A stretch of 58,246 bases of DNA from contig JAHEBH010000011.1 of the NCBI GenBank assembly GCA_024642335.1, positions 1-58,246 on the forward strand. The letters run 5' to 3'. The translations under genes were made by a program, and so were the position numbers. The notes beneath the pieces were generated by a model, which was given only the letters and a program-made list of their open reading frames with translations, was not told the origin of the DNA and did not search any database. This DNA is from Erythrobacter sp. GTDB taxonomy: Bacteria > Pseudomonadota > Alphaproteobacteria > Sphingomonadales > Sphingomonadaceae. Shown piece by piece: positions 1-58,246 of the stretch; position 1 is the first letter of the stretch, and each line of letters opens with the position of its first letter.

Positions 1-463
1 GGGTCACCGGCAGCAATTCTATAAAGCCGAGATCGGGCCCGGTGCCGTTATCGACAAACACGACCTCTCCGCCAGTCGGCACGGCGAGGCGGTGGACCTC
101 TTTATACCCACGGGACTGGTAGTCGGCATTGGTGGCTTCGACATCGGAGCAGGCAATGCCGAAGTGATGGAAGCCATAGCCGCGCTTTTCGATCGTCTCC
201 TTGTAAAGGCTGGGATTGTTATCCAGCGGCTGGAGGAGTTCGATCATCATGTGCCCGGCAAACCCCATCGCGAGCGTAATGTCGGCTGTGTAGGGGGCGT
301 CACGATAGATTTGCCCGGGCGCCAGCAGGTTGGGAAGGACGAAGAATGGCCCCGCGCGCATCTCACGCACCCAAAAATGGATTGCTTCCTGCAGGTCCGG
401 AACGACAAACCCCATCTGCGCCACGCCTTCCATAGGTTGGCCATAGCCAAGCTGCGCTGTCAT
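1..463 (-). CDS. VOC (glyoxalase/bleomycin-resistance fold) family protein, C-terminus cut by window edge
   Basis: The start is the ATG at 463, preceded by GGAGGG at good spacing; the frame stays open to base 1, so the C-terminus is missing. The visible 154 residues show two beta-alpha-beta VOC modules, with the motifs GFVVPDLQEAIHFW, MIELLQP and RGYGFHHFGIA, followed by VPTGGEVVFVDNG. The fold usually binds a divalent metal and acts on vicinal oxygen groups as an isomerase, epimerase or lyase. It resembles the VOC protein at 4911-5456, which shares GYGFHHFG and PTGG. It is the last visible gene of the leftward catabolic cluster. The substrate cannot be assigned. Confidence 0.8.
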   Translation of the reverse strand, partial: MTAQLGYGQPMEGVAQMGFVVPDLQEAIHFWVREMRAGPFFVLPNLLAPGQIYRDAPYTADITLAMGFAGHMMIELLQPLDNNPSLYKETIEKRGYGFHHFGIACSDVEATNADYQSRGYKEVHRLAVPTGGEVVFVDNGTGPDLGFIELLPVT

Positions 464-612
464 CGAATCCCTCCCGTGGCGCCGACTGGTCGCCGGTCGC
501 GTGAACAATGGCTCGCCAATCGGCACAAGAAAGTCAATCTCCTTGGATCCGGGACGGCGGAGGGATCGATCCCTTCCGCGCTGTCCTCCCTCGCGACCTG
601 TTTGCCGGCGAT

Positions 613-1440
613 CTATTTGAATGTGCCCAGGAGCACCCCGCCATCGATTGGCAGTTCCACGCCGGTCATGAAGTCCGAGGCATCCGAAGCCAAAAAGAGC
701 GCCAGCGGCTTTACCTGATGCACTTCGCCCATGTGGCCCATGGGGACGAAGCTTCCCATCGCCTTGCGCGCTTCCGGATTGGCAAGGTAGCCGCCGCCAA
801 TATTTGTAACGATCATGCCGGGCGAGATCGCGTTTACCCGGATACCGAATTCGGCCAGTTCCTGCGCCACCTGCCTGACCAGGTGCGACACCGCCGCCTT
901 TGATGCCATATAGGCAGTGGCGATAGTCGGGAAGGTCTTGGTAGAAGCAACCGACGAGGTAACCACGATGGAGCCCGGCTTGCCCAGCGCCTTCATCGCC
1001 CGCGCGGCTTCGGCAATGGTGTAGGCCGTACCATTCAGGTTGACGTCGATGATCTTCGCCCAATGTGAATCGGTGAGGTTCTCAATCGATCCTGCCGGGT
1101 TGCGCTCATGCGCGGCAGCATTCCAGAAGCCGGGCCCGTCTCCGATACCGGCGTTGGCAAACACCGCATCAAGACTGCCATTGCGTGCGACATGCTCCTC
1201 GATCGCCTTGCGCGTGTCGACCGCGTCGGCGACATCCAGCTGGCGAGCCACCACGTCCCAGCCAAGATCACGCATGCGTGCGGCTTCGGCTTCGATATTC
1301 TCCTTGGAACGGCCCGTGAGCGTGACCTTTGCGCCGTTTTCAGCCAGCGCTTCGGCATAGCCAAGGCCCAGACCCGACCCGCCGCCGGTCACGAAGGCCG
1401 AACGGCCCGTCATATCGAATTTCTGCAGTACCGAGTTCAT
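613..1440 (-). CDS. Short-chain dehydrogenase/reductase (SDR)
   Basis: A classical SDR of 275 residues that would oxidise or reduce an alcohol/ketone with NAD(P). The Rossmann glycine motif TGGGSGLG lies at residues 18-25 and the NAG motif at 96-98. The catalytic residues are Ser around 162-163, Tyr177 and Lys181 (YMASK). The start chosen is the ATG at 1440, which has AGGAGAGG just upstream; a longer reading from 1524 has no such site and adds an arginine-rich stretch unlike the family. It lies in the leftward cluster between the TIM-barrel isomerase and a VOC protein, which suggests a dedicated catabolic step. The substrate is unknown. Confidence 0.85.
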   Translation of the reverse strand: MNSVLQKFDMTGRSAFVTGGGSGLGLGYAEALAENGAKVTLTGRSKENIEAEAARMRDLGWDVVARQLDVADAVDTRKAIEEHVARNGSLDAVFANAGIGDGPGFWNAAAHERNPAGSIENLTDSHWAKIIDVNLNGTAYTIAEAARAMKALGKPGSIVVTSSVASTKTFPTIATAYMASKAAVSHLVRQVAQELAEFGIRVNAISPGMIVTNIGGGYLANPEARKAMGSFVPMGHMGEVHQVKPLALFLASDASDFMTGVELPIDGGVLLGTFK

Positions 1441-1561
1441 TGCACCTCTCCTGTACCCTTCCAGCGCCGCCAGATGCTGCTGCCGCCGCTCCGGACGAAC
1501 AGGGATTGCGACGCCCGGAAGCAATTACGGCAAGCCGACCCTCAAGTCGGCTCCTTGCTGG

Positions 1562-2440
1562 TTACTTGCCTTTCCAGCTCGCGCGCGCCGCGTTGATCAC
1601 TTCGGAGGTCTTGGCAAAGCTCACCTCCGCAAGTGTCTCGAGCGGCCAATAGCGCATGTATTCGTTGATCACCTCGACGCCGATCGGTCCGTCATATCCG
1701 CTGTTCCAGACCGCGTGGAGGAAGCCTTCTATGTCGAACTCGCCATCACCGGGCAGCAGGCGCCGGTTGATGACGGAGTCTTCAAAATGAACCGGCGTAC
1801 CCAGGAAACCGTCATTGATCTCCACAGCGACTACAATGTCCTCTCCCAGGCTGGCTTCAAGCTTGTCAAAACTTTCGCCAATGCGCTGGACATGGAGGTT
1901 GTCGACCATGATGCCGCCGTTCTTTGCGCCCGAACCCTTGACCAGCTTGAGCACGAGATCGAGCGAAGGCAGGTTGGAAAAGGCAGGTGGCAGCATCTCG
2001 AACACGATGTTGGTGCCTCGCTCGGCAGCCTGCGCGCACAATTCGGCGAAGGCCGGGGTCATCTGCTCCACCGAGACATCGTGATTGGCCAGGTCGGCGA
2101 TCTTGATGTGGCGGCCGTTGAGCTGTTCGGCGGCATCGAGCAGCAGGGCGCGCCATTGGTCCGATTCAACCCGGCGCTCGTCGGTGCGGAACCATTCGTT
2201 TAGCCACTCGATCTCGATATGGATGATACCGTTGTCGTCCAGCATCTTGCGCATGTCCGCAAGGCTGGTGTGCTGCTTGATCGCGGCAATATCAGTGTGC
2301 CAGAAACCCATGCCGGTAAAACCGGCACGCGCCGCGGTTTCGATGCGGGTCCTGATATCGCGGGCGCATACATCGGGGCCGGTAGGGGCTGTACCCTCTG
2401 CCAGCGTCCAGAACGAACCCAGAATTGGAACTTCAGACAT
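1562..2440 (-). CDS. Sugar phosphate isomerase/epimerase-like TIM-barrel protein
   Basis: A 292-residue protein of the xylose-isomerase-like / AP-endonuclease-2 TIM-barrel family. Typical signs are an N-terminal strand (PILGSFW), alternating strand-helix pattern, and acidic or histidine residues at strand ends that could bind metal: EIEWLNEWF, IVFEMLPP, GIMVDNLHVQR, VVAVEINDGF and the final GVEVINEY. The ATG at 2440 is preceded by GGAGCG. The family covers isomerases, epimerases and dehydratases of sugars, inositols and keto acids, so only the fold is assigned. It follows the lipoyl protein by 42 bases on the same strand and is probably co-transcribed with the E1 genes. Confidence 0.75.
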   Translation of the reverse strand: MSEVPILGSFWTLAEGTAPTGPDVCARDIRTRIETAARAGFTGMGFWHTDIAAIKQHTSLADMRKMLDDNGIIHIEIEWLNEWFRTDERRVESDQWRALLLDAAEQLNGRHIKIADLANHDVSVEQMTPAFAELCAQAAERGTNIVFEMLPPAFSNLPSLDLVLKLVKGSGAKNGGIMVDNLHVQRIGESFDKLEASLGEDIVVAVEINDGFLGTPVHFEDSVINRRLLPGDGEFDIEGFLHAVWNSGYDGPIGVEVINEYMRYWPLETLAEVSFAKTSEVINAARASWKGK

Positions 2441-2482
2441 TATGCGCTCCGTTGACTATGGGGCGATGGGGAAAGCGCGCGA

Positions 2483-2719
2483 TCAGGCTTCGACCACGCA
2501 AACGGCTTGGCCCACTTCGGCAATCTCGTCCTCGGGCACCAGGATTTCGACCATCGTGCCATCGCCCACGGCTTCCACCACCTGCGTCACCTTCTCGGTT
2601 TCGATCTCGTACAGGCCATCGCCTTCCTTGATCGGATCGCCGGGCTGCTTGAGCCACTTCACGATCGTGGCCTCCTCCATATTCATGCCATAGCGTGGGA
2701 GTTTCAGCTTGATTTTCAT
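2483..2719 (-). CDS. Free-standing lipoyl (biotinyl/lipoyl attachment) domain protein
   Basis: Only 78 residues long, the size of one lipoyl domain. The modified lysine is probably Lys43 in IETEKV, the equivalent of the ETDKA loop of E2 lipoyl domains; the hydrophobic hammerhead strands (IVKWLKQPGDPIKEGD and VGDGTMVEILVPED) flank it. No peripheral-subunit-binding domain or acyltransferase core follows, so this is not an E2. Its ATG overlaps the stop of the E1 beta gene (ATGA at 2716-2719), implying translational coupling. It probably carries the acyl or aldehyde unit produced by the E1 heterotetramer. No E2 or E3 gene lies in the window. Confidence 0.85.
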   Translation of the reverse strand: MKIKLKLPRYGMNMEEATIVKWLKQPGDPIKEGDGLYEIETEKVTQVVEAVGDGTMVEILVPEDEIAEVGQAVCVVEA

Positions 2720-3705
2720 GCGTTGCTTTCTGCCAATTCGCCGGTGATCGATTTCACTGCGGCATAGATTTTTTCCGGGGTCGGGAAGATCGCCATTTCG
2801 GCGACCCCGGCATAGGGCATGGACACGTTGGGCACGGTCACGCGCTTGATCGGTGCCTTGAGCTTGTCAAAGCACTTGTCCGCCATAACCGCCGCGATAT
2901 GCGATGCGGCGCTGCACCGGTCCTTGGATTCGTCCACCACGACCAGCCGACCGGTCTTGCGTACGGACGCTGCGATGCCGTCCTCGTCCAGCGGCACCAG
3001 CGTGCGCGGATCGATCACTTCGGCGGATATGCCTTCGTCTTCCAGCTGCTTGGCAACGCGCAGTGCCGGGCGGACCATGGTGCCAATCGCGCAGATGGTC
3101 ACATCTTTGCCTTCCTTGTGAACGGCCGCCTTGCCGAAGGGGACAAGATATTCGCCCTCAGGCACTTCGCCGCTGTCGCCACCGCGTCCGCTTGCCTCCA
3201 TGAAGAAGGTCGGGTTGTTGCCGCGAATGGCGGTGGTCAGCAGGCCCTTGGCATCGGCAGGCGTAGCCGGGGTAACCACGTTTACCCCCCCAATGTTCAT
3301 CAGCACGGGGAAAGGTGTGTCGGAATGTTGCCCGGCCAGCGAGCGGCCGCCGCCATAGCCGCAGATCACGGTGATCGGCAGGTTCATCTGACCGCCGGTC
3401 ATCATCCGCAACTTGGCCATCTGGTGAGCAATGGCATCCATGCCGGTGTAGACGAAATTGCCGAACATCAGGTGCAGGATGACCCGGCGACCTGCGGCAG
3501 CTGCACCCACGGCCATGCCGGTCAGCGAGTTTTCGCAGATCGGGGTGTTATAGACGCGCTCCGGTCCGAAGGTCTTGTACACCTCGCGTGTGTCACCAAA
3601 GATTGCCAGTTCTACGTCTTCGCCGAACAGTATGATGTTTTTGTCGCGTTCCATCTCGTCGAGGAACACCTGGTTGATTGCCTGGATATAGCGCTGTTTT
3701 GCCAT
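2716..3705 (-). CDS. Thiamine-diphosphate-dependent 2-oxoacid/acetoin dehydrogenase E1, beta subunit
   Basis: A 329-residue E1 beta subunit with a pyrimidine-binding transketolase domain (residues about 4-180, with LFGEDVE, NTPICENSLTGMAVGAA and CGYGGGRSLAGQHSDTP) and a C-terminal transketolase domain (GTMVRPALRVAKQLEDEG, VIDPRTLVPLDED, VVVDESKDR). It would pair with the alpha subunit upstream to decarboxylate a 2-oxo acid or cleave an acetoin-like compound and transfer the product to lipoate. The start ATG has AAGGAG at good spacing and lies 11 bases after the alpha gene. The sequence looks closer to acetoin-dehydrogenase and branched types than to core pyruvate dehydrogenase, but the substrate is not known. 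Confidence 0.88.
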   Translation of the reverse strand: MAKQRYIQAINQVFLDEMERDKNIILFGEDVELAIFGDTREVYKTFGPERVYNTPICENSLTGMAVGAAAAGRRVILHLMFGNFVYTGMDAIAHQMAKLRMMTGGQMNLPITVICGYGGGRSLAGQHSDTPFPVLMNIGGVNVVTPATPADAKGLLTTAIRGNNPTFFMEASGRGGDSGEVPEGEYLVPFGKAAVHKEGKDVTICAIGTMVRPALRVAKQLEDEGISAEVIDPRTLVPLDEDGIAASVRKTGRLVVVDESKDRCSAASHIAAVMADKCFDKLKAPIKRVTVPNVSMPYAGVAEMAIFPTPEKIYAAVKSITGELAESNA

Positions 3706-3716
3706 GGTGCTGCTCC

Positions 3717-4727
3717 TTAGGGACGCTGGCCGTCGAAAGTGATTTCGTGGATCAGATCGGGATCGGCATCTTCGCTCTCTTCAGCGAATTGCTCTGCCTC
3801 ATCGACCAGCTTGATCACGCGCTCATCGATCTCGTCGAGATCGGCCTGCGAAGCACCGCCTTCAGACAGCAGCTTGCTGGCAAAGCGCAGAATCGGGTCC
3901 TTGTCCGGCGCCTTCCACACATCGATTTCTTCCTGCTTACGATAGGAATAGCCGCCCAGGAAGGCATCTTCTGCCTCCAGGTGGCCGCGGATGCGATAGG
4001 TCTTGGTTTCGATAAAGCTCGGTCCCTCGCCGGCACGGGCGCGCTCGATTGCTTCCTGCATCGCCTTCTGCACGGCGAGCACATCATTGCCATCAACCGT
4101 GACCGCAGGCATGCCGACGGCACGGGCGCGATCGGTCTGCTCGCCTGCCGTAACTTTGTCGGTGATTGTGAATTCGGACAGGCCGTTATTCTCCAGCACC
4201 CAGATCACCGGGAGCTTCCATACGGCCGACATGTTCAGGCTTTCCATCAACACGCCCTGATTGGCTGCGCCGTCACCGAAAAGGCAGACGGAAACCTTGT
4301 CCTCCTTGCCGGTCTTTATGCCCAGCGCCGCTCCTGCGGCGATGGCGATGCCGCCGCCGACAATGCCGTTGGCACCCAGGATGCCCTTGCTGACATCTGC
4401 CACGTGCATGGAGCCGCCCATGCCCTTGCAGATGCCAGTACGTTTGCCCCACAATTCAGCAAACATTGCTTTCAGGTCACCACCCTTGGCGAGGAAATGA
4501 CCGTGGCCGCGATGGGTGCTGGTGATGAAGTCGCTGTCTTCGAGTACAGAGCAAACGCCGACGCCCGAAGCTTCCTGGCCGATATAGAGATGCACGCCGC
4601 CGGGCATTCCGCCAGCTTGAGCGACCTTGGCGACCCGTTCTTCCGCCCGCCGGATCAGCAGCATGCGCTCATACAGAGCGAGCCAATTTGCACGGCGTTC
4701 CGCATCCACGTTAGGTAATTCTGTCAC
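3717..4727 (-). CDS. Thiamine-diphosphate-dependent 2-oxoacid/acetoin dehydrogenase E1, alpha subunit
   Basis: An E1 alpha subunit of 336 residues. The thiamine diphosphate motif is FGDGAANQG with the paired NN about 30 residues later (WVLENNGLSE). The entrance motif STHRGHGHFLAKGGD and the phosphorylation-loop-like TYRIRGHLEAED are present. The start chosen is the GTG at 4727, which has AGGAGAGG five bases upstream; an ATG at 4763 would add 12 residues and place that Shine-Dalgarno sequence inside the gene. It opens the E1 alpha, E1 beta, lipoyl, TIM-barrel, SDR, VOC run. A 183-base gap separates it from the upstream VOC gene, so it may have its own promoter. Confidence 0.88.
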   Translation of the reverse strand: MTELPNVDAERRANWLALYERMLLIRRAEERVAKVAQAGGMPGGVHLYIGQEASGVGVCSVLEDSDFITSTHRGHGHFLAKGGDLKAMFAELWGKRTGICKGMGGSMHVADVSKGILGANGIVGGGIAIAAGAALGIKTGKEDKVSVCLFGDGAANQGVLMESLNMSAVWKLPVIWVLENNGLSEFTITDKVTAGEQTDRARAVGMPAVTVDGNDVLAVQKAMQEAIERARAGEGPSFIETKTYRIRGHLEAEDAFLGGYSYRKQEEIDVWKAPDKDPILRFASKLLSEGGASQADLDEIDERVIKLVDEAEQFAEESEDADPDLIHEITFDGQRP

Positions 4728-4910
4728 AATTTCCTCTCCTGCCCGCGCGCTGTAATTGCGCAAGCGTCAACTCGGTATGCCGAATGACATTCCTTAAGTT
4801 CCGAAGCATTCCTATGCGGAGCATGACCTTAGTGACAAGCCAAAATGTCGAAGCGAGCCGGCTAAAGTCTCAACGTCAATTGCGAAGTCGGAAATGCGCA
4901 CCGCGCCGTA

Positions 4911-5456
4911 TCAGGCAAAAGGTCGCACCGGTTCAGCGCCGTCCCAGTCTTGCGCAGCCTGCCAGAAGCGGGTGAAGGTTTCTTCCATGCCCTCGTTGTA
5001 GGGCAACAGCTCAAGGTAGCCCGGCTGTGCAGGATTGTCGTCCTCGAGGAAATAGACCGTTCCGCCAGTGGGCACGGTGTTGCTGCTCACGACCTCGAAT
5101 CCCTCGCCAAAATAGAGCGGCAGCGCGGCCTCAACGTCCTCATGCGCCACGCCAAAATGGTGAAAGCCATAGCCGTGGCGCTCGATATGTTCCTTGAAGA
5201 GCGATGGCTCGTCATCATGCTGCTGGATAAGTTCGATGTTCATATTTCCGGCAAAGGCCATCGCCAGGCTGATTTCGCAGGGAACGTTTGTGCCGCGATA
5301 CATGCGTGCCGGGTTCTTTGCATGCGGCAGCAGGAAGAAGGGGCCGATATTGAGCGTGCGCGTATAGGTGTTGATGGCGGCCATGATGTCCTCCACCACG
5401 AATGCGGTCTGCATCACTGTCTTGGTCGGACGCCCGTAGCCCATCATTGTTGCCAT
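4911..5456 (-). CDS. VOC family protein
   Basis: A complete 181-residue VOC-fold protein, related to the partial one at 1-463: both show PFF-LP, an IEL-QQ/QP strand, GYGFHHFG and a PTGG turn before the last module. Candidate metal ligands are the glutamate in MNIELIQQ, the histidines of FHHFG and the glutamate in YLELLPYNEG. The ATG at 5456 has GGAGAGG upstream. It is transcribed leftward toward the E1 genes and is divergent from the class II aldolase at 5540. VOC enzymes include methylmalonyl-CoA epimerase, glyoxalase I and extradiol dioxygenases; which of these applies is unknown. Confidence 0.82.
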   Translation of the reverse strand: MATMMGYGRPTKTVMQTAFVVEDIMAAINTYTRTLNIGPFFLLPHAKNPARMYRGTNVPCEISLAMAFAGNMNIELIQQHDDEPSLFKEHIERHGYGFHHFGVAHEDVEAALPLYFGEGFEVVSSNTVPTGGTVYFLEDDNPAQPGYLELLPYNEGMEETFTRFWQAAQDWDGAEPVRPFA

Positions 5457-5539
5457 CTGTCAGCCTCTCCCCATTGGCATGGCAGCACTCTACCCCTACA
5501 AGAGGCGCAAAGGAAAGTACCGCGAGGGAGAACGCGACA

Positions 5540-6313
5540 ATGGCCACACAACTGAAGCCCGATGCGGCAAAGCCGCCGATCGATTGCTCGCCGGATGAAT
5601 GGCAGGCACGGCTGGACCTCGCCGCCTGCTATCGCATTTTTGACCACTTGGGATGGTGCGAGGGGATATACAACCACATCACCCTGCGTGTTCCGGGCGA
5701 GAGGGACGCCTTCCTGATCAACCCCTTCGGCCTGATGTGGGATGAGGTGACCGCGTCCAACCTGGTCAAGATCGATGCCCAGGGCAACAAGCTGATGGAC
5801 AGCCCCTATCCCGTGAACCTGGCGGGCTTCACGCAGCATGCCACCTTCCACAAGGCACTCGATTGGGCGCATGCCATCGTCCACACGCATACGCCCGATA
5901 CCATGGCGGTGTGCTGTTCCAAGGAAGGGCTGACACCGCATAATTTCTACAGCTGCTTCTTCGAAGGTCTGGTCGGCTATCACGACTTCGAAGGCATCAC
6001 CGTGCGCAGCGAGGAGGGCGAGCGGCTGGTCCAGAACCTGGGCAACCGGCAGGTGCTGATGCTGAAGAACCACGGCCCGGTGCTGATGGGCCGCACGATT
6101 TACGAGATGTTTTTCCTCTATTACATGTTCCAGCGCGCCTGCGAGGTGCAGGTGAAGACCTATTCGATCGGCGAGCCGATCATCGTGCCCCCGGAGGTGA
6201 TCGAAGTGCACCAGCGCGACCGCGACCTGATGCTGGTCGACGATTTCGGCAAGCTCGACTTCCAGGCCTGGACACGCCGTATCGACAAGATCGATTCCAG
6301 CTGGCGCAACTGA
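5540..6313 (+). CDS. Class II aldolase/adducin family protein
   Basis: A 257-residue class II aldolase/adducin-fold protein. Zinc-binding histidines are visible in the HTH of AIVHTHTPDTMAV and in LKNHGPVLMG; the N-terminal GWCEGIYNHITLRVPG strand is typical of this family. Members are zinc-dependent aldolases, epimerases (L-fuculose-phosphate or ribulose-phosphate type) or decarboxylases. The start is the ATG at 5540 with GAGGGAGAA upstream; a reading from 5402 would run back into the divergent VOC gene. It shares an 84-base divergent promoter region with that gene and is followed after 17 bases by a [2Fe-2S] protein, so it probably belongs to the same catabolic system. Confidence 0.83.
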   Translation: MATQLKPDAAKPPIDCSPDEWQARLDLAACYRIFDHLGWCEGIYNHITLRVPGERDAFLINPFGLMWDEVTASNLVKIDAQGNKLMDSPYPVNLAGFTQHATFHKALDWAHAIVHTHTPDTMAVCCSKEGLTPHNFYSCFFEGLVGYHDFEGITVRSEEGERLVQNLGNRQVLMLKNHGPVLMGRTIYEMFFLYYMFQRACEVQVKTYSIGEPIIVPPEVIEVHQRDRDLMLVDDFGKLDFQAWTRRIDKIDSSWRN

Positions 6314-6330
6314 GGCCTGCCTGACGCCGT

Positions 6331-6876
6331 ATGACAAGCATGACCGTCAATGACCGGCCGGTCCGTTTCGACATGGACTCGCAGACCCCTTTGCTGTGGG
6401 CGCTGCGCGATGCCGCCAATCTGACGGGCACGAAATATGGCTGCGGCGAGGGCGATTGCGGCGCCTGCATGGTGCTGGTGGATGGCGAGGCGCTGCGCAG
6501 TTGCCTGATCACGCTGGCCGAGGCTGAAGGGCGCTTCATCACCACGATCGAGGGGTTGAGCGACGATCGCAGCCATCCGGTGCAACAGGCAATGGTGGCC
6601 GAACAGGCGATCCAGTGCGGTTATTGCACGCCGGGAATCGTCATCTCCGCCGCTGCGCTGATCGCGCGCAATCCCGACCCGTCGGAAACTGACATCAGGG
6701 AAGCGGTGCCGAACCTGTGCCGCTGCGGCGTCTATCCGCGCCTTGTCCGCGCCATCCAGCGTGCAGGCCGCGTTGCTCGTCGCCGTGAACGCATCAGCGC
6801 CGCACCTGCACCGGGGATAGACCCGGCCGATGCGGCGCGTGCTGTTCCTGCGTTACGGGTGGGCGGGGAGGATTAG
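6331..6876 (+). CDS. Xanthine-dehydrogenase-family [2Fe-2S] small subunit, orphan
   Basis: A 181-residue protein with two [2Fe-2S] sites typical of the small subunit of molybdenum hydroxylases (IorA, CoxS and CutS type). The first, plant-ferredoxin-like, site is YGCGEGDCGACMV plus a later RSC. The second is QCGYCTPG with LCRCG. These subunits normally pass electrons from a molybdopterin large subunit, but no such gene follows: the next gene is a receptor on the opposite strand. The C-terminus has about 40 extra residues rich in Arg, Ala and Pro. It sits 17 bases after the aldolase with no clear Shine-Dalgarno sequence, so translational coupling is likely. Confidence 0.85.
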   Translation: MTSMTVNDRPVRFDMDSQTPLLWALRDAANLTGTKYGCGEGDCGACMVLVDGEALRSCLITLAEAEGRFITTIEGLSDDRSHPVQQAMVAEQAIQCGYCTPGIVISAAALIARNPDPSETDIREAVPNLCRCGVYPRLVRAIQRAGRVARRRERISAAPAPGIDPADAARAVPALRVGGED

Positions 6877-6891
6877 GGCCTATCCCTGTTC

Positions 6892-8985
6892 TCAGAAGCG
6901 CACTCTCGCGCTGAGAGACGCATTGAGCGGCTCGGCAGGCTGGATGTTGTTGTCGCCATGCGCCGAGGGGTAGTAATTTTCGTCGAACAGGTTCTCGATA
7001 TTGAGCTGGAGCGCAACATTCTCGCTCACGTCGTAGAACACGGCAAAGTCCACGCGGGTGTAGCCGGGCAACGTCACGGAGCTGGCCGAGGTTGAGGCGA
7101 ACTGGCTGGTCTGGCGGATTGCGCCCGCGCCAAGGCCCAGCCGGTCATTCACATCATAACGCGCCCATGCGGTGAAGTGGCTTTCGGGAACCTGCTGCAG
7201 CGGCGTGCCGATGGTAGCGGGATTGGCGGATTCGGTGATTTCCGCGTCGAGATAGGCATAGCCCAGGCTGACATTGAGGTTGGGTACAAGTTCTCCGGCG
7301 AGGCCGATCTCGAAGCCCTTGGTTGCGCTCTCGCCCACCAGCGTGGTGAGCTGGGTTGCCGGATCGACCGAGCGGGAATTGGAGCGTTCAAGCTTGAATA
7401 CGGCAGCCGTCAGCAGCAATTCGCGCTGGATGGCCCATTTCAGGCCCACCTCGTAATTGCTGAATTTTTCCGGCTCCAGGCTTTCGGTCAGCTGGTCCAG
7501 GACCGTGAACTGGTCGCCCGATTGCGGCAGGAAGCTCTCGGCAAAGCTGGCGTAGAGCGAGATGTCGTCCTGCGGCTTGACGATCAGGCCAAGACGCGGG
7601 CTCCACTTCTTGTCCAGGCGTGCGCCGTCGAAACTGGCGACCAGATCGGTGCTTTCCAGATCGAACTCGTCATAGCGCAGGCCGCCAACCAGCTGGAGGA
7701 TGCCGAAATCCATCTGCTCCTGCACATAGAAGGAAAAGGTGCGCAGGTTCGATGTGGTGGCGCGTTGCGGAACCAGCGTGAAGGCCGGCGGCGTGATCAC
7801 ATCGGCCAGGTTCACCGTGACCGATGAGCTCGCACCATTGTTGAAACGCGCCTGGTTGCGATCCGAATCCGTATCGGAGGTGGTGAATTCCGTGCCGACC
7901 AGCAGCGTGTGGGATACGCCGCCAGTTTCGAAACTGCCGATGAAATTGGCCTGTCCGATCAGGTTCTCGCGCCTGGTGCCGCTTTCGTAGCCGGAAAGCG
8001 TGGCGGTGGTCGCCGTTGTACCCCCACCCGGCACCAGGTTGGCATAGAACTTGTCGTAATCGGCATATTGCAGGCTGGCATTGAAGGTCAGCACGTCGAA
8101 GATGTCGTGCTCCACCCGGGCGCGGGCGATATGCACCTTGGCATCGCTGAAATTGTAATCGGGATCGCCGAAGAAGGTCTTGTCGTATCCCGCCAGCGGC
8201 TGGCCGTTAAGACTTGGCACGCCGCGATCGGTTACGCGCTGGTCATCGTCATAAGTGTAGCTGGCGATGAATCGCGTATCGGGGCTGAGGTCTGCGGTCA
8301 GCGTCGGGGTGAAGCCGACGAAGCGGCCGTGGTAGAAATCGCGGTGGTTGCCGAATTCCTCATAGGTGCCGTTGAGACGCAGGGCCACATCGCCAGACAG
8401 CGGGGTGTTGACGTCGCCAGCCAGCGCGAAGGCGCCGAAGCTATCGACCGAGGCCGCGCCGTTGATGAAGCTATCGCTGGTCTGTGCGGTCTTGCTGACC
8501 CGGTTGATCGCGCCGCCGCCGGCACCGCGACCGAAGATCAGGGCATTGGCGCCCTTGAGCACTTCGATGCGATCGACATTATAGAGCGAGCGGTAATACT
8601 GTGCATCGTCGCGCAGTCCGTCGAGATAGAAGTCTGCCGTGGTCTCCTGCCCGCGAATGAACACCTCGTCGCGGTGACCTTCGCCGGTCTCAAGGCTCAC
8701 GCCGGGCACGAAGCGCAGGGCGTTGGCGAGCTGGGTCGCGCCCTGGTCTTCCAGCTGGTCGGCCGTGATCACGTTCACCGCCTGCGGCACGTTGATCAGC
8801 GCAGTCGGCGTCTTGGTGGCGCTGGTCCCGTCATTGGCGACATAGCTCTCGCGGTCCGCCGTTACGATGATGTCGGCGGGCAGATAGTCGCGCTGCGTAT
8901 CGTCTGCTGCATGGGCACGCAGGGCAAGGACCATGCAGCTGCTGACGAAGAAAATGGAGCGGCGAGTGGAAACGGAACGTATCAA
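6892..8985 (-). CDS. TonB-dependent siderophore receptor
   Basis: A 697-residue outer-membrane receptor that would import ferric siderophores using TonB energy. A signal peptide ends near ALRAHA-ADD, followed by a TonB-box-like DIIVTAD, a plug domain (VPQAVNVITADQLEDQG, ANALRFVPGVS, DEVFIRGQ, RIEVLKGANALIFGRG) and a 22-strand-type barrel ending in the aromatic terminus ARVRF. The plug style is that of catecholate/hydroxamate receptors such as Fiu and FhuE. The start is the TTG at 8985, with CAGAGGG upstream; it is the only start giving a proper signal peptide. An iron-box-like palindrome lies 61 bases upstream, consistent with repression by iron. Confidence 0.92.
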   Translation of the reverse strand: MIRSVSTRRSIFFVSSCMVLALRAHAADDTQRDYLPADIIVTADRESYVANDGTSATKTPTALINVPQAVNVITADQLEDQGATQLANALRFVPGVSLETGEGHRDEVFIRGQETTADFYLDGLRDDAQYYRSLYNVDRIEVLKGANALIFGRGAGGGAINRVSKTAQTSDSFINGAASVDSFGAFALAGDVNTPLSGDVALRLNGTYEEFGNHRDFYHGRFVGFTPTLTADLSPDTRFIASYTYDDDQRVTDRGVPSLNGQPLAGYDKTFFGDPDYNFSDAKVHIARARVEHDIFDVLTFNASLQYADYDKFYANLVPGGGTTATTATLSGYESGTRRENLIGQANFIGSFETGGVSHTLLVGTEFTTSDTDSDRNQARFNNGASSSVTVNLADVITPPAFTLVPQRATTSNLRTFSFYVQEQMDFGILQLVGGLRYDEFDLESTDLVASFDGARLDKKWSPRLGLIVKPQDDISLYASFAESFLPQSGDQFTVLDQLTESLEPEKFSNYEVGLKWAIQRELLLTAAVFKLERSNSRSVDPATQLTTLVGESATKGFEIGLAGELVPNLNVSLGYAYLDAEITESANPATIGTPLQQVPESHFTAWARYDVNDRLGLGAGAIRQTSQFASTSASSVTLPGYTRVDFAVFYDVSENVALQLNIENLFDENYYPSAHGDNNIQPAEPLNASLSARVRF

Positions 8986-9030
8986 GAGACCCTCTGAACC
9001 AGAAATGCGAGTCGTTGTTGAGATTGATTT

Positions 9031-9063
9031 GCAAGAGCGTCTCTATTGCGACGCATTCGCAAA
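9031..9063. promoter_or_regulatory. Putative iron-responsive operator (Fur-box-like) before the TonB receptor
   Basis: Contains the perfect interrupted palindrome TTGCGA-CGCAT-TCGCAA at 9046-9062, preceded by GCAAGAG at 9031. The whole 33-base block matches the region before bfd (55452-55484) at 24 of 33 positions without gaps, and a third similar site lies before bfr. Three iron-related promoters sharing this sequence point to an iron regulator such as Fur; the regulator itself is inferred, not seen. Confidence 0.55.
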
Positions 9064-9144
9064 TACAATGGTGAAAATGCATTCCTTGCGGATTTTTCTG
9101 CGCCGTTTAGGGCGTGATGGGTCAAGGAAGCAGGAGAGGAAAGC

Positions 9145-9486
9145 ATGAAGGCCACGATCTGGCACAACCCGCGTTGCAGCAAATCGCGCATGGCGCTGCA
9201 AACCTTGCAGGACAGGGGCTTTAACGTGGAGGTGATCGAGTATCTCAAGCATGCCCCCTCGCGGGCCAAGCTCGCGCAACTCTATGCCGATGCGGGCATC
9301 TCTCCGGCACAGGGCCTGCGACTGGGCGGCACTGATGCGAAGGAGCGCGGCCTGCTCCATGCCGATGATGACACGGTGCTAGACGCGATGGCCGCCGATC
9401 CCGCTCTGATCGAGCGTCCGCTGGTCGAGACCGGCAAGGGGGTGCGCCTGTGCCGTCCGCCCGAACTGATCGAAGAGATCATTTGA
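9145..9486 (+). CDS. ArsC/Spx-family (glutaredoxin-like) reductase
   Basis: A 113-residue ArsC-family protein. The catalytic cysteine lies in HNPRCSKSR near the N-terminus, matching the family pattern (NPxCxxSR); the C-terminal part has ERPLVETGKGVRLCRPPE, where the arginines normally bind the oxyanion. ArsC reduces arsenate using glutathione and glutaredoxin, but many short homologues (YfgD and similar) have no proven arsenate activity. No other ars genes are nearby. The ATG has AGGAGAGG upstream. It is divergent from the TonB receptor and shares the intergenic region carrying the iron-box-like site. Confidence 0.82.
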   Translation: MKATIWHNPRCSKSRMALQTLQDRGFNVEVIEYLKHAPSRAKLAQLYADAGISPAQGLRLGGTDAKERGLLHADDDTVLDAMAADPALIERPLVETGKGVRLCRPPELIEEII

Positions 9487-9596
9487 CCTGCCTTTGGGGA
9501 CAATCTGTCTGAAGATTGTTGCATTCTTGACCCGCTTTTGCGACGGTCGGGCTCTCGGAACAGGGCGCCTTATCCTGCGCCGGCTGAATTGGGGGC

Positions 9597-10235
9597 ATGC
9601 ATTTTTCCATGAATGGCAATGAACTGGCTGAAAGCCGCGGGTTTCCGCGACTTGCAGATAAGATCAAACGCGCTCTGGGCCCAGCGGGACTGTTCTTTCG
9701 CGGATTTATGGAAAACCCGCGCATGGTGGGGGCAATCGTCCCGTCGAGTCCCGTTGTGGTGAAGGCCGTGCTGGAGCCGGTGGATTGGGCCAACACCAGG
9801 CTGTTTGTCGAATATGGCCCTGGCGTGGGCACTTTCTGCCAGCCTGTGCTCGACCGCCTGCGGCGTGATGCCGACCTGGTGGTGATCGACACCAACCCCC
9901 TGTTTATCGAACATCTGCGCAAGACGATCACCGACAGCCGTTTCCATGCGGTGCTGGGATCGGCTGAAGATGTCGAGGGGATCGTGAAATCCGTCGGGCA
10001 TGAAAAAGCGGACTACGTACTGTCCGGCCTGCCATTCTCCACCTTGCCTGAAGGTGTGGGAACGAGGATTGCCTCTGCCACGCAAAGGGTGATCCGCAAG
10101 GGTGGCGCATTCCTGACCTATCAATATACCGGTGCCGCGCGGGACTATACCAGGCGCTTTTTCCCGCGTGTTGATACCGGCCGCGTCTGGGCGAACATAC
10201 CCCCTTGCGTGCTCGCCTGGGGTTGGCAGGACTGA
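9597..10235 (+). CDS. SAM-dependent methyltransferase, phospholipid N-methyltransferase (PmtA)-like
   Basis: A 212-residue class I methyltransferase. Motif I is VEYGPGVGTF at residues 71-80; an acidic ribose-binding residue follows at the end of the next strand (LVVIDTNPLF), and LSGLPFSTLP is the post-motif loop seen in PmtA and the related KsgA-type enzymes. The N-terminal segment GFMENPRMVGAIVPSS is typical of alphaproteobacterial phosphatidylethanolamine N-methyltransferases, which make phosphatidylcholine. The size (about 200 residues) fits PmtA. The ATG at 9597 is preceded by a short G-run; the ATG at 9609 is an alternative. The substrate is inferred from family resemblance only. Confidence 0.72.
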   Translation: MHFSMNGNELAESRGFPRLADKIKRALGPAGLFFRGFMENPRMVGAIVPSSPVVVKAVLEPVDWANTRLFVEYGPGVGTFCQPVLDRLRRDADLVVIDTNPLFIEHLRKTITDSRFHAVLGSAEDVEGIVKSVGHEKADYVLSGLPFSTLPEGVGTRIASATQRVIRKGGAFLTYQYTGAARDYTRRFFPRVDTGRVWANIPPCVLAWGWQD

Positions 10236-10262
10236 AAGTGGTCTGCTCCCGAGGGAACGATC

Positions 10263-11114
10263 TCAACTGAAGGTATCGTCGATCCGCTGTGCGCTCACGC
10301 CTGAGAGCTGCTGGTACATGCTCACCAGAATGCCGCTGAAGACCATCGCTACCCCTGCGCCGATCATCCCGTTGGCCAACCCCAACACCAGCGCCGATCC
10401 CGTGCCGCCGCCAAAGGCGACCGCCACCAGGCCGAAGATCGAACCCAGCAGCAGGCTGATCACCAGATAGGAGACGAACAAGAGGGCATAGAAGACAAAG
10501 ATCTTCATCGCGTGCCTCTTGGTCAGCTGCCAGGAACGCATCATGGCCTTCACCGGATTGGCCAACCCGTCCAGCATGATCGCCGGCATGGTCAGGGTAA
10601 AGCGGGTAATGACATAGACTACGGCTACCAGCATCGCCGCCACGCCCAGGAACGTGCTCGCAGTGGTCAGACCGTTCCCTGCCACACTGGCCAGCACTGC
10701 GATAACAAGACCGAGCAACAGCGAGAGAATTACGGCCACCGCGATATAGGCCAATGCCAGCAGCAGCGTGGCACCGATGGCGCTTGGCGTCATGGACAGT
10801 GCCCGTTTCAGCGCCTCGCCAACAGTGGGGCGATCATCCCCCATCAGCGCGATCATGCCGAGATAACCGATGACTTGCGCCAGCAAGGCCAGCACGCCGT
10901 ATCCGATCAGCGGTTCCATCGATTCTGCCAGCATCGACATCATCAGGTCGGGATCGTCCGTTTCCTGAAGCGATGTCAGCAGGTCGGGCATGGCGACATA
11001 GAACAGCGCCGATGGCAGCAGCAGGAAGATGCCCGCCATCACCGCCAGCAGCTGGAAATTGGCACCTACCAGCGCAACCGCCTGGGTCCAGGTGCGGTTC
11101 ATGTCGAAATCCAT
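10263..11114 (-). CDS. Multi-pass inner-membrane protein of unknown function
   Basis: 283 residues with about six hydrophobic segments, among them LLAVMAGIFLLLPSALFYV, LIGYGVLALLAQVIGYLGMIALM, IGATLLLALAYIAVAVILSL, FLGVAAMLVAVVYVI, IFVFYALLFVSYLVISLLL and AVAFGGGTGSALVLGLANGM. The segment RFTLTMPAIMLDG followed by PVKAMMRSWQLTKRHAMKIF resembles the membrane domain found in glycerophosphodiester phosphodiesterase-like and related uncharacterised proteins. GGGAGG precedes the ATG. It converges with the methyltransferase and is divergent from lipB. No catalytic motif is seen and no function is proposed. Confidence 0.75.
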   Translation of the reverse strand: MDFDMNRTWTQAVALVGANFQLLAVMAGIFLLLPSALFYVAMPDLLTSLQETDDPDLMMSMLAESMEPLIGYGVLALLAQVIGYLGMIALMGDDRPTVGEALKRALSMTPSAIGATLLLALAYIAVAVILSLLLGLVIAVLASVAGNGLTTASTFLGVAAMLVAVVYVITRFTLTMPAIMLDGLANPVKAMMRSWQLTKRHAMKIFVFYALLFVSYLVISLLLGSIFGLVAVAFGGGTGSALVLGLANGMIGAGVAMVFSGILVSMYQQLSGVSAQRIDDTFS

Positions 11115-11179
11115 GGCATTGCCTCCCGCCTTGTTCCCTCTTGATAAACACGGCGCGGCCCTCCACGCAATGATTACGC

Positions 11180-11833
11180 ATGGCTCAGACAGAACTTCCC
11201 CCCATTGAATGGCGAATAGCGCAGGATCCTGTGCCCTATCGCGAGGCGCTGGCCGCGCAGCAGGCGCGCAATGATGCGATCGCCGCGGGCGAGGCGGCAG
11301 AGCTCATCTGGCTGCTCGAGCATCCGCCGGTCTATACCGCCGGGACCAGCGCCGATGCCGCCGAACTGCTCGATGCGCGGTTTGACGTGGTGGAAACCGG
11401 GCGCGGCGGTCGTCACACTTATCATGGTCCGGGCCAGCGCGTGGGCTACGTGCTGCTCGACCTGTCCCGGCGCGGCAGGGATGTGCGGCGCTTCGTCCAT
11501 GCGCTGGAGGGATGGGTGATCGCCACTCTCGGCGACTTCGGTGTCGAAAGCTGGGCCGTGTCCGACCGCATCGGCATCTGGACCAGGGACGTGGATGGCA
11601 GCGAAGCCAAGATCGGCGCCATCGGCGTGCGCGTGCGCCGATGGGTCACCATGCATGGCTTTTCGGTCAATATCGCGCCCGATCTATCGCATTTTTCCGG
11701 CATCGTGCCCTGCGGCATCGCCGAGTATGGCGTTACCAGTCTGGAGAAGCTTGGCATCACCCTTGCGCCGGGCGCGTGGGATGAGGCATTGCAGGCGCGC
11801 AGCGAGGCCTTCCTCGCCGCGCTGAGTGATTAG
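11180..11833 (+). CDS. lipB: Octanoyltransferase LipB
   Basis: Transfers octanoate from acyl carrier protein to the lipoyl-domain lysine, the first step of de novo lipoate attachment in the cytoplasm. The 217-residue sequence has the family signature [12 protein letters not shown] at about 76-87, the catalytic lysine Lys144 in [10 protein letters not shown], and the catalytic cysteine Cys178 in VPCGI. The length is normal. It has no strong Shine-Dalgarno sequence. It is followed by a lipoprotein gene after 12 bases, and could serve the free lipoyl protein at 2483-2719 as well as the housekeeping dehydrogenases. Confidence 0.95.
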
Positions 11834-11845
11834 GGAGTTGCGCCG

Positions 11846-12139
11846 GTGCGAGTGACACAAATTGCCATGGCCCTGTCCCTGCTGATGCTCGCCGGCTGCG
11901 GAATCGGTGGGGACGAGCAGGATGATGCGCGCGAAGCAACGGGCGAAATCCTTCCCTCTTCGATCAGCGATGGCATGATCGAGACCGACAGCCTGCAATC
12001 GCAGCCACCTCTCTTGCGCGAAATGCCCGCGGTCGAGGGCGAGGAAGCGGGCGAAGGTGAGGGCGAACCGGGTGAGCCGGAGACGCTGGAAGAGGCTTTC
12101 GCCGGTGATGCAAGTGAGGCCGAAGCATCGGGCGAGTAA
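11846..12139 (+). CDS. Small predicted lipoprotein
   Basis: 97 residues starting at GTG 11846, 12 bases after lipB, with AGGGAG upstream. The N-terminus is a lipoprotein signal peptide with lipobox LMLAGC, so Cys18 would be acylated. The mature part is short, disordered and acidic, with runs of Glu and Gly (EGEEAGEGEGEPGEPE); no domain is recognised. It converges with the CitE-like gene, with stop codons only three bases apart. Function unknown; co-transcription with lipB is likely. Confidence 0.7.
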   Translation: MRVTQIAMALSLLMLAGCGIGGDEQDDAREATGEILPSSISDGMIETDSLQSQPPLLREMPAVEGEEAGEGEGEPGEPETLEEAFAGDASEAEASGE

Positions 12140-12142
12140 TCG

Positions 12143-13027
12143 TTAGTCCAGGCTGGCCAGCAATTGCCGCGCCGCTTCGAGATGCGGCGTTTCCACCATC
12201 CGGCCTTCCAGTTGCAGCACGGCGGCATCGGGATTGTCGGCGAACAGATCGACGATCGCTTGCGCTGTCGCAATCTCAACTTCGCTGGGGCTGAAAGCGG
12301 CATTGATAATCTCGACCTGGTCGGGGTGGATTGCCAGCATGCCCGAAAAGCCGTCTGCGCGAGACATTGCGGCGGCGTGTTTTAGGCCTTCAAGGTCGCG
12401 AAAATCGGCATAGGTCGTCTCGATAGGTGCGATTCCTCGCGCATGGGCGGCGAGCAGCAACGTGCTGCGCACCATGCGGAACAGGTCGGTCCATTCTCCT
12501 TGGCCATCGCGCTTGCGCGTTGCGCCGATGGCCGCGGCAAGGTCTTCCGATCCCCAGGTGAGGCCGATGATCCGCATCACCTGGTCCTTCGCGAAGTCGG
12601 AAATTGTGAGCGCGGACATGGGCGTTTCGCCCACTTGCGGCAGGATGCGCGTGGAGCCGAGCGGCAGGCTCAGCCGTTCTTCCCATTCGAAGAGTTCTGC
12701 AGCGAGTTGCTGCACCTGTCCGGGTCCTTCGGCCTTGGGCAGCATCACCCCGTCGGGCGCGGCTGGCATGATGGCAGCAAGGTCCGCGCGCCATTCTTCG
12801 CCAGCCAGGGAATTGATCCGCACCCAGCGGGAGAAAATGCTGACGGCGACGAGCTTTGTGCGATGGGCGTCGAGCCACGCAAACGCCCTGCCGCGGGCAG
12901 CGGGCTTGGCCTCGTCGGCCACGGCATCCTCCAGGTCGACGATCACCGCGTCGGCACCGCACAAGCCCGCCTTGGCAAGCTTGCGCTCGCTATCGCCGGG
13001 TACGAACAGCCATGAGCGCAGCTTCAT
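12143..13027 (-). CDS. CoA ester lyase of the HpcH/HpaI (CitE-like) family
   Basis: A 294-residue TIM-barrel protein of the citrate lyase beta / malyl-CoA lyase family. Signature segments are RSWLFVPGDSERKLAKA, VIVDLEDAVADEAK, VRINSL, GVMLPKAEGP and GFSGMLAIHPDQVEIIN. Acidic residues in DLED and in the GSEDL loop would bind magnesium. Family members cleave or hydrolyse citramalyl-CoA, malyl-CoA or related hydroxyacyl-CoA esters. The start is the ATG at 13027 with GAGAGG upstream; earlier in-frame ATGs would add 13 unlikely residues. Citrate lyase alpha and gamma genes are absent, so this is a free-standing lyase, possibly citramalyl-CoA lyase. Confidence 0.85.
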   Translation of the reverse strand: MKLRSWLFVPGDSERKLAKAGLCGADAVIVDLEDAVADEAKPAARGRAFAWLDAHRTKLVAVSIFSRWVRINSLAGEEWRADLAAIMPAAPDGVMLPKAEGPGQVQQLAAELFEWEERLSLPLGSTRILPQVGETPMSALTISDFAKDQVMRIIGLTWGSEDLAAAIGATRKRDGQGEWTDLFRMVRSTLLLAAHARGIAPIETTYADFRDLEGLKHAAAMSRADGFSGMLAIHPDQVEIINAAFSPSEVEIATAQAIVDLFADNPDAAVLQLEGRMVETPHLEAARQLLASLD

Positions 13028-13112
13028 TCGGGAACCTCTCTGCATTAGCATGGAAGAGAGTATCAAGCCTGCATATCACCGCAAGCTTTGCCCTTATGGT
13101 GAAGCGAAGGAG

Positions 13113-13544
13113 TTAAGCGCCCTTCTTGAATGCGAGCCAGACTGCGGACAGTTGGACCAGAGTTAACGCACCGAATATGATAATTGGGAGATCGATTCCC
13201 AGGATCGGCTGCATGCCTTCGTCAGGTCCGCGCAGGCCGCCGCCATTGAAAGGCCGCAGCGCGGCCGCGATCCAAAAGCCGCCCGTGGCCGCGATTCCCA
13301 ACAGGCTGGCAATTTGCAGGCGGAAACGCCGGTTCTCGCCCGGCATCAGGACCAGGAAGAAAGTAAACAGAGCGAGAATGGTGCCTGTCCCGAGAAGCTA
13401 GACCATGTGAAATCGGGCGTGTGGCGGCCATTCAGGATGACTGGCGTGGCTCGGTCCAAAGTCGCCGACCGGAGCGATCACTCCGTATATCAAGGCGATC
13501 ACCAATAGGAGTGTGGATAGTAGCTTAGTCTGTCCGAATGTCAT
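13113..13544 (-). pseudogene. Membrane protein gene interrupted by an in-frame TAG (DUF6640-like)
   Basis: Reading leftward from the ATG at 13544, a small membrane protein runs MTFGQTKLLSTLLLVIALIY and then through a segment ending HARFHMV; it meets a TAG at 13398-13400 and continues in the same frame as LLGTGTILALFTFFLVLMPG to a normal stop at 13113. The two halves together make a 143-residue, four-helix protein that resembles, from memory, the DUF6640 family. One base change (CAG or TGG to TAG) explains the break. It may be a recent pseudogene, a sequencing error, or have a restart at the ATG at 13346 that yields a 77-residue fragment. Confidence 0.65.
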
Positions 13545-13555
13545 GATGGCCGACC

Positions 13556-13573
13556 CCCTCTAGCTAAAGAGGG
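13556..13573. terminator. Short hairpin downstream of nadA
   Basis: A perfect 6-base inverted repeat (CCCTCT / AGAGGG) around a 6-base loop, lying 30 bases past the nadA stop on the leftward strand. There is no T-run, so at best it is a weak or Rho-assisted terminator, or an mRNA end stabiliser. Confidence 0.25.
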
Positions 13574-13603
13574 CTAGGCCAGGTCTTGTCACGAGTCCAG
13601 AAT

Positions 13604-14590
13604 TCACCGATCCCCCAAATCACCCTTGCCAACGGTTCCGCTGGCCATTTCCAGCATGCGGTCGAGGCTCTTCCTGGCGGCGAGGCGCAGGCCTTCCTCG
13701 ATCTCGATGCGCGGTTCCAGGTCGCGCAGGCAGAGGTAGAGCTTCTCCATCGTGTTGAGCGCCATGTAGGGGCAGATGTTGCAGCTGCAGTTGCCGTCTG
13801 CGCCCGGCGCGCCGATGAAGGTCTTTTCCGGCAGCGCCTTTTCCATCTGGTGGATGATGTGCGGCTCGGTCGCCACGATCAGCGTATCGCCTTCGAAAGT
13901 CTTGGCGAAATTGAGGATGCCACTGGTCGAGCCGACGTAATCGGCATGGTCGATGATATGCGGCGGGCATTCCGGGTGCGCGGCGATGGGCGCGCCGGGA
14001 TGCTGCGCCTTCAGCTTGAGCAGTTCCTTCTCGCTGAAAGCCTCATGCACGATGCACACGCCCGGCCAGAGCAGCATCTCGCGATTGAACTTGCGGCTGA
14101 GGTAGCCGCCCAGATGCCGGTCCGGACCGAAGATGATTTTCTGGTCCTTGGGGATCTGCTGCAGGATCGTTTCGGCAGAAGAGCTGGTGACGATGATGTC
14201 GCTGAGCGCTTTCACCTCGGTCGAGCAGTTGATGTAGGTGAGCGCGATATGGTCTGGATGCGCCTCGCGGAATGCCTTGAACTTTTCCGGCGGGCAGGAG
14301 TCTTCCAGCGAACAGCCCGCTTCCATATCGGGCAGGACCACGATCTTTTCGGGGCTGAGGATCTTGGCGGTCTCCGCCATGAATTTCACGCCGCAAAAGG
14401 CGATCACATCGGCATCGGTCGCCGCAGCTTTCTTGGACAGTTCGAGGCTGTCGCCCACGAAATCGGCGATGTCCTGCAAATCAGGCGTCTGGTAATAATG
14501 CGCCAGGATCACCGCATTCTTCTCCTTGCGGAGGCGGTTGATCTCTTCGAGCAGGTCGATGCCGGGCGGAATAACGGTTTGAGCAGTCAT
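13604..14590 (-). CDS. nadA: Quinolinate synthase NadA
   Basis: Condenses iminoaspartate with dihydroxyacetone phosphate to quinolinate in de novo NAD synthesis, using a [4Fe-4S] cluster. The 328 residues include the family marks AHYYQTPDLQD, GVKFMAETAKIL, YINCSTEVKA (Cys122), HPECPP (Cys208) and NCSCNICPYMALN (cysteines 268, 270 and 273), which supply the three cluster ligands expected of the family. The length is normal for the long NadA type. nadB and nadC are not adjacent. It starts 31 bases after the fourth gene of the paralogous membrane array on the same strand, so it could be carried on the same transcript. Confidence 0.95.
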   Translation of the reverse strand: MTAQTVIPPGIDLLEEINRLRKEKNAVILAHYYQTPDLQDIADFVGDSLELSKKAAATDADVIAFCGVKFMAETAKILSPEKIVVLPDMEAGCSLEDSCPPEKFKAFREAHPDHIALTYINCSTEVKALSDIIVTSSSAETILQQIPKDQKIIFGPDRHLGGYLSRKFNREMLLWPGVCIVHEAFSEKELLKLKAQHPGAPIAAHPECPPHIIDHADYVGSTSGILNFAKTFEGDTLIVATEPHIIHQMEKALPEKTFIGAPGADGNCSCNICPYMALNTMEKLYLCLRDLEPRIEIEEGLRLAARKSLDRMLEMASGTVGKGDLGDR

Positions 14591-14621
14591 GCCATGCAGA
14601 TGGCGCTATCCGCCTCTCCGA

Positions 14622-15353
14622 TCAAGGCGCAATTGCGCGCAGCATGGCATCGCCCAGAACCGTTTCACCTACGGTGATGTAGCACAGATACTCCAGGCAA
14701 AACGCACCAAGACCCCAATAATAGGCCGGATGGATGCGGCCCCTGATCATCTTGTCACCAACCATGTAGAGGATGAAATGGGCAATCAGGGCAAGTTGCG
14801 TCAGCACGATGTGCGTGTGCCCTGTTATGCCGAGTATCTCGATCACTCGGTTCCACGCCACCAGCACGATCAGAAGCGTGACAATGTGCATGGCGCGGCG
14901 GTGCCAGTCCGTCCGCTTGCGCCAGAAGAAGCCGACGCACAGCCAGGCACCAATCTGGATGAAGTTGAATATGTTGAGGATCAGGAATGCCGCGTAGGCG
15001 GGCACTGGTGGGGTGCCCGTCTGCACATGGTAGGCGCCCGAAATGATGGGAAATACGAGACCGAATGCGAAAATGACAAGGCTCACACCGGCTCCCAGCA
15101 AGCCAAGCTGCTTGTGCAGGGAGAAATTGCCTTTCATCGCCAGCCAGCTTTGCGTCACGACCAGCAGGATCCAAGTCATCAGGGGAATGGCGTGGGCATG
15201 GTAGAACCACGGCACGGCAAAGCTGGATGCGCCGCGCAGAATGTTGCCGACAAAGCCGAAGATCACGACCGCCAAGGCGAACAGAGCCATGCGGAAGAGG
15301 AACGTCCGCTCGCGCTGTTCGACAGAGGTCGTGGCAGGTGCAATGATGGCCAC
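14622..15353 (-). CDS. Seven-helix-type membrane protein, paralogue 4 of a tandem array
   Basis: 243 residues starting at GTG 15353, eight bases past the last sense codon of paralogue 3. About seven hydrophobic segments are seen. Conserved family features are the HxH pair His52/His54 (YHAHAIPLMTW), His80 (GNFSLHKQLG), TDWHRRAM and GRIHPAYYWG near the C-terminus. A longer in-frame reading extends back to 16181, but that extension lies inside paralogue 3 in another frame and is arginine-rich nonsense. The recurrent histidines would suit heme or metal binding in the membrane; this is an inference. Function unknown. Confidence 0.75.
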   Translation of the reverse strand: MAIIAPATTSVEQRERTFLFRMALFALAVVIFGFVGNILRGASSFAVPWFYHAHAIPLMTWILLVVTQSWLAMKGNFSLHKQLGLLGAGVSLVIFAFGLVFPIISGAYHVQTGTPPVPAYAAFLILNIFNFIQIGAWLCVGFFWRKRTDWHRRAMHIVTLLIVLVAWNRVIEILGITGHTHIVLTQLALIAHFILYMVGDKMIRGRIHPAYYWGLGAFCLEYLCYITVGETVLGDAMLRAIAP

Positions 15354-15358
15354 TGCAA

Positions 15359-16123
15359 TTACCCCGGAACGAAGCCCCAAAGCGGGCGGTCCGCGCCGGG
15401 TGTCCCCTCGACCAGGCCTGCCGTCACTTCGAGACCCCAGCTGCTTGCGGCAAGCAACTCGCCGATCGCGAGCATGGCGAAGACCGAGCCGATTCCCCAC
15501 AGCCAAGCGGGATGGACGCGGCCGGTGCGCAGCAAGTCGACCACCAGCGCGATGAGTGGGAACACCATCGCCGCCGCGATCAGCACGGGGAAGACGTAAG
15601 GTACAAACAGTGGCAATGGCAGCAGCCGCGCAATCCCTGGCGCGCCGATCGAGGCGAGGCCGCACAGCATAAGCCGGCGGTGCCAGTCGGTCTTGCGCCA
15701 CATTGTCACCGCAACGCCGGTGAGGGCGGCGAAGCTGACGACATGCATCGAATTGACGAACAGGAACTCGCTCGTCCCCAGTAACGGCGGGCCGCCGTGG
15801 AGGCGCAAGCTGGCGATCGTCATGGCGAGCCCGAGGATGACCAGCACCGGCAGCCAGGCGAGCGCGATCATCCCCACCAGGCGATGTCGCTTGATGTTGT
15901 TGCTCAGGGCGAGTGCGGACTGGGTCACCGCAAGAACCAGCCAGCCGATGTAGGCAAGCGCGTGGATGTGGAACACCAGCGGCGGATTGGGCAACGCCTG
16001 CCCACGCATGACGTTGAGCCCAAAGCCCGCGACCGTCAGCAATGATATCACCACAGACATGACCAGGAAGAACTTGCGTTCCTGGGTTTCGGCGCTCTTC
16101 ATTCCCTGCGTTACTGTTGCCAT
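15359..16123 (-). CDS. Seven-helix-type membrane protein, paralogue 3 of a tandem array
   Basis: 254 residues with the same layout as its neighbours: a soluble N-terminus ending in TQERKFF, a first helix, then His52/His54 (FHIHALAYIGW), His80 in a NNIKRHRLVG loop, TDWHRRLML, and GRVHPAWLWG near the end. Here the usual QNW of the second motif reads QSA and the loop has lost the GN/SLH form, so it is the most diverged copy in that loop. It has an extra C-terminal tail of about 30 residues. It begins 17 bases beyond the stop of paralogue 2. Function unknown. Confidence 0.78.
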   Translation of the reverse strand: MATVTQGMKSAETQERKFFLVMSVVISLLTVAGFGLNVMRGQALPNPPLVFHIHALAYIGWLVLAVTQSALALSNNIKRHRLVGMIALAWLPVLVILGLAMTIASLRLHGGPPLLGTSEFLFVNSMHVVSFAALTGVAVTMWRKTDWHRRLMLCGLASIGAPGIARLLPLPLFVPYVFPVLIAAAMVFPLIALVVDLLRTGRVHPAWLWGIGSVFAMLAIGELLAASSWGLEVTAGLVEGTPGADRPLWGFVPG

Positions 16124-16140
16124 TTGTTCTCTCCCGAAAA

Positions 16141-16854
16141 TTAGCTGCCCAGTCCGTTGGCAAAGTCCGCGAATGGAGCAAACTGCGGCAGGCCGCCGAT
16201 CAGCAATCCCATCGCCACCGTCGCGCCCGCTCCCCAGAAATAGGCCGGGTGGATATTGCCGCGCGTCCGCCAGTCGAAGATCATCCCGATCGCGATGATC
16301 GAGAGCACGAACAAGGTGCGGTTGAGCGTGCTGGGAATACCGAGCATGACCAGGATCCGTCCGAAGCTGGGCAAAGACAGCGCGGCCAGCGCGCCCAGCA
16401 TCAGCCTCTTGTGCCAGTCGGCATGCTTGCGCTTGGAGATGGCCGCAGCGAACAGCACGGAAAATGCTGCCATGGTTGCGCCATTGAGCGCCAGAAGCTC
16501 AGGCGGTGCGAACATCCCATCGCCGCGATCGGCAATGATGTTGTAGACGCTCAGGCTCATCCCGCACACGACCAGCCAGGCGCCGTAGAATGCGCCAAAC
16601 ACGCCCAGCCTGCGGTGCAGCGCGACATTGCCGTCGACCACCAGCCAGTTCTGTAGTGCATAGAAGCCGAGCCAGCCCATCTGGCTCACTGCGTGGACGT
16701 GGACCCACCACGGCGCGCCCCAGCTCGAAATCCCGGCAATCTGGAACCAGCCGAAGCCGAGCAGCGCCGCAGCGATCAGCAGCAACGCCATGGCAAAGAA
16801 GAATTGGCGCTCGCGGGTCGCAAGGTCGGTTGTGGGTGATGCGATGGTGGCCAT
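16141..16854 (-). CDS. Seven-helix-type membrane protein, paralogue 2 of a tandem array
   Basis: 237 residues starting at the ATG at 16854, just after the TAA of paralogue 1 (16860-16862). The N-terminus MATIASPTTDLATRERQFFF closely resembles those of paralogues 3 and 4. Motifs are His52/His54 (VHVHAVSQMGW), LQNWLVVDGNVALHRRLG with His80, ADWHKRLM, and GNIHPAYFWG. It has the same predicted seven-segment topology. A longer start at 16893 would overlap paralogue 1 and add 13 residues with no family support. Function unknown; translation is probably coupled to the gene upstream. Confidence 0.78.
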   Translation of the reverse strand: MATIASPTTDLATRERQFFFAMALLLIAAALLGFGWFQIAGISSWGAPWWVHVHAVSQMGWLGFYALQNWLVVDGNVALHRRLGVFGAFYGAWLVVCGMSLSVYNIIADRGDGMFAPPELLALNGATMAAFSVLFAAAISKRKHADWHKRLMLGALAALSLPSFGRILVMLGIPSTLNRTLFVLSIIAIGMIFDWRTRGNIHPAYFWGAGATVAMGLLIGGLPQFAPFADFANGLGS

Positions 16855-16859
16855 GGGCG

Positions 16860-17600
16860 TTACCCTACCAGTGCCTTCACAAGCTCGTTCCACGGCTCGA
16901 ACCGGGGCAGAACGTTAGGCGTGGCCCTTTGTATCGCGACCATGACGAACAGTGCGATCGTCGCCTTGTGCACATGGCCCAGGGCCTTGCGGTCATGCCA
17001 GGCGATGACAGCAACGAAGGCCAGCTGGAGAGCGATGCTCAGGACAGGCTGGACCGGGCCGGAGAGGAAGGAAAGCCACCGATTTATGCCTGCCGCCGAC
17101 AGCATCAGCGTCGCCCCGAACATCAGCCGCCTGTGCCATTGCGTGTCGCGCCGCAGGACCAGCGCCCAGACGATAAGCCCGGCAAACGCAAGAGTGTCGG
17201 CAACTCCAAGAGCGAGGAAGCTGGACGGTGTAAATCCGGCCGAGCCCGTGCGCCCCTCGACGATGACTCCCATCGTCACGACGTAATTGGCGACCACGAT
17301 GGCCGCGACCAGCAACAACGCCGACCGGCCGAGCAAGCGGTGCAAAGAGAGATTGCCGCGCCAGGCGAGCCAGTTCTGGGTGCAGAATAACGCCAGCCAT
17401 CCGACAAGGAGGAAGGCGTGGCCATGGACGCGCACCGGCGCCCCGACCGGATCGGTGATGCCGCGCGCTGCCAGTTGCGCGAAGCCGAGGAATGTAAACA
17501 GCGAGAGCGCGACGGATATTCCCAGGAAGAATCCCTGGTCCGCGCGATAGTTCTTCGGATTTATGCCGGAGGCACTTCCCCCCTCGACGATAGTAGCCAT
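16860..17600 (-). CDS. Seven-helix-type membrane protein, paralogue 1 of a tandem array
   Basis: 246 residues from the ATG at 17600, which has a strong GGGGGAGG site. It is the first gene of the four-copy array. It carries His59/His61 (VHGHAFLLVGW), TQNWLAWRGNLSLHRLLG with His87, and TQWHRRLMFG; at the C-terminal motif it has GHVHKA in place of GxxHPA plus Trp, so it diverges at the end. The array reads leftward 1-2-3-4 and on toward nadA; an MBL-fold hydrolase gene lies 65 bases upstream on the same strand. Function unknown. Confidence 0.78.
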   Translation of the reverse strand: MATIVEGGSASGINPKNYRADQGFFLGISVALSLFTFLGFAQLAARGITDPVGAPVRVHGHAFLLVGWLALFCTQNWLAWRGNLSLHRLLGRSALLLVAAIVVANYVVTMGVIVEGRTGSAGFTPSSFLALGVADTLAFAGLIVWALVLRRDTQWHRRLMFGATLMLSAAGINRWLSFLSGPVQPVLSIALQLAFVAVIAWHDRKALGHVHKATIALFVMVAIQRATPNVLPRFEPWNELVKALVG

Positions 17601-17665
17601 GCCCAAAACCTCCCCCAAAGTCTGGTGCAACCCTGAGGAGGAGAGTGTCAGGTATCGGCAAGGAG

Positions 17666-18544
17666 TCAATCTGGATTCGTGAGGTTCCAGACATCCTGGT
17701 TGAGGCAAGCGCGCGCCTGGCGTTCCAGTTCGAGCAGATGCGCATGCACGCTTTGCGATGCGGCGGGCCACAGCCGTTCGTGCACGCCCTTGTACATGAC
17801 GGGCACCAGATCAGCGATGGTACGCGGCTGTTCCGCCAGCAGTTTGACGATCTGCCGCTCGCGCTGCTTGCGGTGGCCGACCATGCCGCGCACCAGTTGC
17901 CGCGTCTTGTCTATCGCGGGGCCATGAGCGGGATAGTAGATGCGGTCTTCACGCTCGTAGAGTTTCATCAGGCTGGCCATGTAATCGGCCATGTCGCCAT
18001 CGGGCGGCACCACCACGCTGGTGGACCAGGCCATGACATGATCGCCGGTAAAGAGCGCACCTGTCTCCTCCAGCGCATAGCACAGGTGATTGGAGGTATG
18101 GCCTGGCGTGGCAACGGCGGAGAGCGTCCAGCCGGGACCTGCAATGCTTTCGCCATCGGCAAGCACGCGGTCGGGTGCATAGCCCTTGTCGAACGGTGCA
18201 TCCACGCGCGGGGCGCTGCTTTCGATCACCAGCGGAGCGCAGCCGACAATGGGTGCGCCGGTCATGGCGGCGAGCGGCGCGGCAGCGGGCGAATGGTCGC
18301 GGTGGGTGTGCGTGCAGCAGATCGCGACGACTCTCGCACCGGCGATGGCTGCTTCGAGCGCGGCGAGGTGGCCCGGATCGTCCGGCCCCGGATCGATCAC
18401 CGCCAACCCTTCGTCGGTGCCGACCAGGTAAGTTTGCGTTCCCGTATAGGTGAAGGGCGAGCCGTTGGGCGCCAGCACGCGCGCCACCAGCGGTTCCAGG
18501 CGCTCGCATTTACCGGTGGGCCAGGGTTGCGGAGGAAGGGCCAT
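17666..18544 (-). CDS. MBL-fold metallo-hydrolase
   Basis: A 292-residue metallo-beta-lactamase-fold hydrolase. The metal motif HxHxDH appears as THTHRDHS; further ligands are the histidine in ATPGHTSNHLCY, the aspartate in LFTGDHVMAWS, and a late YPAHGP. The C-terminal part (residues about 220-285) is a winged-helix-like extension as in human LACTB2-like proteins. The start was placed at the ATG at 18544 (MALPPQPWPTG) because the next region, VARVLAPNGSPFTYTGTQTY, is the conserved beginning of this subfamily; ATGs at 18553 and 18580 are alternatives. It is divergent from glpK, only 34 bases away. Substrate unknown; hydrolysis of an ester, thioester or RNA is possible. Confidence 0.82.
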   Translation of the reverse strand: MALPPQPWPTGKCERLEPLVARVLAPNGSPFTYTGTQTYLVGTDEGLAVIDPGPDDPGHLAALEAAIAGARVVAICCTHTHRDHSPAAAPLAAMTGAPIVGCAPLVIESSAPRVDAPFDKGYAPDRVLADGESIAGPGWTLSAVATPGHTSNHLCYALEETGALFTGDHVMAWSTSVVVPPDGDMADYMASLMKLYEREDRIYYPAHGPAIDKTRQLVRGMVGHRKQRERQIVKLLAEQPRTIADLVPVMYKGVHERLWPAASQSVHAHLLELERQARACLNQDVWNLTNPD

Positions 18545-18578
18545 GCGCCGCATATGGGGGAAGAGTGAAAGGAATGCC

Positions 18579-20051
18579 ATGAGCGATCGCTTGATCCTGG
18601 TGCTGGATGAAGGAACCACGTCGACGCGGGCCATGCTCTTCGGAGCCGATGGCAAGCAGCATGGTGTGTCCCAGCGCGAACTGACGCAGCATTATCCGAG
18701 AAGCGGATGGGTCGAGCATGATGCGGCGGAGATATGGGAAAAGACGCTCGCCTGCGCGCAGGAGATGGCGGAAAAGGCTGGCGGCGCGGATCGTGTGGCT
18801 GCGATCGGCATCACCAACCAGCGCGAAACCGTTGTTGCATGGGACAAGCAGACAGGCGAACCTCTGGCGCGTGCGCTGGTCTGGCAGGATCGCCGCACCG
18901 CCGGATTTTGTGCCGAACTGAAGGCGGCGGGGCACGAGGCGGCGGTGCAGGCAAAGACCGGCCTGCTGCTCGATCCCTATTTCTCCGCCACCAAGATGCG
19001 CTGGCTGATCGACAATGACCCGGCCGTTTCTGCCGCCGCGCAGGATGGGCGGCTGGCATTCGGGACAATGGAAAGCTGGCTTGTTTTCAAGCTGACCGGG
19101 GGCCTGCATCTCAGCGACGCCAGCAATGCCAGCCGCACGCTCTTGCTTGGCCTTGAAGGCGCGGGTTTCGATCCGGAGCTGTGCGGGATTTTCGGTGTAC
19201 CGATGGCCGCACTTCCCATGGTAGTCGACAATGCGGGCGATCTGGGCATGACATCGCCGGACCTTTTCGGGCGGGCGATCCCCATCACTGGCATGGCGGG
19301 TGACCAGCAGGCCGCGACATTGGGGCAGGGCTGCTTCAAACCCGGAGATACCAAGGTCACCTATGGCACCGGCGCTTTCATCCTCACCAGCACGGGCGAG
19401 GCGCTGCCGCGGTCGGACAATCGCCTGCTCGGCACCATATTGTGCCAACTGGGAGGCAAACGTCTCTATGCGGTCGAGGGATCGGTTTTCGTTGCGGGCA
19501 GTCTGATCAAATGGCTGCGCGATTCACTCGGCATCATCGAGACGGCTGACGAGACCGAGGCGCTTGCCCGTTCTATCGATGACAGCCACGGGGTGGTGAT
19601 CGTGCCTGCACACACCGGGCTGGGAGCACCGCATTGGCAACCCGATGCGCGCGGGGTCATCAGTGGGCTCAGCTTTGCGGCAGGCAAGGCGCATCTGGCG
19701 CGCGCTGCGCTGGAGGCCATGTCCTACCAGACGCATGACCTTGCGCGTGCCTATGCGGCTGACGGGGTAGAGTGGACCTCGCTCAGGATCGACGGCGGGA
19801 TGAGCGCCAATGACTGGATGGTACAGGACATCGCCGACTTGCTCGACCTGCCCGTGATCCGGCCCGATTTCGTGGAGACAACAGCGCTGGGCGCGGCCAT
19901 GCTTGCGGCAGTGGGTGCAGGGATACATGCCAGCCTGGAGGACGCCGCACGGGCCATGATTGGCGCAACAACCACGTTCAAGCCGACGATGTCCGCAGAA
20001 CTCAGGGAACAGCGCCTCGCAGCATGGGCCGAAGCGCTGGCCAAGGTCTGA
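18579..20051 (+). CDS. glpK: Glycerol kinase GlpK
   Basis: Phosphorylates glycerol to sn-glycerol 3-phosphate with ATP. The 490-residue FGGY-family protein begins LILVLDEGTTSTRAMLF, has GITNQRETVVAWD and the substrate loop ALVWQDRRTA, GMAGDQQAATLGQGC, the ATP-site GTGAFIL and RIDGGMSANDWMVQ near the C-terminus. The start is the ATG at 18579 with GAAAGG upstream. glpD, glpF and glpR are not next to it, so it stands alone between the MBL hydrolase and DUF1465. Confidence 0.95.
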   Translation: MSDRLILVLDEGTTSTRAMLFGADGKQHGVSQRELTQHYPRSGWVEHDAAEIWEKTLACAQEMAEKAGGADRVAAIGITNQRETVVAWDKQTGEPLARALVWQDRRTAGFCAELKAAGHEAAVQAKTGLLLDPYFSATKMRWLIDNDPAVSAAAQDGRLAFGTMESWLVFKLTGGLHLSDASNASRTLLLGLEGAGFDPELCGIFGVPMAALPMVVDNAGDLGMTSPDLFGRAIPITGMAGDQQAATLGQGCFKPGDTKVTYGTGAFILTSTGEALPRSDNRLLGTILCQLGGKRLYAVEGSVFVAGSLIKWLRDSLGIIETADETEALARSIDDSHGVVIVPAHTGLGAPHWQPDARGVISGLSFAAGKAHLARAALEAMSYQTHDLARAYAADGVEWTSLRIDGGMSANDWMVQDIADLLDLPVIRPDFVETTALGAAMLAAVGAGIHASLEDAARAMIGATTTFKPTMSAELREQRLAAWAEALAKV

Positions 20052-20519
20052 TCAGCTGGTCGCCAGCGCTTCGTTCAGCCTCTCGTGCAAACGCAGGATG
20101 GCGGCTGGCTGCATTTCGAACTGCTTGCGCCATGACGTGTCGAGTCTCTCGATCCGCTGGTAGAAGCGCTTGCTGCGCATCACCAGGTCGCGCAGTTCGG
20201 GTGCCAGCAATTCCAGCTGGCCCGGATCGGTTTCCGGCTGCGGCGGAGGCAGCCTTCCATGGCGGCGCAACTGGAATTCGGACAATTCGCCGTTGATATA
20301 GGCCTTGTGGTTCAGCAGCCAGGCGATGGCATGCATCATCCGTGTGGTGGTGCGCAGCGCTTCGCAGGAGAGCGTAATACGGGCCGTGGGTTCATCACCG
20401 ATAACCGCGCCCTGCCTGCTCGACATATCGAAGGCGTCGCGCGCCTCTTCTGCCAGCTCCAGCGCTTCGCGATACAGCGTCTCCACGATTGCGGGGCTGA
20501 TATCAGCGGGGTTTCTCAT
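20052..20519 (-). CDS. DUF1465 family protein
   Basis: A 155-residue cytoplasmic protein with the features of DUF1465, a family found across alphaproteobacteria: long amphipathic helices, with SCEALRTTTRMMHAIAWLLNHKAY in the middle and LRDLVMRSKRFYQRIERLD near the end. Residues 24-45 contain a DMSSRQGAV motif. It has no membrane segment or known catalytic site. Its stop is directly adjacent to the glpK stop (convergent). In related genomes the family lies near the ydcH and ptsP genes, as here. Function unknown. Confidence 0.8.
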   Translation of the reverse strand: MRNPADISPAIVETLYREALELAEEARDAFDMSSRQGAVIGDEPTARITLSCEALRTTTRMMHAIAWLLNHKAYINGELSEFQLRRHGRLPPPQPETDPGQLELLAPELRDLVMRSKRFYQRIERLDTSWRKQFEMQPAAILRLHERLNEALATS

Positions 20520-20655
20520 TTGGTCTTGCTAACCCGATCAAGGGAGTCGCGCCAGTGGCAGTTTGGTTAATTTCCTTATCGATATGGGACTGTCCCGCAT
20601 GGAAACGGATTGGTCTTCTGGCGGAAAATACGGATTGACAGGATGAAGGGTCCGC

Positions 20656-20853
20656 TCAGGCGATGATGTCGGGGGTAAGATAATCCTCGATCAGGCTGAT
20701 CTGGTCTTTCAGCAGCAGCTTGCGTTTTTTCAGCCGCGCGACCTGCAGTTGGTCGGGGCCTCCTGCTTCCGTAAGCGCGGCGATGGCGGCGTCCAGATCG
20801 CGATGTTCCACGCGCAATGCAGTCAGCCTCTTGCGCATTTCTTCTTCGGTCAC
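20656..20853 (-). CDS. YdcH family (DUF465) small coiled-coil protein, copy 1
   Basis: 65 residues from GTG 20853, preceded by GGGAG. The sequence is two helices with heptad-like spacing: LRVEHRDLDAAIAAL, then DQLQVARLKKRKLLLKDQIS, the mark of the YdcH/DUF465 family. These tiny proteins are common in proteobacteria and have no settled function. The longer reading from 20943 adds residues without family similarity and lacks a ribosome-binding site. A paralogue is encoded divergently at 21019. Confidence 0.78.
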   Translation of the reverse strand: MTEEEMRKRLTALRVEHRDLDAAIAALTEAGGPDQLQVARLKKRKLLLKDQISLIEDYLTPDIIA

Positions 20854-20983
20854 CGAGCTACTCCCAACCCAAACCAGTCTGGCTGCGGCACATAATGCCA
20901 CCTTGTTAATTGCCGATTTAGGGCTTCTGTGATTTGATGACAATTGCGCGGCTCACATGGGTTGCGAGTCGCGTTGACCATCA

Positions 20984-21000
20984 TTCGTGGTTCCCACGAA
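20984..21000 (+). promoter_or_regulatory. 5'-leader hairpin before the second ydcH-like gene
   Basis: A perfect 7-base stem (TTCGTGG / CCACGAA) with a 3-base loop ends seven bases before the AGGAGAA ribosome-binding site at 21008-21014 of the small gene starting at 21019. It could affect mRNA stability or be a weak terminator for readthrough; no T-run follows. Confidence 0.35.
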
Positions 21001-21018
21001 GACGACAGGAGAACGCCG

Positions 21019-21174
21019 ATGGAATCCTCGCATGTCACCGCCCTTCAATCCAAGCACGATGGATTGGAACGCCGCCTCAAGGAAGAGATGAACAGGCCTT
21101 TCCCGGACATGAAGACGATCCAGACGATCAAGAAGCAGAAGCTGCTGTTGAAGGAAGAGATGAGTCTCAATTGA
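21019..21174 (+). CDS. YdcH family (DUF465) small protein, copy 2
   Basis: 51 residues from the ATG at 21019, which has AGGAGAA upstream. The protein is short, charged and helical: LQSKHDGLERRLKEEM, then IQTIKKQKLLLKEEM. The KK(R/Q)KLLLK core is shared with the divergent copy 1, and a histidine is conserved in the first helix. A longer reading from 20944 includes the hairpin region and lacks family similarity. It precedes ptsP by 89 bases on the same strand. Confidence 0.75.
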   Translation: MESSHVTALQSKHDGLERRLKEEMNRPFPDMKTIQTIKKQKLLLKEEMSLN

Positions 21175-21263
21175 GCTTGAAAATCATCCGTATGGCCTGA
21201 ATTTCTGCAAAGGCTATCCACGATAACATTTTCAAAGCCGCGATAATGCGATAACCCGCTCCT

Positions 21264-23537
21264 ATGCCAGGAGCAGCCGCTGCCGCCCGTACTATCCTCA
21301 CCCGCTTGCACGAGGTCATGGCCGCGCGCACGCACGCGCAGGCCAAGCTCAACCAGGTGGTCGACATTATCGGCGAATCGCTCGATAGCGAGGTGTGTTC
21401 GATCTACCTCCTGCGCGATGGGATGCTGGAACTCTTTGCCACCCGCGGCCTTAACCAGAGCGCGGTGCATGTCACCCGGCTGGGCGTGGGAGAGGGCCTG
21501 ACGGGCACTATCGCCGCGAACATCGAAACGCTGAACCTGGACGAGGCTGCGACGCATCCCGAATTCCAGTACCGCCCGGAGACGGGAGAGGAAAAGTTCC
21601 ACTCCTTCGCGGGCGTTCCCATTGTCCGACGCGAACGATCTATCGGCGTGGTAACCGTGCAGCATGTCGAGCCGCGCAAGTACGAGGAAGTGGAGATCGA
21701 GGCGTTGCAGACCGTCGCCATGGTGCTGGCGGAGCTGATCCACAATGCCGGGCTGGTCGACGGGGAAGGCCTGGGCGACCGGTCCGAAGCGCAAAGCGGC
21801 CAGCTGGTGCTGGAAGGCATGCATCTGGTCAAGGGGCTGGGCTACGGCAAGGCCGTGTTCCACCAGCCGCGCATCACTATCGAGCAGACGGTGGCGGAAG
21901 ACATCGAGGCTGAACGCCAGCGCGTCTATCTCGCTTTCGACAAGATGCGCGAGCAGATCGACAAGATGACCGGACAGGCCGAATTCGGCGTGGGCGGAGA
22001 GCATGAGCAGGTGCTCGAGACCTACAAGATGTTCGCCTATGACGAAGGCTGGTCGCGCCGGATCAACGAGGCGATCGACAGCGGCCTTACCGCAGAAGCC
22101 GCCATCGAGCGCGTCCAGCAGCGTACCCGCCAGCGCATGCGCGAGATTTCCGACCCTTTGCTGCAGGAGCGGATGCACGATCTGGAGGACTTGGCCAACC
22201 GCTTGATCCGCATCGTTTCGGGCCAGCTGGGCACGGCGGCGACGATGGGCCTTCACGGCGATTCCATCCTTATCGCCAAGAACCTCGGACCGGCCGAACT
22301 GCTCGAATATGACAAACGCCGCCTGAAAGGCGTGGTGCTGGAGGAAGGCTCCGCCACGGCGCATGTGGTGATCGTGGCGCGTGCCATGGGCGTGCCGGTG
22401 ATCGGCCGCGTGCGCAATTTGCGCGGGCTGGTGCGCGAAGGCGACACGGTGCTGCTGGATGGCGATGCCGCCAAGGTCACCATCCGTCCCGGGCAGGGCG
22501 TGATCAGCGCCTTTGAAACGCGCTTCGCGCGCATGAAGAAGCGCGAGGCCGCCTATGCTGCCCTGCGCGATGTCGAGCCTTTCACGCGCGATGGCGAACG
22601 CATTGAAGTGATGATGAATGCGGGCCTGCGTGACGATGTTTCCATGCTCAGCGTCACCGGCGCGGACGGCATCGGCCTTTATCGCACCGAATTCCAGTTC
22701 CTGGTTTCGGCCACGCTTCCCCAGCGCGACAAGCAGACGCGGCTCTATCGCGATGTGCTTGAAGCGGCCGGAGACAGGAAAGTAATCTTCCGCACCGTCG
22801 ATGTGGGCGGTGACAAGAGCCTGCCTTACCTTTCCAGCGAAACCAGCGCCGAAGACGAGAACCCGGCCATGGGCTGGCGCGCTCTGCGCCTGTCACTCGA
22901 ACGTGACGGCCTGCTCAAGATGCAGGCACGTGCCTTGCTGGAAGGCGCGGCAGGCCGAGAGCTCAATGTCATGTTCCCCATGGTTTCCGAAGTGTGGGAA
23001 TTCGACGCGGCAAAGGAAGTGTTCGATGGCCAGTTGGCCTATCTCAAGAAATGCAAGCACAAGCTGCCTTGCGCCATCAATTACGGCGTCATGCTGGAAG
23101 TGCCGTCGCTGGCCGAAGTGCTCGACCAGTTGCTGCCCAAGGTTTCCTTCATCTCCATCGGCACCAACGATCTGACGCAGTTTCTTTTCGCCGCCGACCG
23201 CGCCAACCCCGCGCTGGCGGAGCGTTATGACTGGCTCAGTCCGTCGATCATGCGCTTCCTCAAGCGGGTGGTGGACAATTGCACCGGGTCGCCGGTGAAG
23301 CTGGGCATTTGCGGCGAGATGGGCGGGCGCCGGCTGGAGGCGCTGGCCTTGCTGGGGATCGGGATGCGGCGCTTCTCCATCACGCCTGCAGCTGTCGGTC
23401 CGATCAAGGAACTCGTGCGCAAGGTGGATACAAAGGAAATCGGCGCGGCAATGAAAGGCTGGCTGGTGCATCCGCCGGAAAGCCTGCGCGAGACGCTGCA
23501 GGACTGGGCTCGGCAGCGCGGGATTGAAGTCGATTAG
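21264..23537 (+). CDS. ptsP: Phosphoenolpyruvate-protein phosphotransferase PtsP (enzyme I of the nitrogen PTS)
   Basis: Takes phosphate from phosphoenolpyruvate and passes it to NPr in the nitrogen-type phosphotransferase system. The 757 residues comprise an N-terminal GAF sensor domain (about 15-155, with DSEVCSIYLLRDG and SFAGVPIVRRERSIGV), an enzyme I N-terminal domain (about 180-300), the phosphohistidine domain with the active histidine in GSATAHVVIVARAMGVP, and a PEP-binding TIM barrel (GADGIGLYRTEFQFL, SIGTNDLTQFLFAADR, GICGEMGG). The GAF domain marks it as PtsP and not a sugar-transport enzyme I. Partners NPr and PtsN are not in the window. Confidence 0.95.
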   Translation: MPGAAAAARTILTRLHEVMAARTHAQAKLNQVVDIIGESLDSEVCSIYLLRDGMLELFATRGLNQSAVHVTRLGVGEGLTGTIAANIETLNLDEAATHPEFQYRPETGEEKFHSFAGVPIVRRERSIGVVTVQHVEPRKYEEVEIEALQTVAMVLAELIHNAGLVDGEGLGDRSEAQSGQLVLEGMHLVKGLGYGKAVFHQPRITIEQTVAEDIEAERQRVYLAFDKMREQIDKMTGQAEFGVGGEHEQVLETYKMFAYDEGWSRRINEAIDSGLTAEAAIERVQQRTRQRMREISDPLLQERMHDLEDLANRLIRIVSGQLGTAATMGLHGDSILIAKNLGPAELLEYDKRRLKGVVLEEGSATAHVVIVARAMGVPVIGRVRNLRGLVREGDTVLLDGDAAKVTIRPGQGVISAFETRFARMKKREAAYAALRDVEPFTRDGERIEVMMNAGLRDDVSMLSVTGADGIGLYRTEFQFLVSATLPQRDKQTRLYRDVLEAAGDRKVIFRTVDVGGDKSLPYLSSETSAEDENPAMGWRALRLSLERDGLLKMQARALLEGAAGRELNVMFPMVSEVWEFDAAKEVFDGQLAYLKKCKHKLPCAINYGVMLEVPSLAEVLDQLLPKVSFISIGTNDLTQFLFAADRANPALAERYDWLSPSIMRFLKRVVDNCTGSPVKLGICGEMGGRRLEALALLGIGMRRFSITPAAVGPIKELVRKVDTKEIGAAMKGWLVHPPESLRETLQDWARQRGIEVD

Positions 23538-23638
23538 GGACGGACAAGGCATTGCTTCCTTGACTTGTCGCCGCAGCGCTTCATTGATGGCGCACCGGGA
23601 GCTGAAAGGTTGCGTCGGGAAAACCGACCGGAGCATCG

Positions 23639-24451
23639 ATGACAGAACAGATTGAAATGCCTGAGGATTCCCTCCTTCCACAGGGTGTCGGCCCGCAATT
23701 GCGGCTGGCCCGTGAAGAGCGGGGCCTGAGCATTGTGGATGTGGCCGCGGCAACCCGCATCTCGCAGCGCCATATCGCTACCATCGAGGCAGGGAATTTT
23801 GCCGCATTGCCGGGTCGGACATATGCCATCGGCTTTGCCCGCAGCATCGCCAAGGTAGTGGGGCTGGATCAGAACGATGTTGCCGCCAAGGTCCGTGCGG
23901 AGCTCGACCAACTGGGCCCGGTCGATAACAGCAGGTACGGTACCTATGAGCCCGGCGATCCTGCCCGCGCCCCCTCGGCTCGACTGGTCTGGTTTTCCAT
24001 CCTTGCAGTGGTGATCCTGCTGGCGGGTCTGTTCATGGTCTATCGCGTGATGTTTTCGCCGAGCGCCGAATTGCCATCACTGGTGGAGGAGGTGCAGGAA
24101 GAAGATGGCCCCGCTCAGGCAGCGGTGGAGGCTGAAGAGCAGCTCGTGGCCGAAGTTGCCAGCGGGGATGTTACATTCACCGCCACTGCCGATGCCGTGT
24201 GGGTCCGCTTCTACGATGCGGCAGGTCGCAGGCTGATGGAAAAGGAGATGGCACTGGGCGAAAGCTTTACGGTGCCGGCTGATGCCAATGGTCCGCAGCT
24301 GTGGACAGGCAGGCCCGATGCGCTGGAGATAACCGTGGGCGGACGGGCCATCGCAAGGCTTTCAGAGGATGATGTGACGATGCGCGATGTGCCGGTCGAT
24401 GCCGCGTCGCTGCTGGCGCGCGGACAGGAAATCGGCGAAACTTCAGAATAA
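23639..24451 (+). CDS. RodZ-like protein: HTH_25 domain, one membrane helix, DUF4115 domain
   Basis: 270 residues in the order of RodZ family proteins: a cytoplasmic helix-turn-helix (about 18-85, LRLAREERGLSIVDVAAAT and RTYAIGFARSIAKVVGLD), a transmembrane helix near residues 118-138 (LVWFSILAVVILLAGLFMVY), an acidic linker and a C-terminal periplasmic beta domain (DVTFTATADAVWVRFYDAAG, DALEITVGG). RodZ links MreB to the cell-wall machinery and sets rod shape. The ATG is at 23639 with a weak upstream purine run. It is followed by cpoB. In alphaproteobacteria some homologues have been annotated only as transcriptional regulators, so the role is inferred. Confidence 0.8.
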   Translation: MTEQIEMPEDSLLPQGVGPQLRLAREERGLSIVDVAAATRISQRHIATIEAGNFAALPGRTYAIGFARSIAKVVGLDQNDVAAKVRAELDQLGPVDNSRYGTYEPGDPARAPSARLVWFSILAVVILLAGLFMVYRVMFSPSAELPSLVEEVQEEDGPAQAAVEAEEQLVAEVASGDVTFTATADAVWVRFYDAAGRRLMEKEMALGESFTVPADANGPQLWTGRPDALEITVGGRAIARLSEDDVTMRDVPVDAASLLARGQEIGETSE

Positions 24452-24568
24452 TCCGTCTTCACGGTGGATTTTTGCGACGGGGCGGGTCCACGCAGGCGCG
24501 TTAATCGTCTATTCCACTGCAAGGTTTCAGCATGGCCCCCGTTACTGTGCGGGAAGGAAGGGATATCC

Positions 24569-25534
24569 ATGGCAGGCAAGTTTTCCATTCTCTTGAAGTC
24601 CGGCAGCGCGCTGGTGGCAGCCGGACTGGTGGCAAGCATGGTCCCTGTTCCGGCGGCGGCGCAGGTCGATGAGAGGCTCGAACGGATAGAGGCGCAATTG
24701 CGCGCGGTGCAGCGCGCGGTCTTCCCGGGCGGGGATGAACGCTTCTTCGAGCCCGAGATTACGCCTGGCGAAACGCAGGCGCAGGCAAACCAGGCGGGCG
24801 TTCCCTCGTCCAGCGCGCTGACCGATGTGTTGACGCGGCTTGATGCGATCGAAACACAGCTTGCCCGGCTTACCGCTGCGACGGAAGTGAACGAGAATGC
24901 CCTTTCGTTGCTCGAATTGCGCATCGCGGCCGTTGAGGAGCAGGCAACTTTGGCGTCAGAGCCGGAGCCTGAGACCGTGGCCGTGGCCAGTGATCCGGGA
25001 CAGCCGACCGGCGTAATTGCCGTTTCTACCGGGGAAGAGGCCGAACCCGGACCTCCCAATATCGAGGTGGTCACGCCAGTTGCCGTTGGCCCCACGCCCG
25101 AACGCGTCGAGGGCGTCCAGGCGATCGCCAAACCCGCCAGCGATGACAAGGGCGATGACGAATATACTTATGGCTTCCGCCTGTGGGATGCGAAATTCTA
25201 CCCCGAGGCGCAGCAGCAGCTATCCTTGTTCGTGGAGCAATATCCCGATCACTGGCGCACCACCTATGGCCGCAATCTTCTGGGCCGGGCCTTCCTCGAT
25301 GCGGGCGAGCCGCGCCGTGCGGCCACCCATTTCTTCGAGAATTACCAGTCCAACAAGGATGGCGCGCGGGCGCCCGACAGCCTGCTCTATCTGGCCGAAA
25401 GCATGATTGCGCTGGAGGATATCCGCCGCGCCTGCATTGCGCTGGCTGAATTCGGCGAAACCTATCCTGCGCTCGCCACGGGCCGCTTGCAGGAACAGTA
25501 TGATGCCAACCGGGGCCGTGTCGACTGCGAGTGA
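24569..25534 (+). CDS. cpoB: Tol-Pal system protein CpoB (YbgF)
   Basis: A periplasmic coordinator of peptidoglycan synthesis and outer-membrane constriction. The 321 residues have a signal peptide ending VPAAAQ-VDE, an N-terminal trimeric coiled coil (DERLERIEAQLRAVQRAVF, then LTRLDAIETQLARL), a Pro/Glu-rich linker and a C-terminal TPR domain (about 200-320: YTYGFRLWDAKFYPEAQQ, RNLLGRAFLDAGEPRRA, LLYLAESMIALED). The start is the ATG at 24569 with GGAAGGAAGG upstream. The other tol-pal genes are not in the window. Its 3' end overlaps the start of tilS by about 35 bases. Confidence 0.88.
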   Translation: MAGKFSILLKSGSALVAAGLVASMVPVPAAAQVDERLERIEAQLRAVQRAVFPGGDERFFEPEITPGETQAQANQAGVPSSSALTDVLTRLDAIETQLARLTAATEVNENALSLLELRIAAVEEQATLASEPEPETVAVASDPGQPTGVIAVSTGEEAEPGPPNIEVVTPVAVGPTPERVEGVQAIAKPASDDKGDDEYTYGFRLWDAKFYPEAQQQLSLFVEQYPDHWRTTYGRNLLGRAFLDAGEPRRAATHFFENYQSNKDGARAPDSLLYLAESMIALEDIRRACIALAEFGETYPALATGRLQEQYDANRGRVDCE

Positions 25535-26501
25535 TCCGGTTCCGTCGGAGCTGGTCGAACGGTTCCGCGCGGCGCTCGAGCGGCTGAATCCCGAAGGCGG
25601 CAGGATCGGTCTCGCCGTATCGGGCGGGCCGGATAGCATGGCCATGCTGCTGCTCGCCCATGCGGCGATTCCGGGTGAGTTCGAAGTCGCCACGGTCGAT
25701 CATGGCTTGCGCCAAGAGGCGAAGGACGAATGCGCGCTGGTTGTCGCCACGTGCGAGGCGCGCGGGATTCCGTCCAAGGTGCTGACAGTGGAGGTTGGCG
25801 AGGGGAACGTGCAGGCGGAGGCGCGCAAGGCGCGGTATGAGGCGCTAGGCGGCTGGGCCGACCGAAGAGGTCTCCAAGTAATTGCGACCGCCCACCATGC
25901 AGACGATCAGGCAGAAACTCTGCTTATGCGGCTCAACAGGGGCAGTGGCGTCGCGGGGCTTGCAGGTGTGCGCGAGGCGAGTTGGTTACCGGGTTTTGAT
26001 TGCGATGTAGTGAGGCCCCTGCTTGGCTTCCGCCGTTCTGAATTGGCTCGGGTGGTCGAAGTCTCGGGAATCGAAACCGTCAAAGATCCATCGAATAGCG
26101 ACGAGAGTTTTGACCGAGTGCGTATTCGCAAAGCACTTGCGCAGGCCGAATGGCTCGACCCGCTGGCCATTTCGCGTTCCGCCTCGAACTTAGCAGATGC
26201 AGATGATGCACTCGGCGTATTCGCCAATGAGACTTGGAAAAAGATTGCCAAACGCGACGGCGACACAATTACCATCGTCCCTGTCGCTACGCGGGCCATA
26301 TTGCTTCGAATTGTCGAGCGGGCGCTCCGTCAATTAGGCGGAGAGCCGCGTGGTGGCGATGTTGCAAAACTGGTCGAGCGGCTGTCGGCCTGCAAGAATG
26401 CAAGCCTCGCTGGTGTCTTGGTGACAGTCGAAGGTGCATGGGGAAAGGCTGAGCCTCCACTCTGGATATTTCGCCCCGAACCACCTCGAAAAACCGGTTA
26501 A
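25500..26501 (+). CDS. tilS: tRNA(Ile)-lysidine synthase TilS
   Basis: Modifies C34 of the tRNA-Ile with CAU anticodon to lysidine so that it reads AUA. The PP-loop ATP site SGGPDS is at residues 41-46, followed by VDHGLR, ATAHHADDQAETLLMRLNRGSG and RPLLGFRRSEL with the KDPSN motif. The 333 residues suit the family with a short C-terminal domain. The start is the ATG at 25500 (or 25503), inside the end of cpoB, with AGGAAC upstream. From about 25860 the gene becomes clearly less GC-rich than its first third; spot counts in the second half gave about 50-57 percent GC against about 70 percent near the start. Confidence 0.92.
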   Translation: MMPTGAVSTASDPVPSELVERFRAALERLNPEGGRIGLAVSGGPDSMAMLLLAHAAIPGEFEVATVDHGLRQEAKDECALVVATCEARGIPSKVLTVEVGEGNVQAEARKARYEALGGWADRRGLQVIATAHHADDQAETLLMRLNRGSGVAGLAGVREASWLPGFDCDVVRPLLGFRRSELARVVEVSGIETVKDPSNSDESFDRVRIRKALAQAEWLDPLAISRSASNLADADDALGVFANETWKKIAKRDGDTITIVPVATRAILLRIVERALRQLGGEPRGGDVAKLVERLSACKNASLAGVLVTVEGAWGKAEPPLWIFRPEPPRKTG

Positions 26502-26510
26502 TCCCTCACA

Positions 26511-29282
26511 TCACCCATGCGCGCCGAAGATATTGGCGATGGCGGTGGAGATGCGCAGCGACAGGCCATATGCTTCTTCGATCGGGTTGATGAAGTCGCG
26601 GTGGATATGGCCATAGCCTTCGTCCAGCCCCTCCGGATAATCGGTCGGCTCGTCCAGCTGGAAATCGCTGATCTTGGTAAAGCTGGCGGGATAGGCGCGG
26701 CGTAACTGCGCCAGCGCATCGTCCACCCGCAGGGTAAAGACCATTTCCAGCACGTCGTCGCGCGATACGTCATTGGCGCGGCTGAATACCGGCACGCTGA
26801 CGGCGCGGATGAACATGTGCTGGAACAGGGCGAGCCGCAGCGCTTGCAGTACACCGATCATCCTGCGCAGATCCTCGCGATCCTCCTCCGGGTCCTCATC
26901 AGGGATCAAATCGAGCAGGCGATGGAGCTTGAGCGCATCCACGCGCAGGCGGCTGGCGAGGCGCCGGAAGACCCCAACGCGGTCATCCTTCACCAGATAT
27001 TCGGCCAGTGTGCCGCAGGCGGCGGAGAGATGCCCTTCGGTGCCGCGATAGGGGCGGCTGGCCCAATAGGCGGAATTGAACAGCTCGCCAAAAGCGGCGA
27101 CGGTCTTCACGCTGGCAAGGGCATTGGAAGCGCGCACTAGGCGGATCAGCTGCCTGCCGCGCTCGCTCTCGGTGAGCAGGGCGGCCACTTCCTCGTAATT
27201 GCCCTCAGCTGCCTGGCCGACACCGGCAATGACGTTCACCGGATAGCCGAGCTGTTGCAGCACGGCATTGTGCGGGATGGCACGGATTTGCCTGAGGCTC
27301 ATTTCTCGGTCGGCGGAAATATCGCTCTGGCGGCGCGAGACGCGGCTGCCCGTGGGGTTGAGCAGGCCAAGGCCAAATGCTGTGACCGCGCGGCTGTAGG
27401 TGCGGCTTTCTAGGTGGCTTCGCTGGTGATCGCGGATCGCGCGATAGAAGTCGAGGCTCAGGTCCGTGCGGCGATAGAACAGGTCGGTCGGCGCATCCTT
27501 GTTGGTCGCAGCAGGGCGGATGCAGGCGATGCGGGTGAGCGTTGCCAGCGCCAGTTCGGGCGTTTCGAACCATAGATAGCCGTCGCCGCCCTGGAAGCTG
27601 ACTTCCGGCTCCAGCGTTATCCCTGCCCTGGCAAAGCGGCGCTTGGCCCAGGGTGAAAGCGGCCATGTCAGGCGATCCTCGAGCGAAGAAGGGTGCGCGC
27701 CGCGGCCCATGCTTTCGCCATGGGTGTTGAAGATCAGCGCGGCGACATCACTCATGCCGTTTTCGGCCATGGCCTGTGCCAGGCGGCCCTGCAGACGTTC
27801 GATGGCGAGGCTGGCGGGTATCTGGCCGACAAAGCGCCCGGCATCGGAAAATCCCGTCTGGATCGCTACGCGGCCGCGCAAACGGGCGTAGTCGCGGTAG
27901 GTTTCCTCCGCCAGCAGCGCATCGACGAAGCGCCCGCCATGCTCCAGCGCGCTTTCAGTTTCGAACAGCGGTGAGATGTCCACCTTGCCCTCGATCCCGA
28001 ACAGCTTGGCGAAATAAAGCGCGGCGAGGATGGTGGCCGGGTCCTCGCATTCGGCAATCAGCATACGGATCGGCGCGTCGGCATCCACATGGGCAAGGAT
28101 TTGCGCCATTGCCAGGAACTGCCGTATCGCGGTGCTGCTTTCGATCGCCAGCGCGGCGAAATTGCTGCGATGCGCCTCCACATCCTCGATCGCCCGGCGG
28201 ATATGGACAATGGCGCCTTTGCTCGAAAGGTCGATGGTGCCGCTTGGATCGAGCTTGCGGCGGATCGCATTGTTGAGCTGTTTCGCGTTCACGCGGAAAT
28301 GGATCCACCCCATGCCGAGGCCGTCGGCGCGCATGGATGCTGCCAGCACCTTCAACTCCAGGGCCTTTTCCGCGTCGCATTCGCGTGCCTCTGCCTCCAG
28401 CCTGTCGATGCAGGGTTGGAGGGTGAGCAGCTTGCGCGGGTCGGTGGCGGTCAGGCGGTTGGCAGCGACGGACAGCGCGGCCGGATCTGACAGGTCGGCG
28501 GCGAAATCCTCCGCTCTTTCCTTGGCATAGGCGGTTGCGGGTTGGAGTTCGCCCAGCAGGCGGTGCTTTGGATCGATCTTTTCGAGCGACGCACAGTAGA
28601 GCGCGAGGCGTTCTGCCTTTTCGGCCAGGCGGAAGCCGATCGAATTGGACCAGCTGATATCTGTGCGCCCGTCCATGTCGTATCCCACCCAACTGGCGAA
28701 GCGGAAGGGCAGGGGGGCAAGCTCGAGCCATTTGTCGGGCCACTTGCCGCGCGCCTGGGACAGCAGCGTGGCGTTGATCGTGTCGCGGGCGTCCTGCGCA
28801 TGGGCAATGGCGCGCATGGCCCGTTCATGCTCATAGGCGAGGGTGATTGTAGGCTTCGTGCCGATCACGCAGGCAGGATCGACGCTTTCCTCGGACGATG
28901 CCGCTTGCGCCACGGCATCGGTTTGCGCGGGCGTCATCAGGAAGGTCGGATGTGCGGTGAAAACGGCGTGGAGTTGTGGGCTTTGCCAGTGGGCAGCAAA
29001 TTCCTCGAAATCGCTTTCAGTGCATATGTCGAACAATGCACCGATATTCTGCGCCTCGCCCACGGGTGCCACCATATGCCGCAAGCGGTCGGCGCGCTGC
29101 GCGAGGGCGGAGCATTCCAGCTCCGCGACCATGGCGGCACATTGACCCAGCGACAGCTCGCCGCTTTCGAGCAGGCGGGAGAGGTCGAGCGAGAGTTGGA
29201 AGACGGGGTTGAAAAGCGGCGTTTCCGCCGTTCGCAGGTGAATTTCCTGCAGGCGCTGGACGAGGTCTGCAACAGACCTCAT
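26511..29282 (-). CDS. Phosphoenolpyruvate carboxylase-like protein, divergent active site
   Basis: 923 residues, the size of PEP carboxylase, which makes oxaloacetate from PEP and bicarbonate. The N-terminal catalytic histidine motif is kept (FTAHPTF, His111), as are RADGLGMGWIHFRVN and a late RAIPHNAV. Other hallmark loops differ from the classical enzyme: the SDSAKDAG-type loop reads GFSDAGRFVG (lysine to Arg483), and the FHGRGGSIGRGG loop reads FNTHGESMGRGA, keeping only the second arginine (Arg527). The start is the ATG at 29282, overlapping the eda stop (ATGA). It ends the Entner-Doudoroff operon, consistent with an anaplerotic role, but activity is not certain. Confidence 0.8.
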   Translation of the reverse strand: MRSVADLVQRLQEIHLRTAETPLFNPVFQLSLDLSRLLESGELSLGQCAAMVAELECSALAQRADRLRHMVAPVGEAQNIGALFDICTESDFEEFAAHWQSPQLHAVFTAHPTFLMTPAQTDAVAQAASSEESVDPACVIGTKPTITLAYEHERAMRAIAHAQDARDTINATLLSQARGKWPDKWLELAPLPFRFASWVGYDMDGRTDISWSNSIGFRLAEKAERLALYCASLEKIDPKHRLLGELQPATAYAKERAEDFAADLSDPAALSVAANRLTATDPRKLLTLQPCIDRLEAEARECDAEKALELKVLAASMRADGLGMGWIHFRVNAKQLNNAIRRKLDPSGTIDLSSKGAIVHIRRAIEDVEAHRSNFAALAIESSTAIRQFLAMAQILAHVDADAPIRMLIAECEDPATILAALYFAKLFGIEGKVDISPLFETESALEHGGRFVDALLAEETYRDYARLRGRVAIQTGFSDAGRFVGQIPASLAIERLQGRLAQAMAENGMSDVAALIFNTHGESMGRGAHPSSLEDRLTWPLSPWAKRRFARAGITLEPEVSFQGGDGYLWFETPELALATLTRIACIRPAATNKDAPTDLFYRRTDLSLDFYRAIRDHQRSHLESRTYSRAVTAFGLGLLNPTGSRVSRRQSDISADREMSLRQIRAIPHNAVLQQLGYPVNVIAGVGQAAEGNYEEVAALLTESERGRQLIRLVRASNALASVKTVAAFGELFNSAYWASRPYRGTEGHLSAACGTLAEYLVKDDRVGVFRRLASRLRVDALKLHRLLDLIPDEDPEEDREDLRRMIGVLQALRLALFQHMFIRAVSVPVFSRANDVSRDDVLEMVFTLRVDDALAQLRRAYPASFTKISDFQLDEPTDYPEGLDEGYGHIHRDFINPIEEAYGLSLRISTAIANIFGAHG

Positions 29283-29890
29283 TGCGCCATTCTCACGGCT
29301 TCCCTGGCCAGCATGTGTATTTCCGCGGGATCGGCCCCTTTGGGTACGACCCAGCTTCCGCCCACGCACAGGACGCTGGGAAGAGCCAGCCAATCGGGTG
29401 CGGTTTCGGCAGTGATCCCGCCGGTGGGGCAGAACTTGCACTGGTAGAATGGCGCGGCGAGCGCCTTGAGCGCGGGTATGCCGCCTGCGGCCATGGCAGG
29501 GAAGAACTTGAAGTGTTCCAGGCCCATGTCCATGCCGCGCATGATGTCGCCTGCCGTGGCGACGCCGGGAAGGAACGGCGTTCCCGACTTGATGGCGGCA
29601 TGACCCAGGCCCTCTGTCAGGCCTGGCGAAACGATGAACTCGGCCCCCGCAGCCAGGGCAGCATCAAGCTGAGCCCTGTTGGTGACCGTACCCGCGCCGA
29701 CGATTGCGCCCTTGACCAGGTTCATGCGCTTGATCACTTCCAGCGCAGACTTGGTCCGCAAGGTGACTTCGAGGACCCTGAGCCCGCCTTCGACCAGCGC
29801 TTCGGCGATTGCGCGTGCCTCGTGCTCGTCATCGATCACGAGCACGGGGATGACCGGTGCGGTGCGCATGATTTGCTCAATATGGTTCAT
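29279..29890 (-). CDS. eda: 2-dehydro-3-deoxyphosphogluconate (KDPG) aldolase
   Basis: Splits 2-keto-3-deoxy-6-phosphogluconate into pyruvate and glyceraldehyde 3-phosphate, the last Entner-Doudoroff step. The 203-residue class I aldolase has the expected marks: VIPVLVIDDEHEARAIAEAL, RVLEVTLRT with the catalytic glutamate, VGAGTVT, FIVSPGLTEG, the Schiff-base lysine in EHFKFFPA, and KFCPTGGI. Its ATG overlaps the glk stop (ATGA at 29887-29890) and its stop overlaps the ATG of the PEPC-like gene, so the three are translationally coupled. Confidence 0.95.
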   Translation of the reverse strand: MNHIEQIMRTAPVIPVLVIDDEHEARAIAEALVEGGLRVLEVTLRTKSALEVIKRMNLVKGAIVGAGTVTNRAQLDAALAAGAEFIVSPGLTEGLGHAAIKSGTPFLPGVATAGDIMRGMDMGLEHFKFFPAMAAGGIPALKALAAPFYQCKFCPTGGITAETAPDWLALPSVLCVGGSWVVPKGADPAEIHMLAREAVRMAQ

Positions 29891-30855
29891 TTGCCATGTT
29901 CCCTGACAAAGGCTGCGGCTGCACCGTACAGGCCGGGTTGCGGATGGGTGATCAGTTTGACCGGAATGGAGGCCATCAGGCTTTCATAACGGCCTTTGAA
30001 GCGGAAACGTTCGCCAAATCCCGATGTTGGCAGAATGTCCCGCAGGCGATATCCCAGCCCGCCAGCAAGCACGAGGCCACATGCGCCATGAGCAAGCGCG
30101 AAATCGCCGGCCACGCTGCCCAGATTCATGCAGAAACGGTCCATTGCGGCGACAGCCAGGCTGTCCGATCCGTCGAGTGCGGCAGTCCAGATTTCGCGAT
30201 CCCCATCCAGCGTTGCCGGGCGCTTTTCGAGTTCGGCCAGAGCCTGGTAGATGGTCACGATGCCGGGGCCGGAGTTGATCCGTTCGGTGGACACGCGCAG
30301 ATGCAGTTTGCGCAGCTTGCGCCACAACATGTCGTCCAGGTCGTCGACCGGGGCAAAGTCCATATGTCCGCCTTCGGTTGCCTGGACGTGGTATGTACCA
30401 TCGACGCGCAGGAACTGGCCGACACCCAGTCCGGTGCCGGGTCCGACCACGCTGATCATGCCCCTGGATGGCAGTGGACCCTTGGGCCCGGTAACGTGGA
30501 TCAATTCCTCTTCCGGCGCATTGGCCACGGCATGGGCCACGGCGGCAAAATCGTTCATCACGCTGACCGCGTCGAGGCCCAATTGCTCGTCCAGCGCGCC
30601 GGTGTGAAGCACCCAGCTGTTGTTGGTCATGCGCACGGTCTCGCCCGTGACAGGTGCGGCAATGGCGATGGCCGCGCGGCGCGGCAGAGCATTGCCGTGC
30701 GCAACCTCAAAGGCCTCCCACGCCGTCTTCAGGCTGGCGTGATCAGAGGTCTTTTGCGTCATTTCATCTGACAGCGCGATGCTGCCATCGTCGCCTACGG
30801 TGGCGATGCAGAAACGGGCATGTGTGCCGCCTATGTCGACTGCGACGATGTCCAT
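29887..30855 (-). CDS. glk: Glucokinase
   Basis: Phosphorylates glucose to glucose 6-phosphate with ATP. The 322 residues are of the bacterial Glk family (ROK-like/hexokinase fold): phosphate-1 motif AVDIGGTHARFC at the N-terminus, NNSWVL, the catalytic aspartate in SVMNDFAAVAHA, GPGTGLGVGQF, EGGHMDFAP and GLVLAGGLG. The start is the ATG at 30855, sharing one base with the edd stop (TGATG); a GTG directly before it would add one residue. It lies between edd and eda in the operon. Confidence 0.93.
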   Translation of the reverse strand: MDIVAVDIGGTHARFCIATVGDDGSIALSDEMTQKTSDHASLKTAWEAFEVAHGNALPRRAAIAIAAPVTGETVRMTNNSWVLHTGALDEQLGLDAVSVMNDFAAVAHAVANAPEEELIHVTGPKGPLPSRGMISVVGPGTGLGVGQFLRVDGTYHVQATEGGHMDFAPVDDLDDMLWRKLRKLHLRVSTERINSGPGIVTIYQALAELEKRPATLDGDREIWTAALDGSDSLAVAAMDRFCMNLGSVAGDFALAHGACGLVLAGGLGYRLRDILPTSGFGERFRFKGRYESLMASIPVKLITHPQPGLYGAAAAFVREHGK

Positions 30856-32672
30856 CACAGCCCCGCCGCGGCGAGCATGGCGCTGCCTCCCTTTTCGGCT
30901 TCATCCGCACCGGCGCGGAACATGGCGAAGAGCTCGCGGCCCGTGCCAACGTGTGCGGGCGGTGCCTCCACTGGTGTTCGGGTGGAAAGGTCGGCTGTGG
31001 TGGACAGAGTGCCATCGGCCGCGCAGAGCTTCACCACATCGCCATCCTGCAACAGCGACAGCGGTCCGCCGCCCAGCGCTTCGGGGGAACAATGAATTGC
31101 AGCGGGAACCTTGCCCGATGCACCCGACATGCGCCCATCAGTGACCAGCGCCACTTTGTAGCCCTTGTCCTGCAACACGCCGAGGGGCGGGGTGAGAGCA
31201 TGCAGTTCGGGCATGCCATTGGCGCGCGGCCCCTGGAAGCGGACGACAACGATCACGTCGCGGTCGAGCTCGCCGGCCCTGAAGGCGGCCTTGACCTCCT
31301 CCTGGTCGGAAAAGACGCGGCAGGGTGCCTCCACGGTGTAGCGATCGGGGGTGACGGCGCTGGTCTTGAAGCAGGCACGGCCAAGATTGCCTTCCACCAA
31401 CTTCATGCCGCCATCGGGCTGGAAGGGATTGCTCACCGGGCGGAGCATATCGGGGTCGGTCGCATCGCCCACATCGCGCCAGTCGAGCTTGTCTTCATTG
31501 AGCCACGGCTCGCGCGCATAATCGTTGAGTCCCTTTTCTCCGGAGACAGTCAACACGTCCGCATGGGCGAGGCCTGCGGAAAGCAATTCGCGGATGACGA
31601 AACCGATACCGCCGGCGTGGTGGAAGTGGTTCACGTCGCCCGAGCCGTTGGGATAGACATGCGCCAGCAGCGGCACTGCATGACTCAGTTCAGCCAGATC
31701 GGTCCAGTCGATGGCGATCCCGGCGGAGCGGGCAAATGCCGGAATATGGATGGCATGATTGGTAGAGCCGCCCGTTGCCAGCAGGCCCACGGCAGCGTTG
31801 ACCACCGCCTTTTCATCCACGCAACGGGCGAGCGGACGATAGTCATTTCCGTCGCGCGTGATGGCGGAAAGGCGGTGGATCGCGGCACGGTCCAGCTCCT
31901 GCCGCAGCTTTGTGCCCGGATTCACGAAGGCCGCACCAGGCATGTGCAGGCCCATCAACTCCATCATCATCTGGTTGGAGTTGGCGGTGCCGTAGAATGT
32001 GCAGGTACCGGGCGAATGGTAGCTCTTGCTCTCGCTCTCGAGCAATTCCGCGCGGCCCACCTTGCCTTCTGCATAAAGCTGGCGGACGCGCTGCTTTTCC
32101 TTGTTGGGAATGCCGCTGGGCATGGGGCCGGACGGCACGAACATGGCAGGGAGCCAGCCGAAGCGCAGGCTGCCCATCAAGAGGCCGGGAACGATCTTGT
32201 CGCAAATGCCCAGCAGCGCCACCGCATCATACATCAGGTGAGAGAGGCCAACCGTGGTGGAGAGCGCAATGACATCGCGGCTGAACAGCGACATCTCCAT
32301 GCCTTCCGCGCCTTGCGTCACCCCGTCGCACATGGCGGGCGTGGACCCGGCGACCTGCGCCGTGGCACCGACTTCGCGGGCATAGGTCTTCAGCCGCGGC
32401 GGATATGCGCCATAAGGCTGATGCGCGCTGATCGTATCATTATAGGCGCTTATGATGCCGATGTTGGGCCCTGCCCGGTTGGCGATGGAGCCTGCATCCT
32501 CTCCTGCAGCGGCAAAGCCATGGGCGAGGTTGGAGCAGGGCAACGAGCGATTGCGGTCGCGGTGCCTGTCGCCTTCTTCCTCCATCAGCGACAGATAGGC
32601 AGCGCGGGCATTCTTTGACCGCTCGATGATCCGGTCGGTGACGCGTTCGATTGCGGGGTGGAGCTTACTCAT
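30855..32672 (-). CDS. edd: Phosphogluconate dehydratase
   Basis: Dehydrates 6-phosphogluconate to KDPG; an Fe-S enzyme of the IlvD/Edd family. The 605 residues contain the cluster-binding cysteines in STPAMCDGVTQG and LLGICDKIVPG, the SYHSPGTCTFYGTANSNQMM motif, LLATGGSTNHAIH and DGRMSGASGKVPAA near the C-terminus. The length equals that of well-known Edd proteins. Its start overlaps the end of zwf by eight bases. It forms the core of the glucose-to-pyruvate operon with zwf, glk and eda. Confidence 0.96.
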   Translation of the reverse strand: MSKLHPAIERVTDRIIERSKNARAAYLSLMEEEGDRHRDRNRSLPCSNLAHGFAAAGEDAGSIANRAGPNIGIISAYNDTISAHQPYGAYPPRLKTYAREVGATAQVAGSTPAMCDGVTQGAEGMEMSLFSRDVIALSTTVGLSHLMYDAVALLGICDKIVPGLLMGSLRFGWLPAMFVPSGPMPSGIPNKEKQRVRQLYAEGKVGRAELLESESKSYHSPGTCTFYGTANSNQMMMELMGLHMPGAAFVNPGTKLRQELDRAAIHRLSAITRDGNDYRPLARCVDEKAVVNAAVGLLATGGSTNHAIHIPAFARSAGIAIDWTDLAELSHAVPLLAHVYPNGSGDVNHFHHAGGIGFVIRELLSAGLAHADVLTVSGEKGLNDYAREPWLNEDKLDWRDVGDATDPDMLRPVSNPFQPDGGMKLVEGNLGRACFKTSAVTPDRYTVEAPCRVFSDQEEVKAAFRAGELDRDVIVVVRFQGPRANGMPELHALTPPLGVLQDKGYKVALVTDGRMSGASGKVPAAIHCSPEALGGGPLSLLQDGDVVKLCAADGTLSTTADLSTRTPVEAPPAHVGTGRELFAMFRAGADEAEKGGSAMLAAAGL

Positions 32673-34095
32673 GCCAGCTCACCCCGTCGCGTTCGGCAAG
32701 CGCGATGGCGGCGCTGGGCCCCCAGGAACCGGCAGAATAGGTTTTCGGTGTGACGCCCTCTGCCGCCCAAGTGGCGCGGATGCTGTCGATCCAGTTCCAC
32801 TGTGCCTCGACCTCGTCGCGCCGCACGAACAGCGTCTGGTCACCTTCAATCAGGTCCAGCAACAGGCGCTCGTAAGCGATCCGCTTGTGCTTGTCGGAAA
32901 AGGCATCCGGCATGGCGATGTCCAGCGGGACCGAGCGCAGCACCATGCCCTCCTGGTCGATGCCGGGAACCTTGGTCATCAGGTTGAGCTGGATATTTTC
33001 CTGCGGCTGGATGCCGATCACCAGCTTGTTGGCTTTCATCTTGGCGCTGGGGAAGATCGAGTGCGGCACGCATTTGAACTGCACGATGATCTCTGTCACG
33101 CGCTCATGCAGGCGCTTGCCCGTCCGCAGATAGAAGGGCACTCCGCGCCAGCGCCAGTTGTCGACATGCGCCTTCAATGCAACGAAAGTCTCGGTATCGC
33201 TGTCCCGGCCCAGTTCCTCGTCATAGCCGGGAACGATCGCGCCGCTCGATGCGCCGCCGCGATACTGGCCGGTCACCACCTCATTGGCTTCCACCGGTCG
33301 CAGCGCGCGCAGGACCTTCACCTTCTCGTCCCGCACGGCATTGGCGGTGAAGCTGGTCGGCGGTTCCATCGCAACTAGAGCCAGAAGCTGGAGCATATGG
33401 TTCTGCACCATGTCGCGCAGTGCGCCGGCATCGTCATAGAAATCGACGCGGCTTTCCAGCCCCACCGTCTCGGCGACAGTGATCTGCACATGGTCGATAT
33501 ATTGCGATCGCCACAATGGCTCGAACATCAGGTTCGCAAAGCGCAGGGCGAGAAGGTTCTGAACCGTCTCCTTGCCCAGATAGTGGTCGATGCGGAAAAT
33601 CCGCTCCTCCGGGAATGCACTGGCGACGGCATCGTTGATCTCGCGGCTCGATGCGAGATCGGTGCCGAGCGGCTTTTCCAGGCTGATCCGCGCGCCTTCT
33701 CCCGCAAGGCCGGCACCCGCCAGCCCCTCGATCGTCGGTTTGAACAGGCCGGGCGCGGTCGACAGGAAGATCGCCAGATCCTCTCCCGGTCCTGCCTTTA
33801 CTGCCAGTTCCTTGTAGCCTTCGGGCGTTGTGACATCGAGCTGCTGGTAATGCAGGCGGTTAAGGAAATCCGCCATGCTGCCGCGCCGTTCGGCAGGAAG
33901 AAACTTCTCCACTGCCTCGCGCGCGAAATTGCGGAATTCTGAATCACTCAGCTCGGATCGTGCGGTGCCGACAATGCGCAGATCCTCCGACACCAGATGC
34001 TCGGCATGCAGCGCGCAAAGGCTGGGAAGAAGCATGCGGCGGGACAGGTCACCGGTAGCCCCGAAAAGGAGGAGGGTTTGGGCCTTCGCCGTCAT
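32665..34095 (-). CDS. zwf: Glucose-6-phosphate dehydrogenase
   Basis: Oxidises glucose 6-phosphate to 6-phosphogluconolactone with NAD(P). The 476 residues show the nucleotide motif LFGATGDLSRRMLLPSL, EKPLGTDLASS, the active-site RIDHYLGKETVQN and the substrate-binding NWRWRGVPFYLRTGK. It is the first gene of the leftward zwf-edd-glk-eda-ppc-like operon. The next enzyme, 6-phosphogluconolactonase, is not between zwf and edd as it is in many bacteria, and is not seen in the window. The 258-base upstream region holds three palindromes (listed separately), which suggests tight sugar control. Confidence 0.96.
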   Translation of the reverse strand: MTAKAQTLLLFGATGDLSRRMLLPSLCALHAEHLVSEDLRIVGTARSELSDSEFRNFAREAVEKFLPAERRGSMADFLNRLHYQQLDVTTPEGYKELAVKAGPGEDLAIFLSTAPGLFKPTIEGLAGAGLAGEGARISLEKPLGTDLASSREINDAVASAFPEERIFRIDHYLGKETVQNLLALRFANLMFEPLWRSQYIDHVQITVAETVGLESRVDFYDDAGALRDMVQNHMLQLLALVAMEPPTSFTANAVRDEKVKVLRALRPVEANEVVTGQYRGGASSGAIVPGYDEELGRDSDTETFVALKAHVDNWRWRGVPFYLRTGKRLHERVTEIIVQFKCVPHSIFPSAKMKANKLVIGIQPQENIQLNLMTKVPGIDQEGMVLRSVPLDIAMPDAFSDKHKRIAYERLLLDLIEGDQTLFVRRDEVEAQWNWIDSIRATWAAEGVTPKTYSAGSWGPSAAIALAERDGVSWHE

Positions 34096-34216
34096 GCAAG
34101 TTTCCCGTGCGTGATCATGTTGTGGGCCATACTACGCCTCGTCTATGTTGCGCTGCAATAGAGTGCTGCAGATATTCAATGTTTCTTCCGTACCGGATCG
34201 TAATCCTGCATTCTTC

Positions 34217-34232
34217 ATGATAGCGCTACCAT
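34217..34232. promoter_or_regulatory. LacI-family-type operator upstream of zwf
   Basis: ATGATAGCGCTACCAT is an inverted repeat with seven of eight pairs matching around the TAGCGCTA core. The same TGWTAGCGCTACC sequence (12 of 13 bases) occurs before the GGDEF-EAL gene at 37401-37413, and resembles the operator described for LacI-type sugar regulators of Caulobacter (from memory). It lies about 120 bases upstream of the zwf start. Confidence 0.6.
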
Positions 34233-34254
34233 AAGGCAGATGGAAACATAAGTC

Positions 34255-34267
34255 TGATAAGTTATCA
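34255..34267. promoter_or_regulatory. Palindrome TGATAA-G-TTATCA upstream of zwf
   Basis: A perfect 6-base inverted repeat with a single central base, 160 bases upstream of zwf and between two other palindromes. The size fits a dimeric regulator site; which protein would bind is unknown. Confidence 0.4.
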
Positions 34268-34286
34268 CAAACCTCCGGTGAAGAAT

Positions 34287-34300
34287 TGTGAACGTTCACA
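34287..34300. promoter_or_regulatory. Palindrome TGTGAACGTTCACA, lac-operator-like
   Basis: A perfect 14-base palindrome that differs by one symmetric base pair from the core of the ideal lac operator (TGTGAGCGCTCACA). The half-sites also look like CRP sites, but the spacer is four bases, not six. It lies 192 bases upstream of zwf and downstream of the yjbQ-like gene. Confidence 0.5.
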
Positions 34301-34353
34301 TACCTTCCTTGTGCAATCTTCGCAAGTCCGCTTCGAGGGCGAGTATCGCGAGC

Positions 34354-34770
34354 TCAGTCTCCGAAGGCATGTGCTACCACGCTGCGGCGATGCGGATGGC
34401 TGCGATGTTCGGCCAGGTAGATACCCTGCCAGGTGCCGAGCGCCATGCGGCCATTGACGACAGGAACTTGCAGCGAGGCACCGGTCAGCGCACTGCGCAA
34501 ATGGGCGGGCATATCGTCCGGTCCTTCGTCATCATGCTCGTAGTCTTCATGCTCCGGCGCGATCCGTTCCAGCCAGCGCAAGATATCCCGCTGGACAGCA
34601 GGCGCGGCATTCTCGTTGATGAGAAGACTTGCCGATGTGTGGCAGCAAAAGAGCGTGACGAGGCCGGTCGTGATCCCGGTGGATGCGAGCCAGCGCTCTA
34701 CCTCGTGCGTGAATTCGTGGAGCGCCTTGCCGTTGGTTGAGATGGTGAAGCACTCGGTATGGTGTGGCAT
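34354..34770 (-). CDS. YjbQ family protein (UPF0047)
   Basis: 138 residues of the secondary thiamine-phosphate synthase / UPF0047 family. Signature segments are EFTHEVERWLASTG, TLFCCHTSASLLINENA with a probable metal histidine, DDMPAHLRSALTGASL, and VVNGRMALGTWQGIYLAEHR near the end. The family forms trimers; some members can partly replace ThiE, but the true role is unsettled. It is an isolated gene between the GGDEF-EAL gene and the zwf promoter region on the leftward strand. Confidence 0.88.
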   Translation of the reverse strand: MPHHTECFTISTNGKALHEFTHEVERWLASTGITTGLVTLFCCHTSASLLINENAAPAVQRDILRWLERIAPEHEDYEHDDEGPDDMPAHLRSALTGASLQVPVVNGRMALGTWQGIYLAEHRSHPHRRSVVAHAFGD

Positions 34771-34824
34771 GCTAGCAGCTTAAACTGCAATCAAGCACAA
34801 GGGTAGACCAACTGTAACCGTGCC

Positions 34825-37374
34825 TTAGGCCGCGCGAGAGGTAGCGGTGGGGTTGTGGTTTTCGATCGTCCTGTCCGCAAGGTACATCTCAACAATTGTG
34901 CTTTCCATGGGGTAGCCAAGCAAATGCCCCTGGGCGAAGTGGCAACCCATCTTGCGCAGGAGTTCGAGTTGCTCTTGCGTCTCCACGCCCTCGGCGACAA
35001 CCTCCAGGCCCAGGCTGCAGGCGAGGTGGACCAGCCCTGTAACCAATGCGGCAATCGCATCGTCATCAGTGATTTGCCTGGTGTAGGACAGGTCAATCTT
35101 GATCATATCGACCGGAAAATCCCGTATATGCGACAGGGATGAATGCCCGGTTCCGAAATCGTCGAGCGAAATGGCTACGCCTGCCAGATCGAGCTGGTCC
35201 AGTGCGCGGGCGACATACTCCCAGCCCAGTTCGACAAAGGCATGTTCGGTTACTTCCACCTCGATGCAGCCTGTTGGCACGTCATGGCGATCGAGAACCT
35301 GGAGCAGCCGTTCGGCGTAGTCGTTGCGCAGGAATTCGGCCGGGGCGGCGTTGATCGAAACGCGGCCGAATTTGATGCCGGAATCGATCCAGCCCCGAAT
35401 GTCGCGCGCAACCCTGTCGTGCATCGCCTCGCCGATCTTCGCTGCGAGTTCATAATCGTTGAAGGCCTCTGCCAGCATGTCGGGAAGTTCAAGCCCGCCA
35501 TCTTCTGACCTGAGCCGCAGCAGCGCCTCGAAACCCGTTACGGTGCCTTCCTCAACGGAAATCTTGGGTTGGTAGACGGCAACGATGCTGCAGTCTTCTA
35601 TTGCCTCGCGCGCGCGCGCCAGCTGGAAGGCTGCATTCTTCACGTCCTCAAGCATGTAGTCTTCGAACAGGCGGAAACCACCACGGCCAGAGCGCTTGAG
35701 GGCATAGAGCGCGGCATCGGCCCTTTTGAGGAAGTCGCTCGCTTCAGAAGCCTCCTTCGGGCACATCGTCCCTCCGATGCTCGCGCTCGGCCGCACGACA
35801 TGGCCGCCGATGTTGAGAGACTGCTGGATCGCTGCTGTGACCTCCTGACCGACTTTGGCCAGGTCTGCCTCCGAAAGCAGGTCCGGCAGGACGATCGCGA
35901 ATTCGTCGCCGCCGATGCGGGCCACGAAATCCTGTCGGCGCACCGATCTCTTCAAACGCGATGAAAGCGCCTTGAGCAGTTCGTCACCGGCATCATGTCC
36001 CAGCGTATCATTGGTGTGCTTGAAGTAATCGATGTCGACGAGGAGGAGGCCGACATGGGATGCGTCCGCTTGTGCTTCCATGAGGGCATGCTCGAGGCGT
36101 GCATCGAATGCTCGGCGGTTGGGTAGGCGGGTGAGCGAGTCATGTTCGCTCGACCATTTCAATTGCTGCGAACGCCTGCGCTCCTTTGATATGCTCGAAC
36201 GAAGAGCCTGTTCTGCAATCACCCGGTCGTGCACGTCCGTACAGGTGCCATACCAGCCGTTGAGCGCGCCATACTTGTCAAATGAGGGCACTGCATGGGT
36301 CAGTACCCAACGGTATGCTCCTGTATGGTGAAGCAGGCGAAGCTGGATATTGAACCCCGATCTGCAGCGAAGGCCGTCCTTCCACAACCTGATCGCCGCC
36401 AGTGCGTCTTCACGATGGACCAGTTGCCTCAGGTTACGCCACCCGCAATGTCCCAGGGGTACACCCGTAAAATCTTCCCAGCGCCTGTTGAAGGAAGCCT
36501 TGCCGTTGCTATCCAGCGACCAGACCATGTGCGGTATCGTGTCGATCGTTGTCTCCATCGACTCGACAAACCGTTGCCGCCACTTTCCGACCTCGCGTCG
36601 ACGCTGCACCAGGATGCTGCCGATCAGCAACAACCACGCCAGGGCAACCCCACCGTACCAGGTTTCGGCGCTCAATGCCTGGCCGTGGAAGGTGATCCGA
36701 TCGATCGTCACCGTCTGCCGGCCGGCTTCCGAATCTGGTGCAGTAAGTAGCTCTATTGAAATGATATTGTCGAAACGCGGTCGTGCCAGCTCTGCTGATG
36801 GGCGCGGTGCGGCTTGCCGCCACCATTCAGCGACAAAGAATTCGTCGAAGCCGATACTGACCGTTTGTTCGCCGGGATCAATCGGAATGCTTGTCTGGTT
36901 TTCCTTGGTGCTACTGGGCGCACCGAGTTCCGCATATCGCGGATTCAGGTCCTTCATCGCGAGCCGGAGAGATTGGCTCGAACCTTCGTAGCGCAAGGTG
37001 AAGCTGACACTGTCGTAGCGGCTCAGGTCAATTCCCTGACCAGTATGGAACTGGTCGAATATGACGCCAAATCCGCAATATCCATATTCGTAGGTCTTCT
37101 CGATGTTGCAGGTCCAAGAGAGGGGCCGCTTCTCGTCCAGTGTAACAGAAGAGGTGCCACCTTCGGTTCGGTCGTCGAAACTGTAGTTTGCGAATACAGG
37201 ACCGTCGTCTTGTGGACCGTATGCCTGCTCCAGCTGGGTCAGGGCTTCGCGGTTGTAGGAGGCAATCCAGGTCAGAAGCGCGGCCACAAGCACAACCGCC
37301 TCCACGGTCAAATGACCGCGTCGACCTCGTGCATTGCCGTTTTCTCCAGCATGCCGCTCTTTGGCTGCTTGCAT
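34825..37374 (-). CDS. GGDEF-EAL c-di-GMP enzyme with periplasmic carbohydrate-binding-like sensor and PAS domain
   Basis: 849 residues in order: a short cytoplasmic N-terminus, membrane helix about 22-39, a periplasmic jelly-roll-like domain (about 45-235, with YSFDDRTEGG, YDSVSFTLRYEG and QTVTIDRITFHG, like CBM11-type modules), a second helix about 241-258, a PAS domain (about 270-390), GGDEF (intact, 488-492) and EAL (616-618). The inhibitory site RxxD (479-482) is present five residues before GGDEF. EAL catalytic motifs NAAP, EVTEH, LDDFGTG and EGVET are intact, so synthesis and breakdown of c-di-GMP are both possible. GGAGAAG precedes the ATG; a TAGCGCTA operator lies 27 bases upstream. 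Confidence 0.92.
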   Translation of the reverse strand: MQAAKERHAGENGNARGRRGHLTVEAVVLVAALLTWIASYNREALTQLEQAYGPQDDGPVFANYSFDDRTEGGTSSVTLDEKRPLSWTCNIEKTYEYGYCGFGVIFDQFHTGQGIDLSRYDSVSFTLRYEGSSQSLRLAMKDLNPRYAELGAPSSTKENQTSIPIDPGEQTVSIGFDEFFVAEWWRQAAPRPSAELARPRFDNIISIELLTAPDSEAGRQTVTIDRITFHGQALSAETWYGGVALAWLLLIGSILVQRRREVGKWRQRFVESMETTIDTIPHMVWSLDSNGKASFNRRWEDFTGVPLGHCGWRNLRQLVHREDALAAIRLWKDGLRCRSGFNIQLRLLHHTGAYRWVLTHAVPSFDKYGALNGWYGTCTDVHDRVIAEQALRSSISKERRRSQQLKWSSEHDSLTRLPNRRAFDARLEHALMEAQADASHVGLLLVDIDYFKHTNDTLGHDAGDELLKALSSRLKRSVRRQDFVARIGGDEFAIVLPDLLSEADLAKVGQEVTAAIQQSLNIGGHVVRPSASIGGTMCPKEASEASDFLKRADAALYALKRSGRGGFRLFEDYMLEDVKNAAFQLARAREAIEDCSIVAVYQPKISVEEGTVTGFEALLRLRSEDGGLELPDMLAEAFNDYELAAKIGEAMHDRVARDIRGWIDSGIKFGRVSINAAPAEFLRNDYAERLLQVLDRHDVPTGCIEVEVTEHAFVELGWEYVARALDQLDLAGVAISLDDFGTGHSSLSHIRDFPVDMIKIDLSYTRQITDDDAIAALVTGLVHLACSLGLEVVAEGVETQEQLELLRKMGCHFAQGHLLGYPMESTIVEMYLADRTIENHNPTATSRAA

Positions 37375-37400
37375 TTAGCTTCTCCGACCCGTTCCGCATA

Positions 37401-37413
37401 GGTAGCGCTAACA
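37401..37413. promoter_or_regulatory. LacI-family-type operator upstream of the GGDEF-EAL gene
   Basis: Read on the leftward strand the site is TGTTAGCGCTACC, which matches the zwf-upstream operator (34217-34232) at 12 of 13 bases. It lies 27 bases before the ATG of the c-di-GMP gene, a position suited to repression. Confidence 0.5.
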
Positions 37414-37537
37414 AGTTAACGAAACCCTCGCTGGAGAGCTGGATCGGGCCGAGTTACCGGCGACAAAACTTGATTGCAGGAGAAGGTAAATTGCGTAGTG
37501 ACGGGGGAGGAGGGCTTTACGACCAGGCTCTCGGGTG

Positions 37538-37580
37538 GGTGACCACCCCGGCGCGGTGCGCGCGCCGGGGGTCTGTCACC
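37538..37580 (-). terminator. Strong hairpin directly after the G8-domain gene
   Basis: A perfect 10-base GC stem (CCCCGGCGCG / CGCGCCGGGG) with a 5-base loop, extended by an outer 6-base stem (GGTGAC / GTCACC) across a small internal loop. It starts four bases past the stop codon of the G8 gene. No T-run follows, so it may be a Rho-assisted terminator or 3'-end protector. Confidence 0.5.
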
Positions 37581-37583
37581 TGG

Positions 37584-40094
37584 TCAGCCTCCCAGGCCTT
37601 CCCTGCTGGCGGTCAGCGTGGGCGGGACGCCGAACGGAGGGCCATCGGCGATCGGGCGGTTGTCTGGAAAGAGCTTCACCCACAGCGTCTCGCCATCCTT
37701 GTAATAGGACGTCTCGCTGGCTTCGCGCAGCGCTGCCATGCTGTCTTGCGCCACGCCAGCATCGGCTGTTGTGAATCCGCGCAATTGCAGCAGGACCCAG
37801 GAGCCGTCGTCCATGGCCGTCAGCCTCAGGGGCAGGCTCTCCCTGGCGGTGTCGACCGTGATCTCGGCACCGCTGCGGATGGTGGTTTGCCCGCGGTAAT
37901 CAAATTCGTTGCCGTTCCGGCTGATCTTGACCGGTTCCTCGACAGCGCCGCCACCAAAGGCGAAACCGCCGCCCAGGCTAAGGCGACCATAATCGCCGGT
38001 GCAAACGGCTGCACCCCAGGCGGGACGGGCTTCACAGGCTTCATCGTCATTGGCGATGCCGTTGTCGATGACGATGTAGGAATCCGGAACACCGCTGGTC
38101 GAGCCGTCGATGTCATGGATCGCCGCAGTCAGGAAGGCGGCGCTGGTTCCGAAATCGCTCGCCCATTCCTGCCTGCGCTCAGGGAAATAGACCGGCTTGG
38201 CGTCGAGGAAGGTCAGGCCCTCAACCGAATTTTCGACGCTCATCCCGAAACTGGTGAACAGCAGGTAGGAAATTGCACCCGTCTTGCGCGTGTCATTGTC
38301 CTCGAAGTTGATGAAGGTGCTGTTCGCGAGCTTGTGCGTCGCATCGTAATATTCGTAGCCCCTGATCGGGAAATCCGCGACCTGAGGCTTCGGCAGGCTG
38401 CGGCCATAGGCAAGTTCGGTTTCGGTGGTCGGAGTACCGATATTGCCGCTCTCACCAACGAACAGCGAATCCTCCACACGCGACGTAAAGGTGGCGCCGC
38501 CGCCCAGGCCGCTCGCAAAGGTATAGCCGATCGCGTTGTCAGCGAATTTCAAATTGCGGAAAACCGTTTCCTCGCCCCGCATCCACAGGCCGCCATTGCG
38601 ATTCTTGTAAGCCGTCAGATCGGTATAGAGGTTCATGATCGGCGTGCTGTTCGGATCCGAAGGGTCTTCGCGCGGAATATACACAGTGCCTGTCACGCCA
38701 AATGTGCCATCGGCACCGGCATTGCGGTCGAGCATGAAGCCGTCATAGTTCGAGTGCGCGACATTGCCCCTGAAAATGCCCATTGGCGTCCGGCGAGGCC
38801 AGGTGGCCAGGCTCACTTCCGTGCCTTCAAACGCTCCCGTCGGATGCTCCGGCAAGGACATCCAGAAGCCGGTCGAGTCTGAACCCGCGGCAACGTTGTC
38901 GATGTAATGGTTCGCCGGATTGGTGATCCAGAAGGTCGCTGCCGTATTGTCCGATGGGATAAGGATGTGCTCGGACTGCTGGCCGCCCTGCGTGCGTTCC
39001 GACGGAATGCCGAGGTTGGTGGGCAAGCAAGGCAGGGTCGGGTGGCACTTGGTCTGGATACCCAGATTGGCGACGAAGCGGTTCCCCTTCTCGATGCCAT
39101 CTTCCATGAAGAAGCAGTGACCGACGGTGTTGTAGGTGACGTTGTTCTCGATATTGAGATTGTCGGTGCCATGCACCGTCACGCAGCGATTGAACGTGTC
39201 ATGAATCGCCGCATTGCGAACATACATGCCCGTGCCTTCGCCCAGCACGTGAAAATGGACCGGGTACCGTGCGAGTGTCAGGTGCTGTCCCATCCGGCTC
39301 AGCTCCACACTGTCGACATATAATTTCGAGCCCGACATCGCCATGATGTGGCCGCCGATCCAGGTTTCTTCGGAATCTTCCGATGCATGGACCTTGATGT
39401 TGCGCGTGAGGTTGCCGACTTCGCCGCGTTGGTCGACACCGAAGGTGACCTCGCCGAAATGCATGTATTCGAGCGGCTCGGCGAAACTGATCGTGTTGCC
39501 GTCGATCGCGGTGATCGTGCGCCGTTCGGCCTGGCGCGGATTGAAGTCGGTCGAAGCGAGGACAATCTCGTCACCCACGTTCCAGCCGTGGGCATCAAGC
39601 AACTGAATTCTTGTCGACCCGGCTTCTGCCGTCTGTGACAGCTTGCTCCACGTATGGTCGCGATTGCCATGCAGGTTGAGAGTGCCGCGCATCAATATGA
39701 TGCCACGATCACCCATCGTGTTGATGTCTTCACCCGGCACGTTGTCGGTCAGTGTGATCGACGCATTATGCTGATAGGGATTGGCCCTTGTACCGATTGT
39801 CAGCTCTCCGCCGGGAACGTAGATCCACTCGCTTTCGAGGCTGATATCGCGCTTGTCGGAGAAGCTCAGTTTGCCCTGGATGGTGAGGCTGCGCAGGCCC
39901 GGCGCATCGACATCAAGCACGACATCCATATCGTTGCCGATGGTCACGGCATCGCCTTCGCCCGGTACCTTGCCATCGGGCCAGGTGGAAGCATCGGACC
40001 AGAGCGACTGCGCCTGAGCGGCAGTTCCCATGCCCAGTGCAAGACCGGTGGAAAGCAGCAAAACAGATTTTAGCAGGCATGATGGCTTGCGCAT
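37584..40094 (-). CDS. Secreted G8-domain, parallel beta-helix protein (CEMIP/TMEM2-like)
   Basis: 836 residues with a signal peptide (cleavage near AAQAQ-SLW). The first domain (about 30-150) is a G8 domain: SLWSDASTWPDGKVPGEGD, VLDVDAPGLRSLTIQGKL, GGELTIGTRANPY and GTLNLHGNRDHTW. The rest is a right-handed beta-helix with repeated short strands, including HFHVLGEGTGMYVRNAAIHD, TYNTVGHCFFMEDG and GGLWMRGEETVFRNLKFADN. Animal proteins with this layout (CEMIP, TMEM2) bind and degrade hyaluronan, so this one may bind or cleave an extracellular polysaccharide. The start at 40094 has AAGGGG upstream. It is oriented toward the GGDEF-EAL gene, 209 bases away. Confidence 0.82.
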   Translation of the reverse strand: MRKPSCLLKSVLLLSTGLALGMGTAAQAQSLWSDASTWPDGKVPGEGDAVTIGNDMDVVLDVDAPGLRSLTIQGKLSFSDKRDISLESEWIYVPGGELTIGTRANPYQHNASITLTDNVPGEDINTMGDRGIILMRGTLNLHGNRDHTWSKLSQTAEAGSTRIQLLDAHGWNVGDEIVLASTDFNPRQAERRTITAIDGNTISFAEPLEYMHFGEVTFGVDQRGEVGNLTRNIKVHASEDSEETWIGGHIMAMSGSKLYVDSVELSRMGQHLTLARYPVHFHVLGEGTGMYVRNAAIHDTFNRCVTVHGTDNLNIENNVTYNTVGHCFFMEDGIEKGNRFVANLGIQTKCHPTLPCLPTNLGIPSERTQGGQQSEHILIPSDNTAATFWITNPANHYIDNVAAGSDSTGFWMSLPEHPTGAFEGTEVSLATWPRRTPMGIFRGNVAHSNYDGFMLDRNAGADGTFGVTGTVYIPREDPSDPNSTPIMNLYTDLTAYKNRNGGLWMRGEETVFRNLKFADNAIGYTFASGLGGGATFTSRVEDSLFVGESGNIGTPTTETELAYGRSLPKPQVADFPIRGYEYYDATHKLANSTFINFEDNDTRKTGAISYLLFTSFGMSVENSVEGLTFLDAKPVYFPERRQEWASDFGTSAAFLTAAIHDIDGSTSGVPDSYIVIDNGIANDDEACEARPAWGAAVCTGDYGRLSLGGGFAFGGGAVEEPVKISRNGNEFDYRGQTTIRSGAEITVDTARESLPLRLTAMDDGSWVLLQLRGFTTADAGVAQDSMAALREASETSYYKDGETLWVKLFPDNRPIADGPPFGVPPTLTASREGLGG

Positions 40095-40232
40095 GTGATT
40101 TATCCCCTTTTCCGGGACCGGTGAGTCCCGCCCATTTGTTTGGCAACAACTTTGCAGCGGAGAAGGCGTTTTGCCAAGTCGATAACAGGCGCGTGACCGT
40201 GACAAATTGTAATTAATTGTATTGATTCCGCG

Positions 40233-40258
40233 TTCCCCGGGATCGTCCCGAAGGGGAA
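40233..40258 (-). terminator. Nested hairpin after rimO
   Basis: TTCCCC / GGGGAA encloses GGGA / TCCC; the structure starts immediately after the rimO stop. The following leftward bases are not T-rich, so termination strength is uncertain. Confidence 0.4.
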
Positions 40259-41629
40259 TTACACGATCACGCCAAAGAGGTCATGCGCGTCGGCGTCCTC
40301 GACCTCGACGTCCGCGAAGTTGCCCGGCTGGAGCGTTTCCGGTACGTTGCGCAGGAAAACTGCGCCGTCGATTTCGGGTGCGTCTGCCTGGCTGCGGCCT
40401 GTGGCACCGATATCGCCGTCCTCATCAGCTTCGCCCACCTCGTCGATGATGACTGGGATGGTGCGACCGACCTTGGCGGCGAGCTTGGCTGCACTGATGC
40501 GCTCGGTCACTTCCATGACGCGGGCGTAACGTTCTTCCTTCACTTCCTCCGGCACATGGTCGGGCAGGGCGTTGGCCTGCGCACCTTCGACCGGCTCGAA
40601 GCGGAAGGCGCCCACGCGGTCTAGCTGCGCCTCTTCGAGCCATTCGAGCAGGTACCGGAAGTCCTCCTCCGTCTCCCCCGGGAATCCGACCACGAAGCTG
40701 GAGCGGATGGCGATATCGGGGCAGATTTCGCGCCAGCTCTTGAGACGTTCGAGCACCTTGGCCTCGTTCGCCGGACGTTTCATCGCCTTCAGCACCCTAG
40801 GGCTGGCATGCTGGAAAGGTATATCGAGGTAGGGCGTGATCAAACCTTCCGCCATCAGCGGGATCACTGCATCGACATGCGGGTAGGGATAGACATAGTG
40901 CAGACGCACCCACGGTTGCTCGCCTGCAGGTGTCTTCAGCTGGCCAAGTTCGCGGGCGAGGTCGGTCATATGGGCGCGGACGGGGTGACCCTTCCACATG
41001 CGTTCCTCGTGCCGCGTGTCTACGCCGTAGGCGCTGGTATCCTGGCTGATGACCAGCAGTTCCTTGGTGCCCACGGCGACCAGCTTCTCCGCCTCGCGCA
41101 GCACGGCATCGACGCGCCGGCTCACCAGCTTTCCGCGCAGATCGGGAATGATGCAGAAGGCGCAGGAGTGGTTACAACCTTCGCTAATCTTGAGGTAGCT
41201 GTAGTGCCGCGGAGTCAGTTTGACGTCCGTGTCAGGGATCAGGTCGACAAAGGGCCCCTGGCTTGGCGGCGCTGCCTCGTGAACGGCCTCGACCACGTCT
41301 TCGTACTGGTGCGCGCCGGTGATGGCGAGCACCTGCGGGAAGCGGGCGCGGATCAGCTCCGCCTCATCGCCCATGCAGCCGGTCACGATCACGCGGCCGT
41401 TCTCGGCAATCGCCTCGCCGATGGCTTCGAGGCTTTCCTCCTTGGCGGAATCGAGGAAGCCGCAAGTGTTGACCAGCACCACGTCCGCGCCTTCGTAATC
41501 GGGCGACATGGCATAGCCGTCCGCGCGCAGCCTGGTGAGGATACGTTCGGAATCGACCAGCGCCTTGGGGCAGCCGAGGCTGACCATGCCAATGCGTTTC
41601 TGGTCCGGGATAGAAGTGCTGCTTGCCAT
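40259..41629 (-). CDS. rimO: Ribosomal protein S12 methylthiotransferase RimO
   Basis: Adds a methylthio group to the conserved aspartate of ribosomal protein S12, using two [4Fe-4S] clusters and SAM. The 456 residues show the UPF0004 domain ([41 protein letters not shown]: three cluster cysteines), the radical-SAM motif [11 protein letters not shown] (CxxxCxxC), and a C-terminal TRAM domain ending HDLFGVIV. The pattern [10 protein letters not shown] favours RimO over MiaB. It stands alone and is divergent from the DUF1761 gene. Confidence 0.95.
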
Positions 41630-41705
41630 GATTGCCGCGCCCCTACACGCGGCGGCAGCTTTGCGCTAGAGGAAGCGCGGGACTTGAGGATCGGGAGGTA
41701 TACAA

Positions 41706-42104
41706 ATGGGACCGGTGAACTGGCTGGCCGTCGGCCTTGGCGCAGTGGCTTTCTTTGCAACGGGAGCCGTCTGGTACAGCTTTCTGTTCGGCAAGGCCTG
41801 GCAACGTGAAGCAGGGCTGACCGAAGAAAAGATGGGAGGCGCCAACATGCCGATGATCTTCGGCGTGTGCTTCCTGCTGGAACTGATCGTCGCGTGGATG
41901 CTGGGGCATTTGATCGCGCGTACTTCGGCAGAGCCGCATGTGGTGATGATGTTCGCGCTGGGCTTTGGCGCTTTCATCATGGCGCCGGCCGTCGGGATAA
42001 ACTACCTCTACCAGCGCAAATCCATGAAGCTGTTCCTGATCGATGCAGGACACTTCGTGGTTGGCATGGCGGCGATGGGCGGAGTGTTCGTGGCGCTCGG
42101 CTAA
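41706..42104 (+). CDS. DUF1761 family small membrane protein
   Basis: 132 residues with four predicted membrane helices: WLAVGLGAVAFFATGAVWYSFLFG, MIFGVCFLLELIVAWMLGHLI, VVMMFALGFGAFIMAPAVGI and FLIDAGHFVVGMAAMGGVFVAL. The second loop has KAWQREAGLTEEKM, typical of DUF1761. The start ATG has GGGAGG upstream. Its stop overlaps by four bases with the stop of the convergent potassium channel gene. Function unknown. Confidence 0.82.
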   Translation: MGPVNWLAVGLGAVAFFATGAVWYSFLFGKAWQREAGLTEEKMGGANMPMIFGVCFLLELIVAWMLGHLIARTSAEPHVVMMFALGFGAFIMAPAVGINYLYQRKSMKLFLIDAGHFVVGMAAMGGVFVALG

Positions 42105-43165
42105 GCGCCGTTTTCCGAAGCTTCTGTAGGGCGAATCTCGACAATGAGATCGCCTTCCTGAAGGGCGCCGGCCTCGTTCTCCCAGAAGCCGTGGGCGCCG
42201 CCATTGCGATAGATGCGCAGGCCCCTGCCGCCAGTGGCGAGATCGTTGAGCGATCGGCCCACCTCCTTGGGCAGCACGGGCCGCTCGATCAGCTGCACGC
42301 GCCCGGAGACGGAGGCGAGATCGGCCAGATAGTCCGAGATATGCGCGCCTTGCGCGCTGCCCGCCAGCAAGAGGCCGGTAAAGCGAACTGGGTTGATGAC
42401 ATTGTTGGCCCCCGCCTGGTGCGCCAGCACTTCATTGTCTTCCGCCCGCACGACCACGCTGATCGGTACGTCAGGTGCCAGATGGCGCACGGTGAGGACG
42501 ATAAGGATGCTGGCATCGTCGCGCCCGGCAGAAACCAGCACGGTCTTCGCCTCGGCAATGCGTACGGCCATCAGGCTCTCATCGCGCGAAGCATCGGCGC
42601 AGATGACGTTGCAGCCCAGCTCCTCGGCGTATTTCAACCGTTCCTCGCTCGGGTCCATGACCACGATCGTGCTCGGATCGGTCCCTCGCTCGATCATTTC
42701 GTGAACGGCTTCGGAGCCGGAAACGCCGAAACCCAGCACCACAAGGTGGTCTGACAGCTGGTTCTGGATACGGGCCATGCGGAACTTCTCCCAGCTTCTC
42801 TTGATGATGAAGTTATAGGCTGTGCCGACAAATATGAAGAGCACGGCAAAACGGACAGGCGTGACGATCACGGCCTCGACCAGCCGCGCGCGGTCGCTGA
42901 TCGGGGCGATATCGCCAAAGCCGGTGGTGGTGATGGAGATCATGGTGAAATAAACCACGTCCATGAAGCTGACATGGCCATCGTGATTGTCGACCAGCCC
43001 GTCGCGATCGAGGTAGTGGATGAACACCACCATCATGATCAGCGAAAGTGCAAGACTGAGCCGAATGCCGAGGTCGCCCCAGACGGGCACCCTCACCGCG
43101 CGGCGCAGCGGGCGGAACCTGCGCGACTGGATGGCCGTGCGAAACTTCGCGACGTTGCCGGGCAT
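42101..43165 (-). CDS. Potassium channel family protein with RCK (TrkA-N/TrkA-C) domains
   Basis: 354 residues. An N-terminal pore module has a membrane helix (LSLALSLIMMVVFIHYL), a selectivity filter TTTGFGD at residues 79-85 (the canonical TVGYGD in altered form, with GFGD), and a second helix. The cytoplasmic part holds an RCK/TrkA-N Rossmann domain (HLVVLGFGVSGSEAVHEMIE, IVVMDPSEERL, CADASRDESL) and a TrkA-C-like domain ending GDLIVEIRP. It probably conducts potassium under ligand control. Its ATG overlaps the surE stop (TGATG at 43165), so the two genes are coupled. Confidence 0.88.
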   Translation of the reverse strand: MPGNVAKFRTAIQSRRFRPLRRAVRVPVWGDLGIRLSLALSLIMMVVFIHYLDRDGLVDNHDGHVSFMDVVYFTMISITTTGFGDIAPISDRARLVEAVIVTPVRFAVLFIFVGTAYNFIIKRSWEKFRMARIQNQLSDHLVVLGFGVSGSEAVHEMIERGTDPSTIVVMDPSEERLKYAEELGCNVICADASRDESLMAVRIAEAKTVLVSAGRDDASILIVLTVRHLAPDVPISVVVRAEDNEVLAHQAGANNVINPVRFTGLLLAGSAQGAHISDYLADLASVSGRVQLIERPVLPKEVGRSLNDLATGGRGLRIYRNGGAHGFWENEAGALQEGDLIVEIRPTEASENGA

Positions 43166-43920
43166 CAGGCGGCAAACCTTTCCGCCAGCGAACCGATGGC
43201 CGAATGGTTGGTAAGGTCGAGTTGTAGCGGCGTTACGGCGATAAAGCCTTCGGCCACCGCCTCCAGATCCGTGCCGTGGTCGAGCGTGTGCTCCATCTCC
43301 TCAAGCCCGAACCAGTAGTATTTGCGACCGCGCGGATCGGTCCCTTCGACCAGGCTGCCGCGATCATAGTCGTGGAAGCCCTGTCGCACGACGCGGATGC
43401 CCCGAACAGCATCTGCGGTGCGATCGGGAAAATTGACATTCACGAGGGTGCGCTTCGCCATCGGTACTTCCACCAGCGGACCCAGCACCTTTTCCGCCCA
43501 TGCCTCGGCTGCGGCATAGCTTGCGCCGCGTTCGCGCATCGCCTGAGAGAGGGCGATGGCAGGAATACCCGCCAGCGCACCTTCCATGGCGGCGGAAATG
43601 GTGCCCGAATAGGTGATGTCATCGGCCAGGTTCTCGCCCGCATTGATGCCGGATATGACGAGGTCTGGCTTCTTGTCGGCGAACAGCTTGCGCAGCGCGA
43701 GGTTGACCGAATCCGTTGGGGTACCGGTAACGGAAAAGCGCCGCTCTCCATGCCGCTTGAGCCTCACAGGCTGGTGCAAGGTCAAGGAATGGCCCGCGCC
43801 CGATTGCTCCTCCGCCGGGGCGCAGACCCAGACATCATCCGACAGCCGGGCGGCGATGGCTTCCAGCAGCTCCAGTCCGGGAGCATGAATACCGTCGTCG
43901 TTAGTCAGAAGGATGCGCAT
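43165..43920 (-). CDS. surE: 5'/3'-nucleotidase SurE
   Basis: A metal-dependent nucleoside monophosphate phosphatase, a survival protein usually linked to pcm. The 251 residues start MRILLTNDDGIHAPG with the two metal-binding aspartates, then VCAPAEEQSGAGHSLT, VTGTPTDSV and PDLVISGINAGENLADDITY with the catalytic/metal asparagine, and TLVNVNFPD. The length is standard. It is transcribed leftward with the potassium channel gene. A REP-like inverted repeat separates it from serS. Confidence 0.95.
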   Translation of the reverse strand: MRILLTNDDGIHAPGLELLEAIAARLSDDVWVCAPAEEQSGAGHSLTLHQPVRLKRHGERRFSVTGTPTDSVNLALRKLFADKKPDLVISGINAGENLADDITYSGTISAAMEGALAGIPAIALSQAMRERGASYAAAEAWAEKVLGPLVEVPMAKRTLVNVNFPDRTADAVRGIRVVRQGFHDYDRGSLVEGTDPRGRKYYWFGLEEMEHTLDHGTDLEAVAEGFIAVTPLQLDLTNHSAIGSLAERFAA

Positions 43921-43932
43921 CAGCCGACCTTA

Positions 43933-44010
43933 CCGCTCACCCTGAGCTTGTCGAAGCGTGAATTGGCACAAGCCCCCAATTTCGTGCTTCGACAGGCTCA
44001 CCACGAACGG
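43933..44010. repeat. REP-like imperfect inverted repeat between surE and serS
   Basis: Two arms of about 25 bases: the left arm contains TGAGCTTGTCGAAGC and the right arm, read on the other strand, TGAGCCTGTCGAAGC, with CCG-ends on both sides and about 26 bases between. Such TGTCGAAG palindromes are widespread dispersed REP elements in sphingomonads and other bacteria (from memory). Only one copy is seen here. It ends two bases before the serS stop. Confidence 0.65.
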
Positions 44011-44012
44011 TT

Positions 44013-45296
44013 TCACGTCGCAGGTACCAGTCTATCCAGCCCGCCCATATAGGGTGCCAACGCCTCGGGAACGAGGACCGAGCCATCCTCCTGCTGGTAG
44101 TTCTCCAGCACGGCCACCAGCGTGCGGCCCACGGCAAGGCCGGAGCCGTTGAGCGTGTGGACGAAATCGGTTTTCTTCTCGCTGCCCTCGGGGCGATAGC
44201 GCGCATTCATGCGCCGAGCCTGGAAATCGCCGCACCAGCTGACAGAGCTGATCTCGCGATAGGTATCCTGCCCCGGCAGCCAGACTTCGAGATCGAAGGT
44301 CTTCCTCGCGCCAAAGCCCATGTCGCCGGTGCACAGCAGCACCCTGCGGTGCGGCAGTTCCAGCGCGTGCAGGATGCTTTCGGCACTCTCGACCATGTGC
44401 ACATGCTCGTCATGCGCATCTTCGGGGCGGCAGATGCTGACCAGTTCCACCTTGTCGAACTGGTGCTGGCGGATGAAGCCGCGCGTATCCTTGCCCGCCG
44501 CGCCCGCCTCGCTGCGGAAACAGGGGGTGAGGGCGGTGAGGCGGATGGGCTTGGAGAGATCGTCGATGATCTGTTCGCGCACCGAATTGGTCAGCGAAAC
44601 CTCGGCGGTGGGGATGAGCCAGCGACCGTCAGTGGTATTGAACAAATCCTCCGCAAACTTCGGCAGCTGACCCGTTCCGTACATGGCCTCGTCGCGCACC
44701 AGCAGGGGCGGGGCGCATTCGGTGTAGCCGTTCCTGGTGGTCTGCATGTCGAGCATGAACTGGCCGAGCGCGCGGTTGAGCCGAGCCATCTGCCCGCGCA
44801 GGAAGGTGAAACGCGCGCCTGACATGTTCGCCGCCGTCTCGAACTCCATGCCCAGCGCCGGGCCCATATCGGCGTGTTCCCTGGGCTGGTAGTTGAACTG
44901 GCGCGGCGTCGTCCAGCGGCTCACTTCGAGATTGTCGTTCTCGTCCGCGCCTTCGGGCACACCTTCGGCGGGCAGGTTGGGAATGGCGGCCAGAAGATCG
45001 TTGAGGGCTTTGGCCTTTTCACGCTCCTCTTCCTCCAGCGCGGGCATGGACTGCTTGAGTTCGGCCACTTCGACCTTGAGCGCTTCGGCCTTGGCGGTGT
45101 CGCCCTGGCCCATGGCCTGGCCGATCTGCTTGGAGGCATCGTTGCGGCGGCTCTGCATCTCCTGCAGGCGCCTGGTCAGCGCGCGGCGCGCCTCGTCCAG
45201 CGTCAGAAGTTGCGCGGATTGCGGTTCCAGCCCGCGCAGAGCCAGTGCGGCGTCGAAGGCTGCGGGATTCTCACGGATGGTGCGAAGGTCATGCAT
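44013..45296 (-). CDS. serS: Seryl-tRNA synthetase
   Basis: Charges tRNA-Ser with serine. The 427 residues have the N-terminal tRNA-binding coiled coil (about 30-105, rich in Lys/Glu with [17 protein letters not shown]), motif 1 near residues 165-200, motif 2 ([22 protein letters not shown], split here for length) and motif 3 near the C-terminus ([20 protein letters not shown]) typical of class II synthetases. The family feature TAEVSLTN is present. The start ATG overlaps no other gene. It is followed by the REP-like repeat and surE. Confidence 0.96.
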
Positions 45297-45368
45297 GGCC
45301 GCGGCCTATGCCCTTCGCAGCCCCGTTTTGTCCAGTATTCCCGACGCCTTGGGCATCGGGAACTCCCA

Positions 45369-45557
45369 TCATTTCGCGCAGGTGTTGAGCCCCACCAGCG
45401 AATAGAGCGGGCAGGTGCGCAATATGCCCGTCGCCAGCGGAATGATGCCGATGTAGCCCCACGGCGTTTCCGGCCCGACCATGGTCAGCGCCAGCAGGAA
45501 CAGGCCGAGGATGATGCGAATGGCACGATCGATAGTGCCGACATTGGTTTTGAACAT
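45369..45557 (-). CDS. DUF2892 family small membrane protein
   Basis: 62 residues from the ATG at 45557, which has AAGGAG upstream. The sequence MFKTNVGTIDRAIRIILGLF followed by a second helix (WGYIGIIPLATGILRTC) and CPLYSLVGLNTC is the hallmark of DUF2892 (YgaP membrane part). The two conserved cysteines near the C-terminus may bind a sulfur species, but that is only suggested by fusion of this domain to rhodanese elsewhere. A longer start at 45710 adds 51 residues without family similarity. Confidence 0.82.
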   Translation of the reverse strand: MFKTNVGTIDRAIRIILGLFLLALTMVGPETPWGYIGIIPLATGILRTCPLYSLVGLNTCAK

Positions 45558-45675
45558 GATGCAGTACTCCTTGATGGGCAGCATGATGCGCCCAGAAGGA
45601 TGCCTGTCCCATTGATGTGGGTCAACTCTATCCGGTCCGCCCGGACCCGCAAGGCCGACAGGCCGCCCGCAGCGA

Positions 45676-45692
45676 TGCCAGCTTTGCTGGCA
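45676..45692 (-). terminator. Hairpin downstream of tRNA-Val
   Basis: A perfect 7-base stem (TGCCAGC / GCTGGCA) with a TTT loop, about 60 bases past the tRNA 3' end on the leftward strand. No T-run follows; it may help end the tRNA transcript. Confidence 0.25.
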
Positions 45693-45753
45693 GGAAGCGA
45701 GGAAAGCCAAGCGGCCCGGATGGTCCGCGCCGGCGTCTGAGGCGAAGAAGAAA

Positions 45754-45828
45754 TGGTGGGCGCGGCAGGGATTGAACCTGCGACCCCACCCGTGTGAAGG
45801 GTGTGCTCTACCACTGAGCTACGCGCCC
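45754..45828 (-). tRNA. tRNA-Val (anticodon CAC)
   Basis: Read leftward, 72 bases fold into a full cloverleaf plus an encoded CCA. The acceptor stem is GGGCGCG/CGCGCCC, the D arm GCTC-AGTGGTA-GAGC, the anticodon arm CACCC-TTCACAC-GGGTG with anticodon CAC, and the T arm GCAGG-TTCAATC-CCTGC, followed by discriminator A and CCA. It reads GUG valine codons. Confidence 0.96.
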
Positions 45829-45907
45829 GCCGGATGCTGTCACGGCAGGCGCGCGCCTTTGCCATGCTCATTGGGCAATGACAAGCGTTCTGATGCGGTT
45901 TTGGCGC

Positions 45908-47812
45908 TCAATTGGCGAGCATGCGGCTCGCGATCGTGCTCCACCAGGCCGGGTTAGCTGCACGCGGTGCGGTTTGCGGCATGCAGGTGAGGCATAGTGC
46001 CTGTGCGCCGGGCGTGGAAAGCAGGCGGTCGAAGCCCTGCAATGCCTGCACGGCCAATGCCTGCTCGTCCATCGCGAAGCGGCTGGAAATGCTGACCAGA
46101 GCCTGCGGTTCCTGCTCTGCATTGCCCAGCAAGCCTGCAAGCATCGCATCGAACGGGTTCTGCGGACTGGACAGGAAGCGCGGTTCCCAGCCATCCTCTT
46201 CCAGTCCCGCTTCGGCAGCGACCCATTCCAGCGCTGCATCGAGGCCGCCAAACTGGTCTACCAGGCCCAGTTGGCGGGCCGAGCCGCCGGTCCAGACGCG
46301 GCCTTGCGCCAGTTCGTCCGCGCGTTCCGGCGTCAGCCCGCGCGTTTCTGCCACCATGCCTAAAAACCGGTCATAGATGGCCTTTGTTTCTGCCTGCAAC
46401 AGGGCATCCATTTCGGGCGAGAAACCGGCAAGCAGATCCGGCTGGCCGGAAAGCGGCGTGGTGCGCACGGAGTCCGAATGGATGCCGTAGTCCGCCAGGA
46501 TCTTTTCGAATGACGGGACTGCCAGTACCACACCGATAGAGCCGGTGATGGTCTCCGGTTCGGCAAAGATGCGCTGGCCTGCAGTCGATATCCAGTAGCC
46601 CCCGCTGGCGGCATAATTGCCCATGGAAATGGCGACCGGAATGCCCTTGTCGCGATAGCGCATCACCGCGCGGCGGATGGCTTCGGAACCGGTTACCGTT
46701 CCGCCCGGTGAATCGATCCGCACGACCAGGCCGGCCAGATCGTCGTCCAGCGCATCGTCGAGCAGGCCGGAGATACGCGCAGCGCCAGCGCTGCCGGGGC
46801 CGGCCTCTCCGTCAGATATCTCGCCCGAGATGGTCACAACGCCGATGCGCGATTTGCCGCCGCCAAAAGTGCGGCCGCTGCCTGCGCCTTCGTTCCCGAC
46901 ATGGGCCAGCCAGACATCGAGCTCGGTATTGGCGAAAGCGCCGGGGGCCTTGTCCCACGAACTCTCGCCCGCAACTTCCGCCAGGCGATCACCCCATTCG
47001 TCCCTTGTGCCGATGGTATCGGCAAGGCCCGCCGCAATCGCGGTTTTCGCCATATCGCCGCCATTCTCCTCCATCAGCGCGATCAGGCCGGTTGTGGCCG
47101 CGTCAATATCCGCCTGCGAACGGGCCTGGATGACTTGCGCGCGATATTCGTCCCAAATCTGCCCGACATAGGTTTCCAGATTTTCGCGCAGTTCGGGAGA
47201 CATCTGGGTATTGGTATAGGGCTCCCCCGTGCCCTTGTATGTGCCGATCTGGTAGACATGGGCGTTGATGCCATAGCGCTCCAGCGCCTCGGCATAGAAC
47301 ATGATGCTGCCGCCGGGGCCGCGAATGGCCGCGCCGCCCATCGGATCGACCCAGATCTCGCTGGCATGGGCAGCCAGCATCAGCGAATCGTCGGTATAGG
47401 CGACGGCATAGGACAGGATCGGCTTGTCGGCAGTACGGAAACGGCCCAGTGCCTCGGCCACTTCCTTCATGTTGACATGCGCGCCACCGGTGAAAGTGGT
47501 GAGATCGAGCGCAATGGCCTTGATCCGGTCGTCCCTCGCAGCCTCGTCAATCGCGCGCACGAGCTGGCGCGCCTCGTATTGCCGCGTGGGCAGGGTGCCG
47601 GAAAGGAGGATTTCCAGCGGGTCGCTGGCGGACGCCTCCTCGACAATGGAGCCGTCCAGCTGCAGCAGCAGGGCGCCCTCATGCACCTGTCCCGGGCTGG
47701 GCCGCGCGCTCAGGAGGGAGAACAATGCTACGAAGAACAGCAGCAGGAACAACAGGGCCAGCGCATCCTTGATGCCGACCAGAAGACGCCAGACCTTGCC
47801 TGCAAAACTCAT
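45908..47812 (-). CDS. sppA: Signal peptide peptidase SppA, 67-kDa type
   Basis: An inner-membrane serine protease that degrades cleaved signal peptides. The 634 residues contain an N-terminal membrane anchor (LALLFLLLFFVALFSLL) and two S49 protease domains. The N-terminal half holds the probable general-base lysine in YQIGTYKGTGEPY. The C-terminal half holds the nucleophile serine in ISMGNYAASGGYW, with RIDSPGGTVTGSE before it. The two-domain layout matches E. coli SppA. The ATG has AAGGGG upstream. It is divergent from the pyrB fusion, with a 155-base shared region. Confidence 0.93.
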   Translation of the reverse strand: MSFAGKVWRLLVGIKDALALLFLLLFFVALFSLLSARPSPGQVHEGALLLQLDGSIVEEASASDPLEILLSGTLPTRQYEARQLVRAIDEAARDDRIKAIALDLTTFTGGAHVNMKEVAEALGRFRTADKPILSYAVAYTDDSLMLAAHASEIWVDPMGGAAIRGPGGSIMFYAEALERYGINAHVYQIGTYKGTGEPYTNTQMSPELRENLETYVGQIWDEYRAQVIQARSQADIDAATTGLIALMEENGGDMAKTAIAAGLADTIGTRDEWGDRLAEVAGESSWDKAPGAFANTELDVWLAHVGNEGAGSGRTFGGGKSRIGVVTISGEISDGEAGPGSAGAARISGLLDDALDDDLAGLVVRIDSPGGTVTGSEAIRRAVMRYRDKGIPVAISMGNYAASGGYWISTAGQRIFAEPETITGSIGVVLAVPSFEKILADYGIHSDSVRTTPLSGQPDLLAGFSPEMDALLQAETKAIYDRFLGMVAETRGLTPERADELAQGRVWTGGSARQLGLVDQFGGLDAALEWVAAEAGLEEDGWEPRFLSSPQNPFDAMLAGLLGNAEQEPQALVSISSRFAMDEQALAVQALQGFDRLLSTPGAQALCLTCMPQTAPRAANPAWWSTIASRMLAN

Positions 47813-47925
47813 GCGAACCCCTTTGAAGTCGCCATTGCCATGCTGCTATCTAGGGTCTTGAGCGGATCAGCGCCAGACATATGCCATCAGCTGTCAACGC
47901 ACTTCTATCAACGCCGTGCCCATTT

Positions 47926-47953
47926 CCAACTTGACAAGTTGGTTTTATCCAAC
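47926..47953. promoter_or_regulatory. Palindrome and repeat before the HTH-pyrB fusion
   Basis: CCAACTTGACAAGTTGG (47926-47942) is a perfect 7-base inverted repeat with a 3-base centre; a third CCAAC follows at 47949-47953, giving a second TTGG/CCAA pair. It lies 25 bases before the ATG at 47968 and contains TTGACA, which could also be a -35 element. It is a candidate operator for the helix-turn-helix carried by the downstream protein, or for another regulator, or for a leader RNA hairpin. Confidence 0.45.
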
Positions 47954-47967
47954 AAAAGCGATTGCCG

Positions 47968-49191
47968 ATGACAGACCTGCTCGAAGAAATTGCCCGGTTT
48001 TGCGCGCATCACGACATGTCGGAGACGCGTTTTGGCGAACTGGTGCTTAACGACAAGCCATTCGTGTCCCAGCTTCGTGCGGGACGCGATATTCGTGCCA
48101 GCACAGTCGAGAAGATCCGCGCCTTCATGCAGGATTTCGAAAGTCCTGAAGTCTCGGTGTCCCAGGCCCGGGCCCCCGCAAGTGGCCGGTATCCGGCAGG
48201 CGGGCGGGCCTTCCCGCATCGCGACCTTATTTCCATCGGAGCGCTGCAAACGCACGAGATACTGTTCCTGCTGGATGAGGCAGAGCAATGGGTTCAGCTG
48301 AACCGCCGGTCAAGCAAGCATCACGATGCGCTGGCTGGCCTCACCATCATCAATGCCTTCTTCGAGAACAGTACGCGTACGCTGCTGAGTTTCGAGATTG
48401 CCGGCAAGCGGCTGGGTGCCGACGTGGTGAACATGCATGCCGCACAGTCGAGCGTGAAGAAGGGCGAAACGCTGATCGATACTGCGGTCACGCTCAATGC
48501 CATGCGCCCAAATGCCATCGTTATCCGCCACGGTTCATCCGGTGCGGTGGGGCTGATCGCCGACAAGGTGGATTGCCCCGTGCTCAATGCGGGTGACGGC
48601 CAGCACGAACATCCCACCCAGGCGCTGCTCGATGCGCTGGCGCTGCGCCACAAGCTGCGCGAACGGGGTGAGATGAGCGCGGACGGCATGTTCAACGGAC
48701 TGGCGGTGACGATCTGCGGCGACATCCTGCACAGCCGCGTCGCGCGCTCCAACATCCTGTGCCTGCAGGCGCTGGGGGCCAAGGTGCGCCTCTGTGCGCC
48801 GCCTGCACTGATGCCGACCGGAGTCGAGGCGACGGGTGTGGAGGTTTTCCACCACTTCGATCAGGCACTGGCAGGGGCCGATGTGGTGATGATGCTGCGC
48901 CTGCAGAACGAGCGGATGGATGGTCAATTCATTCCTTCGCCCCGCGAATATCACCACCTCTACGGATTGACGCAGGAGAGGCTGGCACTAGCGGGGCCCG
49001 ATGCCATCGTCATGCATCCCGGCCCGATGAATCGCGGGGTGGAGATCGACAGCGACGTGGCCGACATGCCGGGGCGCTCGATCATCACCGCGCAGGTAGA
49101 GATGGGTGTTGCGATCCGCATGGCCTGCCTCGACGTGCTGACCCGCAAGGAACGCAAGGTGCCCGGCTGGGGTGAGGGAGAATGGGTATGA
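47968..49191 (+). CDS. pyrB: Aspartate carbamoyltransferase catalytic chain with N-terminal helix-turn-helix extension
   Basis: 407 residues. About residues 76-400 are aspartate carbamoyltransferase, the first committed pyrimidine step: [18 protein letters not shown] (carbamoyl-phosphate loop), [34 protein letters not shown] and [11 protein letters not shown]. Residues 1-58 are extra and look like a small helix-turn-helix domain ([13 protein letters not shown], then [13 protein letters not shown] as the putative recognition region), resembling stand-alone proteins common in sphingomonads. No stop or strong internal start separates the parts, so a true fusion is likely. The start is the ATG at 47968; a TTG at 47962 would add two residues. 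It overlaps the next gene, and no pyrI is present. Confidence 0.88.
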
Positions 49192-50417
49192 GGCAGTTGA
49201 CCCCCATCTCGATCACCGGCGGAAGGATCGTGACCAGCGACGGGATCGTCGAAGGCAATCTGCGACTGGTCGATGGGCTTATCGTCTCGGTAGGTGACGG
49301 AGTGCATGAAGGCGACTTTCTGGTCGATGCCGCCGGACGGCTGGTCACGCCCGGCATGGTGGACCTTGGTGTCTTCGCCATCGACAAGCCGGCTTTCCAT
49401 TTTGGCGGGATTACGCGTGCGGCGCTGATGCCAGACCAGTCCCCGCCGCTCGACCATCCGGCGCGTGTGCGCTTCGCGGCGCAGAGTGGAAAGCCCGATT
49501 TCTGGGTGCATCCAATCGCCGCCGCGACTACCGCTCTCGAAGGCAAGAGCCTCGCCGAAATAGCATTGATGCGAGATGCTGGTGCGCGTGCAATAGCCAC
49601 AGGGCGCAGCTGGATTGCCGATAGCGGCGTCATGCTGCGCCTGCTGCAATATGCCGCCATGCTCGACATGGTGGTGATCAGCCATGCCGAAGATGGCGGA
49701 ATGGCCGGCAAGGCTTCCGCTACTGCGGGCGAGATCGCAACACGCCTTGGCCTGCCGAGCGCCCCTGCCGTGGCAGAGGCACTGGCGGTGGCGCGCGATA
49801 TCGCGCTGGCGGAACTGGCCGGAGCGCGCTTGCATTTGCGGCAGGTAACCACCCGCGCAGCGCTCGATCTTGTACGTGCGGCCAAGGCGCGCGGTGTGGC
49901 GGTGACTGCCGGTGTCACGCCGGCCCATTTCATGCTTTCGGACCTGGCGCTCGCCGGATTCCGGACTTTTGCCCGCCTGTCTCCCCCGCTGCGATCGGAG
50001 GAAGACCGCCAGGCTGTGATCGAGGCGATTGGCGACGGGACAATCGATGTCATCGCGAGCGGTCACGATCCGCGCGGGCCGGAGGACAAGCGCCTGCCCT
50101 TTGCCGATGCCGAACCGGGCATGGCGGGTGCGGAGACCTTGCTGCCCATGACGCTCACCCTCGTGCGTGACGGCGTGATCTCCATCGAACGCGCCTTTGA
50201 CCTGATCGCCCGCAACCCGGCCCGCCTGCTGGGCGTGGAGGCCGGTGCACTGATGGTCGGTTGCGAGGCCGATGTGGCCATCGTCGATGCACAGCGGCCC
50301 TGGGTCGTGGATTCGCGCAAGATGGCCGCACAAGCAGGCAACACACCCTTCGACGGCCAGCCCGTGCAAGGACGCGTCACCGCCCTGTGGAAGGGCGGCA
50401 TGGGAATCGCGCTCTGA
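49188..50417 (+). CDS. Dihydroorotase-like protein, probably non-catalytic (PyrC'/PyrX type)
   Basis: 409 residues of the dihydroorotase/amidohydrolase family that lack key metal ligands. Where active enzymes have the HxH motif after PGxVD, this protein reads [19 protein letters not shown]. The late DHAPH-type motif, with its catalytic aspartate, reads [15 protein letters not shown]. One histidine remains in VISHAEDGG. Such degenerate dihydroorotases are known to bind and support aspartate carbamoyltransferase in Pseudomonas. It begins by an ATGA overlap with the pyrB fusion (an ATG six bases earlier is an alternative), with GGGAG upstream. An active pyrC must lie elsewhere. Confidence 0.85.
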
Positions 50418-51163
50418 TGTCGCTGGGGACCTGCCTCGTCACCGGAGCGGCCTCTGGCATAGGCGCGGCTTGCGCGCGTCTGCTGGCAGAGCGCGGGGCG
50501 GAACGCCTGCTGCTGGTCGATCGCGATGCCGGTGGACTGGCTGCGCTGGAACTTGCAGTGGATCCTGAGTGCTTCGCTGGCGATGTGAGCGACCCGGCCT
50601 TGTGGGAGCGTGTGGAAGCTGCCGCACCGGGCATCGATCGCGCCGTGATCAACGCGGGCATTGCCACGGCCGGAACGGTTGCGGAAACTACACTGGAGGA
50701 CTGGCGACGCACCATGAGCGTCAATCTCGACGGCGCCTTCCTCTCGCTGCGCACCTCCATGCGCAAGGCCAACAAAGGGGCCAGCATTGTCGTCACAGCC
50801 TCTGCCAGCGGCTTCAAGGCCCAGGCAGGAGCCGCGGCCTATGCCACGTCAAAGGCGGGCCTTAGCCAGCTGGCCAAGGTGGCCGCGCTGGAGGGAGCTT
50901 CGCGCGGCATAAGGGTAAATGCCATTGCTCCGGGCGGAGTGGATACGCCGATCTGGGATACAGCGGCCTTCTTTCGGGATTTGGTTGCCAGCAAAGGCGG
51001 TGATCGCGAAGCGGTTCTGGCCGAGATGGCGCAGGGCAATACGCCGCTAGGCCGGTTTGCTTCGGCGGATGAGATTGCCGCGCAGATACTGTTCCTGCTT
51101 TCGGACGAGGCAGCGACCATAACGGGCACCGTCCTTGTCAGCGATGGCGGCTATACGCTCTAG
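50417..51163 (+). CDS. Short-chain dehydrogenase/reductase (SDR)
   Basis: A 248-residue classical SDR. The motifs are TGAASGIGAACARLLAERG (nucleotide binding), DRD at the end of the second strand (suggesting NAD preference), NAGIA, SVNLDG, VTASASG with the catalytic serine, and YATSK with the tyrosine and lysine. The C-terminus GTVLVSDGGYTL is normal. It starts at the ATG sharing one base with the stop of the dihydroorotase-like gene (TGATG), so it is the third gene of that operon. Its substrate and its link to pyrimidine synthesis are unknown. Confidence 0.85.
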   Translation: MSLGTCLVTGAASGIGAACARLLAERGAERLLLVDRDAGGLAALELAVDPECFAGDVSDPALWERVEAAAPGIDRAVINAGIATAGTVAETTLEDWRRTMSVNLDGAFLSLRTSMRKANKGASIVVTASASGFKAQAGAAAYATSKAGLSQLAKVAALEGASRGIRVNAIAPGGVDTPIWDTAAFFRDLVASKGGDREAVLAEMAQGNTPLGRFASADEIAAQILFLLSDEAATITGTVLVSDGGYTL

Positions 51164-51179
51164 CCTGCGCTGAAACGAG

Positions 51180-51207
51180 AAACGGCCCACCAATCGGCGG
51201 GCCGTTT
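51180..51207. terminator. Bidirectional hairpin terminator between convergent genes
   Basis: AAACGGCCC / GGGCCGTTT is a perfect 9-base inverted repeat with a 10-base loop, 16 bases past the SDR stop. The stem ends in TTT rightward and in TTT on the opposite strand too, so it could serve both the SDR operon and the convergent SPOR gene. Confidence 0.7.
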
Positions 51208-51234
51208 CCGGGAGAAACTCTTTGAAAATTGGGC

Positions 51235-52731
51235 TTAGCGCATGGCGAAGCGGATGCCGGTGTCGACTGCACCCGGCAGCGGTTCTGCTGCTGCCCAGGT
51301 GATGCAACCATCGCCGTTGGCGGCGTCCACGCGCGCGCACATGGCTCTGCTGGCCGTCTGGTCGTAACCGCCGGCAGAGACGCGGTAGTAGCGCTTGCCG
51401 CGAATAACAGCCTGCGTGATCACCATCTGGCTGTCTGCCAGCTCGGGATAGCGGCTGACATATATGCCCCAGGCGCGGCGTGCGCCCTGCTCGCTGTAAA
51501 AGCTGCCCAGCTGCACAAGATGGCTGCCATCGACCTCTGCGGTCGCCATTGCATTGCGGAAGGCCAGCGGCAGTGAAGAGTGGGTTTCAGCTTCAACGGG
51601 GCTGTCGATCGCTGCCGTTTGAGTGAAGGCAACTGGCTCAGCAACCGGTTCAGCCACTGCAACGCGCGTCTGGCGACGAGGTGCATTATTGGTTGCTCGC
51701 GGCTGCGGCGCAGCTTCGGCACGCGGCGCAGAAGCCTGCGTCTCCGGAGCGCTGGAGTAGCGCGTGCTGACCTGCCTGACAGGAGCGGGGTCACTGGCAA
51801 TTTCGAAAGCTTCCGAGAAGTTGCTTGTTGGAGCTTCGTAGCTGTCGAGCGAAAGTTCGGGAGCGCTTACCGCAGGCAGTTCCTCTCTGGAGGCAGGCAC
51901 CGGAGCTGCCTCTGCCGCAGCGAACTGCGGGGCAGCTGCTTCAGAGATTGTCTCTTCGACGGCTGCCAGAGCACTGGCTTCGGCTGCGATCTGGTTGATC
52001 GACGGGGTGTTGGCGAGTGCAAGCTGTACCGGCTGGCCGGCATCGCGAACGCCCGCAGGTACCCCCAGAAGTCCTGCCACGCGGTGCTCGTAGGCGAGCG
52101 GGCTGGACATTTGCGCCCACTCCTGCATGCGATCACCCACCTTGTCGGCAGAGAGATCTTCGGAAGCCATCAGGCGTGCTTCGCGCCAGCGGCCTGCCAT
52201 GGCATAGGAATAGGCCAGGTTCTGCCGCATCTTGGCGGTATTTTCACCGCCGCGAATGGCATTGCTCATAATGTGGATTCCGCGTTCCGGTTGTCCGGAA
52301 AGGGCATAGGCCAGGCCCAGGTCAGCGGTGGCGATTTCGCTTTCCCAATCGGTGAGAACGGCGCCGGCTTCGGAATATTCCGCCTGTGCGTTCAATGCCA
52401 GCGCCAGGCTGAGCGCAGTGCGCGGGCTGGTGTCGCCCAGCAGCATGGCATCGTTGAAGCTGGTTTCCGCAGAGGCGAAACGGCCCGCTGCGAGATAGGC
52501 ATTGCCCAACATCGCACGGTAGGATGGGTTGCGCGGTTCAGCCTGAACGGCAGCTTCTGCCTGCTGGATTGCGCGGCTTGTCTGGCCAGCATCCGATGCT
52601 TCCATCGCTGCTTTGGCAGAGACATTGGCTGGCGGCGCGCTGTTGGCGGCGCAGCCCGAAAGCAATGCTCCGGCCATCGCCGTCGAAACGATCAGTCCGG
52701 CCCTGCGAATGCTCTTGTCTACCTTGAACAT
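51235..52731 (-). CDS. SPOR-domain lipoprotein with TPR repeats
   Basis: 498 residues from the ATG at 52731, with AGGAGGG upstream. A lipoprotein signal ends in ALLSGC, so the protein should be membrane-anchored in the periplasm. Residues about 35-230 form TPR-like helical repeats (NPSYRAMLGNAYLAAGRF, TALSLALALNAQAEYSEAG, GLAYALSGQPERG). A long Ala/Glu/Pro linker follows, then a C-terminal SPOR domain (about 415-498: HLVQLGSFYSEQGARRAWG, YRVSAGGYDQTAS), which usually binds glycan strands stripped of stem peptides at the division site. It is the last gene of the ParA-like operon, which suggests a link between positioning and the cell wall. Confidence 0.85.
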   Translation of the reverse strand: MFKVDKSIRRAGLIVSTAMAGALLSGCAANSAPPANVSAKAAMEASDAGQTSRAIQQAEAAVQAEPRNPSYRAMLGNAYLAAGRFASAETSFNDAMLLGDTSPRTALSLALALNAQAEYSEAGAVLTDWESEIATADLGLAYALSGQPERGIHIMSNAIRGGENTAKMRQNLAYSYAMAGRWREARLMASEDLSADKVGDRMQEWAQMSSPLAYEHRVAGLLGVPAGVRDAGQPVQLALANTPSINQIAAEASALAAVEETISEAAAPQFAAAEAAPVPASREELPAVSAPELSLDSYEAPTSNFSEAFEIASDPAPVRQVSTRYSSAPETQASAPRAEAAPQPRATNNAPRRQTRVAVAEPVAEPVAFTQTAAIDSPVEAETHSSLPLAFRNAMATAEVDGSHLVQLGSFYSEQGARRAWGIYVSRYPELADSQMVITQAVIRGKRYYRVSAGGYDQTASRAMCARVDAANGDGCITWAAAEPLPGAVDTGIRFAMR

Positions 52732-52747
52732 GGCTGTTCGGCCCTCC

Positions 52748-53245
52748 TTAGGCCTTGCTATCCCTGCGGCTGACCTGTGCGGCCAGCGTCTCGATCTCAG
52801 GCATTTGCGAGAGGAATTCATCCAGCGCATTGGTCACGAGCTGTTGCGCACTTTCGCCCGAAATCGTGCTGGCGAGCTTCAGCTTGAGGTGGCGATCATC
52901 GTCGAGTCGCAAGGTGAATGCAGCACGGCGGCCCTGATCTGCGGCCTTGCGGCGTGGAGCGGGCTGGTTCTGGTTCTTCGCCCCGGTGAAGGCGACCAGG
53001 TTCGAATCGGCAATGCGATGCACCAGCTTGGTCTGCTGGAGGCGCACTTCCGGTTCGATCGAAGGCATTTCGTCATGGCCCATGTCGTTCCAGCCCAGAT
53101 CGTTCTGGCTGTTGGCGAGCTCGTCCATTTCAGAAACGTGTCCGCGCGAGCCCACATCGAGCTGCGCGCGCATGGCGGGCTTTGCGGTGCCCTTGCGGGC
53201 AAGCAGCAAGGGGCCGAGCGATGCGATAGGCTTTGGTTCGCTCAT
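52748..53245 (-). CDS. Small protein with ribbon-helix-helix-like C-terminal region, ParA partner candidate
   Basis: 165 residues from the ATG at 53245, with CAGGAG upstream, 14 bases past the ParA-like stop. The N-terminal two thirds is polar and probably disordered (WNDMGHDEMPSIEPEVR). The C-terminal part, AFTLRLDDDRHLKLKLA followed by ESAQQLVTNALDEFL, has the strand-helix-helix form of ribbon-helix-helix proteins, which often pair with ParA ATPases. It lacks a classical ParB domain. It is probably the DNA- or cargo-binding partner of the ATPase. Function not known. Confidence 0.7.
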   Translation of the reverse strand: MSEPKPIASLGPLLLARKGTAKPAMRAQLDVGSRGHVSEMDELANSQNDLGWNDMGHDEMPSIEPEVRLQQTKLVHRIADSNLVAFTGAKNQNQPAPRRKAADQGRRAAFTLRLDDDRHLKLKLASTISGESAQQLVTNALDEFLSQMPEIETLAAQVSRRDSKA

Positions 53246-53259
53246 GACCGACTCCTGCA

Positions 53260-53982
53260 TCATTGTGCGACACGGCGGCCGAAACCGCCCTGCTGCGAAC
53301 GGTGCATGCCGTTGGCCTGGGTGGTCTTGGCACCCGGAGCGGCAAACACTGTGCGGCGGAAGTTCTTCTCCAGACGGTCGGAAATATAGTGCCAGAGCGC
53401 AGTCACTTCCTGAGCGCTGCGGCCTTCGGGATCCACTTCCATAACCGTGCGGCCGTCGATCATCGATGCGGCAAAGTCAGTACGGTGGTGGATGGTGATG
53501 GGGGCGACGGTGCCGTGCTGCGAGAGCGCAACTGCTGCCTCGGACGTGATCTTTGCCTTGGGGGTGGCGGCATTGACCACGAAGATAAGCGGCTTTCCGG
53601 CGCGTTCGCACAGGTCGACCGTGGCACCCACGGCGCGCAGATCGTGCGGGCTCGGGCGGGTCGGGACGACCATCAGCTCGGCGACCGAGATCACGGACTG
53701 GATCGCCATGGTGATTGCGGGCGGCGTGTCGATCACGGCGAGCTTGAAGCCCTGCTGGCGCAGGATCGCAAGATCGTTCGCAAGTCGGGCCACCGTGGTC
53801 TGGGCGAATGCGGGGAATTCCGCTTCACGCTCGTTCCACCAGTCGGCCAGCGATCCCTGCGGATCGATATCGATCAGAACAACCGGACCTGCCCCGGCGC
53901 GTTGCGCCTGGACGGCAAGGTGCCCGGACAGTGTGGTCTTACCTGAACCACCTTTTTGAGATGCCAATGCCAATACGCGCAC
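53260..53982 (-). CDS. ParA-family ATPase
   Basis: 240 residues from GTG 53982, with GAGGGGG upstream. The deviant Walker A motif ASQKGGSGKTTLSGHLA is at residues 7-23; LIDIDPQGSLADW is the switch region, and AVIDTPPA the Walker B-like strand. The length and lack of an N-terminal DNA-binding domain match orphan ParA proteins that position protein complexes and not chromosomes; the chromosomal parAB locus is usually near gidB, which is absent here. It heads the three-gene ParA / RHH-like / SPOR lipoprotein operon. A role in placing a cell-wall or polar complex is inferred. Confidence 0.88.
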   Translation of the reverse strand: MRVLALASQKGGSGKTTLSGHLAVQAQRAGAGPVVLIDIDPQGSLADWWNEREAEFPAFAQTTVARLANDLAILRQQGFKLAVIDTPPAITMAIQSVISVAELMVVPTRPSPHDLRAVGATVDLCERAGKPLIFVVNAATPKAKITSEAAVALSQHGTVAPITIHHRTDFAASMIDGRTVMEVDPEGRSAQEVTALWHYISDRLEKNFRRTVFAAPGAKTTQANGMHRSQQGGFGRRVAQ

Positions 53983-54170
53983 GGCTGTACCCCCTCGTAA
54001 ATATTGGACCGAAAGAGAGGAATTTCCGGTCCTTCCGAGATACGAGTTCGCAGATCACCGTTTATTTTAGGTTAACGCCATTTGCTTTTGTCGTGTCTCG
54101 CCGCGAGCGTGACAGGATTGCCTTGTGGCCCGTCCACGAGGCGCTAAGACATCCGCAAGTCGAGGGGTGA

Positions 54171-55442
54171 ATGCAGGCTGATCAGGAACTTCGTGCGAAG
54201 ATGGTGCCCGCCGGCCAGGCGGACCGGCTGCATTCGCTGGACCTGATCCGTGGCATCGCGGTTCTGGGAATCCTGCTCGCCAACGTCACCGCCTTCGGCC
54301 AACCCAGCATGTCCTATTACTGGCCGCCCGCCTTGCCTGGAGGGGGAAGCGAGAGCGACAGCATCGCCTGGCTGGTGCAACTTGTGTTGGTGGACGGCAA
54401 GTTTCGCGGCCTCTTCAGTATACTTTTCGGCGCGGGACTGGTGCTGTTTGTCGAGCGCAAGCACGATGCGGAGCGCGCACTTGTCCTGCAGTTGCGGCGC
54501 CTTGCCTGGCTCATCCTGCTTGGCCTGCTGCACTTCGTCCTGCTGTTCCGCGGCGACATCTTGTTCGGCTATGGCATTGCAGGCTTCATCGCGCTCTTCT
54601 TCCTGCGCCTGCCGGCCGAAAAGCTCCTCGCCATCGGCATCATCTGGGCGCTTGTGGCGAGCGGAATGCAGGCGCTCAGCTATCTCACCCCTGCACTGAT
54701 CGAGGCGGGCGCTTCGGAGGCGGGCAGGGCGGATGCGATCGCCTATTACACCGACTACTGGCAGGGCCGCCTTATCGTTGCGCAAGAGCAGGCTCGAGTC
54801 TTGGAGCATGGCAGCTATCTCGACGTGTTGCGTTATCGACTGGCCGAGGAAAGCGGCCTGCTGGCCGGATATTTCACCATCGGCTTTTTTGAAACAGTTC
54901 CGCTGATGCTGATCGGCATGGGTTTCTACCGCAGCGGCCTGTTTGCGCCGGGGGCGGACGCAAGCGGCTGGCGATGGACTGCATTGGCAGTGCTTGTGAC
55001 AGGAATCGCGATTAATCTTGCCATGGGCCTATATGTCTATCGTGCAGGCTTTCCGCCTTACCTGACGCAGCTCGCCTTTTTTGGCGTCGCGGGCGTGGCG
55101 AACAGCTTCATGCTGCTGGGAGGCACCGCCCTGCTGGCGCAATGGACGGCAAAGGCAAGCGGCGGCTGGCTGGCGGAGAGACTGGCGCAGACCGGCCGTA
55201 TGGCACTGAGCAACTACGTTGGCACGTCGCTGGTGATGATGCTCGTCTTCCACGGGTGGGCAGGCGGGCTCTACGGCACTTTGGGCAAGCTCGACATGCT
55301 GCCGGTCGTCCTGCTGGGCTGGGCCTTGATGATCGCATTTTCGCGCATCTGGCTGGCGCGGTACTGCTATGGCCCGCTTGAATGGCTCTGGCGGTGCCTG
55401 ACCTATTGGCATCGCTTTCCCCTGAAAAGGGAGGGGAGTTGA
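54171..55442 (+). CDS. DUF418 family multi-pass membrane protein (YeiB-like)
   Basis: 423 residues. The N-terminus RLHSLDLIRGIAVLGILLANV is the family hallmark; about nine hydrophobic segments follow. The DUF418 region covers the C-terminal half: AETLAQTGRMALSNY-type sequence (here LAQTGRMALSNYVGTSLV), FHGWAGGLYGTLGKLDM and the terminal ARYCYGPLEWLWRCLTY with the GPLEWLWR signature. Family function is unknown, though a transport role has been suggested. GAGGGG lies before the ATG at 54171. It precedes bfd after a gap of 76 bases that holds an iron-box-like site. Confidence 0.88.
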   Translation: MQADQELRAKMVPAGQADRLHSLDLIRGIAVLGILLANVTAFGQPSMSYYWPPALPGGGSESDSIAWLVQLVLVDGKFRGLFSILFGAGLVLFVERKHDAERALVLQLRRLAWLILLGLLHFVLLFRGDILFGYGIAGFIALFFLRLPAEKLLAIGIIWALVASGMQALSYLTPALIEAGASEAGRADAIAYYTDYWQGRLIVAQEQARVLEHGSYLDVLRYRLAEESGLLAGYFTIGFFETVPLMLIGMGFYRSGLFAPGADASGWRWTALAVLVTGIAINLAMGLYVYRAGFPPYLTQLAFFGVAGVANSFMLLGGTALLAQWTAKASGGWLAERLAQTGRMALSNYVGTSLVMMLVFHGWAGGLYGTLGKLDMLPVVLLGWALMIAFSRIWLARYCYGPLEWLWRCLTYWHRFPLKREGS

Positions 55443-55451
55443 TAATCACTC

Positions 55452-55484
55452 GCAAGAGACTTGCTATTGCAACCAATTCGCATT
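55452..55484. promoter_or_regulatory. Putative iron-responsive operator before bfd
   Basis: This block begins GCAAGAG and ends in TTGCAACCAATTCGCAT (55467-55483). It matches the site before the TonB receptor at 24 of 33 bases. It ends 35 bases before the bfd start. Bfd is a known iron-starvation gene, so a Fur-type box is expected here. Confidence 0.55.
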
Positions 55485-55518
55485 AACTGAACTCCTGTAG
55501 TCAGGAGATTTGCCGCAA

Positions 55519-55710
55519 ATGTATGTCTGCGTCTGCAATGCCATCAGGGAAGCTGAATTGCGCGAAGCTGCGCGGCGCACCTGCGGCACCGCGGAAAGCG
55601 TCTATGCAGCCTTGGGCAAGCGCCCCGATTGCCGCCAATGCCTCGATGAAGCTGACGAGATGATCGGCGAGGAGCGCCTCCGTACCCGTCCGCAGACCGT
55701 CGCTGCCTGA
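55519..55710 (+). CDS. bfd: Bacterioferritin-associated ferredoxin Bfd
   Basis: 63 residues from the ATG at 55519, with AGGAG upstream at 55503-55507. The four [2Fe-2S] ligands are Cys4 and Cys6 (CVC) and Cys38 and Cys41 (CRQC), the exact pattern of Bfd. Bfd reduces the ferric core of bacterioferritin through its heme so that stored iron can be released. It lies just before bfr, and an iron-box-like site lies upstream. A TTG at 55510 could extend it by three residues but sits too close to the ribosome-binding site. Confidence 0.93.
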   Translation: MYVCVCNAIREAELREAARRTCGTAESVYAALGKRPDCRQCLDEADEMIGEERLRTRPQTVAA

Positions 55711-55722
55711 AACTCCCTTTTT

Positions 55723-55740
55723 CTGATACGCATTCTCAAA
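55723..55740. promoter_or_regulatory. Putative iron-responsive site before bfr
   Basis: CTGATACGCATTCTCAAA matches the TonB-receptor box (TTGCGACGCATTCGCAAA) at 14 of 18 bases and lies 108 bases before the bfr start, after the bfd stop. It suggests that bfr has its own iron-regulated promoter. Confidence 0.4.
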
Positions 55741-55848
55741 ATCGCGGTTTTCTGCGGTTTTTTCATGCATCCTGTTCGGGTTTCGCTTGCCAAACAGGGC
55801 GCATGCGGCGCTAATAGCCGGGGATCGGATCAGCAGGAGGATGCCGCG

Positions 55849-56331
55849 ATGAAGGGCGATGACAAGGTAATCGAATATCTCAACAAGGCCCTCACCAACG
55901 AACTGACGGCGATCAACCAGTACTGGCTGCATTATCGCGTGCTCGATGATTGGGGTGTGCACAAGCTCGCCGAATACGAGCGGCACGAATCGATCGACGA
56001 GATGAAACATGCCGACCAGCTCGCCGAACGCGTTCTCTTCCTTGAAGGGCTGCCCAACTTCCAGGCTATCCACAAGCTCAAGGTTGGTGAGACGGTCGAG
56101 GAAATCCTCAAGGCTGACCTGGCGATGGAGGAAGAGGCAATCCCTTTGCTCCGCGACGCGATCGCATATTGCGAAACCGTGCGCGACTATGTCAGCCGTG
56201 ACCTTTTCTCATCAATTCTCGAAAGCGAGGAGGAGCATGTCGATTTCCTCGAAACGCAGTTCGACATGATCAAGCGCATGGGGCTGGAGAATTACGTCCA
56301 GCTCAATTCCAAGGCTGCTGAAGGCGAATAG
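55849..56331 (+). CDS. bfr: Bacterioferritin
   Basis: 160 residues from the ATG at 55849, with AGGAGG upstream. It forms a 24-subunit iron-storage shell with heme. Ferroxidase residues are present at their standard positions: Glu18, Glu51 and His54 in the first two helices, with Glu and His in SEEEHVDFLE of helix D. The heme ligand is Met52 (DEMKHADQ). The length is normal for Bfr. It is paired with bfd upstream, so storage and release are encoded together. It converges with der, with only nine bases between the stops. Confidence 0.96.
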   Translation: MKGDDKVIEYLNKALTNELTAINQYWLHYRVLDDWGVHKLAEYERHESIDEMKHADQLAERVLFLEGLPNFQAIHKLKVGETVEEILKADLAMEEEAIPLLRDAIAYCETVRDYVSRDLFSSILESEEEHVDFLETQFDMIKRMGLENYVQLNSKAAEGE

Positions 56332-56340
56332 GACGCCGGA

Positions 56341-57834
56341 TCAGTCCCGCCCCTTGCCGCCGCTGAACTTTCCGCCACCGCCCGGGTTGGAATCGTAGGG
56401 ATTCTTCGGACTCTTGAAAGTCAGCCGGACGGGAACCGCGCCAAAGCCCAGGTTCTTGCGAATGCCGTTGATGAGGTAGCGTTCATAGCTGGAGGGCAGG
56501 TCGAACAGCCGCGTGCCGAAGATCACGAAACGCGGAGGCCGCGTGCCGACCTGCGTGATATAGCGCAGCTTGATACGGCGGCCGCCGGGCGCGGGCGGCG
56601 GGTTGGCGGCCAGCGCATCGTCGAACCAGCGGTTGAGCGCGGCGGTGGGCACCCGCTTGCTCCAGGCTTCGCGCAGTTCGAATGCGGCGGCAAGCATCTG
56701 GTCCAGTCCCTTGCCGGTAATGGCTGAAACCGCGATCATAGGGACACCCCTGAGCTGTGAAAGCCCCTCTTCCAGCGCAGCGCGGATACCATTGAAGAGC
56801 GCGCTTGGGTTTTCGGCCACATCCCATTTGTTGATCGCCACCATCAGCGCGCGGCCCTCCTCCAGCGCGAGGTTGGCGATCTTGAGGTCCTGCACTTCCA
56901 GACCGCGCGTGGCATCCAGCAGCAGCACCACGACTTCGGCATAATCGATCGCGCGCTTGGCATCGCCTACCGACAGGCGCTCCAGCTTGTCCTGCACCTT
57001 GGCGCGTTTGCGCATGCCGGCGGTGTCGACCAGCTTGATATCGCGTGTTTCGCCGCTCGCTGGATCGGTCCATTGCCAGTCCACCGCGATGGAATCGCGC
57101 GTGATTCCTGCTTCGGGGCCGGTCAGCAGCCGGTCTTCGCCCAGCAGGCGGTTGATCAGCGTGCTCTTGCCCGCATTGGGGCGCCCGACAATGGCGAGGC
57201 TGAGCGGGGCTGCGGGGTCGAGCTCTTCCAGCTCCTCACCCTCTTCCAACTCCGCCATGCGCTGTGCACGCTCGTCTGCAGCAATGGCTGCCTCGGCTTC
57301 GGCTTCCAGCTCATATTGATCGATCTTGGCGCCGATCAGCGGGATCAGCGCTGCGTAGAGGTCGCCCATGCCCTCGCCATGCTCGGCAGAAATGCCAACA
57401 GGCTCACCAAGACCAAGCTCATAGCATTCCATGATTCCCGCATCGCCTGCGCGGCCCTCTGCCTTGTTGGCCAGCACCAAGACGGGAACTTCCTGCTCGC
57501 GCAGCCAGCGGCCAATTTCCTTGTCGAGCGGCGTCAGGCCGGAACGGGCATCGACCACGAAGAGCGCGGCATCGGCACCCTTGAGAGAAACCTCTGTCTG
57601 CACCCGCATGCGCCCGGGCAGGGACGAGGGGTCCTCGTCCTCCCAGCCGGCAGTATCGACAGCCTCGAATTCCAGACCCAGCAGGCCGGCATGGCCAAAG
57701 CGGCGGTCGCGGGTCACCCCCGGCTGGTCGTCGACCAGCGCCAGCTTCTTGCCGATCAACCTGTTGAACAGGGTCGACTTGCCGACATTGGGGCGGCCGA
57801 TGATGACCACCTGGGGGAATTTGCGCTGCGCCAT
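56341..57834 (-). CDS. der: Ribosome biogenesis GTPase Der (EngA)
   Basis: An essential GTPase for 50S subunit maturation. It has two GTP-binding domains in tandem: first GRPNVGKSTLFNRL, DQPGVTRDR, DTAGWE and NKAEG; second GRPNAGKSTLINRLLGED, ITRDSIAVD, DTAGMRKRAKVQDKLE and NKWD; then a KH-like C-terminal domain (about 390-480: LKYITQ-type strand, here IKLRYITQVG). The start is placed at the ATG at 57834, one residue pair before the first conserved strand; an ATG at 57897 would add 21 residues and overlaps the gloA stop. The last 15 residues are Gly/Lys-rich. The length is 497 residues. Confidence 0.94.
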   Translation of the reverse strand: MAQRKFPQVVIIGRPNVGKSTLFNRLIGKKLALVDDQPGVTRDRRFGHAGLLGLEFEAVDTAGWEDEDPSSLPGRMRVQTEVSLKGADAALFVVDARSGLTPLDKEIGRWLREQEVPVLVLANKAEGRAGDAGIMECYELGLGEPVGISAEHGEGMGDLYAALIPLIGAKIDQYELEAEAEAAIAADERAQRMAELEEGEELEELDPAAPLSLAIVGRPNAGKSTLINRLLGEDRLLTGPEAGITRDSIAVDWQWTDPASGETRDIKLVDTAGMRKRAKVQDKLERLSVGDAKRAIDYAEVVVLLLDATRGLEVQDLKIANLALEEGRALMVAINKWDVAENPSALFNGIRAALEEGLSQLRGVPMIAVSAITGKGLDQMLAAAFELREAWSKRVPTAALNRWFDDALAANPPPAPGGRRIKLRYITQVGTRPPRFVIFGTRLFDLPSSYERYLINGIRKNLGFGAVPVRLTFKSPKNPYDSNPGGGGKFSGGKGRD

Positions 57835-57880
57835 GGCGTGCGTCACGTGGAGGTCGCTGCTTGCTTTGGCAAGCGCGAAG

Positions 57881-58246
57881 TCACCAGCTGCCGACATTCT
57901 CCATGCTTGCCCAGGGTTCTTGCGGTTCGAGCGAGCCGTCCTTCTGGAGCAATTCGATGGAGATGCCGTCCGGTGTGCGGATAAAGGCCATGTGGCCGTC
58001 GCGCGGGGGGCGATTGATCGTCACACCCGCGTCGGCAAGCGTCTGGCAGGTCGCGTAGATATCATCCACCTGGTAGGCGAGGTGGCCGAAATTGCGTCCG
58101 CCGTCATAGCGTTCGCCTGCGCTGCCATCTTCGGGGGGCCAGTTATAGGTCAGCTCCACCTCTGCCACATCCTCCTGCCCGGCGGCGGCGAGGAACACCA
58201 GTGTGAAACGGCCCTTCTCGAACTCCTTGCGGCGCACCTCTTCCAC
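57881..58246 (-). CDS. gloA: Lactoylglutathione lyase (glyoxalase I), N-terminus beyond the window
   Basis: 121 residues are visible; the frame is open to the right edge, so the start is missing and the first codon shown is internal. The VOC-fold motifs are [14 protein letters not shown], the metal glutamate in VELTYNW, the metal histidine in [11 protein letters not shown], and the final glutamate in DGISIELLQ. These match GloA, which isomerises the methylglyoxal-glutathione adduct to lactoylglutathione. The sequence ending GSW overlaps the region just before der, so the two may be co-transcribed. Confidence 0.9.

Follow-up and report, generated by a model that had tools for sequence, protein, structure and literature searches.

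Aspartate carbamoyltransferase (ATCase, PyrB) is a textbook enzyme for allosteric control. In the stretch of Erythrobacter sp. DNA analysed here (58,246 nucleotides; hereafter, the window), the pyrB reading frame begins with a helix-turn-helix (HTH)-like domain, which raises the question of whether an enzyme of pyrimidine synthesis also regulates the gene that encodes it. Based on comparisons between genomes and on structure prediction, we suggest that the gene encodes a self-regulating ATCase, HTH-PyrB, that would repress its own pyrBC promoter, and we assign this reading a probability of about 0.8. The enzyme probably controls its own gene because a likely binding site is present in its own promoter.

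Architecture and occurrence of the HTH-PyrB fusion

The coding part of the locus comprises the following features.

47968-49191, forward strand: HTH-PyrB ORF, 407 aa, a stop-free reading frame
47968..48141, forward strand: likely lambda-repressor-like HTH domain, residues 1-58 (fold predicted from AF2 and Foldseek/VIA lists; purifying selection)
48061..48078, forward strand: helix 3, the predicted recognition helix, residues 32-37 (DSSP of the AF2 model)
48142..48219, forward strand: linker, residues 59-84, with low pLDDT over 60-88
48220..49191, forward strand: PyrB, aspartate carbamoyltransferase catalytic chain, residues 85-407 plus stop (NF002032, PF02729, PF00185)
49182..50417, forward strand: pyrC-like dihydroorotase gene, overlapping the end of pyrB (ORF and amidohydrolase matches)

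The original prediction held that a single frame runs from an HTH-like domain into a full-length PyrB. This is confirmed: the frame is open with no frameshift in the window; the four-helix model of the N-terminal domain resembles an HTH at medium confidence (pLDDT 78); and the fusion recurs in other species, with 16 genomes, including that of the window, falling into three lineages of 3, 12 and 1 members. This recurrence makes an assembly artefact very unlikely.

The match to aspartate carbamoyltransferase covers residues 85-391 (NF002032, E 2e-116). The fused protein scores 388 bits against a cut-off of 263 for NF002032 and 297 bits against 237 for TIGR00670, and both carbamoyltransferase domains, PF02729 and PF00185, are matched. 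The STRT and HPTQ motifs, which we take to be conserved substrate-binding motifs of PyrB, and other PyrB motifs do not vary among the 11 of 16 fused proteins that were aligned. Because HTH-PyrB is the single PyrB match at E<=1e-60 in the window's genome, its PyrB part is presumably functional. A PyrI domain is absent from the Pfam matches of the fused protein, and the PyrBI model NF009916 gives a score of 61.7 over residues 81-356 only, far below its cut-off of 800. The linker is mostly unconserved up to about residue 77, differs in length by 4 residues between lineages and, in a codon comparison, shows relaxed selection in residues 57-77. In the downstream pyrC-like ORF, the amidohydrolase matches reach cut-off and the DHOase match is below cut-off; we infer that pyrB and this overlapping gene lie in the same operon.

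The PyrB search at E<=1e-60 covered 99 genomes, the window's own plus relatives, and gave a match in 95. Matches extend over residues 1-407 in three of the 99 (G000, which is the window's own genome, G032 and G028), while most other same-genus PyrB matches begin near residue 62-70 of the fusion. Lineage A, that of the window, consists of three species. A profile search of genome contigs with the HTH, using the closer alignment set A2, gave 10 loci, all of them in-frame HTH-PyrB fusions (10/10); two correspond to G032 and G028, and eight belong to a second lineage, lineage B. In the genus of one second-lineage member, 106 of 114 genomes have a PyrB match, 11 of them starting from residue 1 or 2. 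A twelfth member of this lineage, G280, has the HTH and the operator with a frameshifted pyrB part (L214, G280:C1:2444100-2445800); the frameshift could be a sequencing error or reflect a decaying gene. The third lineage is represented by a fusion in another genus of the window's family (G363). By name, ten records comprise eight Erythrobacter/Altererythrobacter, one Erythrobacteraceae bacterium and one Alphaproteobacteria MAG.

For residues 1-65, AlphaFold2 predicts four helices (2-14, 19-27, 32-37 and 44-58), with a mean pLDDT of 77.8. In Foldseek, the best 50 matches listed are largely lambda-repressor-type HTH regulators plus some CUT domains; none of the matches listed reaches E 0.001, the best having E 0.7. 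In sequence searches with residues 1-68, no Pfam or NCBIfam family, and thus no curated HTH family, is matched, only PHROG family 7669 (function not annotated) appears at a notable level (E 1e-5), and the PDB yields three weak matches only, the best with E 0.72. For four stand-alone relatives of the domain, Pfam gave no HTH match, and one plasmid homologue is annotated as “helix-turn-helix domain-containing protein”. Residues 1-58 are likely a lambda-repressor-like HTH, and by comparison with lambda-type HTHs helix 3 would be the recognition helix.

Thirty HTH positions are invariant in the 11 aligned fused proteins. Within the predicted recognition helix these are F32, V33, Q35 and L36, and around it they include N28-V33, Q35, L36 and G39-D41; the G363 protein, which was found later and lies outside this alignment, departs at position 28. 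In codon comparisons that cover 8 of 55 possible pairs, dN/dS in three lineage-A pairs is 0.04-0.10 for the HTH, 0.07-0.12 for PyrB and 0.24-0.37 for the linker. In lineage B, where synonymous sites are often near saturation and pN/pS is therefore given, the values for three pairs are 0.04-0.18, 0.10-0.12 and 0.50-0.57, respectively. Between lineages, the HTH is less constrained, with pN/pS of 0.33 and 0.44 in two pairs compared to 0.20 and 0.21 for PyrB. These ratios indicate that the HTH is maintained by purifying selection and that, within lineages, its constraint is about that of PyrB.

A predicted operator and the proposed mechanism

Upstream of the start codon, three further features are relevant.

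47938..47953, no strand assigned: predicted operator GTTGG-TTTTAT-CCAAC (GTTGG-N6-CCAAC at 16/16 fused loci)
47926..47942, no strand assigned: perfect 8+1+8 inverted repeat CCAACTTG-A-CAAGTTGG (sequence; identical in three lineage-A species)
47931..47936, forward strand: candidate -35 element TTGACA (sequence)

A palindrome at 47926-47953 had been proposed as a binding site. The palindrome is real, and it is likely an operator: every one of the 16 fused loci has GTTGG-N6-CCAAC directly upstream of the start codon, and the 47 unfused pyrB loci examined all lack it within 400 bp of the PyrB core. The inverted repeat at 47926-47942 overlaps this element, its left half provides a third half-site in the window's lineage, and the next best site for the 8+1+8 repeat in the same genome carries 2 mismatches. 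In lineage A, the operator lies within the block TTTCCAACTTGACAAGTTGGTTTTATCCAACAAAAGCG, which is identical in the three species while much other intergenic DNA differs. In lineage B and G363, the operator reads GTTGG-(TTAAAT, TTTAAT, ATAAAT or CCAAAT)-CCAAC. Overall, much of the other intergenic sequence has diverged, but the operator has kept its position near the start codon. A -35-like TTGACA or, for instance, TGGACG is followed by the operator, which takes up the spacer, and the TTGACA-plus-operator arrangement is also present at the stand-alone locus L074. In lineage B, a -10-like element follows the operator; in the window, TTGACA is followed by a weak -10 region only, and the exact promoter is therefore uncertain in the window's lineage.

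A search with GTTGGWTWWATCCAAC allowing up to 2 mismatches identified the pyrB operator as the sole site in the window's genome and in G226. The window's genome has four exact GTTGG-N6-CCAAC sites, of which only that at 47938-47953 has an A/T-only spacer. With one mismatch allowed, it has 96 sites compared to 58 for a control pattern, so that the GTTGG/CCAAC arms alone are not specific. Ten fused genomes together have 15 exact sites besides those of pyrB, compared to 19 for the control pattern, and an A/T-only spacer is absent from all 18 non-pyrB exact sites (three in the window's genome and these 15). With an AT-rich spacer and 2 mismatches, six other genomes show few extra sites, at or somewhat above control; in G231, there are 3 and 2 extra sites compared to 0 and 0 for the control. 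We also considered an HTH-controlled pyr regulon; judged by close matches to the operator, of which the window's genome has only the pyrB site, it is rejected for this genome.

We suggest the following model. The protein would consist of a small Cro-like HTH, inherited along with its promoter and operator, a flexible linker and an intact PyrB. HTH-PyrB molecules would bind GTTGG-N6-CCAAC through the HTH, probably as a pair; in the pyrB promoter, this inverted repeat would lie downstream of the -35 and upstream of the -10 region, and HTH-PyrB bound there would block RNA polymerase. As the enzyme accumulates, expression of pyrB and the overlapping pyrC would be held down. DNA binding by HTH-PyrB, its action in repression rather than activation, and dimeric binding to the 16-bp repeat are predictions. 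PyrB is a trimer in known structures, so that the three HTHs of a trimer would face two half-sites, or three in the window's lineage.

The original prediction had gone further and suggested that an enzyme with its own DNA-binding domain could sense nucleotide or carbamoyl-phosphate levels and control its operon directly. Self-regulation is well supported by the conserved fusion and by the occurrence of the operator at all fused and none of the unfused pyrB loci examined, while the metabolite-sensing trigger enzyme is a hypothesis. Given autoregulation, it is tentatively conceivable, at somewhat less than even odds, that a ligand or the assembly state of PyrB (substrates, nucleotides) tunes DNA binding. 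In a narrower form of the self-regulation model, which overlaps with it in probability and comes close to an even chance, HTH-PyrB would be a plain homeostatic autorepressor in which the HTH gauges the amount of enzyme in the absence of metabolite input and PyrB is cargo. Consistent with this, stand-alone members of the HTH family appear to autoregulate without a sensor domain, and the linker, variable in sequence and length and modelled at low confidence, does not suggest tight coupling; however, a plain autorepressor leaves unexplained why the cassette was kept on this one enzyme. A more elaborate version of self-regulation is, in our opinion, possible and rather unlikely: a captured phage Cro-like cassette would have spread between Erythrobacter-type pyrB loci, the trimeric enzyme would be a single-target repressor switched by occupancy, and pyrBC expression would read pyrimidine flux.

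Origin of the fusion and relatives of the HTH

One further feature bears on how the fusion arose.

47874..47918, forward strand: possible decayed copy of the pyrB promoter of unfused relatives (local alignment to 40 native promoters)

The promoter of unfused pyrB is recognisable, for example as GGTTGAGC-N12-CTCGACTAA before TTTAATG, and 40 such promoters were found. Aligned to these, 47874-47918 gives a score of 30, and 1 of 100 shuffles does as well. On visual inspection, a damaged native promoter persists upstream of the operator in many fused loci. In 15 fused loci (G280 left out) compared to 100 simple block shuffles each, the trace exceeds all shuffles in 6/15; in the others, it is reached by 1-3 shuffles in five (by 1 in the window), by 10-14 in three and by 99 in L180. 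The trace is weak in L111, L115 and L153 and absent in L180 among these 15, and in L118 and L149 the aligned spot differs from that picked by eye. Such native promoter traces upstream of the operator would be consistent with a promoter-operator-HTH cassette having been placed between pyrB and its old promoter.

In a PyrB-core tree with 11 fused of 38 rows, at least 3 changes between fused and unfused labels are needed, and at least 4 in a tree with 15 fused of 61 rows, in which L180 is a long branch. Fused L114 and unfused L171 are well-supported sisters in the PyrB-core tree. By contrast, in an HTH tree of only 59 columns and 36 rows, from which L002 (no match) was left out, the fused proteins form one group with the stand-alone L074 and L182 (86/88). 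A single vertical origin of the fusion was considered and is not favoured: the PyrB-core trees scatter the fused rows while the HTHs group together, and the scatter may reflect cassette transfer, repeated gain or loss.

The native promoter traces in part of the fused loci are also what would be expected if the main gain had been a new pyrB promoter, with DNA binding by the in-frame HTH now of little importance. We consider such promoter capture improbable, since the HTH is under purifying selection within lineages and the operator arms are identical at 16/16 fused loci.

As the original prediction anticipated, HTH modules of this kind occur as separate small proteins: homologues are present in 125 of 149 family genomes (E<=0.01), mostly as short stand-alone frames, and the window's own genome has one stand-alone homologue, C53:32904, with 36% identity. 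Symmetric GTNGG-N6-CCNAC-type repeats are present upstream of 12 of 20 stand-alone cluster representatives compared to 0.21 expected from shuffles, with the qualification that part of these data had already served to recognise the motif and that several clusters share near-identical upstream blocks and are not fully independent. The same repeat design is found upstream of 37 of 75 stand-alone loci. The motif was then fixed and applied to a separate set of 16 loci from other families, of which 4 have the repeat compared to 0.18 expected (simulated P 2e-5); among these four, L218 encodes an HTH joined to a longer protein. This set derives from 25 loci (L217-L241), from which nine were removed: four belonged to the window's family, three gave no local tblastn match and two were repeats. 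The repeat is absent in 8 of the 20 cluster representatives and in 12 of the 16 loci of the separate set.

Two other kinds of upstream elements were observed. In several genera, a conserved block similar to TAGGATTTTTCCTAGACAAGTAGGATTT, with three half-sites, recurs upstream of genes of the main stand-alone subfamily (for example L038, L040 and L062), and a variant of it precedes the own-genome copy C53 (L002). In addition, GAAC-N7-GAAC direct repeats lie beside HTH-type repeats upstream of L052, L058, L075, L077, L080 and similar loci; they resemble what we take to be the alphaproteobacterial LexA box, and these small HTH genes may therefore be SOS-linked.

The nearest stand-alone relative is in G035 (52%; locus L146). 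Its gene is divergent to a gene for a protein with a Cro/C1-type HTH and an S24 peptidase (CI-like), the start of which was placed inside the listed ORF, and Rad52-like and PolB-type exonuclease genes are in the neighbourhood. Its upstream region contains weaker sites and GTTGGTTTTATCCAAC, which matches the window's operator at all 16 bp. Thus, at this one locus, the nearest stand-alone homologue occupies a Cro-like position opposite a CI-like gene with a shared operator. More distant homologues are present in four phage and four plasmid records. Given the identical 16-mer and the Cro-like position, we suggest that a phage Cro-like repressor would be the ancestor of the fused HTH and would have brought its operator along.

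In some other ATCases, an N-terminal extension has a role in enzyme assembly, and curated HTH families do not match the domain, as would suit a non-DNA-binding assembly or stability module; its homology to stand-alone proteins with operator-like repeats and its co-occurrence with GTTGG-N6-CCAAC render this very improbable. We regard it as equally improbable that a host enzyme confers immunity here, with the fused HTH acting mainly to silence prophages, invading or resident, that share the operator: the prophage-like G035 locus and the window do have the same 16-bp operator, but the 16 fused pyrB genes all carry the operator themselves and a second such site was not found in the window's genome. 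Scarcely credible is an annotation or assembly artefact, with the true start after the HTH or the fusion a sequencing error, as by eye no strong ribosome-binding site precedes 47968 and residue 54 is Met in the window, but in 16 genomes the frame continues, conserved and uninterrupted, through HTH and linker, the HTH is under codon-level selection, and Met54 is Ile in L111 and L118, which therefore have no conserved internal ATG there. An internal ATG start yielding PyrB alone was likewise rejected, Met54 not being conserved.

HTHs of this kind are also joined to other proteins. In G748, from another family of the class, the HTH is at the N-terminus of an AMP nucleosidase (L227:1299-2972, forward strand; NF006142, E 3e-183, residues 64-549 of the stretch scanned), with the 14-bp palindrome ATAATTGCAATTAT at the start codon; 18 of 58 genomes searched have a match, and only that in G748 begins at residue 1. 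In L218:274-1656 and L228:316-1659 (both reverse strand), L223 and L142, it is fused to a longer protein named by eye as methyltransferase-like; L218 has no Pfam or NCBIfam match, L228 has no NCBIfam match, and the L218 upstream region carries GTGGGAAATATCCCAC. Of ten stretches checked for long frames and upstream regions, L142 is a real fusion, L138, L139 and L140 are apparent chance extensions of short genes, L143 is an ambiguous case, L144 is a chance match only, L146 is the G035 locus, and L141, L145 and L147 have no row. L225, L232, L234 and L237 appear to have two tandem HTH copies, some followed by a further DNA-binding-like segment. On the more elaborate and rather unlikely version of self-regulation given above, these fusions to AMP nucleosidase and methyltransferase-like proteins mean that HTHs of this kind may be a general add-on control for enzymes.

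Relation to known systems

The DNA-binding domains of PutA and BirA are of the ribbon-helix-helix or winged-helix type. PutA is a proline dehydrogenase and the repressor of its own operon, and BirA is a biotin ligase and the repressor of the bio operon; these “trigger enzymes” combine, as HTH-PyrB would, a metabolic enzyme and a DNA-binding regulator in one chain that acts at the promoter of its own pathway (PMC6978683). HTH-PyrB is one conserved enzyme/HTH chain in 16 genomes, with predicted DNA binding and a predicted operator at a gene of its own pathway. It differs from PutA and BirA in its enzyme, its phage-type HTH and its one predicted target. PyrB-PyrI and the fused PyrBI ATCases (Thermotoga) likewise have an added regulatory part (PMC4581275); in HTH-PyrB, however, the added part is an N-terminal HTH-like domain and not a PyrI regulatory chain. 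That review covers fused catalytic and regulatory chains as well as CAD-type fusions, and its available part does not contain “helix-turn-helix” or “DNA-binding” (PMC4581275). Enzymes also regulate pyrimidine genes at E. coli carAB, where PepA binds the control region by surface patches and wrapping and direct binding of PyrH was not seen; these enzymes act on carAB, whereas HTH-PyrB is predicted to act on its own pyrB (PMC6245113).

Closer relatives differ in other respects. The small Cro-like HTH proteins of Sphingomonadaceae-type genomes and prophages (relatives of PHROG 7669) have a homologous domain, and many have the same kind of inverted repeat upstream; in the window, by contrast, the domain is fused to an enzyme encoded in a chromosomal operon. 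Within the genus, ordinary unfused PyrB, presumably of the catalytic trimer type, is 78-90% identical in the catalytic chain among the same-genus matches listed and mostly starts near residue 62-72 of the fusion, and its gene also adjoins sppA in the loci inspected, but it has a different native promoter and lacks the HTH and the operator. No paper on an HTH-PyrB fusion is among the matches listed in full-text literature searches, which covered subscription journals to a small extent. Thus, enzymes that repress their own pathway are known, while a PyrB that carries an HTH was not found in the literature searched and seems new.

If the model is correct, an ATCase with a phage-type repressor domain and operator would represent a new form of control of pyrimidine synthesis. 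With fused and unfused species side by side, the system would show a phage control element becoming the regulator of a core metabolic operon.
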